In this document: positions 1-64,000 of the stretch, one piece after another
Numbering within the stretch: position 1 is the first letter of the stretch
How the letters are laid out: each line of letters opens with the position of its first letter
Origin: Lepiota brunneoincarnata
Taxonomy: Eukaryota; Basidiomycota; Agaricomycetes; Agaricales; Agaricaceae
DNA length: 64,000 bases
Direction of reading: 5' to 3'
NCBI GenBank assembly: GCA_023014365.1
Contig: JAEBUN010000001.1
Location: 3,348,001-3,412,000 of the forward strand
The notes under the pieces: generated by a model
Told to the model about the DNA's origin: nothing
The model's input: only the letters and a program-made list of their open reading frames with translations
Database searches by the model: none
Made by a program: the position numbers and the translations under genes

Positions 1-928
1 GAAGGCCTTCCTAAAGGGTGTACAAGGCGGGCTAAACTCCGCCACTCAACTCACAGGCTTACGCTAGAACTACTGACGTGGTAACAACTCAAACCGATAA
101 ACCCGGATCTTACCCGGGATCGATTGACAGCAGATCTTGATCTCTCGAGCCAGTTCGCCATTCTCTGAACGAACCGCTACGGCCCAGTGGCTACCCAGGG
201 TGTGACCCCCGGACCACCTTCCCGTTACCCAGCAGCCGGTTCGTGATCGAGATCCGGTTGCCCAGATCTACGATAAGCATAGATCCCCGTATAACTGTCC
301 GGGCTTACTGTCTTGCAGGGGCCGCTACCAGGATGGAAGTCGCAGCGTGAGAGCTGCCCCGGAGTTTGAGTGATCCCTACTAACGTCCTGTACCCAGCTG
401 AGCTTTACTCGGTTGGAATGCAGGAGGGGGGTAGCCTGTCCTCTCGGTCGGCTTGTTTTCACGGCTATGCCCCCTCTTACCGTCCCCTATCCTCTCGGTC
501 CCTTGCGGGCGTGCCCTCATTTTCAAGTGGGAGACTCCCTACTCGCGAGGGGGTATTTGGGGGAAGTGCACTTACTACAGGTTTCGCGAGAGCTTGGCGA
601 GGAGCGCGGTTGTCCTACTGCGAATCCACCCAGGACGTGCCCAGGGGGACTCCTAACCCATTTCGGCCAGCCAGGGATCCACTGACCCCAGCAGAGACCA
701 CCCAGAATCGCCAGCTTATCAGGTGGCCAGCATACCCAACCATTAAGCACCTTTGCCAAGGGCGCACCCAACTCCCCAACAACCCCAGACAGCCCCGGGA
801 TGCTCCAGAAGGGTGAAGAGAGGTGGAATAGTGTAGATAACCCACTAAAAATGGGACGGCTGCCTGTAGATTAGGAGTAGAAAATAATATAAGAGGGGGA
901 TGATGGTGGTAAGAGGGAAAGGAGCGCC
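1..928 (-). mobile_element. LINE 5' module (fragment)
   Basis: On the minus strand this begins CGCTCCTTTCCCTC and is nearly identical to 7486-8405 (plus strand) and to 51543-52470 (minus strand), so it is a dispersed LINE 5' end. In the 50207-52470 copy the same sequence forms the 5' end of a TSD-bounded insertion, which shows that it is the start of the element. Open frames of about 100 codons occur here on both strands, but they carry no recognisable domain; I treat it as 5' untranslated sequence. It abuts, head to head, the plus-strand LINE-B that follows, and its 3' side is cut by the window edge. Confidence 0.7.
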
Positions 929-1206
929 CTGCTCACTGCGGTGGTCCGCATTTCCCAACTAACCATCGGGCATTTGTGTCGTGTTGCAAGGGTCAGCCCA
1001 ACCATAGGCCGCCTATTGCCGCCACCCCTGCTGACCGCCTCCTGCCCCCATATGCCCATGTGTGTGAATTGCGGAGGCGCTCATGCCACTTCGGCTTCGG
1101 CCTGCCCATTTTGGGCTCACCGCTTTGATCGGGAGTGGATTGAGCACCGGTATGATTCTCCAGTAAGGGTTCATTCCCCGCCGCGTCAACCTTGCTTACC
1201 CCAATG
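929..1206 (+). pseudogene. LINE-B ORF1, C-terminal remnant
   Basis: This is the C-terminal end of a LINE ORF1 (RNA-binding, gag-like) protein. It shows one zinc knuckle of form C-x2-C-x3-H-x6-C (CVNCGGAH then C) followed by a short W/R-rich tail, matching the last knuckle of LINE-A ORF1 (CRNCGGPH then C). Upstream knuckles and the N-terminus are missing at the junction near 929. The ORF1 stop TGA overlaps the ORF2 start ATG as ATGA at 1204, the kind of stop-start overlap that would allow reinitiation. Confidence 0.6.
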
Positions 1207-3225
1207 AATAGGGACCATCAGGAACCTAGGAGATTGAGGAGAGCATGTCATATATGGTCACAGAATGTATTTTGTAGTTACATTCTTGTGGACACTTTGC
1301 TAAAACAATTCAAATCTGAAGTGGATATGTTCTTACTACAGGAGCTGCCTTGGCACTCCATTCACCGCGTTCCGTCTTCCTCTAACCCTGACAGGGATGA
1401 GGTTGTTGGGGCGCCCAAACATCTGGAGTGGCTGTGCCTGTTCCACCCTCCTTCTTCCCCAGATCAGCCTTCTTAGGTTATGACATATGTACATAACCGG
1501 ATGATGTGGCTCCGCCCCTTGCTTCGACGTAATGTCATCAACCATCGTGATGTCATGGCCATCTCCATGTTCTTGCATGGGGAGGCCATGTACTTTCTCA
1601 ACATCTATTCGGATGACAGGCAGTTGGGCATTTGCTATCTGGCGGATGCCGTTGACTCTCTCCCACAGTGTGCCCTCATGTCGGGGGACTTCAACTGCTG
1701 TTTGCCACAGTGGGACCTGTGGGCTCCTCACAATCCCACTGCTGCCGCCTCTCTGCTGGAAACAGTGGATTTGCTGGGCCTGAATCTCTTGCTCCCTGAG
1801 AACCCGGGCCTCACGCACTTTCCCTTTGAGGAGGGGCTTGCTTCTACCATGATCGACCTCATATTTGCGAGGGCGGCTGTGGGCCATCTGCCACTTCCCA
1901 TGCAGTGTCCCGATCTGTGGGGTCAATCTGATCATTGCCCCCTTCGGATCACTATCCCCCTGGAAGCCTTTGAGGAGGCTGTGCCCAGGCATTCGCTGAA
2001 GCGGGACTTGGACGAGGAGGCCGAGTTCCTAGCTGAGGTTTCGACAGGGCGTATGGGCCTGGACTTTCCAGACCTGGGCTCATCCGACAGGATCGACAAG
2101 GTGGCCTTAGCCATCTCCACAGTCTTCTCCGAGGTGTGGCTTGCCCACTCCAAGGAGATCTGCGTCGTCTCACGGTCCAAGCTGTGGTGGGACGATGAGT
2201 GCTTGTGCACTTACGTGGTGTATTCTTGGTCCCGGGATCAGGAGGACGCTCGCATGTTTATGCAGACATGGAAGGCCGCCAAGCGCAAGTTCTTCGATGA
2301 GCGCATCAAGGAGGTTGCTTCTACCAACAAGCGCCCCTGGGACCTGATGGATTGGGTCAGGGCGCGCAAGTTGCCTCCCTGTGAGGCAATCCGCTATCGC
2401 AATTGCCCCTGCAATACTCTCAAGGAGCTCTGGGAGGGGCTCTATGGTTCTTACAATACTGCCAACGACCGCCCGGTCAACGTCGGGGTTCTTGATCAGA
2501 TTGATCCGCTCCCGCTGTGGGAGTGGCCGGTCTTCTTCAACCTGGAGATGCACGAGGCCTTATGCACATGCTCCTCTCTGTCGTCGTCCGGTCCAGACCA
2601 CATCATGTGGACGCACCTCAAGTCCGTTCTGGCAGGTCCAACAGTGACCCGTTTGGTCTGTCGGATCGCTGATGCTTGCATGGCGTGCGGACATTGGCCT
2701 CGTCACTTTAAGGAGAGCATGTTGGTTATCATACCGAAGCCTGGCAAGCCCTCCTATGCTACTCCGAAGGCGTTCAGACCAATCGTCCTTCTCAATACTC
2801 TCATTAAACTTATCGAGAAAATGATCTCACGCCGCTTGCAGTTTGAGGCTGTCAAGTTTGGCATGTTCCATCCGAACCAGTTTGGTGGTGTGATCCAGTA
2901 GTCCACTGAAGATGCTGGTGCCTACCTCGTGCACCTTGTCCATGCCGGGTGGGCTCGCGGGTTGAAGATGAGTGTCCTCACCTTCAACATCGCACAGGTC
3001 TTCCCATCCCTGAACCATGGGATGCTTCTCGCGGTTCTGGCTTGGCAGGGGTTCTCCCCTTGTGTGGGCCAGTTCTTCGCTTCTTATCTCACGGGAAGGT
3101 TCACCAGCTATGCCTGGAACTCCTTCCTGTCTGAACCGTTCCGGGCAGAGGTGGGGGTGGGTCAGGGGTCTGCCCTCTCACCCATCCTGTCCGGCCTCTA
3201 CTTGGCTCCTGCCATGTATATTATC
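1204..3225 (+). pseudogene. LINE-B ORF2 (APE + RT), truncated and dead
   Basis: This is a second non-LTR family, clearly related to LINE-A but diverged. From the ATG at 1204 come the endonuclease motifs (SQNVF, LLQELPW, SGDFNC near 1680, SDHCPL near 1926) and then RT with IIPKPGKPSYATPKAFRPIVLLNT near 2730 and GQGSALSPILSGLYLAP near 3160. Defects are an in-frame TAG at 1474-1476, another TAG at 2899-2901 (Lys codon in LINE-A), and Asn for the catalytic Asp of RT motif A (FNIAQ where LINE-A has FDIAQ). The gene stops just before the YxDD box because a LINE-A copy is inserted at 3226. It is the best LINE-B ORF2 in the window but cannot be functional. Confidence 0.8.
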
Positions 3226-3756
3226 TTTTTCTTTTTTTTTTGAAATCAACAATTTATAACGCGGTGCTCGAACGCAGTCCACGTGCACTAACTACAACAA
3301 AGCAACTAGTATATGGTATAACTACCAATAAAGGTAGGGAAGAGAGTCCCGCTGACTTGAAAGACTACACTCCATAAAGAAGTGCGCGTGGGCGAAAAGT
3401 CCACTACCCCAACTGAAACCAGGGCGTGATAGACGAGGGGTGGATAGGGCCAACAGGTCCCCCCCCCGAAGGGGGTTAGGAGTCAATTCTCCGTAAATCC
3501 CTACACCCCGCAGACTAAGGTTCTAAGAACTTCAGGTCTCCGCCCTAACGGGCATTAGGAGTCAATTCGCCATAAATCGCTACACCCTGCCCTGGGGCAG
3601 GGGGCGAATAACCACCAGTCCCTTGAAGCCAAAGCCGCGAGGGGGAAATAACCCGAAGGCCCTCCCCAGTTATCCCACCCCTTGGGGTCAGGATAGGAAC
3701 ACAAACGTGGAAGGATTGCATTCCAGAAAGCCCAGAAGGGCGTCGAGGTTGCGGGG
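3226..3756 (-). mobile_element. LINE-A copy, 3' end only
   Basis: A minus-strand, severely 5'-truncated LINE-A: poly(T) at 3226-3241, then the GAAATCAACAATTTATAA terminus, the 3' UTR with its two repeated hairpin units, and only the last codons of ORF2. The genomic flank read in element orientation is (A)n followed by GATAATATAC, fitting the (A)n-GA rule seen at most LINE junctions here. Its 5' side is replaced by the poly(T) of the next minus-strand copy at 3757. Confidence 0.8.
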
Positions 3757-5734
3757 TTTTTTTTTTTTTTTTTTTTTTGAAATCAACAATTTATAATGCG
3801 GTGCTCGAACGCAGTCCGCGTGCACTAGCTACGTACAAGGCAACTAATACATGGTATAACTACCAATGAAGGTAGGGAAGAGAGTTCCGCTGACTCAAAA
3901 GGCTACACTCCATAAAGAAGTGCGCGTGGGCGAAGAGTCCGCTACCCCGACAGAAACCAGGGTGCGGCAGACGAGGGGTGGATAGGGCCAGCAGGTCCCC
4001 CCCCCTAAGGGGGTTAGGAGTTAATTCTCCGTAAATCCCTACACCCCGCAGACTAAGGCTCTAAGAACTTCGGGTCTCCACCCCTGAGGGCGTTAGAAGT
4101 CAATTCTCCATAAATCGCTACACCCCACCCAAGGGCGGAGGGTGAATAACCACCGGCTCCTCGAGGCCGAAGCCCACAAGGGGGAAATAACCCGAAGGCC
4201 CTCCCCAGTTATCCCACCCCTTAGGGCCGGGATAGGAACGCAAACGCGGACAGATTGCGTTCCAGAAAGCCCAGAAGGGCGTCGAGGTCATGGGGTAAGC
4301 CGCCACGTCGCGTATACTTCAGACAAGAAGCGAGTATGTGAGTACAGGTTTCAAGCCGTAACCCACAGGGATAGGAGTGGTCCTCCTGGGGATGGAATCT
4401 AGCGTGGTACTCTCCGATAGGGGCGTGACCAAGTATAGTGCGGGCGGCCCTCGCTGTACCAGCGACAGACATCCGGGGGCCGATTTCTCGGAGCCACGCA
4501 CCTCCGGAGAGGTACGAGGGTTGGATTGGCTTCCCAAGGGAGTCCAGCAGGGGAAGGAAATTCCTCCCCCTATAAAGGGGCAAGCAAAACATATTCACCC
4601 ATTTGTCAATGCACCCCCTCATGACCTCAGTATGGAGAGAGTCGATGGTAGTCGCCGGGCGGGCGCCCAGCGATACACGGAGCTCCTTCGCCATCGCAAC
4701 GGCATCAGAGTGAAGCTCTGCAACAGAGCCCGAAGGCACCTGCCAGAAGGTAACGGTCCGCTGGGCCTTGGAAGACAGCCAGCGGTCCAAGGACCGGCAC
4801 ACCTCCAGGGAATGAACCTGGCCGGTGTGCACAGAGGGATCCACAGCTCTGCAGGCGGAGCCCGCGGAGCTGGTATAGATGAAGATGTGGTTGGTTTCCG
4901 CACGGCCCAGGATCATGCTTACTCCCAACTGGATGGAGTGGAGCTCTGCGTCAGCGAGCAGAACCCTCTCCGCGGCCTGCCTGGCCTGCTTGACCAGATG
5001 CCCACCCGCAAACACGCAAGCTGCCGAGACAGCCTGCAGCCTCCTGCACGGCAGCCGGTGGGCACCAGCCGCTATGCAGACAGACGACAGATCGGACTGC
5101 GCCCTTCGAATGGAGGCGTGCAGTCCACCGAGATGCCGTTGCTTCGAATCCCCCTCCAAATCAACGGTGTAGAGTCTAAATTTGATCCGCTCCAAGAAGC
5201 AGTCCAAAAGGCGGAGACCTGGCCTATTCTCATCTGCAAATGGGGAGAACGGCTCAGTAAGCTGTGGAAGCACTGCCTGTACCTCCATAAGAGCACTCTT
5301 CACCTTAGGCCGAAGCGCAGGGGTGAGAGTCGAGATAGCTCGCGGGTGCTCCAGAGAGCTCCCCCTAAACTCATGGCCCAGCAAGGGCCGAAGCGGGTGA
5401 TTAGCCACAAGAGTGGCAACCCGGAATATCGTTCGGGACGACAACTTCTTGAGATGCAGCCAGAAGGGTAGAAGGCCCGCTAGGGCCTCTGCCCCTCCGG
5501 CTGGGGACGTGCGAAACGCACCGATAATCCAGTTAGCGGCTCGCCACTGCATGGAGTTAAACATCTTGAGGATCCCCTTGTTACGGAAACCCTCATGATA
5601 CCACATACGAAACCCATACGTGGCAATAGGCACCATGCAGGATCGGTAGAGGAGGTGCTTCTGGTCTGGAAGCAACCCCCGCGTTGAATTACCAAGCATC
5701 CCCATCGCACCAACCGTGGAGAATGCTGGTCTCG
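3757..5734 (-). mobile_element. LINE-A copy, 5'-truncated, minus strand
   Basis: Poly(T) at 3757-3778 marks the 3' end. A 3' UTR follows (3779-4220) and then the C-terminal half of ORF2. The 5' side ends near 5727 at the position equivalent to residues AFSTVGAMGML of ORF2, where it joins head to head to a plus-strand LINE-A that starts with its ORF1/ORF2 junction. This is the only LINE 3' junction I found that is not (A)n-GA: the flank reads CCCCGCAACC. Confidence 0.8.
4221..5726 (-). pseudogene. LINE-A ORF2 C-terminal half
   Basis: An uninterrupted 501-codon frame covering the RT thumb/connection (FRNKGILKMFNSMQ), the RNase H-like region and the C-terminal zinc-finger region (PCGLRLETCTHILASC). 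It is the longest intact stretch of this part of ORF2 in the window and is useful as a family reference. In the RNase H-like region the motif is FIYTSSAGSA, so the Asp normally expected after YT is Ser, as in all other LINE-A copies here. It lacks the endonuclease and the RT palm, so it is a fragment. Confidence 0.8.
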
Positions 5735-7485
5735 CTAACTCAGCCTAGGAGTAATGCCTAGGTACCTTAACGAGTTATGTATATGCTCTCAGAATGTAAA
5801 TCGTAACTACATTCTGCTGGACTCATATCTTGAATTGTATAAAAATGATTTTGATGTCTTTTTCGTGCAAGAGCCCCCTTGGCGAAATCTCTGTAAGGCT
5901 CCCTCCACTGTCTCTAGGGACAGTGAGGATGTTGTAGGCGCCCTGCTCCATCCGGAGTGGACATGCATCTGGAATCCTCAGCCGGGCAATTCGTCCCTGC
6001 GGGTGTTGGCTTATGTCCACTCGAGGCTGAAGCTGCTGTGACCATCCCTCTGTAGGGACTTGGTCGACCACCGTGACATTATGGTTGTGTCCCTGTGGCA
6101 AGGGGGGCACACCTTTAATCTTATGAACGTTTATTTGGATGACTGCCACACCGCCATTCTGGCCCTTCAGGGGCTGGTGGACTCCCTGCCTGCCATGACG
6201 TACATGGCGGGCGACTTCAACTGCCACTTGGAGCGGTGGGATCCTAATCGGGTCTCACATCCGGGGATCGCCCAATCTCTCTTGGAGGTTGGGATGGATC
6301 TGGGGCTTGACTTGGTGCTTCCGGTGGTTCCAGGCCCAACTCACTTCCCACACGATGCGAATCTGTCACCATCGGTGATCGATCTCGTTTTCCTCCCGAT
6401 GGCTCGAGATCCTGATCTCAGGCTCATGATCGATCTCGAGATGCGTGGTCCTTCGGACCACACGCCTCTTACCTTGGTTCTCCCGGTCACTCGTTTTATG
6501 GCTGGGGTGATCCACCATGTTCTGAAGCCCGATAGCGACGAGGAGTCGAAGTTCATGGTGCAGGTATGCGAGGGGCTCGCCGCTTTGCAGCTGCCCTTGG
6601 CCACCCCTGTAGAGGTGGAGTCCGCAGCCTCGGCCGTGGCTCATATCATCTCCCAGGCCTGGGACGCCTTTTCTGAGGAGGTGTTCATTGTAGGGCGGTC
6701 TAATCCATGGTGGAATGACAACTGCACCACTGCCATTAGGGCGTATCAGGCCTCCCCATCCAGGGAGGCGTGGTGCGAGTTCCGACGAGTCGCCAAGGCT
6801 GTCAAACGCAAGTTCTTCGATGAGAAGATTGGGGAGATTGCTTCTGCAAACAAGCGCCCCTGGGACCTGATGGCCTGGGTTAAGCAGCGCAAGTTACTGG
6901 CATGCAACACGATTCAGCACGATGGCGTACCATGTCATGACATGGGCTCCCTGTGGGATGCTCTTCACGGTACCTATAGATACCTCTGTGCTGGATGCTC
7001 TCCCCGCGCAGGTGGAGAGGGCGTGGTATCCGTTCTCCACTTTGGAACTTGAGGACGCTTTGCATTCTTGCGCGAAGAAGTCTGCTCCCAGGCCCAACCA
7101 CGTTACGTGGTCGTACCTGAAGGACATCGTGGCGGATTGTGCATTCTGTCGCGTGTTCATCGATCTTGCCAATGCCTGCCTTACGGCAGGACATTGGCCT
7201 GATTATTTCAAGGAGTCTAACTCGGTGGTCATACCTAAGCCGGAGAAGCCCTCATACTCTACCCCCAAGGCCTTCCGGCTGATTGTGTTACTTAACACAT
7301 TGGGCAAACTTGTGGAGAAGATGATCTCCAACTGCTTCCAGTTTGACTGTGTCAAGTGGGGGGTGTTTCATCCCAACCAGGTTGGCAGTATCCGCCAGAA
7401 GTCCACTGAGGACGCCGGGTTGATCCTCACTCATCTCGTTCGGGCGGGGTGGGCTCGGGGACTGCGGACTAGCGTTGTAGCACGC
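5735..7485 (+). pseudogene. LINE-A ORF2, N-terminal half
   Basis: Starts at the ORF1/ORF2 overlap (AGTAATGCCTAGG; ATG at 5754). Endonuclease motifs are visible: SQNVN, VQEPPW, AGDFNCH near 6206, SDHTPL near 6456. RT follows up to GLRTSVVA at 7485. Defects are TGA at 6039-6041 (CGA in the copy at 43174) and a roughly 22-nt deletion near 6970 that shifts the frame. At 7485 the sequence switches abruptly to a LINE 5' module in the same orientation. The break lies just before RT motif A. Confidence 0.8.
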
Positions 7486-8709
7486 TCCTTTCCCTCTTAC
7501 CACCATCATCCCCCTCTTATATTATTTTCTATTCCTAATCTACAGGCAGCCATCCCGTTTTTAGTGGGTTGCCTACACTATTCCACCTCTCTTCACCCTT
7601 CTGGAGCGTCCCGGGGCTGTCTGGGGTTGTTGGGGAGTTGGGTGCGCCCTTGGCAAAGGTGCTTAATGGCTGGGTATGCTGGCCGCCTGATGAGCTGGCA
7701 ATTCTGGGCGGTCTCTGCTGGGGTCAGTGGATCCCTGGCTGGCCGAAATGGGTTAGGAGTCCCCCTGGGCACGTCCTGGGTGGATTCGCAGTAGGACAAC
7801 CACGCTCCTCGCCAAGCTCTCGCGAAACCTGTAGTAAGTGCACTTCCCCCAAATACCCCCTCGCGAGTAGGGAGTCTCCCACTTGAAAATGAGGGCATGC
7901 CCGCAAGGGACCGAGAGGATAGGGGACGGTAAGAGGGGGCATAGGCGTGAAAACAAGCTGACCGAGAGGACAGGCCACCCCCCTCCTGCATTCCAAGCGA
8001 GTAAAGCTCAGCTGGGTGCAGGACGTTAGTAGGGATCACCCAAACTCCGGGGCAGCTCTCACGCTGCGACTTCTATCCCGGTAGCAGCCCCTGCAAGACA
8101 GTAAGCCTGGGCAGTTATATGGGGATCCGTGCTTATCGTGGATCTGGGCAACCGGATCTTGATCATGAACCGGCTGCTGGGTAACGGGAAGGTGGTCCGG
8201 GGGTCGTGCCCTGGGTAGCCACTGGGCCGTAGCGGTTTGTTCAGAGAATGGCAAACTGGCTCGAGAGATCAAGATCTGCTGTCGATCGATCCCGGGTAAG
8301 ATCCGGGTTTATCGGTTTGAGTTGTTACCACGTCAGTGGTTCTAGCATGAGCCTGTGAGTTGAGTGGCAGAGTTTAGCCCGCCTTGTACACCCTTTAGGA
8401 AGGCCTTCTGTGCCGACCTGCTACCCTGGGGATTACCTAGTTGGGAGGGCAACAGGTTTGGGGTATTCCGCGTTTTTGCGCCGCCTCATGTAAGTCCAGC
8501 CTGTTGGCTTTAGTGCCGCACCAATTAGGGAGGCTGTTAGTGTGCCGACCCATGCCCCCGGGCGCACCACCTATAGGGGAGGCCCCCACCTGTGTCTATG
8601 GCAAGTAAAGCTCAGTCTGGCATGGGAGTAACGGGCGCCGTAGCACTCATCTTACGCCAAGTGGGCCATGTTGGGATCACGTGGAGTTTGCCCACAAGGG
8701 GCTCCTTGG
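7486..8709 (+). promoter_or_regulatory. LINE 5' untranslated module
   Basis: Element 5' end, starting near CGCTCCTTTCCCTC and running to the ATG at 8710. It is shared with the copies at 1-928 and 51258-52470. LINEs of this type carry an internal promoter in the 5' UTR, so this is the expected promoter region; no specific box is identified. The last part (about 8660-8720) is an open frame reading VCPQGAPWMG, which runs directly into ORF1 in this copy and into an RNase H-like segment in the copy near 51250. Confidence 0.55.
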
Positions 8710-8977
8710 ATGGGCGCCAGAGCCTCCTCGGCCATGCCGCCTGGAGGGGCTAAGTCCTCCAACTCCAAGGGTAAGGGCAAGGCCCCCCCTCCCCTGGCGC
8801 CGCCGCCTAACCCTAGAGGTCCAGGCCCGTCGCAGGCAGGCACATCTTACGCGAGGTCGGCAGTCCCACTGCCGCCACCCAAGGTGACTCTCTCCACCAA
8901 GCCTAGGGGCGCGAAGCGCTCCTTCGCTCAGGTGGCCACCGCCCCCCCGGTCTCAAGGGATGGCGATACGAAGGTTG

Positions 8978-10738
8978 CCAACGGCACCTCGACGGACTGC
9001 ACGCCTCCATTCGGAGGGCACAGTCTGATCCGTCGTCTGTTTGCATAGCGGCTGGTGCCCACCGGCTGCCATGCGGGAGGCTGCAGGCTGTCTCGGCAGC
9101 TTGCATGTTTGCAGGCGGGCGTCTGGTCAAGCAGGCCAGGCAGGCCGCGGGGAGGGTTCTGCTCGCTGATGCGGAGCTCCACTCCATTTGGTTGGGAGTA
9201 AGCATGGTCTTGGATCGTGCGGAAACTGACCACATCTTCATCTACACCAGCTCTGCAGGCTCTGCCTGCAGAGCTGTGGATCCCTCTGTACACGCTGGCC
9301 AGGTTCATTCCCTGGAGGTGTGCCGGTCCTTGGACCGCTGGCTGTCTTCCAAGGCCCAGCGGACCGTTACCTTCTGGCAGGTGCCTTCGGGCTCTGTTGC
9401 TGTTAGGAGTGCCCTGTGACATGCCAGGATGTGCTATATGCACTCCTGTGGTGAGCAATGTGCACTTGTCTTATTGTGCTCTGAACAGTCCCACTTGTTT
9501 GTTGTTGTGTTTGTGGACTTGTAGATAGGCCTGGACGCTTTTGGTAGCTAGTCATGTGATCTAGACATGGACTTGCACCTGTGGACGCTTTTGGGACTTC
9601 CAGTCTCTCACAGCTGTCCACAGGTGAGTAGTTAGTTCTATCTCCACTCTAGTCTCTCACAGCTGTCCACAGCTTGTTCCTTTCGTTTCTAGTCGTTCCC
9701 TTCGCGTAATACACTCGTTCCTTCGCTGGTAGGACTCCTTACCAGTCCCCCAACGCTCCTGCTTCAACAGTTGCAGAGCTTCACTCCGATGCCGTCGAGA
9801 TGGCGAAGGAGCTCTGTGTATTGCTGGGCATCCGCCCGGCGACTACTATCGACTCTCTCCGGGCTGAAGTCACGAGAGGGTGTATCGACGAGTGGGTGAA
9901 TATGTTTCGCTCGCCCCTTTATAGAGGGAGGAACTTCCTCCCTCTGCTGGACTCCCTCGGGAAGCCAATCCAACCCTCGTACCTCTCCGGAGGTGCGTGG
10001 CTCCGAGAAATCGGTCCCTGGATGTCCGTCGCTGGTACAGCGAGGGCCGCCCACACAATACTTGGTCACGCCCCTATAGGGGAGTATTGCGCTAGGTTCC
10101 ACCCCCAGGAGGATCACTCCTGTCCCTGTGGGTTGCGGCTTGAAACCCGCACCCACATACTCACTTCATGTCCGAAGTATACGCGACATGGCGGCTTACC
10201 CCGCGACCTCGACACCCTTTTGGGCTTTCTGGAACGCAATCCTTCGGCGTTTGCGTTCCTATCCCATCCCCAAGTGGTGGGATAACTGGGGAGGGCCTTC
10301 GGGTTATTCCCCCCTTGTGGCTTCGGTCTCGAGGAACCGGTGGTTATTCGCCCTCCGCCTTCGGGCGGGGTGTAGCGATTTATGGAGAATTGACTCCTAA
10401 CGCCCCTAGGGGTGGAGACCCAAAGTTCTTAGAGCCTTGGTCTGTGAGGTGTAGGAATTTACGGAGAATTGACTCCTAACCCCCTTCGGGGGGGAGACCT
10501 GTTGGCCCTATCCACCCCTCGTCTGCCGCACCCTGGTTTCCGTCGGGGTAGCAGACTCCTCGCTCACGCGCACTTCTTCACAGAGTGTAGCCTTTCGAGT
10601 CAGCGGGACTCTCTTCCCTACCTTTATTGGTAGTTATACCATGTATTAGTTGCCTTGTACGTAGCTAGTGCACGCGGACTGCGTTCGAGCACCGCATTAT
10701 AAATTGTTGATTTCAAAAAAAAAAAAAAAAAAAAAAAA
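8978..10738 (+). mobile_element. LINE-A copy, 5'-truncated, with 13-bp TSD
   Basis: A clean insertion into LINE-A ORF1. GATACGAAGGTTG occurs at 8965-8977 and again at 10739-10751, directly after a 24-nt poly(A). The insert starts inside ORF2 (RNase H-like region) and includes the C-terminal zinc finger and 3' UTR. Its own ORF2 is interrupted by a solo LTR at 9401-9769. The TSD begins with GA directly after the poly(A). This is one of the three insertions that define the target-site rule. Confidence 0.9.
9401..9769 (+). mobile_element. Solo LTR (family C), 369 bp
   Basis: Starts TGTTAGGAGT and ends CTTCAACA (TG...CA, with TGTT/AACA inverted ends), flanked by the 5-bp direct repeat GTTGC at 9396-9400 and 9770-9774. 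Removing it plus one repeat restores the LINE-A ORF2 reading (gggctctgttgcagagcttc). Compared with the other two copies (16056-16358 and 34577-34877) it has an internal tandem duplication around GTCTCTCACAGCTGTCCAC. No internal region or coding sequence of this LTR element is present in the window. Confidence 0.9.
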
Positions 10739-11771
10739 GATACGAAGGTTGTAGAGGCCATTGCCGCTATGGTGAGGGCCTTCCCCCACCTGTCCCCCGC
10801 GGACATGCTCTACACTGTTGGGAGGGGGTCCTCTACTCTGTCGTCTGGGAGGCCTTGCAACACCACCACTGGCCCCACTAGGCGCCAGATTGTTATCCTG
10901 TTTGTAGGCCCCAGGCCCCCAATCAAGGATTTGTCTCAGGTTGTCGCAGGGGCTAATCGTGCCCTCCTCAATGCGAAGTCCTCCCTCAACGTCACGTCGG
11001 CCTCCCCGGCATACAATGGCGTCTCCCTTGCGACAGACCCGGTCGCATCCACGACGGATCTTAACGTGATCCAGGACTGGGCCTCCCGGTTCTTTCCAGC
11101 GGGATCGCAGCCTACGGCCACAGTCCCCTCCTCTAAGTCCTTCATGAAAGTGTCGGACGTCCCCTTCTTTGCCCCTGACGGGTCGCGCATCACCAGTCAG
11201 TGGATCGAGAACATCATGCGACAATCATCGCATCGAGGCTTCCTCAACCTCCAGGGCCCCCCCAGGGTCAGGAAGTACTCCGACAAATCAGACACCGTGA
11301 CTGTCTGGTTCGAGATATGGGACTTGCAAACCAGGTCCACGTCCAAGTCGATGATCGGAAGGTCGTTGGCCGTTGGGCCCCGCGCTTGTCCTATAAGTGC
11401 GGCCTCCCAGTGGGTTGGGACGTCCCTCTGCCGCCGTTGCTGGCGGTGGGGGCACCCGACTAATGTATGCAGGGCGAGATTCCCGACCTGCCCCATCTGC
11501 TCCAAGCCCCACAGCGAGGAGAATCATCAGTTGATGGCGGGGTGCTGCAAGGCCCGCCCCAATGCGAACCCACCGGTCGCCGGTACTGCTGAGGGCACGG
11601 AGTGCCCTCATCAGCCCCGTTGTAGGAACTGTGGTGGCCCCCATGCCGCCCACGACAAGAAATGCCCATTATGGCGCAAGCGTTTCGAAGACGGTTGGGC
11701 CAAGAAACGCTATCAGGAGGTACGCGGTTCCCCTACCGTCCCCAAGGTTTGGCTAACTCAGCCTAGGAGTA

Positions 11772-14700
11772 ATGCCTAGGTACCTTAACGAGTTACGTAT
11801 ATGCTCTCAAAATGTAAACCGTAACTACATTCTGCTGGACTCTTATCTCGAATTGTATAAAAACAATTTTGATGTCCTTTTCGTGCAAGAACCCCCTTGG
11901 CGGAATCTCCGTAAGGCTCCCTCTGCTGTCTCTAGGGATGGTGAGGATGTTGTGGGCGCCCCGCTCCATCCGGAGTGGGTGTGCATCTGGAATCCTCAGC
12001 CGGGTGATTCGTCCCCGCGGGTGTTGGCTTATGTCCACTTGAGGCTGAAGCTGTTGTGACCGTCCCTCCGTAGGGACTTGGTCGACCATCGCGACATTAT
12101 GGTTGTGTCCCTGTGGCAAGGGGGGCACACCTTTAATCTCATGAATGTCTACTCAGACGACCGACACACCACCATTCTGGCCCTTCAGGGGCTGGTGGAT
12201 TCCCTGCCTGGCATGACGTACATGGCGGGCGACTTTAATTGTCACTCGGAGCGGTGGGATCCTAATCGGGTCTCGCACCCGGGGATCGCCCAATCTCTCC
12301 TAGAGGTTGGGATGGATCTAGGGCTTGATTTGGTGCTCCCGGTGGTCCTGGGCCCAACTCATTTCCCACACGATACAAATCTGTCACCATCGGTGATAGA
12401 TCTCATCTTCATCCCAATGGCTCATCGATCTAGAGATGCGTGGTCCTTTGGACCACACTCCCCTTACTCTGGTTCTTCCGGTCACTCGTTTTATGACTGG
12501 GCTGATCCACCGTGGTCTGAAGCCCGATAGCAATGAGGAGTTGAAGTTTGTAGCACAGATATGCGAGGGGCTGGCCGCTTTGTGGCTGCCCTTGGGCACA
12601 CCTGCGGAGGTGGAGTCCGTGGCTTCGGCCGTGGCTCGAGTCATCTCTCAGGCCTGGGATGCCTTCTCTGAGGAGGTATTCATTGTGGGGCGGTCTAATC
12701 CATGGTGGAATGACGACTGCACCGCTGCCATTAGGGCGTACCGGGCCTCCCCCTCGAGGGAAGCGTGGTGCGAGTTCCAGCGTGCTACTAGGGCTGTCAA
12801 ACGCAAGTTCTTCGATGAGAAGATCGAGGAGATTGCTTCTGCGAACAAGCGCCCCTGGGACCTGATGGCCTGGGTTAAACAGCGCAAGTTACCTGCATGT
12901 GACACGATACAGCATGATGGCATGGCGTGCCATGATATGGACTCCCTTTGGGATGCCCTGCATGGGACCTACAACGCAGCCTCTGGCCGCGCTGTCGATC
13001 CCTCTGTATTGGACGCTCTCCCCGCGCAAGCAGAGAGGGCGTGGTACCCTTTCTCCACTTTGGAGCTTGAGGATGCCTTGCGTTCTTGCGCGAAGAAGTC
13101 TGCTCCTGGGCCCGACCATGTTACGTGGTCGTACCTGAAGGATATTGTGGCGGACCGGATGTCCTGCTGCATATTCGTCGATCTCGCCAATGCCTGCCTG
13201 ACGGCAGGACATTGGCCTGATTATTTCAAGGAGTCTAACTCGGTGGTCATACCTAAGCCGGGGAAGCCCTTATACTCTACCCCCAAGGCCTTTTGGCCAA
13301 TTGTGTTGCTCAACACATTGGGTAAACTTGTGGAGAAGATGCTCTCCAACCGCCTCCAGTTTGACTGCGTCAAGTGGGGAGTGTTTCATCCCAACCAGGT
13401 TGGCAGTATCCGCCAGAAGTCCACTGAGGACGCCGGGTTGATCCTCACTCATCTCGTTCGTGTGGGATGGGCTTGGGGACTACGGACTAGCGTTGTAGCC
13501 TTTGACATCGCGCAGTTCTTCCCTTCGCTGAATCATGATATGATTCTTGCGGTATTGTCACGGTCGGGATTCGCGCCTGAGTTGGTGCAATTCTTCGGCT
13601 CTTACCTGGTTGGGAGGTCTACCACGTATCTGTGGAATTCCTTTTGGTCGGACCCTAGACAGGCGGATGTGGGCGTTGGGCAGGGCTCGGCTCTGTCCCC
13701 CGTCTTGTCCAACCTGTATCTTGCCCCCCTGGTGTACCTGTACTACCAGCGGACCCCCGGCCTCGGCGTCAACATGCTCTTGTATGTCGACGACGGGACC
13801 CTTATAGTCCAGACCAAATGTTGGGAGGACAACGTTACTGCCCTGTAGGCGGCCTATCGCTGCGTGCATGGGCTCTTTGACTCTTTCAGCCTCACGCTTG
13901 AGCATAGCAAGTCTGAGGTCTTTCACTTCTCTCGCAACCCAAGAGATGCCAACCTGCCCATCGACCTGGGCTTCCATCCGTATATGGGGGACACCCCCTT
14001 GAGACCCAAGCCGTTTTGGCGGTACTTGGGCTTCTATTTTGACCGTGCTCTCACTTTTCACGAGCATGTCCGCTACTATTCTACCAAGGCCTTCTCCACG
14101 GTTGGTGCGATGGGGATGCTTGGTAATTCAACCCGGGGGTTGCTTCCTGACCAGAAGCACCTCCTCTACCGATCCTGCGTGGTTCCCATTGCCACATATG
14201 GATTTCGTATGTGGTATCACGAGGGTTTCCGCAACAAGGGAATCCTCAAGATGTTTAACTCCATGCAGCGGCGAGCCGCTAACTGGATCATCGGTGCATT
14301 CCGCACATCCCCAACTGGGGGGGCAGAGGCCCTGGCGGGCCTTCTGCCCTTCCAGTTGCATCTTAAGAAGTTGGCATCCTGAACGATATTCTGGGTTGCC
14401 ACTCTTGTGGCTAATCACCCGCTTCGGCCCTTGCTGGGCCATGAGTTTAGGGGGAGTTCTCCGGAGCACCCGCGAGCTATCTCGACTCTCACCCCTGCGC
14501 TTCGGCCTAAGGTGAAGAGTGCTCTTATGGAGGTGCAGGCAGTACTTCCACAGCTTACTAAGCCGTTCTCCCTGTTCGCGAATGAGAATAGGCTAGGTCT
14601 CCGCCTTTTGGACCGCTTTTTGGAGCGGATCAAATTTAGACTCTACACCGTTGATCCGGAGGGGGATTTGAAGCAACAGCACCTCGACGGACTGCATGCC

Positions 14701-15606
14701 TCCATTTGGAAGGCGCAGTCTAATCCGTCGTCTGTCTGCATAGCGGCTGGTGCCCACCGGCTGCCGTGCAGGAGGCTGCAGGCTGTCTCGGCAGCTTGTG
14801 TGTTTGCAGGCGGGCGTCTGGTCAGGCAGGCCAGACAGGCCGCGGGGAGGGTTCTGCTTGCTGATGCGGAGCTCCACTCCATTCAGTTGGGAGTAAGCAT
14901 GGTCCTGGACCGTGCGGAAACCGACCACATCTTCATCTACACCAGCTCTGCGGGCTCCACCTGCAGAGCTGTGGATCCCTCTGTGCACGCGGGCCAGGCT
15001 CATTCCCTGGACGTGTGTCGGTCTCTGGACCGCTGGCTGTCTTCCAAGGCCCAGCGGACTGTTACCTTCTGGCAGGTGCCTGCGGGCTCTGTTGCAGAAC
15101 TTCACTCTGACGCTGTCGAGATGGCAAAGGAGCTTCGTGTATCGCTGGGTGCTCGCCCGGCAACTACTATCGACTCTCTCCGGGCTGAGGTCACGAGGGG
15201 GTGTATTGACGAGTAGGTGAATATGTTTCGCTTGCCCCTTTATAGAGGGAGGAATTTCCTCCCCTTGCTGGACTCCCTCAGGAAGCCAATCCAACCCTCG
15301 TACCTCCCTGGAGGTGCGTGGCTCCGAGAAATCGGTCCTCGGATGTCCATCGCTGGTACAGCGAGGGCCGCCCGCACTATACTCGGTCACGCTCCTATCG
15401 GGGAGTACCGCGCTAGGTTCCACCCCCAGGAGGATCACTCCTGTCCCTGTGGGATGCGGCTTGAAACCTGCACCCACATACTCACTTCCTGTCCGAAGTA
15501 CACATGACGTGGCGGCTTACCCCGCGACCTCAACGCCCTTCTGGGCTTTCTGGAGCGCAACCCCTCCGCGTTTGCGTTCCTATCCCAGCCCCAAGGGGTG
15601 GGATAA
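11772..15606 (+). pseudogene. LINE-A ORF2 (APE-RT-RNase H-like-CCHC), decayed
   Basis: The only LINE-A ORF2 here with every domain in order. Endonuclease from 11772 (SQNVN; VQEPPW; AGDFNCHSE near 12222); RT with FDIAQFFPSLNH near 13501, GQGSALSPVLSNLYLAP near 13679 and YVDDG near 13783; RNase H-like region about 14760-15150; terminal CPCGMRLETCTHILTSC near 15440. It would nick target DNA and reverse-transcribe LINE RNA by target-primed reverse transcription. It is dead: TGA 12057, a deletion and frameshift near 12423, TAG 13846 (CAG in sister copies), TGA at about 14380 (CGA), TAG 15214 (TGG) and TGA at about 15506 (CGA). All five nonsense changes are C-to-T, or G-to-A read on this strand. 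The start ATG overlaps the ORF1 stop as ATGCCTAG. Confidence 0.85.
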
Positions 15607-16055
15607 CTGGGGAGGGCCTTCGGGTTATTCCCCCCTCGTGGCTTAGGTCTCGAGGGACTGGTGGTTATTCGCCCTCCGCCTTTGGGCGGGGTGTAGCGAT
15701 TTATGGAGAATTGACTCCTAACACCCTTAGGGGTGGAGACCCGAAGTTCTTAGACCCTTGGTCTGCGGGGTGTAGGGATTTACGGAGAACTGACTCCTAA
15801 CCCCCTTCAGGGGGGGGACCTGTTGACCCTATCCACCCCTCGTCTGCCGCACCCTGGTTTCTGTTGGGGTAGCGGACTCTTCGCCCATGCGCCCTTCTTT
15901 ACGGAGTGTAGCCTTTCGAGTCAGCGGAACTCTCTTCCCTACCTTTATTGGTAGTTATACCATGTACTAGTTACTTTGTTGTAGTTAGTGCACGCGGACT
16001 GCGTTCAAGCACCACGTTATAAATTGTTGATTTCAAAAAAAAAAAAAAAAAAAAA
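15607..16055 (+). other. LINE-A 3' UTR with repeated hairpins and poly(A)
   Basis: After the ORF2 stop come GGGCCTTCGGGTTATTCCCCCC, then two tandem units about 80 bp apart. Each contains gtgtagNgattta(t/c)ggaga, aNtgactcctaac and a GC hairpin: CGCCCCT/AGGGGTG in the first and CCCCCTTCGGGGGG in the second of most copies. The UTR ends GTTATAAATTGTTGATTTC(A)n. The same order is seen in the other LINE-A 3' ends (about 10289, 35560, 38860, 44340 and the minus copies), and LINE-B retains a diverged version near 50450-50530. The conservation suggests a signal recognised by the RT for priming; that is inference. Confidence 0.65.
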
Positions 16056-16358
16056 GACATGCCAGGATGTGCTATGTGCACTCCTGTGGTGAGCAGTGTG
16101 CACTTGTCTCATTGTGCTCTGAACAGTCCCACTTGTTTGTTGTTGTGTTTGTGGACTTGTAGATAGGCCTGGACGCTTTTGGTAGCTCGTCATGTGATCT
16201 AGACATGGACTTGCACCTGTGGACACTTTTGGGACTTCCAGTCTCTCACAGCTGTCCACAGCTTGTTCCTTTTGTTTCTAGTCGTTCCCTTCGTGTAATA
16301 CACTCGTTCCTTCGCTGTTAGGACTCCTTACCAGTCTCCCAACGCTCCTGCTTCAACA
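16056..16358 (+). mobile_element. Family-C LTR fragment
   Basis: The same sequence as the solo LTR at 9401-9769 but lacking its first 18 nt (TGTTAGGAGTGCCCTGTG). It starts GACATGCCAGG immediately after the poly(A) of the LINE-A at 7486-16055 and ends CTTCAACA before LINE-A ORF2 sequence. The simplest reading is that an LTR-C inserted in a LINE-A ORF2 was later hit by the LINE-A at T|GACATG. Confidence 0.8.
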
Positions 16359-16932
16359 TGGATTCCCTGCCTGCCATGACGTATATGGCGGGCGACTTCA
16401 ATTGCCACTCGGAGTGGTGGGATCCTGATCGGGTCTCACATCCGGGGATCGCCCAGTCTCTTTTGGAGGTTGGGATGGATCTGGGGCTAGATTTGGTGCT
16501 CCTGGTGGTTCTGGGCCCAACTCACTTCCCACACGATACAAATCTGTCACCGTTGGTGATCGATCTTGTCTTCCTCCCGATGGCTCGAGATCCTGATCTC
16601 AGGCCCCTGATCAATCTAGAGATGTGTGGACCTTCGGACTATGCGCCTCTCACCCTGGTTCTTCCGGTCACTCATTTTATGACCGGAGTGATCCGCCGCA
16701 TCCTGAAGCCCGATAGCGACAAGGAGTCGAAGTTCGTGGCGCAGATATGTGAGGGGCTCACTGCGTTGCGGATGCCCTTGGACACTTGTATCATCTCCCA
16801 GGCCTGGGACGCCTTCTCTGAGGAGGTGTTCATTGTGGGGCGGTCTAATCCATGGTGGAATGACAACTGCACCACTGCCATTAGGGCATATCGGGCCTCC
16901 CCGTTGAGGGAGGCATGGTACAAGTTCCGACG
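16359..16932 (+). pseudogene. LINE-A ORF2 fragment (endonuclease)
   Basis: An endonuclease-to-linker piece beginning DSLPAMTYMAGDFNCH, with SDYAPL and the start of the linker (EEVFIVGRSNPWWND). An internal deletion follows MPLDT. At about 16932 it switches strand into the 3' UTR of a minus LINE-A, with only G/GAG microhomology and no poly(T). Both ends are therefore broken. Confidence 0.75.
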
Positions 16933-18418
16933 GAGTCAATTCTCCATAAATCGCTACACCCCGCCCGAGGGCGGAGGGCGAATAACCACCGGCTCCTCGA
17001 GGCCGAAGCCTGCGAGGGGGGAATAACCTGAAGGCCCTCCCCAGTTATCCCACCCCTTGGGGCCGGGATAGGAATGCAAACGCGGACGGATTGCGTTCCA
17101 GAAAGCCCAGAAGGGCGTCGAGGTCGCGGGGTAAGCCGCCACGTCGCGTATACTTCGGACAAGAAGCGAGTATGTGAGTACGGGTTTCAAGCTGTAACCC
17201 GCAGGGACAGGAGTGGTCCTCCTGGGGGTGGAATCTAGCGTGGTACTCCCCGATAGGGGCGTGACCGAGTATAGTGTGGGCGGCCCTTGCTGTACCAGCG
17301 ACAGACATCCGGGGGCCGATTTCTCGGAGCCACGCACCTCTGGAGAGGTACGAGGGTTGGATTGGCTTCCTGAGGGAGTCCAGCAGGGGGAGGAAATTCC
17401 TCCCCCTATAAAGGGGCGAGTGAAACATATTCACCTACTCGTCAATATACCCCCTCGTGACCTCAGCCCGGAGAGAGTCGATAGTAGTCGCCGGGCGAGC
17501 ACCCAGCGATACACGAAGCTCCTTTGCCATCTCGACAGCGTCAGAGTGAAGTTCTGCAACAGAGCCCACAGGCACCTGCCAGACGGTAACGGTCCGCTGG
17601 GCCTTGGAAGACAGCCAGCGGTCCAAGGACCAGCACACCTCCAGGGAGTGAACCTGGCCCGCGTGCACAGAGGGATCCACAGCTCTGCAGGTGGAGCCCG
17701 CAGAGCTGGTGTAGATGAAGATGTGGTCGGTTTCCGCACGGTCCAGGACCATGCTTACTCCCAACCGGATGGAGTGGAGCTCTGCGTCAGCGAGCAAAAC
17801 CCTCCCCGTGGCCTGCCTGGCCTGCTTGACCAGATGCCCGCCCGCAAACACGCAAGCCGCTGAGACAGCCTGCAGCCTCCTGCATGGCAGCCGGTGGGCA
17901 CCAGCCGCTATGCAGACAGACGACGGATCGGACTGCGCCCTTCAAATGGAGGCATGCAGTCCGTCGAGATGCTGTTGCTTCGAATCCCCCTCCGGATCAA
18001 CAGTGTGGAGTCTAAATTTGATCTGCTCTGAGAAGCGGTCCAAAAGGCGGAGACCTGGCCTATTCTGATCTGCAAACAGGGAGAAGGGCTCAGTAAGCTG
18101 TGGAAGTACTGCCTGTATCTCCATAAGAGCACTCTTCACCTTAGGCCGAAGCGCAGGGGTGAGAGTCGAGATAGCTCGCGGGTGCTCCAGAGAGCTCCCC
18201 CTAAACTCATGGCCCAGCAAGGGCTGAAGCGGGTGATTAGCCGCAAGAGTGGCAACCCGGAATATCGTTCAGGACGCCAACTTCTTGAGATGCAGCCGGA
18301 AGGGTAGAAGGCCCACTAGGGCCTCTGCCCCTCCGGCTGGGGACGTGCGAAACGCACCGATAATCCAGTTAGCGGCTCACCGCTGCATGGAGTTAAACAT
18401 CTTGAGGATCCCCTTGTT
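16933..18418 (-). pseudogene. LINE-A 3' UTR and ORF2 C-terminus (left part)
   Basis: Minus-strand LINE-A from the first 3' UTR hairpin unit through the C-terminal zinc finger, the RNase H-like region and the thumb to KGILKMFNSMQ. There is no poly(T) at 16933. The same LINE resumes at 33121 after the 14.7-kb LTR retrotransposon, whose 4-bp TSD ACGG lies at 18419-18422 and 33117-33120. In the unbroken LINE copy near 5580 the sequence reads ttgttACGGaaacc, which confirms the insertion point. Confidence 0.85.
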
Positions 18419-18422
18419 ACGG

Positions 18423-19778
18423 TGATACGCCGATTTCACGCCTATACATGAATTCCGTACTCCGGAACGATTCTCTACATAGAATCATTGGCTATATCAT
18501 TAAAGAACTCTATAGAGGATTGGTACTATATCCCGTAGTAGCCAGTTTGACCGAACTGAGGATATTCGAGCCTCGGAAGTGTTCAAACCAGCTCATTATC
18601 ACTAAGCTTAGTGAACCAAGCTATCAGAACGCTCTCCGGAGGGATTCAGGACTCTACATAGCCTATCGAGTATACCCCGGTCGCATCCAGGGACCTTACG
18701 AGCAGTTTTCTGATGAACCCGAATGCGTTTGAACATAAAAGAATGTACCTAGCGGCTGTCACAGGCATATTACGTCTATAGCGAGTTCAATAATGATGAC
18801 CGGACCACGGAATGAAACGTCCAACGTTCGGGAGGCAATACCCGATGCCCAAAACCCTAGAAACATCAAAGACTCCTAATTAACGAGTGCTTTGTGGGTC
18901 CCGGCACTTCGGCATTCTGCTTAACTGAGATTAATTACAACGGATCAAGGGATTGTCCATCCGCTATACATTCCGATCATAATTGATCCGGAAACTTAAC
19001 GCGCTCACGTGGACGCAGAATAATGCAGCCAAGCATGGAGCACATCCGGCTGGATTGCCATTCGTTAATCAGAGAAAAACCCATAACCCAGGGTGAGGTA
19101 GAAATGCTGCCGAACCTTCCAAAATGTTCTACAGTGCCTGTAACAATTAAGCTTATTGTTTTCTATTTCATATTTACTATCTCTCGTATGTATCTAAACA
19201 ATATAAATACGGTCGCACTTGTTCGTGGAGAGGAGAGAGGTCTCACCCCCGCTTCCACACGCAAGTCTGCGAGCCGTGATCAAGAACGGTTTCAGAGGGC
19301 TATTTAGTGTGCGTTGTTAAGTGTGATTTCTTCGGTCATCGACCAACCCAGGGACAGAGACAGAGACCAGAGTTCAGAGTTTAGAGTTCCAGAGTGCTAG
19401 AGACAGAGACAGAGACAGAGACCAGAGTTCAGAGTTTAGAGTTCCAGAGTGCTAGAGACAGAGACAGAGACAGAGACCAGAGTTCAGAGACCAGAGACCA
19501 GAGACCAGAGACCCAGCGCTTTGAATTGACAGGGATTGTCCTTTCATTGTTGCACCGTATGGCTAAGATAACTTCAATGGCTGTTCGTTAACCTCTAAAA
19601 ACACTACTCTCTTGAATTTCGCTGTCAGAACGCACCCCCAGAACACCCTAAAAGACGAAACTGTTCATTATCTATCTCATTCCACTTGTATTAGCTTAAG
19701 CTTATCGAATAGCGGCTAAGCTTAGTGAAAATGAGTCCCCTATCTATATTAAAACCTACGAAAGTTTCTACCTTTTCA
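18423..19778 (+). repeat. 5' LTR of the 14.7-kb element
   Basis: Begins TGATACGCCGATTT and ends CTACCTTTTCA. A TATA-like box, ATATAAAT, lies at about 19201 and would start the genomic RNA shortly downstream. A block of GAGACA/CCAGAG-type repeats (about 19360-19510) has about one 50-bp copy more than the 3' LTR, which explains the length difference. Four TAAGCTTA palindromes lie at 18603, 19148, 19697 and 19717. A 94-codon frame at 18448 is present in both LTRs but has no recognisable domain. Confidence 0.95.
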
Positions 19779-19780
19779 TC

Positions 19781-19798
19781 TGGAGCCCACCGCGAGGG
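19781..19798 (+). promoter_or_regulatory. Primer-binding site
   Basis: TGGAGCCCACCGCGAGGG begins two nucleotides after the LTR end. It starts with TGG, the complement of a tRNA 3' CCA end, so minus-strand DNA synthesis is probably tRNA-primed. The primer tRNA cannot be named from the sequence alone. Confidence 0.75.
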
Positions 19799-19909
19799 GG
19801 GTTTTCAGTTGAATTTCACGAGCCAAACACCAAAAAGACTTGGACACTGGCCTGCCTTTCACCTGCGAAGCAGAAAAAGGTTCAAGCAAAGACCGTAAAG
19901 TCACCCAAA

Positions 19910-21826
19910 ATGTCCTTTGAGAACAGTCTCAGGAAGGTCGACCCCCCAAAACAGAGAACTACTCGGAATTCCAATCGTCCAGAAGGTTCTGAAGGCCTCA
20001 TCGCCGCTAGTACCTCTCGAAAGCGAAAAGATCCCGTTAACTCTCTAGCTGCGAACACAGCAAGTGGTTCAGCAGTTGCAGTATCGAGAGAAGTCGCACC
20101 GCCGACCTCTACTACTCCCAGAATTACACTAAGGCTTCCAGCCTCAGCTTGCAACATAGCGCATATTCTGCGCACCGAAAGCCAGGATGGCCAGACCGTT
20201 CCTACGCTAAGCTTAGCGGTTACAAACCAAAACTCGTTTCATACGAACCCTCCTGGTGCCTCTACGGTACCACAGATATCACAGTCAACTCCGACTGTAC
20301 AGACAAACCAAACTACGCCGTCTACGACGACTACAGCTAGAAAAATGGGACACGAGCGTATGCCAATTCCCTTTAGCAATAATGCTCCCAGATGGGATGC
20401 ATCAAAACCACAGACATTGAGAAATTATCTCTGGACGCTTGAATGGCTCTTCATGATAACGAAGACGATGGACGATGCAGAAAGGATAAATTGGGCAGTG
20501 TCATATGTGGACCAGGATATCCGTGAAGAGTGGATGAGTTTTACGGAGTTCCCAGCAGGAAGCTGGACAGGCTTCGTAGAGAGATTGAAGAAAGAGTATC
20601 CCGAGACTGTGGCAGCTGAGCAGGGCTCAGTGCGACGATTGAGGGAACTCTGCACAGAGAGTAGAGGCATTGCAATGAATGAGGAGCATAGAGTCTTAGA
20701 CTTCAAAAGGCAATTCATCCTAGAAGCAGAGAAGTGCCTGAAGTCGCCGGCGGTAGTCTCGAACCGAGAGCTAGTCGAGTTATTTACGAGCGCACTGGAC
20801 TCCGTGTTCCAGGACGTACTCAATGCGAGATTAGCGATCACCGGGGCGCGTAGAACCACGAGCGATGGGTTGGCACTAACTGCGAAGGATTTACGCGAAG
20901 AGGACCCCTATGATTGGAGGATCGTCGTGGATAAAGCCGTCGAAATTTCGATTGGCAAAACACTTATGCGATCCCTTCATCAGGATTCAAGGCCGGTAAA
21001 CTCGGCATCAATGAGCCATCCACCTGCGACGTCCGGAACAGGGACTTATGACCCTGTAGTAAAGCGAGAGCTGCAAAGCTTAAAACAGAAGTTTCAGGAT
21101 GAAGTCTCGCAGATGGCAGGCGGTCTCGCTGAGCTTAAGGACCTCATGAATATCCAGGGGCATACCTTAAAATCATACTTAGAGAGTTTGGCGAAAGAAG
21201 GACATAATCATGCCGGTTATAATCACGCTCAGAGGAATACCGGAAGTGGGTCGGCAGGGTCGCTTTCCGATTGCAAGTGTTTCTACTGCTGGTTATTAGG
21301 GCATAGTTGGTTATTCTGCCCGGACATGGAGGCGGATAAACAAGCTGGCCGAATTAGAGTCGAAGGGAACAAAATATATATGGGAGATGGCTCGAGTATC
21401 CCTCGAGGAGAAGGGCCTATTAAAGAGAAAGTGGCAAAGTACTATGCGACAAAGGGACAACTCTTCGTTCAGATACCAGAACTGCCAGAGGTTGAGCCTG
21501 AGTTACCGCAAGTGCCAACGTCAGCGGTGTTTGCACAGAGAGCGTTCCCGAGGTCAGAAAACCAAAGGTCACCAGTGGAAGAAGAAGTCCGCCGTCTGAA
21601 GCAGCGCATGGAAATGTTAGAGACAGTTGCCATCCACGCCGGGAGTGCCCCAAAGGTTAAGCTTATGACCAGAAAGGATGATAATGTCGAGATACAGTCT
21701 TTGGCTGAGCAATTGGCCCAGATACAGGCTAAGCTTAGTGGTTTGACGGATGGTACGCCCTCGGCAAGCCAGTATTTGGACACCAGGAGTGGTGCGAAGA
21801 CTTGGAACTCGGAGTCAGGTTTCTAA
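19910..21826 (+). CDS. gag: gag of the 14.7-kb element (638 aa)
   Basis: An intact 638-codon frame from an ATG 131 nt after the LTR. It has an S/T/P-rich N-terminus, a capsid-like central part (residues about 150-340, including WDASKPQTLRNYLWTLEWLF and a helical region), then a CCHC knuckle CFYCWLLGHSWLFC (C-x2-C-x4-H-x4-C) near residue 457, and an acidic C-terminal tail with a possible coiled coil (EEVRRLKQRMEMLETV). It would form the virus-like particle and bind the RNA. TAAGCTTA lies inside it at 20208 (read LSL), 21658 and 21730 (read KL). The protease frame overlaps its end at -1. Confidence 0.9.
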   Translation: MSFENSLRKVDPPKQRTTRNSNRPEGSEGLIAASTSRKRKDPVNSLAANTASGSAVAVSREVAPPTSTTPRITLRLPASACNIAHILRTESQDGQTVPTLSLAVTNQNSFHTNPPGASTVPQISQSTPTVQTNQTTPSTTTTARKMGHERMPIPFSNNAPRWDASKPQTLRNYLWTLEWLFMITKTMDDAERINWAVSYVDQDIREEWMSFTEFPAGSWTGFVERLKKEYPETVAAEQGSVRRLRELCTESRGIAMNEEHRVLDFKRQFILEAEKCLKSPAVVSNRELVELFTSALDSVFQDVLNARLAITGARRTTSDGLALTAKDLREEDPYDWRIVVDKAVEISIGKTLMRSLHQDSRPVNSASMSHPPATSGTGTYDPVVKRELQSLKQKFQDEVSQMAGGLAELKDLMNIQGHTLKSYLESLAKEGHNHAGYNHAQRNTGSGSAGSLSDCKCFYCWLLGHSWLFCPDMEADKQAGRIRVEGNKIYMGDGSSIPRGEGPIKEKVAKYYATKGQLFVQIPELPEVEPELPQVPTSAVFAQRAFPRSENQRSPVEEEVRRLKQRMEMLETVAIHAGSAPKVKLMTRKDDNVEIQSLAEQLAQIQAKLSGLTDGTPSASQYLDTRSGAKTWNSESGF

Positions 21827-22935
21827 AGGGTTCGAGGAAGGAGCCGGCTCTGAAGAAGAAGGTCGCCTTCGCCAGAGGACAGACTCCTGAGGACGCGTCG
21901 GATTCCGAGCAATCAGAAGAATCAGAAAATGAGGAAATAGGGCAGACAACGGAGAAACCAATGCGTGCCGCAGCAGGAGAATTACCATATAGAAATGTGA
22001 AACCACTGTGCCCGGTCGTTGAGGTACCACCACTACCTGTCAGAAGGATGGAACCATCCAAGAAGGAGCCTGCGTATAAGCACCAGGCCCCTATAGAGAG
22101 GAATGTTGATGTTGAGGAAGTACTCAGCAGGGTATTGAAGCGAGAAGCCTCAGTATCGCATGGAGAACTCTTGGCCTTGTCACCGATATACAGGAATGCT
22201 TATAGAGAGCGCATTATGAGAAAACGGGTACCCACGAGTCAAAGCTTAATAGCAGGAGTAGGGCCTGGGGACGATAATACAGAAGATATAGAGATTAATA
22301 GTGGGCCAGTACAAGTCATGATAACGGAGTTGGCAGATGGCTCTCGGAAGTATGATACGGTGCTCCGAGAAGGCTCGGCAACCCAAGCCTGGGTAGCTCA
22401 GGATCCAATCATGCAGTACTTGGAGTCACTGTCCCGAAGAGACAGGGGACGGCAAGTGTTTATTGCGAAAGAATGCAAGTCGTTGAGAGTAGTGCCAACT
22501 CTGATAAATGGGATTTGGCAGGAAGAGGCCTTGCTAGATAGCGGGTCACAGATCGTCTCCATGAGTCAGGAAGCGGCGATTGCATGTCAAGTTTCTTGGG
22601 ACCCAGATACTACGATAAATTTGCAGAGTGCGAATGGGCAGGTTGAAAAGACTTGTGGATTGGCAAAGAACGTAGGCTTTACCTGCGGGGGCGTCACAAT
22701 CTATTTGCAAGTTCACATCGTTCGTAGCCCCACGTATCGAGTACTCCTGGGACGACCCTTTGATGTAATGATGGCTAGCGAAGTCAGGAATAGCGCCAGT
22801 GGCGAGCAAACCTTGGTTATTACGGACCCAAATACCAGAGAAAGGGCTGTGTTACCAACTTATGCTCGAGGAGAGTATAATCCTCCTAAGCTTAGGGAAA
22901 ACAGTCAAAATTTTCAAGAAACCTCGATGAGTTGA
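21739..22935 (+). CDS. pro: Aspartic protease region (pro) in -1 frame to gag
   Basis: An open frame overlapping gag by 88 nt in the -1 frame, with no ATG near its start, so it is expected to be made by frameshifting; I see no canonical slippery heptamer in that overlap. The catalytic motif is LLDSGSQIVSMS near 22533-22570 (DSG form), and the downstream flap-like segment YRVLLGRPFDVM near 22736 fits the ILGRPF motif of retroviral-type proteases. It would cleave Gag-Pol. It ends at TGA 22933-22935, overlapping pol. Confidence 0.8.
   Translation, partial: WFDGWYALGKPVFGHQEWCEDLELGVRFLKGSRKEPALKKKVAFARGQTPEDASDSEQSEESENEEIGQTTEKPMRAAAGELPYRNVKPLCPVVEVPPLPVRRMEPSKKEPAYKHQAPIERNVDVEEVLSRVLKREASVSHGELLALSPIYRNAYRERIMRKRVPTSQSLIAGVGPGDDNTEDIEINSGPVQVMITELADGSRKYDTVLREGSATQAWVAQDPIMQYLESLSRRDRGRQVFIAKECKSLRVVPTLINGIWQEEALLDSGSQIVSMSQEAAIACQVSWDPDTTINLQSANGQVEKTCGLAKNVGFTCGGVTIYLQVHIVRSPTYRVLLGRPFDVMMASEVRNSASGEQTLVITDPNTRERAVLPTYARGEYNPPKLRENSQNFQETSMS
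22908..22914 (+). promoter_or_regulatory. Candidate -1 frameshift heptamer between pro and pol
   Basis: A|AAT|TTT read in the pro frame is AAATTTT, matching X-XXY-YYZ (X=A, Y=T). It lies inside the 40-nt overlap of the pro frame (ends 22935) and the pol frame (open from 22896), and slippage by -1 moves exactly into the pol frame. No downstream pseudoknot was worked out. Confidence 0.55.
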
Positions 22936-24089
22936 CTGAGGGACAAGGAGAGGTGGCTTGTATAATAGACTATGATGATGAGAAGGGCCCTGTCGTCACA
23001 CAAACACTAAGCTTAGCAAAAGGAAGCTTCTCAGAGGCCGAGCTACAGCTAATGTTCATTGACCAAGTCATACGCGATGAGGACTGCCCACAGGAAGATA
23101 AAGCAACGGCGTTATTGTGCCTAGGATGCATAGCCAACGCGCAGGGCACAGAGGACCAGGGAATAACTGTCTTCGAAACAGAAGAAGATGACAAAGATAC
23201 GGTACAATGCCTGGCTGGGAAGAAATATAAACCAGTAGCCTTAAAAGTGAGGCCAGTGTTGGGTGATCTACCGGAGAGATTCAGGATAAAACGAGAAATA
23301 AAAGGGGACCCACTGGCAGAAATGCCTGAGCTTAGCGTGCATCCTCCAGAGTTTGTCCCAACAGGCAGATATACGGAGGAGCGTAAGCTTAAGCTGGACG
23401 AAGCCCATGCAGGGGATTTCTTGTGGCCAGAGGAAAGAAAGCTGATGCACCACATCATGATGCTTCAAGAAAAGGCATTCACCTGGACAGATGAGGAAAA
23501 GGGATGTTTTAGGGAAGATTTCTTCCTGCCGATCGAGATACCGACGGTAGAACATACTCCGTGGGTTGAGAAACCCATTCCGATTCCACCAGCGATCTAT
23601 GATGAAGTTTGTGCCATTATAAAGAGAAAGATTAGTGCTGGTGTATACGAGCCGTCGAACTCATCCTATAGATCCAGATGGTTCTGTGTGGTGAAGAAAG
23701 ATGGGAAAAGTTTGAGACTGGTACACAGCTTGGAACCGCTGAACAAAGTGACGATAGCGTATTCAGGACTGCCACCAGCAACAGAAGATTTGGCAATGCA
23801 CTTCGCAGGCAGAGCTTGCGGAGGCATTCTGGATCTATATGTTGGCTATGACGAACGACTGTTAGCTGAGTCGTCTCGGGACTTAACAACGTTCCAGACG
23901 CCTTTTGGAGCGCTACACTTAGTGACATTACCCATGGGATGGACCAATTCAGTGCCTATATTTCATGAGGATGTAACAGCGATCCTAACCAGTGAGATAC
24001 CAGAATACACGATGCCGTACATAGATGATGTACCTATCAGAGAACCCAAAACTAGATATGAGCTGCCAGATGGCACGGAAGAGATGCTG

Positions 24090-24752
24090 TGTCATATCCA
24101 CACCAAACCTAGAGCTTAACCATTAGGCTTCGGCTTCTCGACTCCACGTGTGCTCCACACGACAACCCTATGCCCTCCGACTCGGCCCCGACTGGCTCCG
24201 ACTGCAACCCTTCGCCCCGATCACGCGACCTACCTCTACACGTGCCACGATCACCTGACCCTCGGTGCTCCCATTGTTCAGTTCTCCATTCTCCGTCCGT
24301 AATCAGAATACATTACCAGTCTCCATACCCGTACCGGTCTCCATTCCATTCGAAATTATTCGTAATCCGCTTGTAACCATATGGGTCTCCGCTTCGCTCC
24401 GCACGTAGTCAGTACGAGTCATAATTCGTCGAGCTAGTAGTATATATACCGTAGGCACTTGGCTTGTACTCCTCAGTCTGATAATCGAATCGAGCAGCGG
24501 ACCAGCTCCCTATTCCATATCCTCTCCTCTCTTCTGCCTCGCTCCGCTTCGGCTCCGACTTCCTGAAATACGGACTAGGACAGTAGGAGGGCACAGCACA
24601 TAAGCTGAGGCCGCAAGTCCAACCCCCCGCCCGACGTACTCTGCCTCGGTCCCGAAGTCTACGTACTGACTTCGCCCTGTCCCCCGGTTACCTTATACCA
24701 AGGATACCACCCCGACCCTCCGCTTCGGTCCCGACCCGCACCGGCTCTAACA
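24090..24752 (+). mobile_element. Solo LTR (family D) inside RT, 663 bp
   Basis: Starts TGTCATATCC and ends GGCTCTAACA (TG...CA). Flanks are TGCTG (24085-24089) and CGCTG (24753-24757), a 5-bp duplication with one mismatch. A second copy lies at 60063-60723. A TATA-like tract, TATATATAC, occurs near 24433. The LTR splits the RT just after the YIDD box; precise removal restores the frame, so it arrived after the gypsy element and has lost its internal region by LTR-LTR recombination. Confidence 0.9.
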
Positions 24753-27425
24753 CGCTGAAAGAAAACCCAGGGATCCGACGATTTGTATGGGAACACATGC
24801 AGACGGTCAATAGGATTCTACAGAGGATGAAATACGTAGGAGGAACCTTCTCTGGGCCCAAGACGACTATCTGCGCTGATGAAATCACTGTAGTGGGTTT
24901 TGAATGCTCTTATAAAGGACGGTTGCCTGCCACAGACACCATTGGGAAGATATTAAGATGGGGGGATTGCGAGAATGTCTCCGAGCTAAGGGGTTTTCTA
25001 GGAACAGCTACGCGCTGCAGGAATCATATCCCGAAGTTCATAGCCATTGCTGCACCTTTATACGAAAAGCTTAAGAAAGGGCAAGAGTTTGAATGGGGAG
25101 AAAATGAACGGAAAGCACAGCAGGAGCTGAAAGATGCGATTCAACGCTGTTTCCTGACCAGGAACCCCGAATTCCCGAGTAAACAACCCATAGTAGTAGC
25201 CGTGGATACCTCATGGAGGGCGGTGGGATACTACATATATCAGCGAGATGGAGAAGACGCTAAGCTTATACATTATGCGAAGTTTGGGTCAATATTGTTG
25301 GACGAGAGACAGCAGAGGTATTCTCAGCCCAAGCGAGAGCTATGCGGCTTAAGAATGGTGCTGGAACAGGAGAAATATTTGTTGTGGGGATCGAGAAATC
25401 TAGTAGTGGAAACAGACGCGAAGTTTCTCTTTGGGATGTTAAACAACCCAGGAAAACTCCCGAACGCTACTGTAAACCGTTGGGTGGACTTCATTAGATC
25501 GTTCCACTTCACGCTAGTACACAAAGAAGGAAAGACATTTGGGCCGGATGGACTGTCCAGACAACGTTACTATCCCGGTGATGAGACAGCCCGTCGTTTC
25601 GACGACGGATCCGAGGACGAGGGAGAGGAGTTCGAGTTGATCAAAGGAGATCCGGGGGCTGCAGATCCGTTACCCTTGGAAGCCTTCTGTGATGAGATCG
25701 ACAGTCGCTCTGGCTTCTACTAGGGTCTGGCGCGTGATGTGTATGATTTTGAGTATGAGCTGGATCAAGCTCGGGAAGAGTACTTGGATGAACAACAGGC
25801 TAAGCTTAGGGTTATAGAACTCCCAGCGTGCCCAGAAAACCACCGACAAGTACTAAGCTTAATGACGGATGTCAGGCTAGTGCCAGATTTCGAAGAGGAA
25901 AAGTTGACCAAGATAGAGGAAGCGTATGATGAATCGCGTAGGACAGATACAGCGTGAATACAAGATGGAAGAATACCCAAAGTCAGGGAATACCTGAAAA
26001 CAGGGGGCAGTAGCGCAGCTGAAGGCTTGGATGAGCCGGATCTGCGTAAGCTTAAGCATATGGTGGAGCATTTCTTCTTGGACGAAGAGGGGAGACTGTA
26101 TAGGATGAGCCCTAGCAGTCAGCATCAGCTAGTAGTGGATAAGGAGCAACGTATGTATATGTTGCGAGCCAGCCACGACTTCCTAGGACACAGGGGAATA
26201 TACGCAACCACTAAGCTTATAACGCAGAGGTTCTGGTGGCTGGAAGTTGAAGGAGACGTAACTTGGTATGTGCAATCGTGCCATCTATGCCAGCAACGAC
26301 AAAAGGCGATCATCGAGACGCCGCCAATAGTAATGCCCACGCCGTCGATATTCCAAGTGCTACATGTGGACACACTACATATGACGCCAAGTTCTAATGG
26401 GTGTAGTTATATTGTGCATGGAAGGTGTGGACTGTCGTCCTGGATGGAGGCAAAAGCTTTGAGAAAAGAGAATGCTAGTTCGATTGCGCAGTGGTTATTT
26501 GAAGATATCATTTGCAGATGGGGCTGTATAGTGAAGATTGTCACGGACAACGGTTCTCCATTTAAGAAAGCTGTTCGATGGCTGGAAGAAAAATATGGGA
26601 TAAAAGGAGTAACAATATCTCCTTACAATTCCAAAGCGAACGGGATTATTGAAAGAGCCCACTGGGATGTGCGGCAAATGTTGTACAAAGCTACAGATGG
26701 AGATGTCAAAAAGTGGTATTGGCACCTACCGCACGTTATGTGGGCAGATCGGATAACCATTAGAAAAGGAATGGGGTGTTCCCCGTACTTTCTGGTAACC
26801 GGAGCGCACCCGACGCTACCTCTGGATGTCAAAGAGGCCACTTGGCTAGTACAACTACCAAATAAGTACTTAACCACGGCCAAGTTAATAGGATACCGAG
26901 CTCAGGCTTTGGCAAAACATGTTCGGCATGTTGAGGAGGTGCGTCAGCGTGTTTCAGACACTAAGCTTAGCAAGGCTTGGGAGATGGAACAACAAGCAGC
27001 GCATAAGATAAAAGATTATCGCTTCGGCCCAGGAGATTTAGTATTAGTGAGAAACACAGCTATAGAGAGCTCAGCAGACAGGAAGATGAAACCCAGGTAT
27101 CTAGGACCCATGGTGGTCATATCTAGATCGAAGGGAGGATCATATATCCTGGCAGAGTTGGATGGCTCTGTATGGTAGAATAAAGTGGTGGCGTTCAGAG
27201 TAATTCCCTACTTAGCCAGAAAACATATGCCGTTGCCGCTGGAGTTACAAGAGTTGTTAGATCTGTCACCAGAGGGACTGAAGACCCTGGAGGAGACTAC
27301 TGAGGATGAGCCTAGTGACAGATGGGAGCCAGAAGAGTTGGAGGGATAGAAAAAACCTGATATTGTGGACAGAACTATCTACTTATCGAAGGAAAACTAT
27401 CCTGGGGACTGTAAAAGCGTTAAGC

Positions 27426-28772
27426 TTAAGCGGGGGAGGACTTGTCCAAGTCGGAAAGGTTGCGCAAAAGGCTTTTGAGACGGATGCGCTCTTGAATGAG
27501 GAATTGGAACCTTTTTAAGTTGGCTTCGAGCGAGGGAATAGCATCGATGAAGTCCCGGCTGAGCGAATTGAGGTCGCATTTGACTGACCAAGCGTCGTCA
27601 CCGCGAGATTCGGATTCGTACTCGTCACGAGAGTGAGACAGGAGGTTTTGGAGTTCCTGGAGCAAACGAGCTGCCTGGGAGAAGTGTCAGTACCGTTAAG
27701 CTTAGCAAAGAGAAGTGAGAAATTGCCCACCAGATAAGCCCACAAAGGTGCGCTCATCGGAAGCAGACTCGGTACGGGTGCGCTTGGCAGTATTGGCGCT
27801 GGCTTTGGCTAGAACCTGTTCAGCCCGGACATAACAGCAGTGTTTAGTGTTCATATTGGGAACTTGACAATAGGAAAGAAGACAGACGGTGCCTTTAGAC
27901 GATGAGGACTTTTTGACGGTCTCCTAAAGAGGGAGGAAGTCAGAATCAGTAGTTGGGGGGAGTGGAGCTGGCGCACCACGTCGGAGGTAGACAAACGACG
28001 CTTGCGATAAGGCGAGACTACACGAACCTCTTCGACGATAGCTTGAGAGACCTCCTCATCGACCATCATGTCCTGGAGGCAAGTGATTATCTCAGCCAAT
28101 GTAATAGGTTGAGAAGCAGCTATATTACCGTGTCAGCACCAGTTGCTCAGGAGTTGGAAGCACTGGGCATACTCTCAGCAAGCTCGGTATCGGTGTCTAC
28201 CACAACAGCAGCAGAGACAGGGGCCTTGCGACCTTTGCGAGGCTAAGCTTATACATGAGGAGACGATTGGAGCCAAAAGAACGCTAAGCTTACACGTTTG
28301 GGGACAGCAGAGCCTTCGGCAATGTTGGAGGAAGTAGAGCCAGTCGTGGACGATGGGTTCTGAGCCTCTTCGGTCCTGGATTTGTGGGATTCTTTGGAAC
28401 GAACGCGATTAATGCGGCTACAGCATTCAGAGAGCGCCTTATAGATTGTGGGCATCTCATAAGACGAATGGTAGTTGTTTTGGTAAATTTCGTAGAGCTT
28501 GCGGATACGGAAGACGTAGTCCTGGTTGACATGAAGCTTGATAGCCTCATTATCCTCCGATAACGCTTCAATATAAGCAGACTAGAAATGATTTGGAAAC
28601 GGCGAGAGAAGCATGGAAAGAGTAGACATACCCCAGGGGCGTCGAACGCAAGGAGAGCCTTCTCGACGAGGGGACGAGCGACTTGGCCGTTTTGCAGGCG
28701 CTGAAGACGACCTTTGGCGTTGCTGATGAGATCGTCAAGCTCAACCTGGAGATGGGGGATAGAAGAAGCCAT
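27426..28772 (-). CDS. Cargo gene A: antisense six-exon gene, 356 aa
   Basis: I do not recognise the family. Exons: 28772-28632, 28581-28294, 28242-28173, 28119-27977, 27923-27744, 27674-27426. The five introns are 50, 51, 53, 53 and 69 nt with GT/AG ends; introns 3-5 show branch-like CTGAC motifs, and phases agree to give 356 codons ending in TAA. The N-terminus MASSIPHLQVELDDL is helical; a basic patch PKRPRKGRKAP spans the exon 2/3 junction; cysteines cluster in exon 5 (CLLSYC, HCCY); the C-terminus looks like coiled coil (LLQELQNLLSHS, LIQERIRLKSLL). Intron 2 begins GTAAGCTTAG and ends TAAGCTTAG, and the stop codon lies in another TAAGCTTA. It lies between pol and gene B, antisense, converging on pol. 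The exon 4 donor (GTGCGC) and exon 5 donor (GTGGGC) are the weakest calls. A nuclear or regulatory role is only a guess. Confidence 0.7.
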
Positions 28773-29046
28773 TTTCTTGCGAAGGGTGTCTGCTAGAATG
28801 AGACATCGCTCCCTCGCTTTTATAAGAAAAGGCCGTAGGCAGCAATGACGAATCATAACGAGTGGATGAAGAGCACCCTCCACCCTAAGCTTATGACCTG
28901 AGGGGCCTAGGAAACCTGTAATCTTGAGTAGCCAGCCTTCGACAGACTTGCTGAACCACAGTTGCCTTATTAGGTAACATGTCGCCAGGGTCTCGCGGTT
29001 ATCAGTGTGCACAGGGATTCTGATGGAACGGTGAGGGCACCGATTT

Positions 29047-29067
29047 CAATTTGGCTAGGGGGAGATG
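29047..29067 (+). repeat. Internal duplicate of the polypurine tract
   Basis: The sequence tttggctagggggagatg matches the PPT and LTR start at 31800-31817 (tttggttagggggagatg) with one mismatch; the match extends a few bases to the left (caa). It lies in the 0.69-kb gap between the two antisense genes. In position it resembles a central PPT, or the scar of a cargo-capture recombination. The sequence after it is not LTR. Confidence 0.65.
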
Positions 29068-29457
29068 GGTCCCAAGGGGCGTTTCAGTTTGACAGTTTGA
29101 CGCGAGCTTTTTCGCAAGGAGCTTTTTCGAACAGCGTGGACAGGCTGGTTCAGGCTTGTAAGTAAACCGGAGCGGATGAGCCGGGTCACTACGCGTTGCG
29201 GGTCACGGCGTGCTGAGATGTCAATAAACATCACTGATAGATCAGAGAGGCATATAATGAGTATATAAGTGACTGGCAACCTAAACTAGCTTAGGAGTCT
29301 TCCAGGAGGTCTTTAGCTTAGCTTTAGGAGATGACAAGAAAGTCAAAAACAGTTTAGCTTAACTCAGTAGGAGACAAGGAACAACAAGATGACTATTGGG
29401 ATGTATATACATGACAAGATTATATACTACATCCAAGAAGTAAACTAGGCGCAGAGA

Positions 29458-31488
29458 TCACTCAAGGTCTTCTAGAACAGACTCCGGATCCTGAGTCATC
29501 AGGAAAGCGAGGAAGAGAAGCGATTTGAGCTCCTCGAATTCCTCGTATGTCGGGACCCCCGGAAAGTTGTTGGCGAACTCAAAGAACGCCCAAACGTCTT
29601 CAAGGGAGTCGGCCATACCCATCTCTACAAAAGCCACGTCGTTACCGTCCAAGGCAGTCCTGGTAGCTTGCATCTCCTGGACGAATTGATAAACTACACG
29701 GCGGTGGTGAAACGCCGAAGCCTCGTAAGCGACGCGGTTCGCCTCCAGGCTGACCAAGCTAGAGGACACAACACGCGCAAACGCGGCCAGATCTAGAAAA
29801 ATAAAGAGAATAAGAAAAGGGAAAAATAGTGAACAGAGAAACTTACGGTATTCACTGGTCAGTGAGGATGTGACCAGGGCGTTTGCAATGCCGGCCGAAA
29901 CCCGGGGATGGTCCGCGAAGGTACAAGGGTAGTTGTACAAGTCGCAGCTGCGACACTTCTTACCCTTGCCCAGAGGCTCGCACTCCAACTTACGAGCAGC
30001 GCAAGAAGGACACCGAGACCGAGGTGGCACGTACTGGAGCAGATGTCAAAGCCGTCAGTAAGGAACCACGAGAAAACTTGGAGAACGTACCGAAAGCTGG
30101 CTAGCTGCCAGCAGCCTAGGAAAGTCCTCACAAAAGAGCGGGACTGGGTGCCGGTATCCATGGTCCCGAATAATTTCGGCCTCAGAGCGCCGAACGCGAG
30201 CCCGGGGAACGTATTTCTTCGTCCGCGTGTTGGAACTCTTCTTGGACGAAAGGACGCGTTGTTGACGCAACGGGCCAGCATGAGGGGACTCTTGAGGGAT
30301 CTCCGGAACCACCGGGCTAGGCAAACGAGAAAGGACGGGGGTCGGAGAAGCTAAGAACGCGTCTTGAAAAACAAAAGTCGGTTCTTGAGGGGCAGGCGAA
30401 GGCTCCAGAAGGAGCTCCAAATCTGGAGAAGGAGAAATCTCCACGGCGCTTGCGGGAGACGCGACTGGAGCGCCAGCTAAGTGAGGTGGTGATGGTGTTG
30501 GGCACCTAGGCGAAGCCAGCACCTGTTGCCCATCCAGAGAAGAGGACCAGCTAAAGATTTTGAAGAGGTCGGCTTGAGAGATCTCAGGGACTGGAGAACG
30601 CGATGACGAGTTAGAACCCGCCAGGAATAAGGGGAGAGGGGGCGGCGTCAATGATTTCGCCCTCTGTTTGCCTTTAAAGGCAGCTGGTATACGCGCTAAA
30701 GCAGAAGTCAGCGGAAAGAACAAATATATCGTGAAAAACGACTAAGCTTACGCGTTGAAGTAGCAGAAGAGAGTACGGGGGAAGAAGGCCGGTTTGTTGA
30801 AGGGCCCGGCACCTCCGAACCTGATGCAATACCCAAGGGAGGGAGCACCAGCGAGTCTTCCTCGTCCAGGGTGCGCAGAGAGACGGCGAGAGGGGGCAGC
30901 GACATTGAACTGGACGAAGCCTCTGTGGATAATCCACCAGAGGGCCCGCCAACGGGGATACCTGACGAGGGTTCTGCGGAAAATCCGGCAGAGCGCTCGT
31001 CGGTTGGATTGCACAACGACGCGATGGAAATCACGCGTCTTGGCACTGGAGCGTACAAAGGAGAGGCCGGCGGAGGAGTTGGTTCATGGGGTGGAGAGTA
31101 TGGTGGAGGAGGGGTCCTTGCCACACCCACCTGACAATTTCCGCGAGCTCCTCGAGCTCCTCGCCCTCCTCTAGCCCTCCTAGTACGCGGTGCTGGTGGT
31201 TCCCATTGAGGTAGGAGGTTGCGACGTGCTGGGAGGCGAATAGTGAGACCTAAAAGTAGAGAAAACATAAGTAAAGACAACGAGAACAGGGGAAAACGCG
31301 ACTTACGTTGCGCGATCGATGATGAAGGCGTGCCTTGGGAAGCCGTTGAGGCGTTGCTCAGCCCAGGGTAGCCTGAAAACAGTGTTAAGAAAACAGACAA
31401 AACTGTAACTCGAACTCTACTTACTGGAAGAAGAGTCCGAGTCCTCCTCGTAGCAAGCACGTTTGCTGCTGTGCATGTTTCTGTCCAT
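29458..31488 (-). CDS. Cargo gene B: antisense six-exon Zn(II)2Cys6 protein, 584 aa
   Basis: Exons: 31488-31425, 31372-31307, 31249-30752, 30695-30091, 30033-29847, 29792-29458. Introns are 52, 57, 56, 57 and 54 nt with GTAAGT, GTAAGT, GTAAGC, GTACGT and GTAAGT donors and CTGAC-like branch sites in introns 3 and 4. The exons sum to exactly 585 codons including TGA. The protein is Ser/Pro-rich and disordered over residues about 45-400 (ARTPPPPYSPPHEPTPPP), with a basic stretch (RVRRSEAEIIR). At residues 419-448 it has C-x2-C-x6-C-x8-C-x2-C-x6-C, a perfect fungal binuclear zinc cluster, known in this family for DNA binding. The last 110 residues are acidic and helical with a VYQFVQEMQ core. The cluster sits far from the N-terminus, which is unusual for classic regulators. 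Intron 3 starts GTAAGCTTAG. There are no stops or frameshifts although pol is broken. Confidence 0.8.
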
Positions 31489-31806
31489 TGTTGATAGAAG
31501 TGAGCGTTGAAAAGTGAATATGCGAGCACAATAGACGAGTAAGAAGTGAGAGGGAGAACGAAGGAGATGAAACAAGACCTTGGGACATTTAAAAGACCCA
31601 ATAAAGAGATAAAAATTTAAGCTATAGCAACAAGAAGTTGATCTATACATTTAAACTCAGTGACATGACATCATTCTGAAATAAGCTTAGCGAAAGTGCG
31701 CTACCCTCGAAGCTGGTGAACGTTCTAGACCATAGAGCGCGTCAGAGAGACTCAGATACTGCGAATTTGAAGGAGATAATGACTGAGGACAGTCAGCAAT
31801 TTGGTT

Positions 31807-31815
31807 AGGGGGAGA
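31807..31815 (+). promoter_or_regulatory. Polypurine tract
   Basis: AGGGGGAGA ends immediately before the TG of the 3' LTR, the expected position for plus-strand priming in LTR retrotransposons. Confidence 0.85.
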
Positions 31816-33116
31816 TGATACGCCGATTTCACGCCTATACATGAATTCCATACTCCGGAACGATTCTCTACATAGAATCATTGGCTATATCATTAAAGAA
31901 CTCTATAGAGGATTGGTACTATATCCCGTAGTAGCCAGTTCGACCGAACTGAGGATATTCGAGCCTCGGAAGTGTTCAAACCAGCTCATTATCACTAAGC
32001 TTAGTGAACCAAGCTATCAGAACGCTCTCCAGAGGGATTCAGGACTCTACATAGCCTATCGAGTATACCCCGGTCGCATCCAGGGACCTTACGAGCAGTT
32101 TTCTGATGAACCCGAATGCGTTTGAACATAAAAGAATGTACCTAGCGGCTGTCGCAGGCATATTACGTCTATAGCGAGTTCAATAATGATGACCGGACCA
32201 CGGAACGAAACGTCCAACGTTCGGGAGGCAATACCCGATGCCCAAAACCCTAGAAACATCAAAGACTCCTAATTAACGAGTGCTTTGTGGGTCCCGGCAC
32301 TTCGGCATTCTGCTTAACTGAGATTAATTACAACGGATCAAGGGATTGTCCATCCGCTATACATTCCGATCATAATTGATCCGGAAACTTAACGTGCTCA
32401 CGTGGACGCAGAATAATGCAGCCGAGCACGGAGCACATCCGGCTGGATTGCCATTCGTTAATCAGAGAAAAACCCATAACCCAGGGTGAGGTAGAAATGC
32501 TGCCGAACCTTCCAAAATGTTCTACAGTGCCTGTAACAATTAAGCTTATTGTTTTCTATTTCATATTTACTATCTCTCGTATGTATCTAAACAATATAAA
32601 TACGGTCGCACTTGTTCGTGGAGAGGAGAGAGGTCTCACCCCCGCTTCCACACGCAAGTCTGCGAGCCGTGATCAAGAACGGTTTCAGAGGGCTATTTAG
32701 TGTGCGTTGTTAAGTGTGATTTCTTCGGTCGTCGACCAACCCAGGGACAGAGACAGAGACCAGAGTTCAGAGTTTAGAGTTCCAGAGTGCTAGAGACAGA
32801 GACAGAGACAGAGACCAGAGTTCAGAGACCAGAGACCAGAGACCAGAGACCCAGCGCTTTGAATTGACAGGGATTGTCCTTTCATTGTTGCACCGTACGG
32901 CTAAGATAACTTCAATGGCTGTTCGTTAACCTCTAAAAACACTACTCTCTTGAATTTCGCTGTCAGAACGCACCCCCAGAACACCCTAAAAGACGAAACT
33001 GTTCATTATCTATCTCATTCCACTTGTATTAGCTTAAGCTTATTGAATAGCGGCTAAGCTTAGTGAAAACGAGTCCCCTATCTATATTAAAACCTACGAA
33101 AGTTTCTACCTTTTCA
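31816..33116 (+). repeat. 3' LTR of the 14.7-kb element
   Basis: 1301 bp, TGATACGCC to ACCTTTTCA. It matches the 5' LTR except for about a dozen transitions (for example ACGAAA for ATGAAA and TCGTCG for TCATCG) and one missing GAGACA/CCAGAG repeat copy. Followed by TSD ACGG at 33117. Palindromes TAAGCTTA at 31996, 32541, 33035 and 33055 match the 5' LTR positions. If transcribed antisense it could also drive genes B and A. Confidence 0.95.
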
Positions 33117-33120
33117 ACGG

Positions 33121-34010
33121 AAACCCTCGTGATACCACATACGATACCCATACATGGCAATAGGCACCACGCAGGATCGGTAGAGGAGGCGCTTCTGGTC
33201 TGGAAGCAATCCCCAAGTTGAATTACCAAGCATCCCCATCGCACCAACCATGGAGAATGCCTTGGTAGAATAGTAGCGGACGTGTTCTCGGAAAGTGAGA
33301 GCACGGTCGAAGTAGAAGCCCAAGTACCGCCAGAATGGCTTGGGTTTCAAGGGGGTATCCCCCGTGTACGGACGGAAGCCCAGGTCAATGGGCGGGTTGG
33401 CGTCTCTCGGGTTGTGAGAGAAGTGAAAGACCTCAGACTTGGTGTGCTCAAGCGTGAGGCCAAAGGAGTCAAAGAGCCCATGCACGCAGCGATAGGCCAC
33501 CTGCAGGGCAGTAATGTTGTCCTCCCAGTTCTTGGTCTGGACTACAAGGGTCCCATCATCGACATATGAAAGCATGTCGACGCCGAGGCCAGGGGTCCGC
33601 TGGTAGTACAGGTACACCAGGGGGGCAAGATATAGGGCGGACAAGATGGGGGACAGAGCCGAGCCCTGCCCAACGCCCACATCCGCCTGCCTAGGGTCCG
33701 ACCGAAAGGAATTCCACAGATATGTGGTAGACCTCCCAACCAGGTAAGAGCCGAAGAATCGCACCAACTCAGGCACGAATCCTGACCGTGACAATACCGC
33801 AAGAATCATATCATGATTCAGCGAAGGGAAGAACTGCGCGATGTCAAAGGCTACAACGCTAGTCCGTAGTCCCCAAGCCCATCCCGCACGAACGAGATGA
33901 GTGAGGATCAACCCGGCGTCCTCAGTGGACTTCTGGCGGATACCGCCAACCTGGTTGGGATGAAACACTCCCCACTTGACGCAGTCAAACTGGAGGCGGT
34001 TGGAGATCAT
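33121..34010 (-). pseudogene. LINE-A ORF2, RT part (right part of the split copy)
   Basis: Continuation of the LINE interrupted at 18419: RT from the thumb back to SNRLQFDCVKWGVFHPNQ, including FDIAQFFPSLNHDMILAVL, GQGSALSPILSALYLAP and YVDDGTLVVQ, uninterrupted over about 290 codons. It ends at 34005-34010 in the microhomology GATCAT, where a plus-strand LINE-A begins. Confidence 0.85.
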
Positions 34011-36005
34011 CGGTGCATTTTGCACGTCCCCAACCAGAGGGGCAGAGGCCCTGGCGGGCCTTCTGCCCTTCCGGCTGCATCTTAAGAAGCTGGTGTCCCA
34101 AACGATATTCCGGGTTGCCACTCTTGCGGATAATCATCCACTTCGGCCCTTGCTAGGCCATGAGTTTAGGGGGAGCTCTCCGGAGCACCCGCGCGCTATC
34201 TTGACTCTCACCCATGTGCTTCGGCCTAGGGTGAAGAGTGCTCTTATGGAGGTACAGGCAGTGCTTCCACAGCTTACTGAGCTATTCTCCCCATTTGCGG
34301 ACGAGGACAGGCCAGGTCTCCGTCTTTTGGACCGCTTCTTGGAGCGGATCAAATTTAAACTTTACACCGTTGATCCGGAAGGGGATTTGAAGCAACGACA
34401 CCTTGACAGACTGCACGCCTCCATTCGGAGGGCACAGTCTGATCCCTTGTCTGTCTGCATAGCGGCTGGTGCCCACCGGCTGCCATGCAGGAGGCTGCAG
34501 GCTGTCTCGGCGGCTTGCGTGTTTGCGGGCGGGCATCTGGTCAAGCAGGCCAGGCAGGCCACGGGGAGGGTTCTGCTGTTGAAGCAGGAGCGTTGGGGGA
34601 CTGGTGAGGAGTCCTACCAGCGAAGGAATGAGTGTATTACGCGAAGGGAATGACTAGAAACCAGCTGTGAGAGACTGGAAGTCCCAAAAGTGTCCACAGG
34701 TGCAAGTCCATGTCTAGATCACATGACTAGCTACCAAAAGCGTCCAGGCCTATCTACAAGTCCACAAACACAACAACAAACAAGTGGGACTGTTCAGAGC
34801 ACAATGAGACAAGTGCACACTGCTCACCACAGGAGTGCACATAGCACATTCTGGCATGTCACAGGGCACTCCTAATATCTGCTCGCTGATGCGGAGCTCC
34901 AATCCATTCGGTTGGGCGTAAGCATGGTCTTAGACCATGCAGAAACTGACCACATCTTTATCTACACCAGCTCTGCGGGCGGAGCCCGCGGAGCTGTGGA
35001 TCCCTCTGTGTACGCTGGCCAGGTTCACTCCCTGGAGGTGTATCGGTCCCTGGACCGCTGGTTGTCTTCCAAGGCCCAGCGGACTGTTACTTTTTGGCAG
35101 GTGCCTGCGGGCTCTGTTGCGGAACTTCTCTCTGAGCTGAGGTCACGAGAGGGTGTATCGACGAGTGGGTGAACATGTTACGCTCGCCCCTCTATAGGGG
35201 GAGGAATTTCCTCCCCCTGCTGGACTCCCTAGGGAAGCCAATCCAACCCTCGTACCTCTCCGGAGGTGCGTGGCTCCGAGAAATCGGCCCCCGGATGTCT
35301 GTCACTGGTACAGCAAGGGCTGCCCGTACTATACTTGGTCACGCCCCTATTGGGGAGTACCGCGCTACATTCCATCCCCAGGAGGATCACTCCTGTCCCT
35401 GTGGGATGTGGCTTGAAACCTGCACCCACATACTCACTTCTTGTCCGAAGTATATGCGACATGGCAGCTTACCCCGTGACCTCGACGCCTTTCTAGGCTT
35501 TCTGGAACGCAATCCCTCCGCGTTTGCGTTCCTATCCCAGCCCCAAGGGGTGGGATAACTGGGGAGGGCCTTCGGGTTATTCCCCCCTCACAGCTTCGGT
35601 CTCGAGGAACCGGTGGTTATTCGCCCCCCGCCCTCGGGCGGAGTGTAGCAATTTATGGAGAATCGACTCCTAACGCCCCTAAGGGCGGAGACCCAAAGTT
35701 CTTAGAGCCTTGGTCCGTGGGGTGTAGGGATTTACGGAGAACTGACTCCTAACCCCCTCCGGGGGGGGGACCTATTGGCCCTATCCACCCCTCGTCTGCC
35801 ACATCCTGGTTTCCGTCGGGGTAGCGGGCTCCTCGCCCATGCGCACTTCTTTATGGAGTGTAACCTTTCGAGTCAGCGGGACTCTTTTCCCTACCTTCAT
35901 TGGTAGTTATACCATGTATTAGTTGCCTTGTACGTAGCTAGTGCACACGGACTGTGTTCGAGCACCATGTTACAAATTGTTGATTTCAAAAAAAAAAAAA
36001 AAAAA
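34011..36005 (+). mobile_element. LINE-A 3' half, plus strand, with poly(A)
   Basis: ORF2 from IIGAFRTSP through the RNase H-like region and C-terminal zinc finger (CPCGMWLETCTHILTSC), a 3' UTR, and poly(A) at 35988-36005. It is interrupted by a solo LTR-C at 34577-34877. A short internal deletion follows VAELLSELRS. Head to head with the minus LINE on its left, it forms a long inverted repeat around the gypsy insertion. The 3' flank is GACAGCACCG. Confidence 0.8.
34577..34877 (-). mobile_element. Solo LTR (family C), minus orientation
   Basis: Reads TGTTGAAGCAGG to GGCACTCCTAATA. The 5-bp TSD TCTGC is at 34572-34576 and 34878-34882. It is about 68 nt shorter than the 9401 copy, because of a small deletion near the GCTGTCCAC repeat and no tandem duplication. 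The last CA has become TA. Confidence 0.9.
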
Positions 36006-37046
36006 GACAGCACCGCCAGAATCATATCATGATTCAGCGAAGGGAAGAACTGAGCGATGTCAAAGGCTACAACGCTAGTCCGCAGTCCCCGAGCCCACCC
36101 CGCACAAATGAGATGGGTGAGGATCAACCCGGCGTCCTCAGTGGACTTCTGGCAGATACTGCCAACCTGGTTGGGATGGAACACCCCCCATCTGACGCAG
36201 TCAAATTGGAGGCGGTTGGAGATCATCTTCTCCACAAGTTTGCCCAATGTGTTAAGCAACACAATCGGCTGGAAAGCCTTGGGGGTGGAGTATGAGGGCT
36301 TCCCCGGCTTAGGTATGACCACCGAGTTAGACTCCTTAAAATAATCAGGCCAATGTCCTGCCATCAGGCAGGCATTGGCAAGATCGATGAACACATGGCA
36401 GGATGCTCGATCTGCCACAATGTCCTTCAGGTACGACCACGTAACATGGTCGGGCCTGGGAGCAGACTTCTTTGCACAAGAACGTAGAGCGTTCTCGAGC
36501 TCCAAAGTGGAGAAAGGGTACCACACCCTCTCCGCCTGCACGGGGAGAGCGTCCAACACAGAGGAATCCACAGTGCGGCCAGAGGCCGCATTGTAGGTCC
36601 CATGAAGAGCATCTCATAGGGAGCCCATATCGTGACACGGCACGCCATCGTGCTAAATCACGTCGCATGCGGGCAACTTGTGCTGCTTAACCCAGGCCAT
36701 CAGGTCCCAGGGGTGCTTGTTTGCAGAGGCAATTTCTTCGATCTTCTCATCGAAGAACTTGCGTTTGACGGCTTTAGCGGCCCGCCGGAACTTGTACCAC
36801 ACCTCCCCCGAGGGGGAGGCCCGATACGCCCTAATAGCAGCAGTACAGTCGTCATTCCACCAGGGATTAGACCGACCAACAATGAACACCTCCTCAGAGA
36901 AGGTGTCCCAGGCCTGGGAGATGATACGAGCCACGGCCAAAGCCACAGACTCCACCTCCGCAAGGGTGTCCAAGGGCAGTCGCAAAGCGGTAAGCCCCTC
37001 ACATACCTGCGCCATGAACTTCGACTCCTCGTCGCTATCGGGCTTC
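36006..37046 (-). pseudogene. LINE-A ORF2 middle fragment
   Basis: Minus-strand piece from the APE/RT linker (ARSRSSWR equivalent, EEVFIVGRSNPWWND, KRKFFDEKIEEIASANKHPWDLMAW) to RT motif A (FDIAQFFPSLNHDMILAVLS). Both ends are LINE-insertion junctions: on the left the poly(A) of a plus copy (followed by GACAGCACC), on the right the poly(T) of a minus copy (GAAGCCCG in that orientation). It is the remnant target of two insertions. Confidence 0.8.
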
Positions 37047-38550
37047 TTTTTTTTTTTTTTTTTTTTGAAATCAACAATTTATAACGCAGTGCTCGAATGC
37101 AGTCCGCGTGCACTAACTACAACAAAGTAACTAGTACATGGTATAACTACCAATAAAGGTAGGGAAGAGAGTCCTGCTGACTCGAAAGGTGACACTCCGT
37201 AAAGAAGTGCGCGTGGGCGAAGAGCCCACTACCCCAACGGAAACCAGGATGCGGCAGACGAGGGGTGGATAGGACCAACAGGTCCCCCCCCAAAGGGGGT
37301 TAGGAGTCAATTCTCTGTAAATCCCTACACCCCGCAGACTAAGGCTCTAAGAACGTTGGGTCTCCGCCCCTAAGGGTGTTAGGAGTCGATTCTCCATAAA
37401 TCGCTACACCCCGCCCAAGGGTGGGGGGCAAATAACCACCAGTCCCTCAAGGCCGAAGCCGCAAGGGGGGAATAACCCGAAGGCCCTCCCCAGTTATCCC
37501 ACCCCTTGGGGCCGGGATAGGAACGCAAATGCGGAGGGATTGTGTTCCAGAAAGCCCAGAAGGGCATTGAGGTCGTGGGGTAAGCTGCCATGCCATGTGT
37601 ACTTCGGACAAGAAGTGAGTATGTGGGTGCGGGTTTCAAGCCGCAACCCACAGGGACAGGAGTGGTCCTCCTGGGGGTGGAATCTAGCGCAGTACTCCCC
37701 GATAGGGGCATGACTGAGTATAGTGCGGGCAGCCCTCGCTGTGCCAGTGACGGACATCTGGGGGCCGATTTCTCAGAGCCACGCACCTCCGGAGAGGTAC
37801 GAGGGTTGGATTGGCTTCCCGAGGGAGTCCAGTAGGGGGAGGAAATTCCTCCCCCTATAAAAGGGTGAGCGAAACATATTCACCCACTCGTCAATACACC
37901 CTCTCGTGACCTCAGCCCGGAGAGAGTCGATAGTAGTCGCCAGGCGAACGCCCAGCAATACACGGAGCTCCTTCGCCATCGCGACAGTGTCAGAGTGAAG
38001 TTCTGCAACAGAGCCCACAGGCACCTGCCAGAAGGTAACAGTCCGCTGGGCCTTGGAAGACAGCCAGCGGTCTAGGGACCAGTACACCTCCAGGGAATGG
38101 ACCTGGCTGGCGTGCACAGAGGGATCCACAGCTCTGCGGGCAGAGCCCGCAGAGCTGGTGTAGATGAAGATGTGGTCGGTTTCCGCACGATCCAAGACCA
38201 TGCTTACTCCCAACCAAATGGAGTGGAGTTCCGCATCAGCGAGCAGAACCCTCCCCGCAGCCTGCCTGGCCTGCTTGACTAGACGCCCGCCTGCAAACAC
38301 GCAAGCTGCCAAAACAGCCTGCAGCCTCCTGCACGGCAGCCGGTGGGCACCAGCCACTATGCAAACAGACGATGGATCAGACTGTGCCCTCCGAATGGAG
38401 GCGTGCAGCCCGTCGAGGTGCCGTTGCTTCGAATCCCCCTCCAGATCAATGGCGTAAAGTCTAAATTTGATCCGCTCCAAAAAGTGGTCCAAAAGACAGA
38501 GACCTGGCCTATTCTCATCTGCAAATGGGGAGAAAGGCTCAGTAAGTTGT
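37047..38550 (-). mobile_element. LINE-A copy, 5'-truncated, minus strand
   Basis: Poly(T) 37047-37066, 3' UTR, C-terminal zinc finger and RNase H-like region to QLTEPFSPFADENRPG. An in-frame change splits the frame near 37780. It ends at 38550, where it joins a plus-strand LINE-A C-terminus (NPRTSPEVRG-equivalent DNA) in opposite orientation. Confidence 0.8.
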
Positions 38551-39320
38551 GAACCCTCGTACCTCTCCGGAGGTGCGTGGCTCTGAGAAATCGGTCCCCG
38601 GATGTCCGTTGCTGGCACAGCAAGGGCCGCCCGCACTATACTCGGTCACGCCCCTATTGGGGAGTACTGTGCTAGATTCCATCCCCAGGAGGATCACTCC
38701 TGCCCCTGTGGGTTGCGGCTCAAAACCCACACTCACATATTCACTTCCTGTCCGAAGTACACGCGGCATGGCAGCTTACCCACGACCTCGACGCCCTCCT
38801 GGGCTTTCTGGAACACAATCCCTCTGCATTTGCGTTCCTATCCTGGCCCCAAGGGGTGGGATAACTGGGGAGGGCCTTCGGGTTATTCCCCCCTCGCGGC
38901 TTTGGTTTCAAGGGACCGATGGTTATTCGCCCCCCGCCCTCGGGCGGGGTGTAGCAATTTATGAAGAATTGACTCCTAACGCCTGTTAGGGCGGAGACCC
39001 AAAGTTCTTAGGGCCCTGGTGTGCAGGGTGTAGGGATTTACAGAGAATTGACTCCTAACCCCCTTCGGGGGGGGGACCTATTGGCCCTATCCACCCCTCG
39101 TCTACCGCGCCCTGGTTTCCGTCGGGGTAGTGGACTCTTCACCCACACGCACTTCCTTGCGGAGTGTAGCCTTTCGAGTCAGCGGGACTCTCTTCCCTAC
39201 CTTTATTGGTAGTTATACCATGTATTAGTTGCCTTGTACGTAGCTAGTGCACGTGGACTGCATTTGAGCACCATGTTATAAATTGTTGATTTCAAAAAAA
39301 AAAAAAAAAAAAAAAAAAAA
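38551..39320 (+). mobile_element. LINE-A 3' end, plus strand, with poly(A)
   Basis: The C-terminal zinc-finger region (CPCGLRLKTHTHIFTSC) with frame damage, a 3' UTR and poly(A) at 39294-39320. It overlaps in content with 37047-37810 and so forms an inverted repeat of about 0.75 kb with a spacer of similar length. The 3' flank GATGGCC begins the next ORF1. Confidence 0.8.
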
Positions 39321-39321
39321 G

Positions 39322-40761
39322 ATGGCCATCGACCCGGTGGAGACGCCGAGGCAGGCTTGGCCTGTTTCCCGCCTCTCTGCATTTTCTGGTGATTCGCGGT
39401 CGTCTTCCAAGCGGCCACGGCGCAACTCCAGCGAAGGAGGCCATCCCCTCTTCGCTCCACCTGCGATATCCCCCCTGCAGGTTGACTTGGCCGCTGCTCC
39501 GAGCAGCGACAGTCAGGCTGATCACCTGCAGGCTATAGTAGAGTCGTTTGATCAGGCGACGGAGTACTTGATGAAGCACACTGAGGTCCTCATGACGGGC
39601 CCCTCTTGGGAGAGGGCCTGGCATGCTTTTGATGGTCTCCTGCGGCGCACTGGGCGCTGCAGGTTCCTAGATTACGGGCTGAAGTGCGAGGGGAACGATA
39701 AGTCTACCCTCCGTCAGTCCATTATTGACGGGATGCACCCCTTTGGGAAGGACATCTCAGACGTCCCTGGGGTGGTAGGGCCTCCCAGCCGGGTGAAACC
39801 TGCTGTGACTGCCCCACCCTCTCGGCCGGCCATATTGCCGGCACCCATGGATACGGCCCCTGACGCCAGAGCCTCCTCGGCTGCGCCGTCTGGAGGGGCT
39901 AAGTCCTCCAAATCCAAGGGGAAAGGCAAAGCCCCCCCTCCCCCCATGCCACCGCCTAACCCTACGGGTCTGGGCCCGTCACAGGCAGGCACATCCTATG
40001 CGCGGTCGGCGGTCCTGCCGCCGCCGCCTAGGGTGAATCTCTCCACCAAGCCCAGGGGCATGAAGTGCTCCTTCGCTCAGGTGGCCGCCACCCCCCCGGT
40101 CTCAAGGGATGGCGATACGAAGGTTGTGGAGGCCATCGCTGCCATGGTGAGGGCCTTCCCCCACCTGTCCCCCGCGGATATCCTCCACACTGTTGGTAGA
40201 GAATCCCCCGCTCCATCGTCTGGGAGACCTCGCAAGAGGCCTCGCAACACCACCACTGGCCCCACTAGGCACCAGATTGTTATCCTGTTTGTAGGCCCTA
40301 GGCCCCCAATCAAGGACTTGTCTCAGGTCATCGTGGGGGCTAATCGTGCCCTCCTCAATGCGAAGTCCTCCCTTAACGTCATGTCAGCCTCCCCGGCATA
40401 CGACGGCGTCTCTCTCGCAGCCGACCCAGTTGCGTCCACGGCGGATCTTAACGTGATCCAGGACTGGGCTTCCCGGTTCTTCCCAGTAGGATCACAGCCT
40501 ACGGCCACGGTCCTCTCCTCCAAGTCCTTCATGAAGGTGTCGGACGTCCCCTTCTTTGCCCCTGATGGGTCGCGCATTACCAGTCAGTGGATCAAGAACA
40601 TCATGCGGCAGTCATCACATCAAGGCTTCCTTAACCTCCAGGGCCCCCCCAGGGTCAGGAGGAACTCCGACAAATCAGACACTGCGACTGTCTGGTTTGA
40701 GATATGGGACTTGTAGACCGGGTCCACTTCCAAGTCGATGATTGGGAGGTCATTGGCCATA
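39322..40761 (+). pseudogene. LINE-A ORF1 with the longest N-terminus
   Basis: Open from an ATG directly after a poly(A)-GA junction to TAG at 40714-40716 (CAG in the copy at 42730), 464 codons. It shows the ORF1 N-terminus missing from the 8710 copy: an acidic/helical region with QADHLQAIVESFDQATEYLMKH and a basic patch SSSKRPRRNSSEGG, then the K/P-rich linker and the central domain. The three zinc knuckles are lost because a SINE-like sequence begins at about 40762. Confidence 0.75.
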
Positions 40762-41836
40762 GGGGCCCCTCTAGCCCAGTGGTTTCGATCACTAAAGATG
40801 GGGAGAGGTGGCTGCGCATGGCTGCCGGAAAGGTTGGGGGTTCAATTCCCTCTCATCCTCCATACCTGTGAAGTGGAGAGAGGTCACGCAGTTGTCATCG
40901 GATACTACCATGTGCTTGGTTCTTCGAGTGGGTAAACTATCTCCGAGGAAATTCGATGGTCTCCTTGATCTCAGTTCTCAATTTGGCGACTGGCAATCGC
41001 CGATCTGGGGTAAATCTGGGGGAGAGATCGTTGGAGCCCAAAGTGGCGGATCTGGATCAATCTCGATCGGACTAGATCGGCTGTGCCTGATAAGGGAGCG
41101 AAAGCACAGGGCGTGGTAAGCAGGGGAATTCTAACAAAAACAGATCGAACGTCCTGATAAGGGGCCAGGTAACCCCCCACATGGGAACGCTTGGTCTGGG
41201 TGCTGCCGGCTTAAGCCAAGTAAGTACCGGTCGTTAGTCTATGGTAGTAGGTATCCGGTCAGGTGGCAAAGGGTGGGGCACTGGGGCTTTGGGGTTACCC
41301 ACGGCTTCTCCCATAGGGGCTGCTGATTGGGGAGGTCCGCCGCCCGGACCTTGGAGCTCTGGGTGAGTCCACATCTGGGCATGCCCTGGGGTTAGATCCC
41401 CCATGGGTGTTCCATCCAAAGTGGGCGGCGCAGGCTTAGGGTGCTGAAACAACTCCACGCCACTGGTCCATGGACCTCTGGAAGTGCAACGTGGTTGGCT
41501 GTGGGTGAGGCAGAGACCTGGGACAGGTGGGGATCCGCACCGGTTGGCATCAGCGAACCACCTGCCCGGGAACAGGAAGCCCAGTAACTGGGGCTCTATA
41601 CTAACTTCCTGGCGAAGCGTGAGCCGTAGCAGGCCGGGACAGTCTCCCACGACCCGGCTCGAGTGCACTAAATCCTCTGTCGGTTCTCCTGACTGACTAA
41701 ACCAGGTTAGAGTCTAAGTTGATTCCGGGGTCCAGTGCATCCGGTGCTTGCCTCGCAAGAGCGCATAGCAATAGGGTCCTCCCTCACAGGAGGGCCTTAT
41801 ACCTCGTAAATTGTTGATTTCAAAAAAAAAAAAAAA
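40762..41836 (+). mobile_element. tRNA-headed SINE-like retroposon with LINE-A tail
   Basis: Not LINE sequence. The head has a pol III A box TAGCCCAGTGG (40772-40782) and B box GGTTCAATTCC (40839-40849), spaced as in a tRNA with a long variable arm. A body of about 0.95 kb follows without coding capacity that I can identify. The end is hairpin-like (CCTCCCTCACAGGAGG) then GTAAATTGTTGATTTC and 15 A, the same 3' terminus as LINE-A (TAAATTGTTGATTTC(A)n). This is the pattern of a SINE mobilised by its partner LINE. At 1.07 kb it is long for a SINE and may be composite. Its flanks are two different positions of LINE-A ORF1, so no TSD can be shown. Confidence 0.6.
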
Positions 41837-43181
41837 GACTGCCCTGCCCTCCCGACCGGTATTGCCGGCTCCCATGGACACAGCCCCCGATGCTAGAGCC
41901 TCCTCGGCCGTACCGTCTGGAGGGGCTAAGTCCTCCAACTCCAAGGGGAAAGGCAAGGCCCCCTCTCCCCCTGTGCTGCCGCCTAACCCTAGGGGTCCGG
42001 GCCCATCGCAGGCAGGCACATCCTATGCGCAGTTGGCGGTCCCGCCGCTGCCGCCTAAGGTGAATCTCTCCACCAAGCCCAGGGCCACGAAGCACTCCTT
42101 CGCTCAGGTGGCCGCCGCCCCCCCGGTCTCAAGGGATGGTGACATGAAGGTTGTGGAGGCCATTGCCACCATGGCAAGGGCCTTCCCACACCGGTCGCCC
42201 GCGGATATCCTCCACACTGTTGGTAGGGGATCCCCTGCTCCTTTGTCTGGGAGGCCTCGCAACACCACCGCTGGCCCCACTAGGCACCAGATTGTCATCC
42301 TGTTCGTAGGCCCCAGGCCCCCAATCAAGTACTTGTCTCAGGTCGTCGTGGGGGCTAATCGTGCCCTCCTCAATGCGAAGTCCTCCCTTAACGTCATGTC
42401 AGCCTCCCCAGTGTACGATGGCGTCTCTCTTGTGACTGACCCGGTTGTGTCCATGGCGGATCTTAACATGATCCAGGACTGGGCCTCCCGGTTCTTCCTA
42501 GCGGGATCGCAGCCTACAGCCATGGTCCCCTCCTCCAAGTCCTTCATAAAGGTGTCAGATGTCCCCTTCTTTGCCCCTGACGGGTCGCGCATTACCAGTC
42601 AGTGGATTGAGAACATCATGCGGCAGTCGTTGCATCGAGGTTTCCTTAACCTCCAGGGCCCCCCCAGGGTCAGGAGGAACTCCGACAAATCAGACACTGC
42701 GACTGTCTGGTTTGAGATATGGGACTTGCAGACCGGGTCCACTTCCAAGTTGATGATTGGGAGGTCATTGGCCATTGGGCCCCGTGCTTGTCCTATAAGT
42801 GCGGCCTCCCAGCGGGTTGGGACGTCCCTCTGCCGCCGGTATTGGCGGTGGGGGCACCCGACTAATGTCTGCAGGGTGCGGTTCCCGACCTGCCCCCTCT
42901 GCTCCAAACCTCACAGCGAGGAGAACCACAGGTTGATGGCAGGGTGCTGCAAGGCCTGCCCCAACACAAACCCACTGGTCGACAGCACTGCCGAGGGCAC
43001 TCCGTGCCCTCACCAGTCCCGATGTAGGAATTGCAGCAGCCCCCATGCCACCCATGACAAGAAATGCCCCTTCTGGCACAAGCGTTTTGAGGACGGTTGG
43101 GCCAAGAAGAGATATCAGGAGGTGCGCAGTTCCCTTACCACCCCCAGGGTCCCACTAACTCAGTCTAGGAGTAATGCCTAG
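41837..43181 (+). pseudogene. LINE-A ORF1 (N-terminus cut), otherwise open
   Basis: Starts inside ORF1 right after the SINE poly(A) (GACTGCC) and is open to TAG at 43179-43181. It has the K/P-rich linker, the central domain and all three knuckles (CRRYWRWGHPTNVC with the second Cys changed to Tyr; CPLCSKPH; CRNCSSPHATHDKKC). The Cys-to-Tyr change in knuckle 1 (a G-to-A change) probably weakens zinc binding. ORF2 starts at 43174 in the overlap. Confidence 0.8.
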
Positions 43182-44342
43182 GTTCCTTAACGAGTTACGT
43201 ATATGCTCTCAGAATGTAAATCGTAATTACATTCTGCTGGACTCTTATCTTGAGTTATATAAAAGTGACTTTGACGTCCTGTTCGTGCAAGAACCCCCTT
43301 GGCGAAACCTCCGTAAGGCTCCCTCCACTGTCTCTAGGGACGGGGAGGATGTTGTAGGCGCCCCGCTCCATCCGGAGTGGGTGTGCATCTGGAACCCTCA
43401 GCCGGGCGATTCGTCCCTGTGGATGTTGGCTTATGTCCACTCGAGGCTGAAGTTGCTGCGACCGTCCCTCCGTAGGGACTTGGTCGATCACTGCGACATT
43501 ATGGTTGTGTCCCTGTGGCAAGGGAGGCACACCTATAATCTCATGAACGTCTACTCGGACGACCGGCACACCGCCATCCTAGCCCTTCAGGGGCTGGTGG
43601 ACTCTCTGCCTGCCATGACGTATATAGCAGGTGACTTCAATTGCCACTCGGAGTGGTGGGATCCTAATTGGGTCTCGTATCCGGGGATTGCCCAGTCTCT
43701 CTTGGAGGTTGGGATGGATCTGGGGCTTGATTTGGTGCTTCCAGTGGTTCCGGGCCCGACTCACTTCCCACACGATACGAATCTGTCACCATCGGTAATT
43801 GATCTCGTCTTCCTCCCGATGGCTTGAGATCCTGATCTCAGGCCCCTGATCGATCTGGAGATGCGCAGTCCTTCGGACTACGCTCCTCTTACTCTGGTTC
43901 TTCCGGTCACTCGCTTTATGACCGGAGTGATCCACTGTGTTCTGAAGCCCGATAGCGAATGTTTCGCTTGCCCCTTTATAGGGGGAGGAACTTCCTCCCC
44001 CTACTGGACTCCCTCGGGAAGCCAATCCAACCCTCGTACCTCTCTGGAGGTGCGTGGCTCCGAGAAATCGGCCCCCAGATGTCCGTCGCTGGCACAGCGA
44101 AGGCCACCCGCACTATACTCAGTCATGCCCCTATCGGGGAGTACCGCGCTAGATTCCACCCCCAGGAGGACCACTCCTGTCCCTGTGGGTTGCGGCTTGA
44201 AACCCGCACCCACATACTCACTTCTTGTCTGAAGTACACGTGGCGTGACGGCTTACCCTGCAACCTCAACGCCCTTCTGGGCTTTCTGGAATGCAATCCC
44301 TCCGCGTTTGCGTTCCTATCCCGGCCCCAAGGGGTGGGATAA
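43174..44342 (+). pseudogene. LINE-A ORF2 with internal deletion
   Basis: The endonuclease domain is the best preserved here (SQNVNRN, VQEPPW, IAGDFNCHSEW; CGA kept at 43459 where other copies have TGA). TGA at 43825-43827 replaces CGA. At about 43958 the linker, RT and RNase H-like region are deleted: GATAGCGA joins ATGTTTCGCTTGCCCC of the C-terminus, with 2-3 nt of microhomology. The end has the zinc finger CPCGLRLETRTHILTSC and stop. The 3' UTR and poly(A) follow to 44790. Confidence 0.8.
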
Positions 44343-44790
44343 CTGGGGAGGGCCTTCGGGTTATTCCCCCCTCGCAGCTTCGGCCTCGAGGGACTGGTGG
44401 TTATTCGCCCCCCGCCCTTGGGCAGGGTGTAGCGATTTATGGAGAATCGACTCCTAACACCCTTAGGGGTGGAGACCCGACGTTCTTAGAGCCTTAGTCT
44501 GCGGGGTGTAGGGATTTACGGAGAATTGACTCCTAACCCCCTTTGGGGGGGGGACCTGTCGGCCCTATCCACCCCTCGTCTGCCGCACCCTGGTTTCCGT
44601 TGGGGTAGCGGGCTCTTCGCCCACGCACACTTCTTTACGGAGTGTCGCCTTTCGAGTCAGCGGGACTCTCTTCCCTACCTTTATTGGTAGTTATACCATG
44701 TACTAGTTACTTTGTTGTAGTTAGTGCACACAGACTGCGTTCAAGCACCGCGTTATAAATTGTTGATTTCAAAAAAAAAAAAAAAAAAAA
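44343..44790 (+). other. LINE-A 3' UTR and poly(A)
   Basis: The same two-unit 3' UTR as at 15607, here with CCCCCTTTGGGGGG in the second hairpin (UUUG loop), ending GTTATAAATTGTTGATTTC and 20 A at 44771-44790. The next bases, GAGGTACAAG, belong to a minus-strand LINE-A, giving another (A)n-GA junction. Confidence 0.75.
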
Positions 44791-47202
44791 GAGGTACAAG
44801 GGTTGGATTGGTTTCCCGAGGGAGTCCAGTAGGGGAAGGAAGTTCCTTCCCCTGTACAAGGGCAAGCAAAACATATTCACCCACTTGTCAATACACCCTC
44901 TCGTGACCTCAGCCCGGAGGGAGTTGATAGTAGTTGCCGGGTGGACGCCCAGCGACACATGGAGTTCCTTCGCCATCGCAACAGCGTCAGAGTGAAGTTC
45001 TGCCACAGAGCCCGAAGGCACCTGCCAGAAGGTAACAGTCCGCTGGGCCTTGAAAGACAGCCAGCAGTCTAGGGACCGGCACACCTCCAGGGAATGGACC
45101 TGGCCGGCGTGTACAGAGGGATCCACAGCTCTGCGGGCGGAGCCCACGGAGCTGGTGTAGATGAAGATGTGGTCGGTTTCCGCACAGTCCAGGACCATGC
45201 TTACTCCCAACCGAATGGAGTGAAGCTCCGCATCAGCGAGCAGAATCCTCCCCGCGGCCTGCCTGGCCTGCTTGACCAGATGCCCACCTGCAAACACGCA
45301 AGCTGCTGAGACAGCCTGCAGCCTCCCACATGGCAGCCGGTGGGCACCAGCCACTATGCAGACAGACGAAGGATCAGACTGCGCCCTCCGAATGGAGGCG
45401 TGTAGCCCGTCAAGATGCTGTTGCTTTGAATCCCCCTCCGGATCAACAGTGTAAAGCCTAAACTTGATCCGCTCCGAGAAGTGGTCCAAGAGACGCAGAC
45501 CTGGCCTGTTCTCGTCCGCGAACGGGGAGAATGGCTCAGTAAGCTGTGGAAGCACTGCTTGTACCTCCATAAGAGCACTCCTCACCTTAGGCTGAAGCGC
45601 AGGGGTGAGAGTTGAGATAGCCCGAGGATGCTCCGGAGAACTTCCCCTAAACTCATGGCCCAGCAAGGGCCGTAGCGGATGATTAGCTGCAAGAGTGGCA
45701 ACCTGGAATATTGTTCAGGAGGCCAGCTTCTTAAAATGCAGCCGGAAGGGCAGAAGGCCCGCAAGGGCCTCTGCCCCCCCGGCTGGTGATGTGCGAAATG
45801 CACCGATGATCCAGTTAGTGGCTCTCTGCTGCATGGAGTTAAACATCTTGAGGATTCCCTTGTTGCGGAAACCCTCATGATACCACATACGAAACCCATA
45901 CGTGGCAATGGGCACCACGCAGGATCGGTAAAGGAGGCGCTTCTGGTCAGGAAGCAACCCCCGGGTTGAATTACCAAGCATTCCCATCGCACCAACCGTG
46001 GAGAATGCCTTGGTAGAATAGTAGCGGACGTGCTCACGAAAAGTGAGAGCACGGTCAAAATAGAAGCCCAAGTACCACCAGAACGGCTTGGGTTTCAAGG
46101 GGGTGTCCCCCGTGTATGGATGGAAGCCCAGGTCAATAGGCGGGTTGGCATCCCTAGGGTTGCGAGAGAAGTGAAAAACCTCTGACTTGGTATGCTCAAG
46201 CGTGAGGCCAAAGGAGTCAAAGAGCCCATGTATGCAGCGGTAAGCCACCTGCAGGACAGTAATGTTGTCCTCCCAGTTCTTGGTCTGGACTATAAGGGTC
46301 CCATCGTCAATATACGAGAGCATGTTGATGCCAAGGCCGGGGGTCCGCTGGTAATACAAGTACACCAGGAGGGCGAGATATAGGGCGGACAAGATGGGGG
46401 ACAGAGCCGAGCCCTGTCCAACGCCCACATCCGCCTGTCTAGGATCAGACCGAAAGGAATTCCACAAATACGTGGTAGACCTCCCAACCAGGTAGGAGCC
46501 GAAGAATCGCACCAATTCAGGCGCAAAACCCGACCCTGACAGCACCGCCAGAATCATATCGTGATTCAGCGAAGGGAAGAACTGAGCGATGTCAAAGGCT
46601 ACAACGCTAGTCCGCAGTCCCTGAGCCCATCCTGCACGAACGAGATGAGTGAGGATCAACCTGGTGTCCTCAGTGGACTTCTGGCGGATACCGCCAACCT
46701 GGTTGGGATGGAACACCCCCCACTTGACGCAGTCAAACTGGAGGCAGTTGGAGATCATCTTCTCCACAAGTTTACCCAATGTGTTAAGTAACACAATTGG
46801 CCGGAAAGCCTTGGGGGTGGAGTATGAGGGCTTCCCCAGTTTAGGTATGACCACCGAGTTAGACTCCTTGAAATAATCAGGCCAATGTCCTGCCGTCAGG
46901 CAGGCATTGGCGAGATCGATGAACACGCGGCAGGACGCTCAATCCGCCACAATGTCCTTCAGATACGACCACGTAATGTGGTCAGGCCCTGGGGCAGACT
47001 TCTTCGCACAAGAACGTAAAGCGTCCTTGAGCTCCAAAGTGGAGAAAGGATACCACGCCCTCTCCACCTGTGCGGGGAGAGCGTCCAGCACAGAGGGATC
47101 CACAGCGCGGCCAGAGGCCGCGTTGTAGGTCCCGTGAAGGGCGTCCCATAGGGAGCCCATGTCATGACACGGCATGCCACTGTGCTGAATCACGTCACAT
47201 GG
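44791..47202 (-). pseudogene. LINE-A ORF2, RT to C-terminus, minus strand
   Basis: A long minus-strand piece: RNase H-like region (about 44900-45330), thumb, RT (NPQ motif near 46690; FDIAQFFPSLNHDMILAVLSG near 46580; GVGQGSALSPILSALYLA near 46400; YIDDG near 46310) back to the APE/RT linker (DVIQHSGMPCHDMGSLWDALHG). TGA near 45715 (CGA in others) is the only clear stop in the RT half. Left end: truncated by the poly(A) of a plus copy. Right end: leaves LINE sequence near 47202. Confidence 0.8.
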
Positions 47203-47505
47203 GTTGACGGCCATCCCACGAGGTGGGGAAACCGTAGCATGCATGCTTGCCGCTGTACTGTGGCAGGCAGTAGGCTCTTGGAGAGGGCTCCTCGGGGAGC
47301 CGGGGGACAGGACATCCAATGGGTCGGTGGAGGGGGTAGGGGGGGGACCACGGCCTGAACTGCGGGATCCACCACGATCCGCCCCTCCTCACGCAGCCTA
47401 TTGGGAGGCCGAGGGGGACATGTGGGGTTGCGAGTACTACTGGAGGGATCCAACAGCGGGGGTGCGCAGGATGAGATAGAAAGCGTCAAGGTGGGTGTGG
47501 CTGTG
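47203..47505 (-). other. GC-rich sequence at the LINE edge, unrecognised
   Basis: About 300 bp of G-rich plus strand (C/P-rich when translated on the minus strand, open for about 90 codons: CAPPLLDPSSSTRNPTCPPRP). The minus-strand frame runs into the adjacent LINE-A ORF2 frame. It may be a LINE 5' segment joined by internal deletion, but it matches neither the 7486 module nor the ORF1 N-terminus at 39322. At about 47480-47510 composition falls abruptly to AT-rich DNA. Confidence 0.35.
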
Positions 47506-48691
47506 CACGTTGCTGGTGGTAGTACCAGATCAAGAAGCGATTGATTTAGTCAGGCGCTAGATATCGCCAATCATCCCACACAATGATGTTTGGGATACTC
47601 ATTACAGCTACTGAATAGATATATATATACAGATTATGATTCATCACATGACTGATTGATCTTTCTCTTATCAACCAAGTGATCTTGACCTTTGCCAAAT
47701 TTTTCAATCACACAATGCAGCAAACTTCTTCACACACCCCAAGCAATGAATCTAACTCTGTCCCATCATCACAAGAGATTATATCCTATTGTGACTCATG
47801 GCTCTGTGCAATATTACTTGCCATCCAAAATTCCACTGGTGAGAAGGAAGCATGGATTACCAAAGGCATAGAAAAAGAACTGGTATGTATGTAATGATTG
47901 ACATTTTCTCAGCTCATTCCGATTGTTGCCATTTGATGTGATGTTAGCATTTCTCGATGATTGCTGTCGGCTTGGCCATGGCAAGTGGCCAATTGCTGAA
48001 CGTGCCACTGGTTACACAATATTTGGCCCGGCACCACCTAGACCCACACACAGAAAACATGCGAGATCTGGCCATGCTTCTCTCCCTTGATGCCAGAAAT
48101 CATCCAAGCCACCCAACTAGCACTGCCCTGAGCTACATCGCCAATTGGTGGGAACATAACACAGCGCCAAGCGAGGATGATTTTATTAATGTTACAAATG
48201 TGACTGAATGTCTGGAGCATCATTACAAAGTGATGCAGTTGAGCTATACTGTGGCCTCTTCTTATTCCACCTTGGATAAGTGCCCATTTGCACCCAAACC
48301 CCACCTTGACAAAGAGTGCTCCAGATGCAAAATGTACTGTAGTGCTGCCATGGATGCGCTCCATCAATTACATAGCCTCTAAATAAAGATACAGACTGCT
48401 GAGGCTTCTGCCAAGAATGAACAGCTCCTTATAATGTGGTGAGCCTCTGCATTTCATCAGCTGCATGAGCAGGCCACTCTAAAGGAAACAGAAGTCCCAT
48501 CACTTGGGTATCAATCAGGTTCAGCCGATGGCAATGCACAAGGCAGCTTGCCGGCCACGACACTAGCCACCAGCACCTCAAGCATAAAGGCCAGAGCTTT
48601 GGCAACAACAGCGGCCACATCACAACCTCAACGGCACAAAACCCGGAATACTTTGGCGCCTGTGACGCCAAAGCCAATGCCTTCTTGAATC

Positions 48692-49646
48692 TTTTTTTTT
48701 TTTTTGAAATCAACAATTTATAACGCGGTGCTCGAACGCAGTCCGTGTGCACTAACTACAACAAAGCAACTAGTACATGGTATAACTACCAATAAAGGTA
48801 GGGAAGAGAGTCCCGCTGACTCGAAAGGCTACACTCCATAAAGAAGTGCATGTGGGCGAAGAGTCCACTACCCCGACAGAAACCAGGGCGTGGCAGACAA
48901 GGGGTGGATAGGGCCAGCAGGTCCCCCCCCCAAAGGGGGTTAGGAGTCAGTTCCCCATAAATCCCTACACCCCGCAGGCTAAGGCTCTAAGGACTTTGGG
49001 TCTCTGCCCTGACGGGCGTTAGGAGTCAATTCCCCATAAATCGCTACACCCCGCCCTAGGGCAAGGGGCAAATAACCACTGGTCCCTTGAGACCAAAGCC
49101 GCGAGGGGGGAATAACCTGAAGGCCCTCCCCAGTTATCCCACCCCTTGGGGCCGGGATAGGAATGCAAACACGGAAGGATTGTGCTCCAGAAAGCCCAGA
49201 AGGGCATCGAGGTCGTGGGGTAAGCCACCATGTCGCGTGTACTTCGGACAAGAAGTGAGTATGTGAGTGCAGGTCTCAAGCCGCAGCCCACAGGGACAGG
49301 AGTGATCCTCCTGGGGATGGAATCTAGCGCGGTACTCCCCGATAGGGGCGTGACCGAGTATGGTGCAGGCGGCCCTCACTGTACCAGCAACAGACATCTG
49401 GGGGCCAATTTCTCAGAGCCACGCACCTCCGGAGAGGTACGAGGGTTGGATTGGCTTCCTGAGGGAGTCCAGCAGGGGGAGGAAGTTCCTCCCCCTATAG
49501 AGGGGTGAGCAAAACATGTTCACCCACTCATCGATACACCCCCTCGTAACCTCAGCCCGGAGAGAGTCAATAGTAGTCACCAGGCGAACGCCCAACGATA
49601 CATGGAGCTCCTTCGCCATTGCGACGGCGTCAGAGTGAAGCTCTGC
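48692..49646 (-). mobile_element. LINE-A copy, 5'-truncated, with 15-bp TSD
   Basis: Poly(T) from 48692, 3' UTR and ORF2 C-terminus (CPCGLRLETCTHILTSC) to VAMAKELHVSLG and AELHSDA. The direct repeats ATGCCTTCTTGAATC at 48677-48691 and 49647-49661 are identical. In element orientation the TSD starts GATTCAAG directly after the poly(A). Confidence 0.92.
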
Positions 49647-50206
49647 ATGCCTTCTTGAATCAAGGCCCCAACAAATTCTGAATTGGCCAAACGATTCAGG
49701 GAACATTCAAGTACTGAGCACCAGCAGCTTCAGAGTGAACCATCACTCAAATGGACGTGGGGAGTGGATCTTGATAACAATGATATCCGGCAGATGTGCC
49801 ATACTACCGACAATAATTACAAGGTCCCTCACTCTGGGTACGGTTGTTCCCTCCGGCAAGGTCATTTCTGAGGAGAGGATTCCATAACGCCTTCTCTCCC
49901 AGGCTCAGGTACATGGCAACTATCTTCTATCCTGTCAAATCAACCAGGCCAGACCAAGTTACATTCCAATGATATACTGGCACACTTTCAGGCCTTCCCC
50001 CTTTCCTGTGTGCATCAGGTAGACACTCACGCACCTCATTCACCATCATCATCTTTTGCATCAGGCCCATCACCATCTGCTGTATTCACTTGCTTGTTGC
50101 TAAGCACTTGGCCTACTGGCAATGTTGTTGCCGAACCTACCCTTCCTGTGCCACAAGAAGGAGCCTCAGATGCTCCCTTTCCCATTGAACCATTGCCACC
50201 CTCTCT

Positions 50207-52470
50207 TTTTTTTTTTGTTTTTTTTTTTAAATCTCTAATTTATTACGCAGGCCGCGTAGGGAGGCTGTGTGCAGCAATGTACTACAGTACAAATGACCGA
50301 GCCGTACACTACAGGGTATCTGTACATACAATGCATGACTGCGGATGCAGGCATGTGTTTCCCCATGCCCAGGACGAAGCTGCCCTGAATGAACAGAGGC
50401 GGGAAGACAGCTGCTGCCCAGCGCGTGGCGCGGGAACCAGACCAGAGCGAGGTCCCCCCCCTAATGGGGGTTAGGGGTCAATTCCCACGTAAATCCCTAC
50501 ACACCGCCTGAAGATGGCGGGGGAATAACCAATGCCCCAGCCCGGCCCCAACCGGGTGCCAGGCAGAGCTACTAGCCGATACCCCCTGGGGGGGGCCCAG
50601 CCCTCTCAGCGAACACGAACGCAGTCGGGGATGCCTCGAGGAAAGCAATGAGAGCCTCGACCATAGCCGGGACCCCTGCCATGGAGTGCCTAGGGCAGCT
50701 CCGGAACACATGCTCATGGGTCTCCTCCCAAAACCCGTAGCAACAGGAGTAGTCTTCCTGTGGGAAAAAGTGCCTCTGATAGCTCCCTAGTGGCACGTGG
50801 TTAAGAATAGCACGCATCATCCAGGCCATCAGAGACACCAAATGAGCATGCAGGATCCAGGCCCCACCATGGAGGTATGTGGGCTGCAGGGGACGGTCGT
50901 CGTCCCTGGCGAGCTGGAGGAAACCATGCCTGTGGTGGTCAGGATCCTGGAACGAATCAATCCAGCGGTCCTGACACGAACATACTTCCTCCTTGTGGAG
51001 GTAGTCAAGCAAGGCCCAGGGACAAGCCCCTACTCCAACGGGAGGCAACAACCAAGCAAAGTCGTGCACCTGAGTATGGAAAGGCCACCTCGTGCATGAA
51101 GGGACCTCCCAGAAATGGACCAAGCGGGCCAGACCCCCGGCAAACCACTTGGCGAGAAGGCGGCAGACCACCAAGGAATGACCCTGGGCAGAGTGCACCA
51201 ACGGGTCCACCACCCACCTGGCCGAAGCCATCGAGCCCATCCAAGGAGCTCCTTGTGGGCAAACTCCGTGTAATCCCAATATAGCCCACTTGGCATAAGA
51301 TGAGTGCTACGGCGCCTGTTACTCCCATACCAGACTGAGCTTTACTTGCCATAGACACAGGCGGAGGCCTCCCCTATAGGTGGTGCACCCGGGGGCATGG
51401 GTCAGCACACTAACAGCCTCCCTAATTGGTGTGGCACTAAAGCCAGCGGGCTGGACTTACATGAGGTGGCGCAAAAACGCAGAACACCCCAAACCCATTG
51501 CCCTCCCAACTAGGTAATCCCCGGGGTAGTGGGTTGGCACAAAAGGCCTTCCTAAAGGCTGTACAAGGCAGGCTAAACTCCGCCACTCAACTCACAGGCT
51601 CATGCTAGAACCACTGATGTGGTAACAACTCAAACCAATAAACCCAGATCTTACCCAGGATCGATCGACAGCAGATCTTGATCTCTTGAGCCGGTTCGCC
51701 ATTCTCTGAACAAACCGCTATGGCCCAGTGGCTACCCAGGGTGCGACCCCTGGACCACCTTCCCATTACCCAGCAGCTGGTTCATGATTGAGATCCGGTT
51801 GCCCAGATCCACGATAAGCATGGATCCCCATATAACTGTCCAGGCTTACTGTCTTGCAGGGGCCGCTACCAGGATGGAAGTCGCAGCGTGAGAGCTGTCC
51901 TGGAGTTTGGGTGATCCCTACTAACGTCCTGCACCCGGCTGAGCTTTACTCGCTTGGAATGCAGGAGAGGGATGGCCTGTCCTCTCGGTCAGCTTGTTTT
52001 CATGGCTATGCCCCCTCTTACCATCCCCTATCCTCTCAGTCCCTTGCGGGCATGCCCTCGTTTTCAAGCAGGAGACTCCCTACTCGTGAGGGGGTATTTG
52101 GGGGAAGTGCACTCACTACAGGTTTCACAAGAGCTTGGTGAGGAGCGTGGTTGTCCCACTGCGAACCCGCCCAGGATGTGCCCAGGGGGACTCCTAACCC
52201 ATTTTGGCCAGCCAGGGATCCACTGACCCCAGCAGAGACTGCCCAGAATTGCCAGCTCATCAGGCAGCCAGCATACCCAGCCATTAAGCACCTTTGCCAA
52301 GGGTGCACCCAACTCCCCAACAACCCCAGACAGCCCCGGGACGCTCCAGAAGGGTGAAGAGAGGTGGAATAGTGTAGGCAACCCATTAAGAACAGGACGG
52401 CTGCCTGTAGATTAGGAGTAGAAAATAATATAAGAGGGGGATGATGGTGGTAAGAGGGAAAGGAGCGTTG
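50207..52470 (-). mobile_element. LINE-B copy with internal deletion and 15-bp TSD
   Basis: A TSD ATTGCCACCCTCTCT at 50192-50206 and 52471-52485. On the minus strand: 5' module (52470 to about 51260), then directly an RNase H-like and C-terminal segment, a short 3' UTR (diverged single hairpin unit CCCCCCTAATGGGGG near 50455) and a poly(A) with one interruption. The ORF1, APE and RT parts are deleted. It proves that the 5' module is the true LINE 5' end and that LINE-B has its own 3' end (AAATCTCTAATTTATTACG). Confidence 0.88.
50572..51279 (-). pseudogene. LINE-B ORF2 C-terminus fused to a 5' ATG
   Basis: A 235-codon open frame reading VCPQGAPWMGS from the 5' module directly into the RNase H-like region (WVVDPLVHSAQGHSLVVC; VHFWEVPS) and a C-terminal zinc finger (YSCCYGFWEETHEHVFRSC). 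It is homologous to LINE-A (AVDPSVHAGQVHSLEVC). The fusion is in frame and could be translated, but the enzyme domains are gone; I treat it as a deletion product. Confidence 0.65.
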
Positions 52471-53191
52471 ATTGCCACCCTCTCTATCCCCTGCGATTCA
52501 CTGCATGGACACCACTAGTGCACTCCAACACTCACTGAGACTACCCATTCCCTGCAATGCCCCTGACACACAGTTTAGGACTCTTTTCTTGTCCTCAGCC
52601 AACTCATCCGATGATGGTCTTCTTTCTGCAGCTGCATTAGCACTCCATCTTGATGCTCCCTCACCAACTCCCATCTTGCCTGAAGCCAGGTCTGCCACAG
52701 CTGGCTTATTTGCGCATCATCGCCTCAGGTCAGGCTTGAGTGGCCAGAGCCTGGACTCTGACATTCTTGCAAATGCCACTTATGCCCTCAATAATGCTGC
52801 TGCCATGCTATCGGCTATAGCAGCTGAAGACGTTGTGTCAATGACTGGCCCCCACTCCTCAACCTCTTTTTCTTTAACTGGCCGGAGCTTAAGCTCTACC
52901 ATTCTTACAGATGCTGCTCATTGCCTGCATGATGCCTCCCTTAGTCTCTTGAATGTATTCAATCATGGCAGCCTTGCTCTCACCAATCCTCACTCCCGAA
53001 CTTCCAGTTCAAGTAGTAACAGTGTGACCTCCGCCGCCCTTGCCAATGCCACTTATGCCCTCGATGTTGCTGTGGACATGGCAACCCTCTCATTATCTGC
53101 ATCCAATAATCCCCTGGCAGTGGATGACCAGGGCCACAACATCCTTGCAGAATGTATGGTTGGTGGTATGCTGTCATATAGACCATTGTAG

Positions 53192-53575
53192 TACCCATGC
53201 TGCTGGTTCCACCCCATTGTCCGGTACCTGTATCACATCCAGCATTCAATTTGTCAATATTTCCAGCATTCGTGAATGTATCATACTCGTCACTTTGCCA
53301 CATACATTCTAATATGGAAGGATGGTTATATCTAGGTTGTGCCAGCCCACCCCTCCCAGATTGCTGCTTTCCACTCCCTAACCTGGAATTTCTAGTACCT
53401 ACGATCCTGACCTCTTAGGACTTCTTTGACCGTGGGATAAGATCTGGGCATGAAGATTTATGGTGAGGTAGCAAAGCCAGTGGGCCTGCTGGCTCCCATT
53501 CACTTGATACAGTGTATGCGTTCGCTAGCCCCACTCACTTGATACACTGTAGGTTGACTACCTGTGTAATATGCC
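53192..53575 (+). other. No confident gene
   Basis: The sequence between the two decayed coding blocks contains short open frames (for example around 53197-53418) that look like continuing coding sequence with stops, but no splice sites or domains could be fixed. Confidence 0.4.
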
Positions 53576-54391
53576 TGAATTGTGTGACCAGGTGGTCAAA
53601 GATCCAATTTCCATCCTGTATACAAGCAAAATTGACCAGGCTTTATAGCCATATTTATCTTTGCTCCACCAAATGGTCTTTAACCCAGCTAGTATTCCAA
53701 ATGATCCTCTATTTCCAGCAAGACAGTATACATATCAGAAGAAGCTTTCCCCTCAATCAGGCATTTCTTTTATTGGCTCATTGGATTGTCAGAATGTGGA
53801 GATGATTTCAAACTGGATACACTGTGAGGTATGCCATGGTGATGCTTCACAGTGGCAATGGTGGATTGCTGGTATTGGATTCTCCCATGCTGTGACACTC
53901 CTTATTGCCCATTGACTGCATCAGAGGACAGGCATGGGAAATGCGCCATCAGAGAGGTGGATCAAAGAGATTATGGAGTAAGCATGGACTATCCAGGTCA
54001 AAAAGGCATCACAGGTGGGGCAAGACGTAGATCGACTCTGCATCCAAAGCTTGGAAGAGTTAATGTTTGAACAATCATTACATGCTGGACATGCAGGGAA
54101 TATGCAATGGGGATTGGATTCAGGGGACCATCAACAGATATGGAACCCATACTTACTTGTTCCAGGTGACTGGAATCATAGGGATTGGCCAGAAAATGAT
54201 GATGAGTTGGAGGTAAGTATCTTGATTACTGGGCACAGTTTTTGTTTGATCTCATTATCTATTAGCCTAGCAAAGATTATGTAGAGGTGGTATTACCTCC
54301 TCCACCCCCTCATCCCAAGCCAAGGCCAATCCCAAAGGTAGTAATTGTAACTCCCAGGGACCACAAGAGTAGTGGTGGTGTTGGGAAATGA
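53576..54391 (+). pseudogene. Decayed unknown gene, last two exons
   Basis: Family not recognised. One frame can be followed from about 53576 (MPELCDQVVKDPISILYTSK) to 54212, then an intron 54213-54265 (GTAAGT...TTAG, 53 nt) and a last exon to TGA at 54389-54391 (VVLPPPPPHPKPRPIPKVV). In-frame stops: TAG near 53646, TGA at 53913-53915 and TAA at 53979, each one C-to-T from Gln or Arg. It contains a CEVCHGDASQWQWWIAGIGF segment and an acidic part (ENDDELE). It may belong to the same locus as the preceding pseudogene; the join could not be found. Confidence 0.45.
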
Positions 54392-55187
54392 AACGCTCTG
54401 ATCAAGAAGAGATACCCCAGCTATGCTGCTCAAAACGACAACACATACAGGATATGAATGTTGAGACTATTCAAGTCCCTCAAGCTACTAGTCAAGCAAG
54501 GAGGAGGACCCGAGGAAGGTAGTAAGCATTTATAATGGGATATTGTAAGGCTGATTTTGGATTTGAATAAAAGATGGTGTATTCAAGTAGCTATGTGGCA
54601 CATATTTTATAAATCCTACACTTCTGAGTTTTGTTTCACTGAGAATCTTGCCTGCACACAGAATCTGGCCCTCAACACATTTTCATTAGGTTGTAGAGGG
54701 GCCAAATGATACCTCCCACACTATGTCTTATATCCTCTTCTTTCTCTTTCCTATATTTCTGCTAGTGTAGCAGTGAAAACTTGATATTTCCCCTTGTTCC
54801 ATGTTCCTTGGCTCCCAGATATGACTTAGCCTTAGGATCCAGAGTCCTCAAGAATATACCTCATGTTGGACTTTGTGTTATCTACGGTATATGAAGGAGT
54901 CCTTAAGGTCCCTGTGCTTCTTGATCAACTCAGTGAAATACCCCAGCCCTACTGAAGGCATACCCCAAGCGCTTGCTCCTCCTTGTTGTCCAGCAAGGAA
55001 ATGCTGTTTGGGGTATCTTCACCCTCCCTACTTTACTGTACATTCCTGTCTGTCTTCTCCTTTTGTTGCTGGCATTCGGCCTAGTAGTGGGGGATTGGTT
55101 GCCTCTCTCTGTGTTCCCATTCTTACTGCCAAAGGACAGTCATTGCCTTGACCTTAGGTAAGTGATTAGAGAAAGGCTTTGGAGGGT
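54392..55187. other. AT-rich intergenic sequence, no gene seen
   Basis: Several short open frames without codon-like structure. No repeats shared with other parts of the window were noticed. Confidence 0.4.
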
Positions 55188-55523
55188 TCATTTTGCCCTT
55201 TCATGTTTGAGTGCTTCCTTCTGTAGGTTGATGATTTTCAGTGAATTGAATGAGTCCTTGAGCCTCTTTATTGTGTGAATGTAGTTGAGCAGCTCTCTTA
55301 TGCCATCCCCCATCTTGAAGATTCTTGCCAGCTCATGTGTGTTTGCCCTTCCTATCTTTCTTGCCATGTTGTACCTTTCATCTTTGTATGCTGGGCAGTC
55401 TAGTATGAAATGGTTCACAATTTCTGGTACCATTCCCCCTAGACTTGTTCCACACCAATTGCAGTAGTTATCTTGACATTGTAGAGGTGGCTGCCTGGCT
55501 GCTTGCATAGCTGAGCCAACCAC
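55188..55523 (-). pseudogene. C-terminal fragment of a third non-LTR family
   Basis: 111 codons with CNWCGTSLGGMVPEIVNHFILDC followed by PAYKDER and a basic helical tail (KRLKDSFNSLKIINLQKEALK). This C-x2-C...H-x4-C arrangement is typical of the C-terminal zinc finger of LINE ORF2 proteins, but the sequence is unlike LINE-A and LINE-B. No RT sequence was found upstream on the minus strand. Confidence 0.55.
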
Positions 55524-55914
55524 CTCTCCATAATGATCTCAGACAAACTCTGACAAACTATTGGTACAACAATTTTCCCAAAAAGGAAACATGTGGCCTT
55601 AGATCAAATCATTTTGGATCAGCAATATTTCCCCCCCTCCTCCTGGCTTGTCTCTCTGTTCTCTACCCCTTGGAAATAAACAGTGAACACTGCCTGTAGA
55701 ATATGATGGAAAGCAGGACAGTACAAAATGAATGGTAGCTAGTAATTCTCCAATTTTCCTGTGTTTTCCTTCATTCTCATCCTTGTTCCATCTCCACCTC
55801 TTTCTTTAACATTCTTTGTAAGGTTTCTGGAGCATACACAAGCTCCACAGTCCCTAGAGTATATAAACTGTATGAATTCTGTAGGGACCTCAGTTAGCAA
55901 TGATTTTAACTCAT

Positions 55915-55990
55915 ATTTAAAGTCTCCTTCTCTCTTTTTTTCTCTCTCTCTCTCTTTCTCTCTATTTTGCTTTGTTTTGCTTTGTTTTGC
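55915..55990 (+). repeat. Pyrimidine microsatellite
   Basis: A CT-rich tract (CTCTCTCTCTCTC) followed by TTTTGCTTTGTTTTGC-type repeats. Low-complexity DNA with no evident role. Confidence 0.7.
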
Positions 55991-56159
55991 CTTGTCTTGA
56001 TATCTCAGCTATTGGAATTCATTCAGTATACATCTTCTTATTGACTCACATCATCTCAAGTCCACGCATTGAGTGGTTTTATTGTAATCAGTTGCTTTCT
56101 ACCTATTTTCACTAAAAGAAAAGTGTAAAGAAGTATGTTCTAAAGGTAAACCATCACTA

Positions 56160-57331
56160 TCAATATAGTGCCCAATCCAGACCCCTAGCTTCTTTCCCCA
56201 GTGGAGTACTCTGTGGTGCATAGTCCCTTGTTACAAGAAATGCATGTGGTGGAGCCTCAAAATGTTTTTTGGCTCCACATTTAGAGTTCTTGCAAACCAA
56301 AGTAACTGGATGTAATTCTACAAAGTTCAGTTGGGAGTAGAGAGCATATAGAACATGATGACTTACCAGGGTGGATACCCTTCCCTTCATTGGGTGATTT
56401 TCCCTTCCTCTCTATAATTTGCCACCCGTCCAATACACAGCAATTCTCACAAGACTGGCTATGGGGGTTTCCAAGTGGCCTGTATAAGTCATGAGACCAT
56501 TTTATCATGCATATTCCAGTCTCTTTCTCCAGGTCTTTGGTCTTCTGGATGACTATGATAAAGTCAGTACTGGTGCCAAGATTGGGGTTAGCCAAAAAGA
56601 TGTTGTGAACCATAGTGGGATTTTGGCTCACAAATACTGTTTGAACAAAGTTCATCAGGAATGTATAGCATGTTGTAGGATGAAAGGCATTATTGATGAA
56701 TGCCATGGTAAGCCAGAAGTGACTTTGGTTGGCAGTCAGAGTTGAATCATTATTTATGTGACTATTGGACTTACTTTTTTACAAAATTGTATATTTGGGC
56801 CCTAGGTTCATTGTTTATGAAAGGACCACTGCATGAGATAATGAACAACAAGGATGTCAATTGTTCAAGTACTGGGGCTGGGAAGATAGCATTTAAAAAC
56901 TGTAGTAGTTGTTTAGATCAAATGGTAGGCTATATGATTACTGTACTCACTTTGGCAGGTTCAGCAGCAGTGGGCTTAGGGGTGGCTTGAACCCAGAAGC
57001 CACTAGTAGGAGTTGCATGTAGAAACAAGGGTTACAAAGTGGTGATACTCCAACAGCCTTTGGGTAGCTCAGCCATCTGGGCTTGGAATGCTTCAATAGT
57101 AGCTGTGGCACTAAAATCAAATACAATTTCGATGAGGCTAAGTTTACCACTGAATGGAGCTTCAGAAAAATAAGTCTTGATATGCCCATGAATGAGCCAA
57201 GATATACAAGCTGCTGGATCAGAGCCAGATAGCTGGAAAACCAGGATACATAAGTTATTCTGGGTTATGACTGGGAGTCGAGACCAGGTAGCCATAGCTG
57301 ATGGCATGTAGAAAGGTCTTTGAGAATTCAC
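56160..57331 (-). pseudogene. Unrecognised multi-exon coding remnant, minus strand
   Basis: Minus-strand frames of 76-141 codons (MPSAMATWSRLPVITQNNL...; TMVHNIFLANPNLGTSTDF; ETGICMIKWSHDLYRPLGN) have a plausible amino-acid make-up and possible short introns (a GTGAGT donor near 56958). One segment, GFWVQATPKPTAAEPAK, precedes that donor in the frame following a TAA. The joins are not certain and I do not recognise the protein. Confidence 0.3.
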
Positions 57332-57582
57332 TAGGTGCTAAGCAAGTTACAAGGTGGATAAGAAATATAAAAGATGGTATGAATTGCAAGTAAGTTAGGT
57401 GGGTGAAAGCACATAGCACTTCCCGACCTATGGAGTGAAAACCAACTCAGGGTCTAAGGGTCAAGATGAGCTGCAAAACCCACATGTAAGGAGTCTGGCG
57501 ATGCATCAAGTGAGTCTTGGCACCCACCAAGTTAGGTGGCAGATGATGTGGCTTACCAATTGTGAGGGGAGCACTAGTGAAT

Positions 57583-60062
57583 TCACATCGTATTGGTGAT
57601 GATCATGTGATGCAGCTCTGGGGTAGCTTGTAGGTAGGGGGCAAGGATTTGTGCATGCTTTCGCAGATAAAGGATGAAAGTATCACTTGCCCACCATCCA
57701 ATAACTTTCATCGTTTCAAACGGGACTCCCCAGAGAAGATACTTGAGGGTGGACCTGATTCAGATTCCATGACCTTGTAAGGGCTCTTCACCAGTGTCAT
57801 GGGCAGCCTGAGCTAGGCAAGTGATAAATGTTCTCTTGGTTAAAGCCCAGTGACCCAACTTCCACTTGTAGGCAAAAAGGTGATTGTTGGCTGGAGGTTG
57901 GTTGATGCGCATGTGATTCTCAAGGGCCACATACAGGTTGGTTGGTCCGTCTTGGCACACCCAGGTTACATCTTCACCCTCTGAGGATGTTTTGGTGCAT
58001 GGCAAATGTAGAACCATGACATGCAGCCCATTTTGGTCTTCCTCATCTTTGAGATTGGTGGGGGTCACATGTTTGGTGGGGTCAAAACCATCGAGCCATT
58101 TTACCATGAATTTGCCAACATGTCCTGTAGCATATAAGCAGGTAGTGAGGCAGGCAAAAGTTGCACAGTCTAATGGCTCCTGTAGATTGAGTTGTTCCCT
58201 GAGTTTTGCTATGTAATCTGGGGTATACGGGCAGCACTTTTTGCATTTCGACGATGACGGGGTAAGTTTAGATGCAGCTGTGAGTAGCACTTCTATTTCT
58301 GGCTCATCTAGTGGCCACGTCATACCATGAAGCACATGCCAGGCTCAAACGCTGTAAATGTAATTGGAAATAGTTTTACCGGAATATGCTCCAGCGAGTT
58401 TGGAGATAAAGGCAGAGAGAAGGATTTTGCTTGTGGGTGCTCACTGCCATTCTGAGATTCCTTTGTTGTCACAGTAGACATGAAAAGTGAGGAGACCTGA
58501 GCCATACATAACTTTCTCATGTGCCTTCTGCCCATGCCTGAGATATCACATCTAGGATACATTCAATGTCCAAGTCTGTTAGTTTGATCAGGTTCCCTTC
58601 CATATCCAGTGGTGATCATGATTGCTCCAGTTTCCAGAGATGGAGCCGATCTCAAGCAAGGCAGTGTGGGCGAAGTGGTGATGGTTGGGGCAAGAGATTG
58701 GTGCTGTATGCTGCGGGAGTGGATAAAACTGGGATCTGTTGGAGAGTGTTGGATTTACTGCCATGGTTGTCACTTGTCTTTTGCTTCATAGAGGAATACT
58801 GCACCCCAGCATCGAGAGCCAACAAGGGGGGATTGGTGCTCAGGGGTGCCTCAGTATTATTGTGCTGGTGTGGGGAGGGGCATGGGTGCAGGACTGCGTT
58901 GACAAGCATAGAGCTCAGCTGGCAATGTGGTGTCAAAGTTGGAAATGAAGGGAGCAAGTTTATCTGGGATGGCAACTGAGGGAAGGAGGTAGGAGGTCGA
59001 GGGGTAGATGCCCCGAGAGGGTTTGTCTGCTGGGTTGTGCTTGCTTGGGACATAATGAGTGTAGATAGTACAGCCACTAGAATCTGCAAGCTCATGGATT
59101 CTTTGGAAGACAGTGTTGGTTGGTCAGTTCTTGCTCCGACCTTTCCACCATCCTTCAACAACTCCACAGTTGTTGCCATATACTTTGAGATGGGATCCTG
59201 GAGTGTTTGATGTGAGGAGCATTTGAACCAGGAGTTTGAATCCAACTGCTTCTGCCCATCCGATGTCACAAGTGTCTGATTTCAATCCAGGGAGAAGTTT
59301 CCATGCTCACCACTTGTTGCTAATGGTGATAGCAATGCCAACACCAGAGCTGGCATCAGAATATGCTTGCAGGTCAATGAGGAGAGATGGTCCTGGGATG
59401 GGATGGGAGAGGTTTGGCAAGGAGAGGATGTCTTTCCACCAGCTGAGGTCATTTGCGGTGTCACGTGGTGCATGGTGGGGGACAAATGGACAGTTGTTGA
59501 AGGAGCCTAGCATGGCCTCCAGGTTGGTGAGATAAGCTCACCCCTTTGGGACCACAAGGGAGGCATGCAGAAGCTTTTCGTACAACTTCTGCACATCTTC
59601 GAGGACATGTGTTGCACACGAGGCCCATTCCTCAATTGCATCACAGTACTTTTCTTTCTTTGCTAATGGGATCAAAACCGTTTGCATTTGGAGATCCCAT
59701 AAGAAACCCAGATACGGAATTGCATGGGTGAAGGGAATTGTCTTGGATTTTTCCCATGGAATGCCCAAAACATCTGAGAGATGATCGATGTCATCATCAT
59801 TGTATGAGAAAAGGGAATCATGGTCAGAACAGGGGGAAGTCACTGACAGATCTCAAAAAGGAAAGCTGGCATCTTCATTGAACTCCATAGCATGCCCATT
59901 GGGCATGGTTTCCCCTTGGCACCAGTATCTACTTCTATCTTGTAGTCAGCCACCATTTGTGATGATTTGTTTGTGCCACTTATGGCGCATTTTGTTGTAT
60001 TCTGGGAGGTGCTCATGTAGAATCTGGAAGAAGATGTGATCATCCACCCATTTTGAAAGGGG
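57583..60062 (-). pseudogene. Tyrosine-recombinase (DIRS-order) retroelement pol remnant
   Basis: Read on the minus strand. RT from SKWVDDH (the DD box, near 60040) with YNDDDIDHLSD and IPYLGFLWDLQ; a connection KLYEKLLHASLVVPKG; an RNase H-like part YSDASSGVGIAI and later PSKHNPADKPSRG; then a tyrosine recombinase with DCATFACLTTCLYATGHVGKF and near the end GHGI-stop-I...FILYLRKHA. In the recombinase family the H-x-x-R box is followed by the nucleophile Tyr; here the position expected to be Arg is TGA (57768-57770 region), and the Tyr in FILYLRKHA remains. Other stops lie between domains. The RT N-terminal half is missing: the sequence ends where the family-D LTR starts at 60063. Assignment to DIRS/Ngaro-like elements is from RT-RNase H plus tyrosine recombinase and the lack of an integrase. 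Confidence 0.75.
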
Positions 60063-60723
60063 TGTCATACCCATGCCAAACCCAGAGCTTAACCATTATA
60101 CTTCGGCTTCTCGACTCCACGTGCGCTCCACATAACAACCCTCTGCCCTCTGACTCGGCCCCGACCTGCTCCAACCGCAACCCACTGCCCCAATCACACG
60201 ACCACCCCCACACGTGCCGTGGTCACCTGACCCTCGGTGTCTCATACCCCCGTCTCCATTTCCCGTCCGTAGTCAAGATACATTATTAGTCTCCATACCT
60301 GTACCCGTTTCCATTCCATTCGTAATCTGTTCGTAATCCGTTTGTAACTAGATCGGTCTCCGCTTCGCTCCGCACGTAGTCAGTACGAGTCATAGTTTGT
60401 AAGGCCAGTAGTATATATACCATAGGTACTTGGCTTGTACTCCTCAGTCTGATAATCGAATCGAGCAGTGGACTAGCTCCCTGTTCTCTGTCCTCTCCTC
60501 TCTTCTGCCTCACTCCGCTTCGGCCCCGACTTCCTGAAATACGGACTAGGGCAGTAGGAGGGCACAGCACATACGCTGAGGCCGCAAGTCCAACCCCCCG
60601 CCCAACGTACTCTGCCTCGGTCCCGAAGTCTACATACTGACTTTGCTCTGTCCCCCGGTTACCTTATATCAAGGATACCACCCCGACCCTCCGCTTTGGT
60701 CCCGACCCGCACCGGCTCTAACA
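60063..60723 (+). mobile_element. Family-D LTR, second copy
   Basis: 661 bp, TGTCATACCC to GGCTCTAACA, aligned end to end with 24090-24752 (numerous transitions). No matching 5-bp repeats flank it (AGGGG on the left, GTATT on the right), so a deletion or recombination has removed one flank, which fits the missing RT half next to it. Confidence 0.85.
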
Positions 60724-61110
60724 GTATTATCAGACTGAAACTCCTCCTGTCCACCACACTCTGAATTTTTCTAACCATGGTCTCTCGAACAGTTACCCGT
60801 ACTCGCACTCTGGTAACTCCAGCCATTTGCCGTAGTAGACATTGTTGCGCCGCAAAATCATTTCATTTGTGAAATCACTAGCTAATAAAGTAACTAACTC
60901 TCCGTTACTGAATAATATCAGTATATGGCCATGGTCAGACACTGGGTGCAAGAGATTTAGAATACTATCTAAAATATGTGAAGGCGGACATCTCAGAAAC
61001 AGAACCAGAACACCCAGACAAGTAAAAGTGATGTTAACTAACTTATGGGTGACAAGGCTATGGAAGAATGACTCTGGTATGAATGTACCTGAGCATTGTA
61101 TCCAATACCG
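60724..61110. other. No feature seen
   Basis: Short AT-rich interval with no shared repeat or credible ORF beyond 92 codons. Confidence 0.4.
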
Positions 61111-62672
61111 TGTTAACTAAGATATTAGTTAAGATACTCATGACTGCACAAAAAGACCCATTTCTTCGCCTCTGCCCTAGAAAGCGGATGAGTTGCAACA
61201 CCTATGTCATCCGGATGGTACCTAGTCATAATAACAGGTCCGGGAGTGAATCTTGACAAAAGAATGTAGGGATTAGCTGAATGCCCTGACAAGAATGTCC
61301 CCTTGAAACGGTTCTGATGATATTGAAACCTAAGGGATTGAATGGGGGTATCCCCAAGGGTACTCAGGGAAGGATGCCCCCTCATAGAAACAAAAAGAGA
61401 TCAGAAATGATGAACTAGAAAATGAAGATTGATAAGAATAGAATAAGCTAATTAATTCTAGTGTTAGTCTACTACCTGAAGACTATGGAAGTGGACTTTA
61501 GAACATTAGGGTTGAAAAGCTCAGGTGTGGAGAGTCCGAGAATAAAATAAAAACCAATAGATAAACGTTAGCGAGGAAACTCACTAACCTGGCTGGCTGT
61601 GATATAAATAGCCAGGCACCTAGGGAGCAAGTCCCTGAGAGCAAATTGATGTCGCTGATATCGGAACTCCTAGAATGATGCTCCTAAATGATGAGGAGAC
61701 AATAAAATGATGAAGCTGAAGGCTTGTTTCAGGTATACCCATAAGTTAATTGTATATTGTTATAAAAACTCATCTGTAAATTACATGGGAGGCAAGAAAA
61801 CTGCTTGCCTATTTCCCCCCCTGATTGTATGGTTGATTAGGATAAGAATATAAAGCAATTTTACGCGATTTTCTTTGGTCATAAGACCACCAGAGACTTA
61901 AAGAGTTATACTTTTTAAAACCAGACCCTTTGAAACGATTGAGATATTGACAGACCCTTCTGCTTGACTCGAGAACTGAATACGAGTTGCTACACCTCTT
62001 CGGTTCTTAAGTAGAAAAGTTCACTAACTTCCGTTTCTTTGGGTTCCTCTTAGAGGCCTTGCCTCAGAAGTATACCATTGAATTGTAGAGCTGTTTAATT
62101 GAGAAGCGAACATAGTATGCTAGGGCCCGTTGAAAACGCTGTCCACTAGGTCTATCTAGTTTAAAGATACTTACTGCAGGAGCTCGCTAGAAGCCTGTCT
62201 CGCTGAGTAGTATAAAAGTTTTATTGCCTTGTTCAGAAGCTGTAGTGCGCTAGGGCCCGTTAGATAACGCCGTCTGCTAGGCCTACTAGCTTAAAGACAC
62301 TTACTGCAGGAGCTTGTCAAAAGCCTGTCTCGCTGGGTAGTGTAAATTTACAGTATTGTCAAGAGAAAAGGACGTAGTACGCTAGGGCCCGTTAGAACAC
62401 GTTGTCTGCTAGGTCTACGGAGGTTCACTGATTGCGAAAGCTTGCGTTTTGCCTGACTTATCGAATCGTGAAGATATTGATTAACATATTATATAGCAAC
62501 GACTGTCAAAAGTTCCCATTGTATTCAGATAGAACAACTGTCTGTCTAGTTGGGGACTAAGAGAATAACGTACCAAAACCCTAAAAACACTAGAATTGAA
62601 TATATTTCTGGAGATCTGCGACAACCTCTCCCCCACGAACTTATAAAGTCGGAATTAGCAAACCTGTTAACA
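61111..62672 (+). repeat. Probable 5' LTR of the right-hand gypsy element
   Basis: Starts TGTTAACTAAG and ends CCTGTTAACA, i.e. TG...CA with TGTTAAC/GTTAACA inverted ends. Inside are a TATA box GATATAAATAG near 61600 and AATAAA near 61704, in the order expected of U3-R. Three imperfect units of about 130 bp, each containing CTAGGGCCCGTT, begin at about 62120, 62250 and 62382. The second LTR would lie beyond the window, so the boundaries are inferred; no clear TGG primer site follows the proposed end. Confidence 0.45.
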
Positions 62673-63009
62673 AACTTTGTTTTCAATCTCGTAAAGTAAT
62701 CCACATTTCAACGTGTCGCTCGACAACCCCTTTCCAAAGAACTGCAACCCAACTCCTCGAGGGCTCCTCACTCTCGTCTACAATCGGTCGCACCATTGAC
62801 TCCCGACCACTTCTCTGAAGATATACAACCTTCAGTATTCCGGACTCCCGACGGCCCCGACGAAGGCCCCAACCCCAATCCTGATCCCAGGGACCCTGGT
62901 GATCCTGACAACAATCCTGACAATGGGGATGGGCCCCTGGGCGACGACGAACCATCAGACAACGGCGACAACAACAACAACATCCCACCTGGCAACACCC
63001 GAGACGACC

Positions 63010-64000
63010 ATGATAGACTCATACTCTAGAGTTTTCCAACGCATAGCTGACCAAATGGATGGCCATGGGAACTCTCAAGCCCCACAGCCTCCTCGATCTC
63101 CCCGTACCAAAGCTCGTGAACCTGACATCTTTACAGGTTCCGACCCCGCCAAACTCAAACCCTTCCTCTTCCAATGTCGGCTCTATTTCCGTACTAACCC
63201 GGCCCAGTTCGCTATCCCCGCCACCAAGGTCAACTTCGCGTTGACATACCTCACAGGCGTGGCACAGCAACACTTCGAAATCGGCCTCGACGAGGCCGAC
63301 AACCATGGAATAATACACGACTGGATCGAGGACTGGGACCAGTTCACCCTGGAACTGCAGACCAATTTCAGTCCCGCAGATCCGACCAGAGAAGCTGCTG
63401 AGCAGCTTGACTCCCTCCGAATGCGCTACGACGAGAAGATCGCCGTCTACAACGTCGACTTTCTCCGCCTAGCTGGCCAACTCCGCTGGGGTGACGAAGT
63501 ATTTTGTCACCGCTACTACAAAGGCCTCCCCGACCGCATCCAGGACATTCTGTCCAATCGGCCCGATGGCAAGCCCGACACCTTCATCGAAATGCGAGCA
63601 GCAGCGATGAAGATCAACGCTCGCTACTGGGAACGCCAACGTGAGAAGGCCCGCACCAAAGCCGCTTCGGACCCGACCACCTCTAGGAAACCTGGAGGTA
63701 ACCCATCCCCTTCCACCTCGACCAACCCGCAACCTGCCACCAAGCCTGCCAATAATAACAGAGGCAGCACGCCCAACACCAGCTTCAAGGGCAATTCGCC
63801 CAACCCGTCCGCCGGTCAGAAATCGGCCCCGCCCAAATCCGACCTTACTAGTAAACTTGGTAAGGACAGTAAATTAACCCCTGAGGAACGTCAACGACAT
63901 TTCGACAATAACCTCTGCCTTGTCTGCGCAGATCCCAATCACAGGGCTGCCAACTGCGACAAGAAGAAATTCCCTGATGCCAAGGCTAAAGGCCGACAGG
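63010..64000 (+). CDS. gag: gag of a second Ty3/gypsy element, partial
   Basis: An open frame from ATG 63010 to the window end (330 codons, no stop); the start could be upstream or at the ATG at 63055. It contains a capsid-like domain (KPFLFQCRLYFRTNPAQFA; VNFALTYLTGVAQQHFE; WDQFTLELQTNF; DEKIAVYNVDFLRLAGQLRW; YYKGLPDRIQDIL), which is the retrotransposon-gag pattern, a Pro/Asn/Ser-rich linker, and a knuckle CLVCADPNHRAANC (C-x2-C-x4-H-x4-C) near 63920. It is a different family from the 14.7-kb element. pol would follow outside the window. The frame is intact as far as visible. Confidence 0.85.
   Translation, partial: MIDSYSRVFQRIADQMDGHGNSQAPQPPRSPRTKAREPDIFTGSDPAKLKPFLFQCRLYFRTNPAQFAIPATKVNFALTYLTGVAQQHFEIGLDEADNHGIIHDWIEDWDQFTLELQTNFSPADPTREAAEQLDSLRMRYDEKIAVYNVDFLRLAGQLRWGDEVFCHRYYKGLPDRIQDILSNRPDGKPDTFIEMRAAAMKINARYWERQREKARTKAASDPTTSRKPGGNPSPSTSTNPQPATKPANNNRGSTPNTSFKGNSPNPSAGQKSAPPKSDLTSKLGKDSKLTPEERQRHFDNNLCLVCADPNHRAANCDKKKFPDAKAKGRQ

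Follow-up and report, generated by a model that had tools for sequence, protein, structure and literature searches.

Two intron-bearing antisense genes and a dispersed palindrome in a Ty3/Gypsy element of Lepiota brunneoincarnata: a possible case of self-recognition

A Ty3/Gypsy LTR element in the 64,000-nucleotide stretch of Lepiota brunneoincarnata DNA analyzed here (the window) carries two minus-strand genes, A and B, between the integrase and the polypurine tract (PPT). This antisense module is constant in place across copies of the element, and gene B is under purifying selection. The element is also enriched in an eight-nucleotide palindrome, TAAGCTTA, which hardly varies between copies. 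We tentatively suggest that the two genes form a cassette whose protein B, perhaps with A, recognizes this palindrome.

Structure of the element

The features, in window coordinates, are as follows.

18419-18422 and 33117-33120: 4-bp target site duplication (TSD) ACGG, flanking the element
18423..33116, plus strand: Ty3/Gypsy LTR element (LTR pair, TG..CA ends, TSD, primer binding site and PPT read directly)
18423..19778, plus strand: 5' LTR
19781..19799, plus strand: primer binding site TGGAGCCCACCGCGAGGGG, read directly after the 5' LTR
19800..21826, plus strand: gag reading frame (open frame 19700-21826)
21739..27178, plus strand: pol (protease, RT, RNase H, integrase), from the ORF list
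25958..27178, plus strand: integrase part of pol (Integrase_H2C2, E 1.4e-15)
27426..28772, minus strand: gene A, 359 codons, five introns (splice model, splice-site conservation, selection)
28631-28582, 28293-28243, 28172-28120, 27976-27924, 27730-27671, minus strand: introns of gene A
29047..29067, plus strand: second PPT-like sequence CAATTTGGCTAGGGGGAGATG, in the A-B spacer
29458..31488, minus strand: gene B, 584 codons, five introns (splice model, splice-site conservation, selection)
31424-31373, 31306-31250, 30751-30696, 30090-30034, 29846-29793, minus strand: introns of gene B
29923..30012, minus strand: Zn2Cys6 motif, in exon 5 of gene B
29458..29792, minus strand: gene B exon 6, encoding an acidic tail (from translation)
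31805..31815, plus strand: PPT TTAGGGGGAGA
31816..33116, plus strand: 3' LTR

LTRs, TSD, primer binding site, PPT and the pol order RT-RNase H-integrase place the element in Ty3/Gypsy. Its 5' LTR contains a 55-nt tandem unit in three copies, the third just 69% alike. No Pfam family scores above cut-off in the gag frame, and gag DNA has no match in the plasmids collection. In the window copy, pol is interrupted by stops, shifts of frame and, at about 24119-24755, an insertion: RT_RNaseH and Integrase_H2C2 score above the Pfam cut-off, and RVT_1 reaches an E-value of 0.22 only, the RT being split by the insertion. The integrase, which we likened by sequence to those of Ty3 and PFV, has 410 relatives in the protein collection, the named ones coming from Cyclocybe and Mycena.

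The two LTRs of the window copy align over about 1300 positions and differ within them by 12 substitutions. All 12 are CpG-type transitions, which makes methylation of the element family likely. The second PPT-like sequence is identical to 31797-31817 at 20 of 21 positions and unchanged in 28 of 28 copies compared (rows L017 and L021 left out); this invariance could suggest a selected cPPT, yet equally long invariant runs occur in the same A-B spacer.

Gene models, copies and selection

The first-pass annotation had proposed two minus-strand genes with ten introns at this position, and both an independent splice search and the comparison of copies bear it out. In the search, which allowed GT..AG introns of 46-79 nt, the annotated models of 356 codons (A) and 584 codons (B) are among the eight best for each gene, the best-scoring gene A model having a sixth intron. 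Spliced, each gene forms one stop-free frame. The length of B stands, and that of A becomes 359 codons: intron 5, when placed at 27743-27675, has GT..AG in the window copy alone among 30 copies, whereas at 27730-27671 (60 nt) it does so in all 30. GT..AG is retained in 30, 28, 30, 30 and 30 of 30 copies for introns 1-5 of A, and in 30, 28, 26, 30 and 28 for those of B. Each failure among these copies is a change of the donor from GT to AT; five older copies of gene B show two acceptor failures besides. Since spacing, exons and splice sites are alike in dozens of copies, the gene models are not due to chance.

The annotation had also put forward, as a check, that both genes should hold the same place in other copies, and they do: A and/or B lies near the integrase in at least 36 of the 40 integrase copies scored. 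One of the remaining four (C15) was inspected and has B in place. Forty candidates were scored per copy search, and a gene missing among the matches listed was not taken as absent. Gene A adjoins B in clade 1 and clade 2 copies, and in two of the three clade-3 copies read.

Raw dN/dS values were set aside for A and B because CpG transitions dominate the changes and recur, accounting for 106 of the 134 shared changes in gene A and 223 of the 321 in gene B. Raw overall omega is 0.51 (A) and 0.47 (B), or 0.64-0.71 by site counts; raw pairwise values start near 1 in the most similar pairs and drop to 0.42 where dS is largest. We therefore counted non-CpG changes. In gene B, those present in at least three copies comprise 55 N and 82 S (omega 0.27, P 4e-14), and fixed differences between clades 1 and 3 give an omega of 0.25 (P 8e-9); over codons 370-584, the part with the zinc motif and the tail, omega between these clades is about 0.14 when the whole-gene site ratio is applied. 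Gene A is under some constraint, with weaker support than for B. Its shared changes (10 N, 7 S; omega 0.55) are not significant (P 0.17), its single-copy changes (30 N, 21 S) give the same omega at P 0.03, and, per site, exon replacement changes are less frequent than changes in introns (10/624 versus 16/267, P 0.0008). Counts for A were made without row L068, which is LTR-gag, and integrase counts cover 28 of 30 copies (L046 and L048 dropped).

The reading of A and B as cargo genes kept by selection is thus supported, more firmly for B than for A. One argument offered for it fails: their intactness beside a broken pol is not evidence in itself, because the copy is young and 11 of 30 copies have an integrase free of stops.

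Predicted products and the palindrome

The product of gene B, which has a GAL4-type Zn2Cys6 motif and ends in an acidic tail, likely binds DNA; judging by its composition, the tail is a possible activation region. GAL4-type motifs follow the spacing C-x2-C-x6-C-x(5-12)-C-x2-C-x(6-8)-C, which the cysteines of B fit with C-x2-C-x6-C-x8-C-x2-C-x6-C, and all six survive in 35 of 35 copies (L064 and L065, with a stop in exon 5, left out). A structural model of exon 5, predicted from 15 of 28 distinct stop-free variants, was compared with the PDB (Foldseek, E up to 10). All 15 matches, none below E 0.5, are to Zn2Cys6 proteins (PUT3, HAP1, Gal4, PPR1, Leu3, AlcR and like chains, and nothing else), two of them being chains that we take to belong to this class. 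The annotation's zinc-cluster assignment holds at the level of the motif and lacks the backing of Pfam, Zn_clus staying under its gathering cut-off of 21 with 16.7 bits (E 0.008) for exon 5 alone and 11.3 for the whole B protein.

The product of gene A has no known domain; its exon 2 has a helical predicted structure, though with a pLDDT of 61.5 (from 14 of 28 distinct variants), and the protein is probably a helical partner of B. At E 0.001, neither A nor residues 330-584 of B has a match in the protein collection, and B has none in viral_contigs. Candidates in the homologue search were limited to proteins of 0.55-1.75 times the query length, a range that intron-split metagenome predictions would escape, and absence from this collection is weak evidence.

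The palindrome TAAGCTTA, a feature outside the first-pass finding, is distributed as follows.

18603..33062, no strand: 27 palindromes (exact matches)
Starts, part 1: 18603, 19148, 19697, 19717, 20208, 21658, 21730, 22887, 23008, 23384, 25261, 25801, 25854, 26047
Starts, part 2: 26212, 26962, 27421, 27697, 28244, 28285, 28886, 30743, 31682, 31996, 32541, 33035, 33055

Against an expectation of 0.25, the element thus holds 27 exact sites, ten of which are CTAAGCTTAG; the other 49.3 kb of the window hold none, and the next most frequent 8-nt palindrome in the element occurs five times. About 23 distinct copies are spread over LTRs, coding regions, introns and spacers. Genome-wide, there are 5370 sites versus 842 for the backward-read control, which holds a CpG and is hence not quite fair. 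Among the first 100 sites listed, all on contig C1, 96 have a neighbor at an element-specific distance, such distances representing 28% of chance distances.

Across copies, a single point change is observed at 12 sites where 29.4 are expected, and changed columns number 1 of 96 in the palindrome versus 436 of 5196 elsewhere (P 0.002). Sites within gag-pol fall in two reading frames, and the K-L matching three integrase sites occurs in 1 of 9, 0 of 11 and 3 of 11 relatives in the alignment. Given the use of two frames and the rarity of K-L in relatives, the sites appear to have arisen where they stand and to be conserved as nucleic acid. No protection of CpG near the palindrome is seen in CpG decay versus distance to the motif, an indirect proxy.

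Possible roles and known parallels

Introns of antisense genes are not removed from the genomic RNA, so that they persist through retrotransposition. The element carries A and B as a two-gene accessory cassette, whose orientation against the genomic RNA lets its introns survive. In our proposal, the product of gene B, alone or with that of A, would bind TAAGCTTA as a dimer and might in this way distinguish its family from other genomic DNA; recognition would activate that family or lift its silencing by CpG methylation, as VANC does for its own. Judged from sequence, such a regulatory cassette has somewhat less than an even chance of being the right explanation. We infer expression and splicing of the genes, the identity of the protein that binds the palindrome, and what binding brings about.

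Other readers of the palindrome may be considered. A and B could be conserved element regulators while a host transcription or chromatin factor, attracted by the element, reads TAAGCTTA: the palindrome is element-specific, conserved and unlike the usual Zn2Cys6 site. We hold this to be unlikely, as some 23 coding and non-coding sites are many for promoter use, and the element has a likely DNA-binding protein of its own. It seems more doubtful still that the sites act in RNA, as self-complementary loops aiding the pairing and packaging of genomic RNA. Retroviral dimer-initiation sites are also short palindromes, and both the presence of sites throughout LTRs and internal region and their apparent nucleotide-level conservation would suit such a role; known dimer sites, however, number one or two near the 5' end, versus about 23 over the whole length here.

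Two further explanations concern the genes themselves, and both appear very improbable. That A and B were picked up once and have since been carried along by chance, as passengers, would agree with the lack of relatives in the protein collection, but not with purifying selection on B or with the recurrent adjacency of A and B in the three clades. Action through antisense RNA, by dsRNA or transcriptional interference with protein frames mattering little, has been raised for plant antisense ORFs (PMC7264820); here, the strong avoidance of replacement changes in B (omega 0.25-0.27) and the upkeep of splice sites in both genes argue against it.

Such a position for antisense genes, between pol and the 3' LTR, is already described, in plants and in Boty of Botrytis. 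Plant Gypsy elements with aORF-3R (Grande gene23, RIRE2, Retand, PvRetro13) have them in most copies and conserved, as does our element; their proteins were proposed to be nuclear or DNA-binding, and the Grande gene reportedly has a promoter of its own, from which it is transcribed (PMC11963269, PMC7264820). Antisense introns, present here, are not described for aORF-3R in the main texts of these two papers. Retand proteins carry TRP28, and about half of Retand elements have tandem-repeat arrays in the aORF region (PMC11963269, PMC7264820). In our element, TRP28 (PF04195) is absent from the Pfam matches of A and B at E up to 5, and the repeated TAAGCTTA is dispersed, a type of palindrome that the parts of both papers drawn on here do not describe for plant elements. 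Boty of Botrytis cinerea is a fungal Gypsy element with the antisense gene brtn (Zhao 2011, cited in PMC7264820 and PMC8365987); it differs in having one named gene and an ascomycete host, versus two genes in a mushroom. Bdelloid rotifer LTR elements hold captured additional ORFs, and the main text of the report, where the word 'intron' is absent, does not describe antisense intron-bearing genes (PMC5408684).

In function, a parallel may be VANC of Arabidopsis VANDAL, which recognizes a short motif enriched in its family and so achieves self-specific anti-silencing (PMC5735166). The family of our element is likewise strongly enriched in a short motif. The VANC motif, YAGTATTAY, sits in tandem repeats of non-coding regions of DNA transposons (PMC5735166), whereas TAAGCTTA is a dispersed palindrome found also in the gag and pol frames of an LTR element, and its binding is predicted. 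Fungal DNA transposons encoding TET/JBP dioxygenases (PMC12730594) are similar in that one of their genes may act on DNA methylation; theirs is an enzyme, and ours a putative sequence-specific binder in an LTR element. We may thus have found a Gypsy element with an intron-bearing antisense regulator (a GAL4-type protein and its partner) and some 23 planted targets, a VANC-like strategy of self-recognition that would activate or un-silence no family but its own and would have arisen independently in a fungus; this broader view is a little less probable than the regulatory-cassette reading.

It is still an open question how a transposon can evade silencing without rousing the rest; in the papers drawn on here, the clear example of self-specific anti-silencing is VANC in plant DNA transposons (PMC5735166). 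If our model is true, the same solution was reached by a different class of element with a different protein, in a fungal LTR element, and the model is directly testable: one protein, one eight-base site. The element also illustrates cleanly, in nature, how antisense placement preserves introns through retrotransposition, its ten introns having each been followed in 30 copies.

The element and its surroundings

The element carries gag-pol on the plus strand, broken in the window copy, and genes A and B on the minus strand, between the integrase and the PPT.

18423-33116, plus strand: Ty3/Gypsy element, TSD ACGG
19349-19513 and 32742-32851: 55-nt tandem unit of the LTR, of which the 5' LTR has one extra copy
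27426-28772, minus strand: gene A, five introns
29458-31488, minus strand: gene B, five introns, with a GAL4-type Zn2Cys6 motif

Between the two LTRs there are 12 substitutions, 12/12 of them CpG-type transitions, and a length difference of one 55-nt tandem unit; a thirteenth mismatch, where the alignment is cut off, lies outside the 12 counted. Integrase relatives bearing names come from Cyclocybe and Mycena, which makes an agaric the most likely host. An insertion at about 24119-24755, which may be a solo LTR or some other short element, splits the RT of the window copy. From their ORFs, the older repeats around the element may be read as LINE debris: LINE-like fragments (10697, 36620-37130, 39268, 41775, 45240) of either orientation occupy much of the window, with joins at A-tracts and a recurring tail alongside.

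Position, structure and selection of the antisense genes

The first-pass annotation took A and B for cargo genes of the element, and their position in other copies bears this out. Among the best 40 of 169 candidate integrase copies, A and/or B are listed near 36 and both near 20, where an unlisted gene is not an absence, each gene list comprising the best 40 matches. A is listed 245-248 bp downstream of the integrase in 28 of these 40 copies; B is likewise listed in 28, of which 24 place it at 2264-2294 bp and the other four at 2102, 2595, 2981 and 3275 bp. One of the four integrase copies with neither gene listed, read directly, has the end of B in place. The 35 copies of B fall into three groups (L001-L021, clade 1; L022-L030, clade 2; L061-L065, clade 3). 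Reading past B in three clade-3 copies gave A in two and LTR-gag in one. This LTR-gag, at L068 (G000:C7:738390-739790), stands beside a copy of B in the place of A, and we read the copy as rearranged, nested or truncated.

A second PPT-like sequence lies between A and B (29047-29067); it is 20/21 identical to the real PPT region, is unchanged in 28/28 copies compared and may either be left over from a stepwise gain of the module or serve as an additional plus-strand primer.

With GT..AG introns of 46-79 nt allowed, our gene-model script returned both earlier models among its eight best per gene. That of B (584 codons) stands; that of A (356 codons) needed one correction, its intron 5 failing in 29/30 copies. 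Reset to 27730-27671, this intron holds in 30/30, and A therefore has 359 codons. The frame is intact in 24/30 copies of A (23/30 with all GT..AG as well) and 16/30 of B (11/30), and the integrase is without stops in 11/30; as these copies were picked for their similarity, the rates do not serve as population estimates.

Copies decay mainly by CpG transition (106/134 shared changes in A, 223/321 in B), and we therefore counted non-CpG changes.

Table. Non-CpG replacement (N) and synonymous (S) changes. All P values for selection, here and in the text, take sites as independent.
Comparison; N; S; omega; P; intron changes
B, three or more copies; 55; 82; 0.27; 4e-14; 33/276
Integrase, three or more copies; 2; 7; 0.11; 0.002;
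A, three or more copies; 10; 7; 0.55; 0.17; 16/267
B, single copy; 45; 31; 0.59;;
Integrase, single copy; 24; 33; 0.27;;
A, single copy; 30; 21; 0.55; 0.03;
B, fixed, clades 1 v 3; 26; 43; 0.25; 8e-9; 23/276
B, fixed, clades 2 v 3; 42; 54; 0.31;;
B, fixed, clades 1 v 2; 17; 16; 0.43; 0.013;

The proposal that selection keeps both genes is upheld for B and more weakly supported for A, in which N/S among shared changes is not significant. In A, replacement changes per site are fewer than intron changes (P 0.0008), and synonymous changes are not clearly below them (P 0.13). Between clades 1 and 3, omega in B is about 0.44 in codons 1-60 and about 0.14 in codons 370-584. Codons 68-254 of B hold all 33 fixed non-CpG differences of clades 1 and 2; such mosaic copies point to recombination or template switching between lineages.

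Precedents for antisense genes placed between pol and the 3' LTR exist in plant Gypsy elements (PMC11963269, PMC7264820) and in Boty of Botrytis cinerea, as cited in PMC7264820 and PMC8365987. In the literature searched, which covers few subscription papers, we found no report of a basidiomycete element with two antisense genes and ten introns.

An element-specific palindrome

The window has 27 copies of the 8-nt palindrome TAAGCTTA, spread over 18603-33062 and 27/27 inside the element, for which a Markov model of the element predicts 0.25 and in which the runner-up 8-nt palindrome occurs 5 times; the other 49.3 kb of the window hold none. Genome-wide (55.6 Mb, 95 contigs) there are 5370 occurrences, versus 842 for the backward-read pattern, a control that holds CpG and may run low. 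Of the 100 places listed first, which lie on a single contig (C1), 96 stand at an element-type distance from a neighbouring site, for a chance match of 28%.

The 12 sites comparable across copies show 1 point change, against 29.4 expected from non-CpG controls, and 1/96 of their alignment columns vary, against 436/5196 in controls (P 0.002). Translated, the gag-pol sites give K-L in one frame and L-S-L in another. For the three integrase sites, aligned relatives (52-76% identity) have K-L in 1/9, 0/11 and 3/11 cases. The sites thus look to have arisen by substitution and to be maintained as nucleic acid. Three sites coincide with splice sites: two at the ends of A intron 2 (28243-28293), donor and acceptor, and one at the donor of B intron 3 (30743-30751), which reads GTAAGCTTA. 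No palindrome array in an LTR element was found described in the literature searched, Zhao 2011 and Gomez-Orte 2013 being outside it.

Possible use of the palindrome

An element protein recognising TAAGCTTA would set the element apart from the rest of the genome. B is the obvious candidate reader, and A may act alongside. A protective trace on CpGs close to TAAGCTTA was looked for and not found. The CpG-only divergence of the LTRs suggests that the family is methylated, which makes the lifting of silencing a likely use of the putative recognition, by analogy with VANC, the anti-silencing protein of Arabidopsis VANDAL DNA transposons, as described in PMC5735166. Plain transactivation would fit as well as the use of such recognition.
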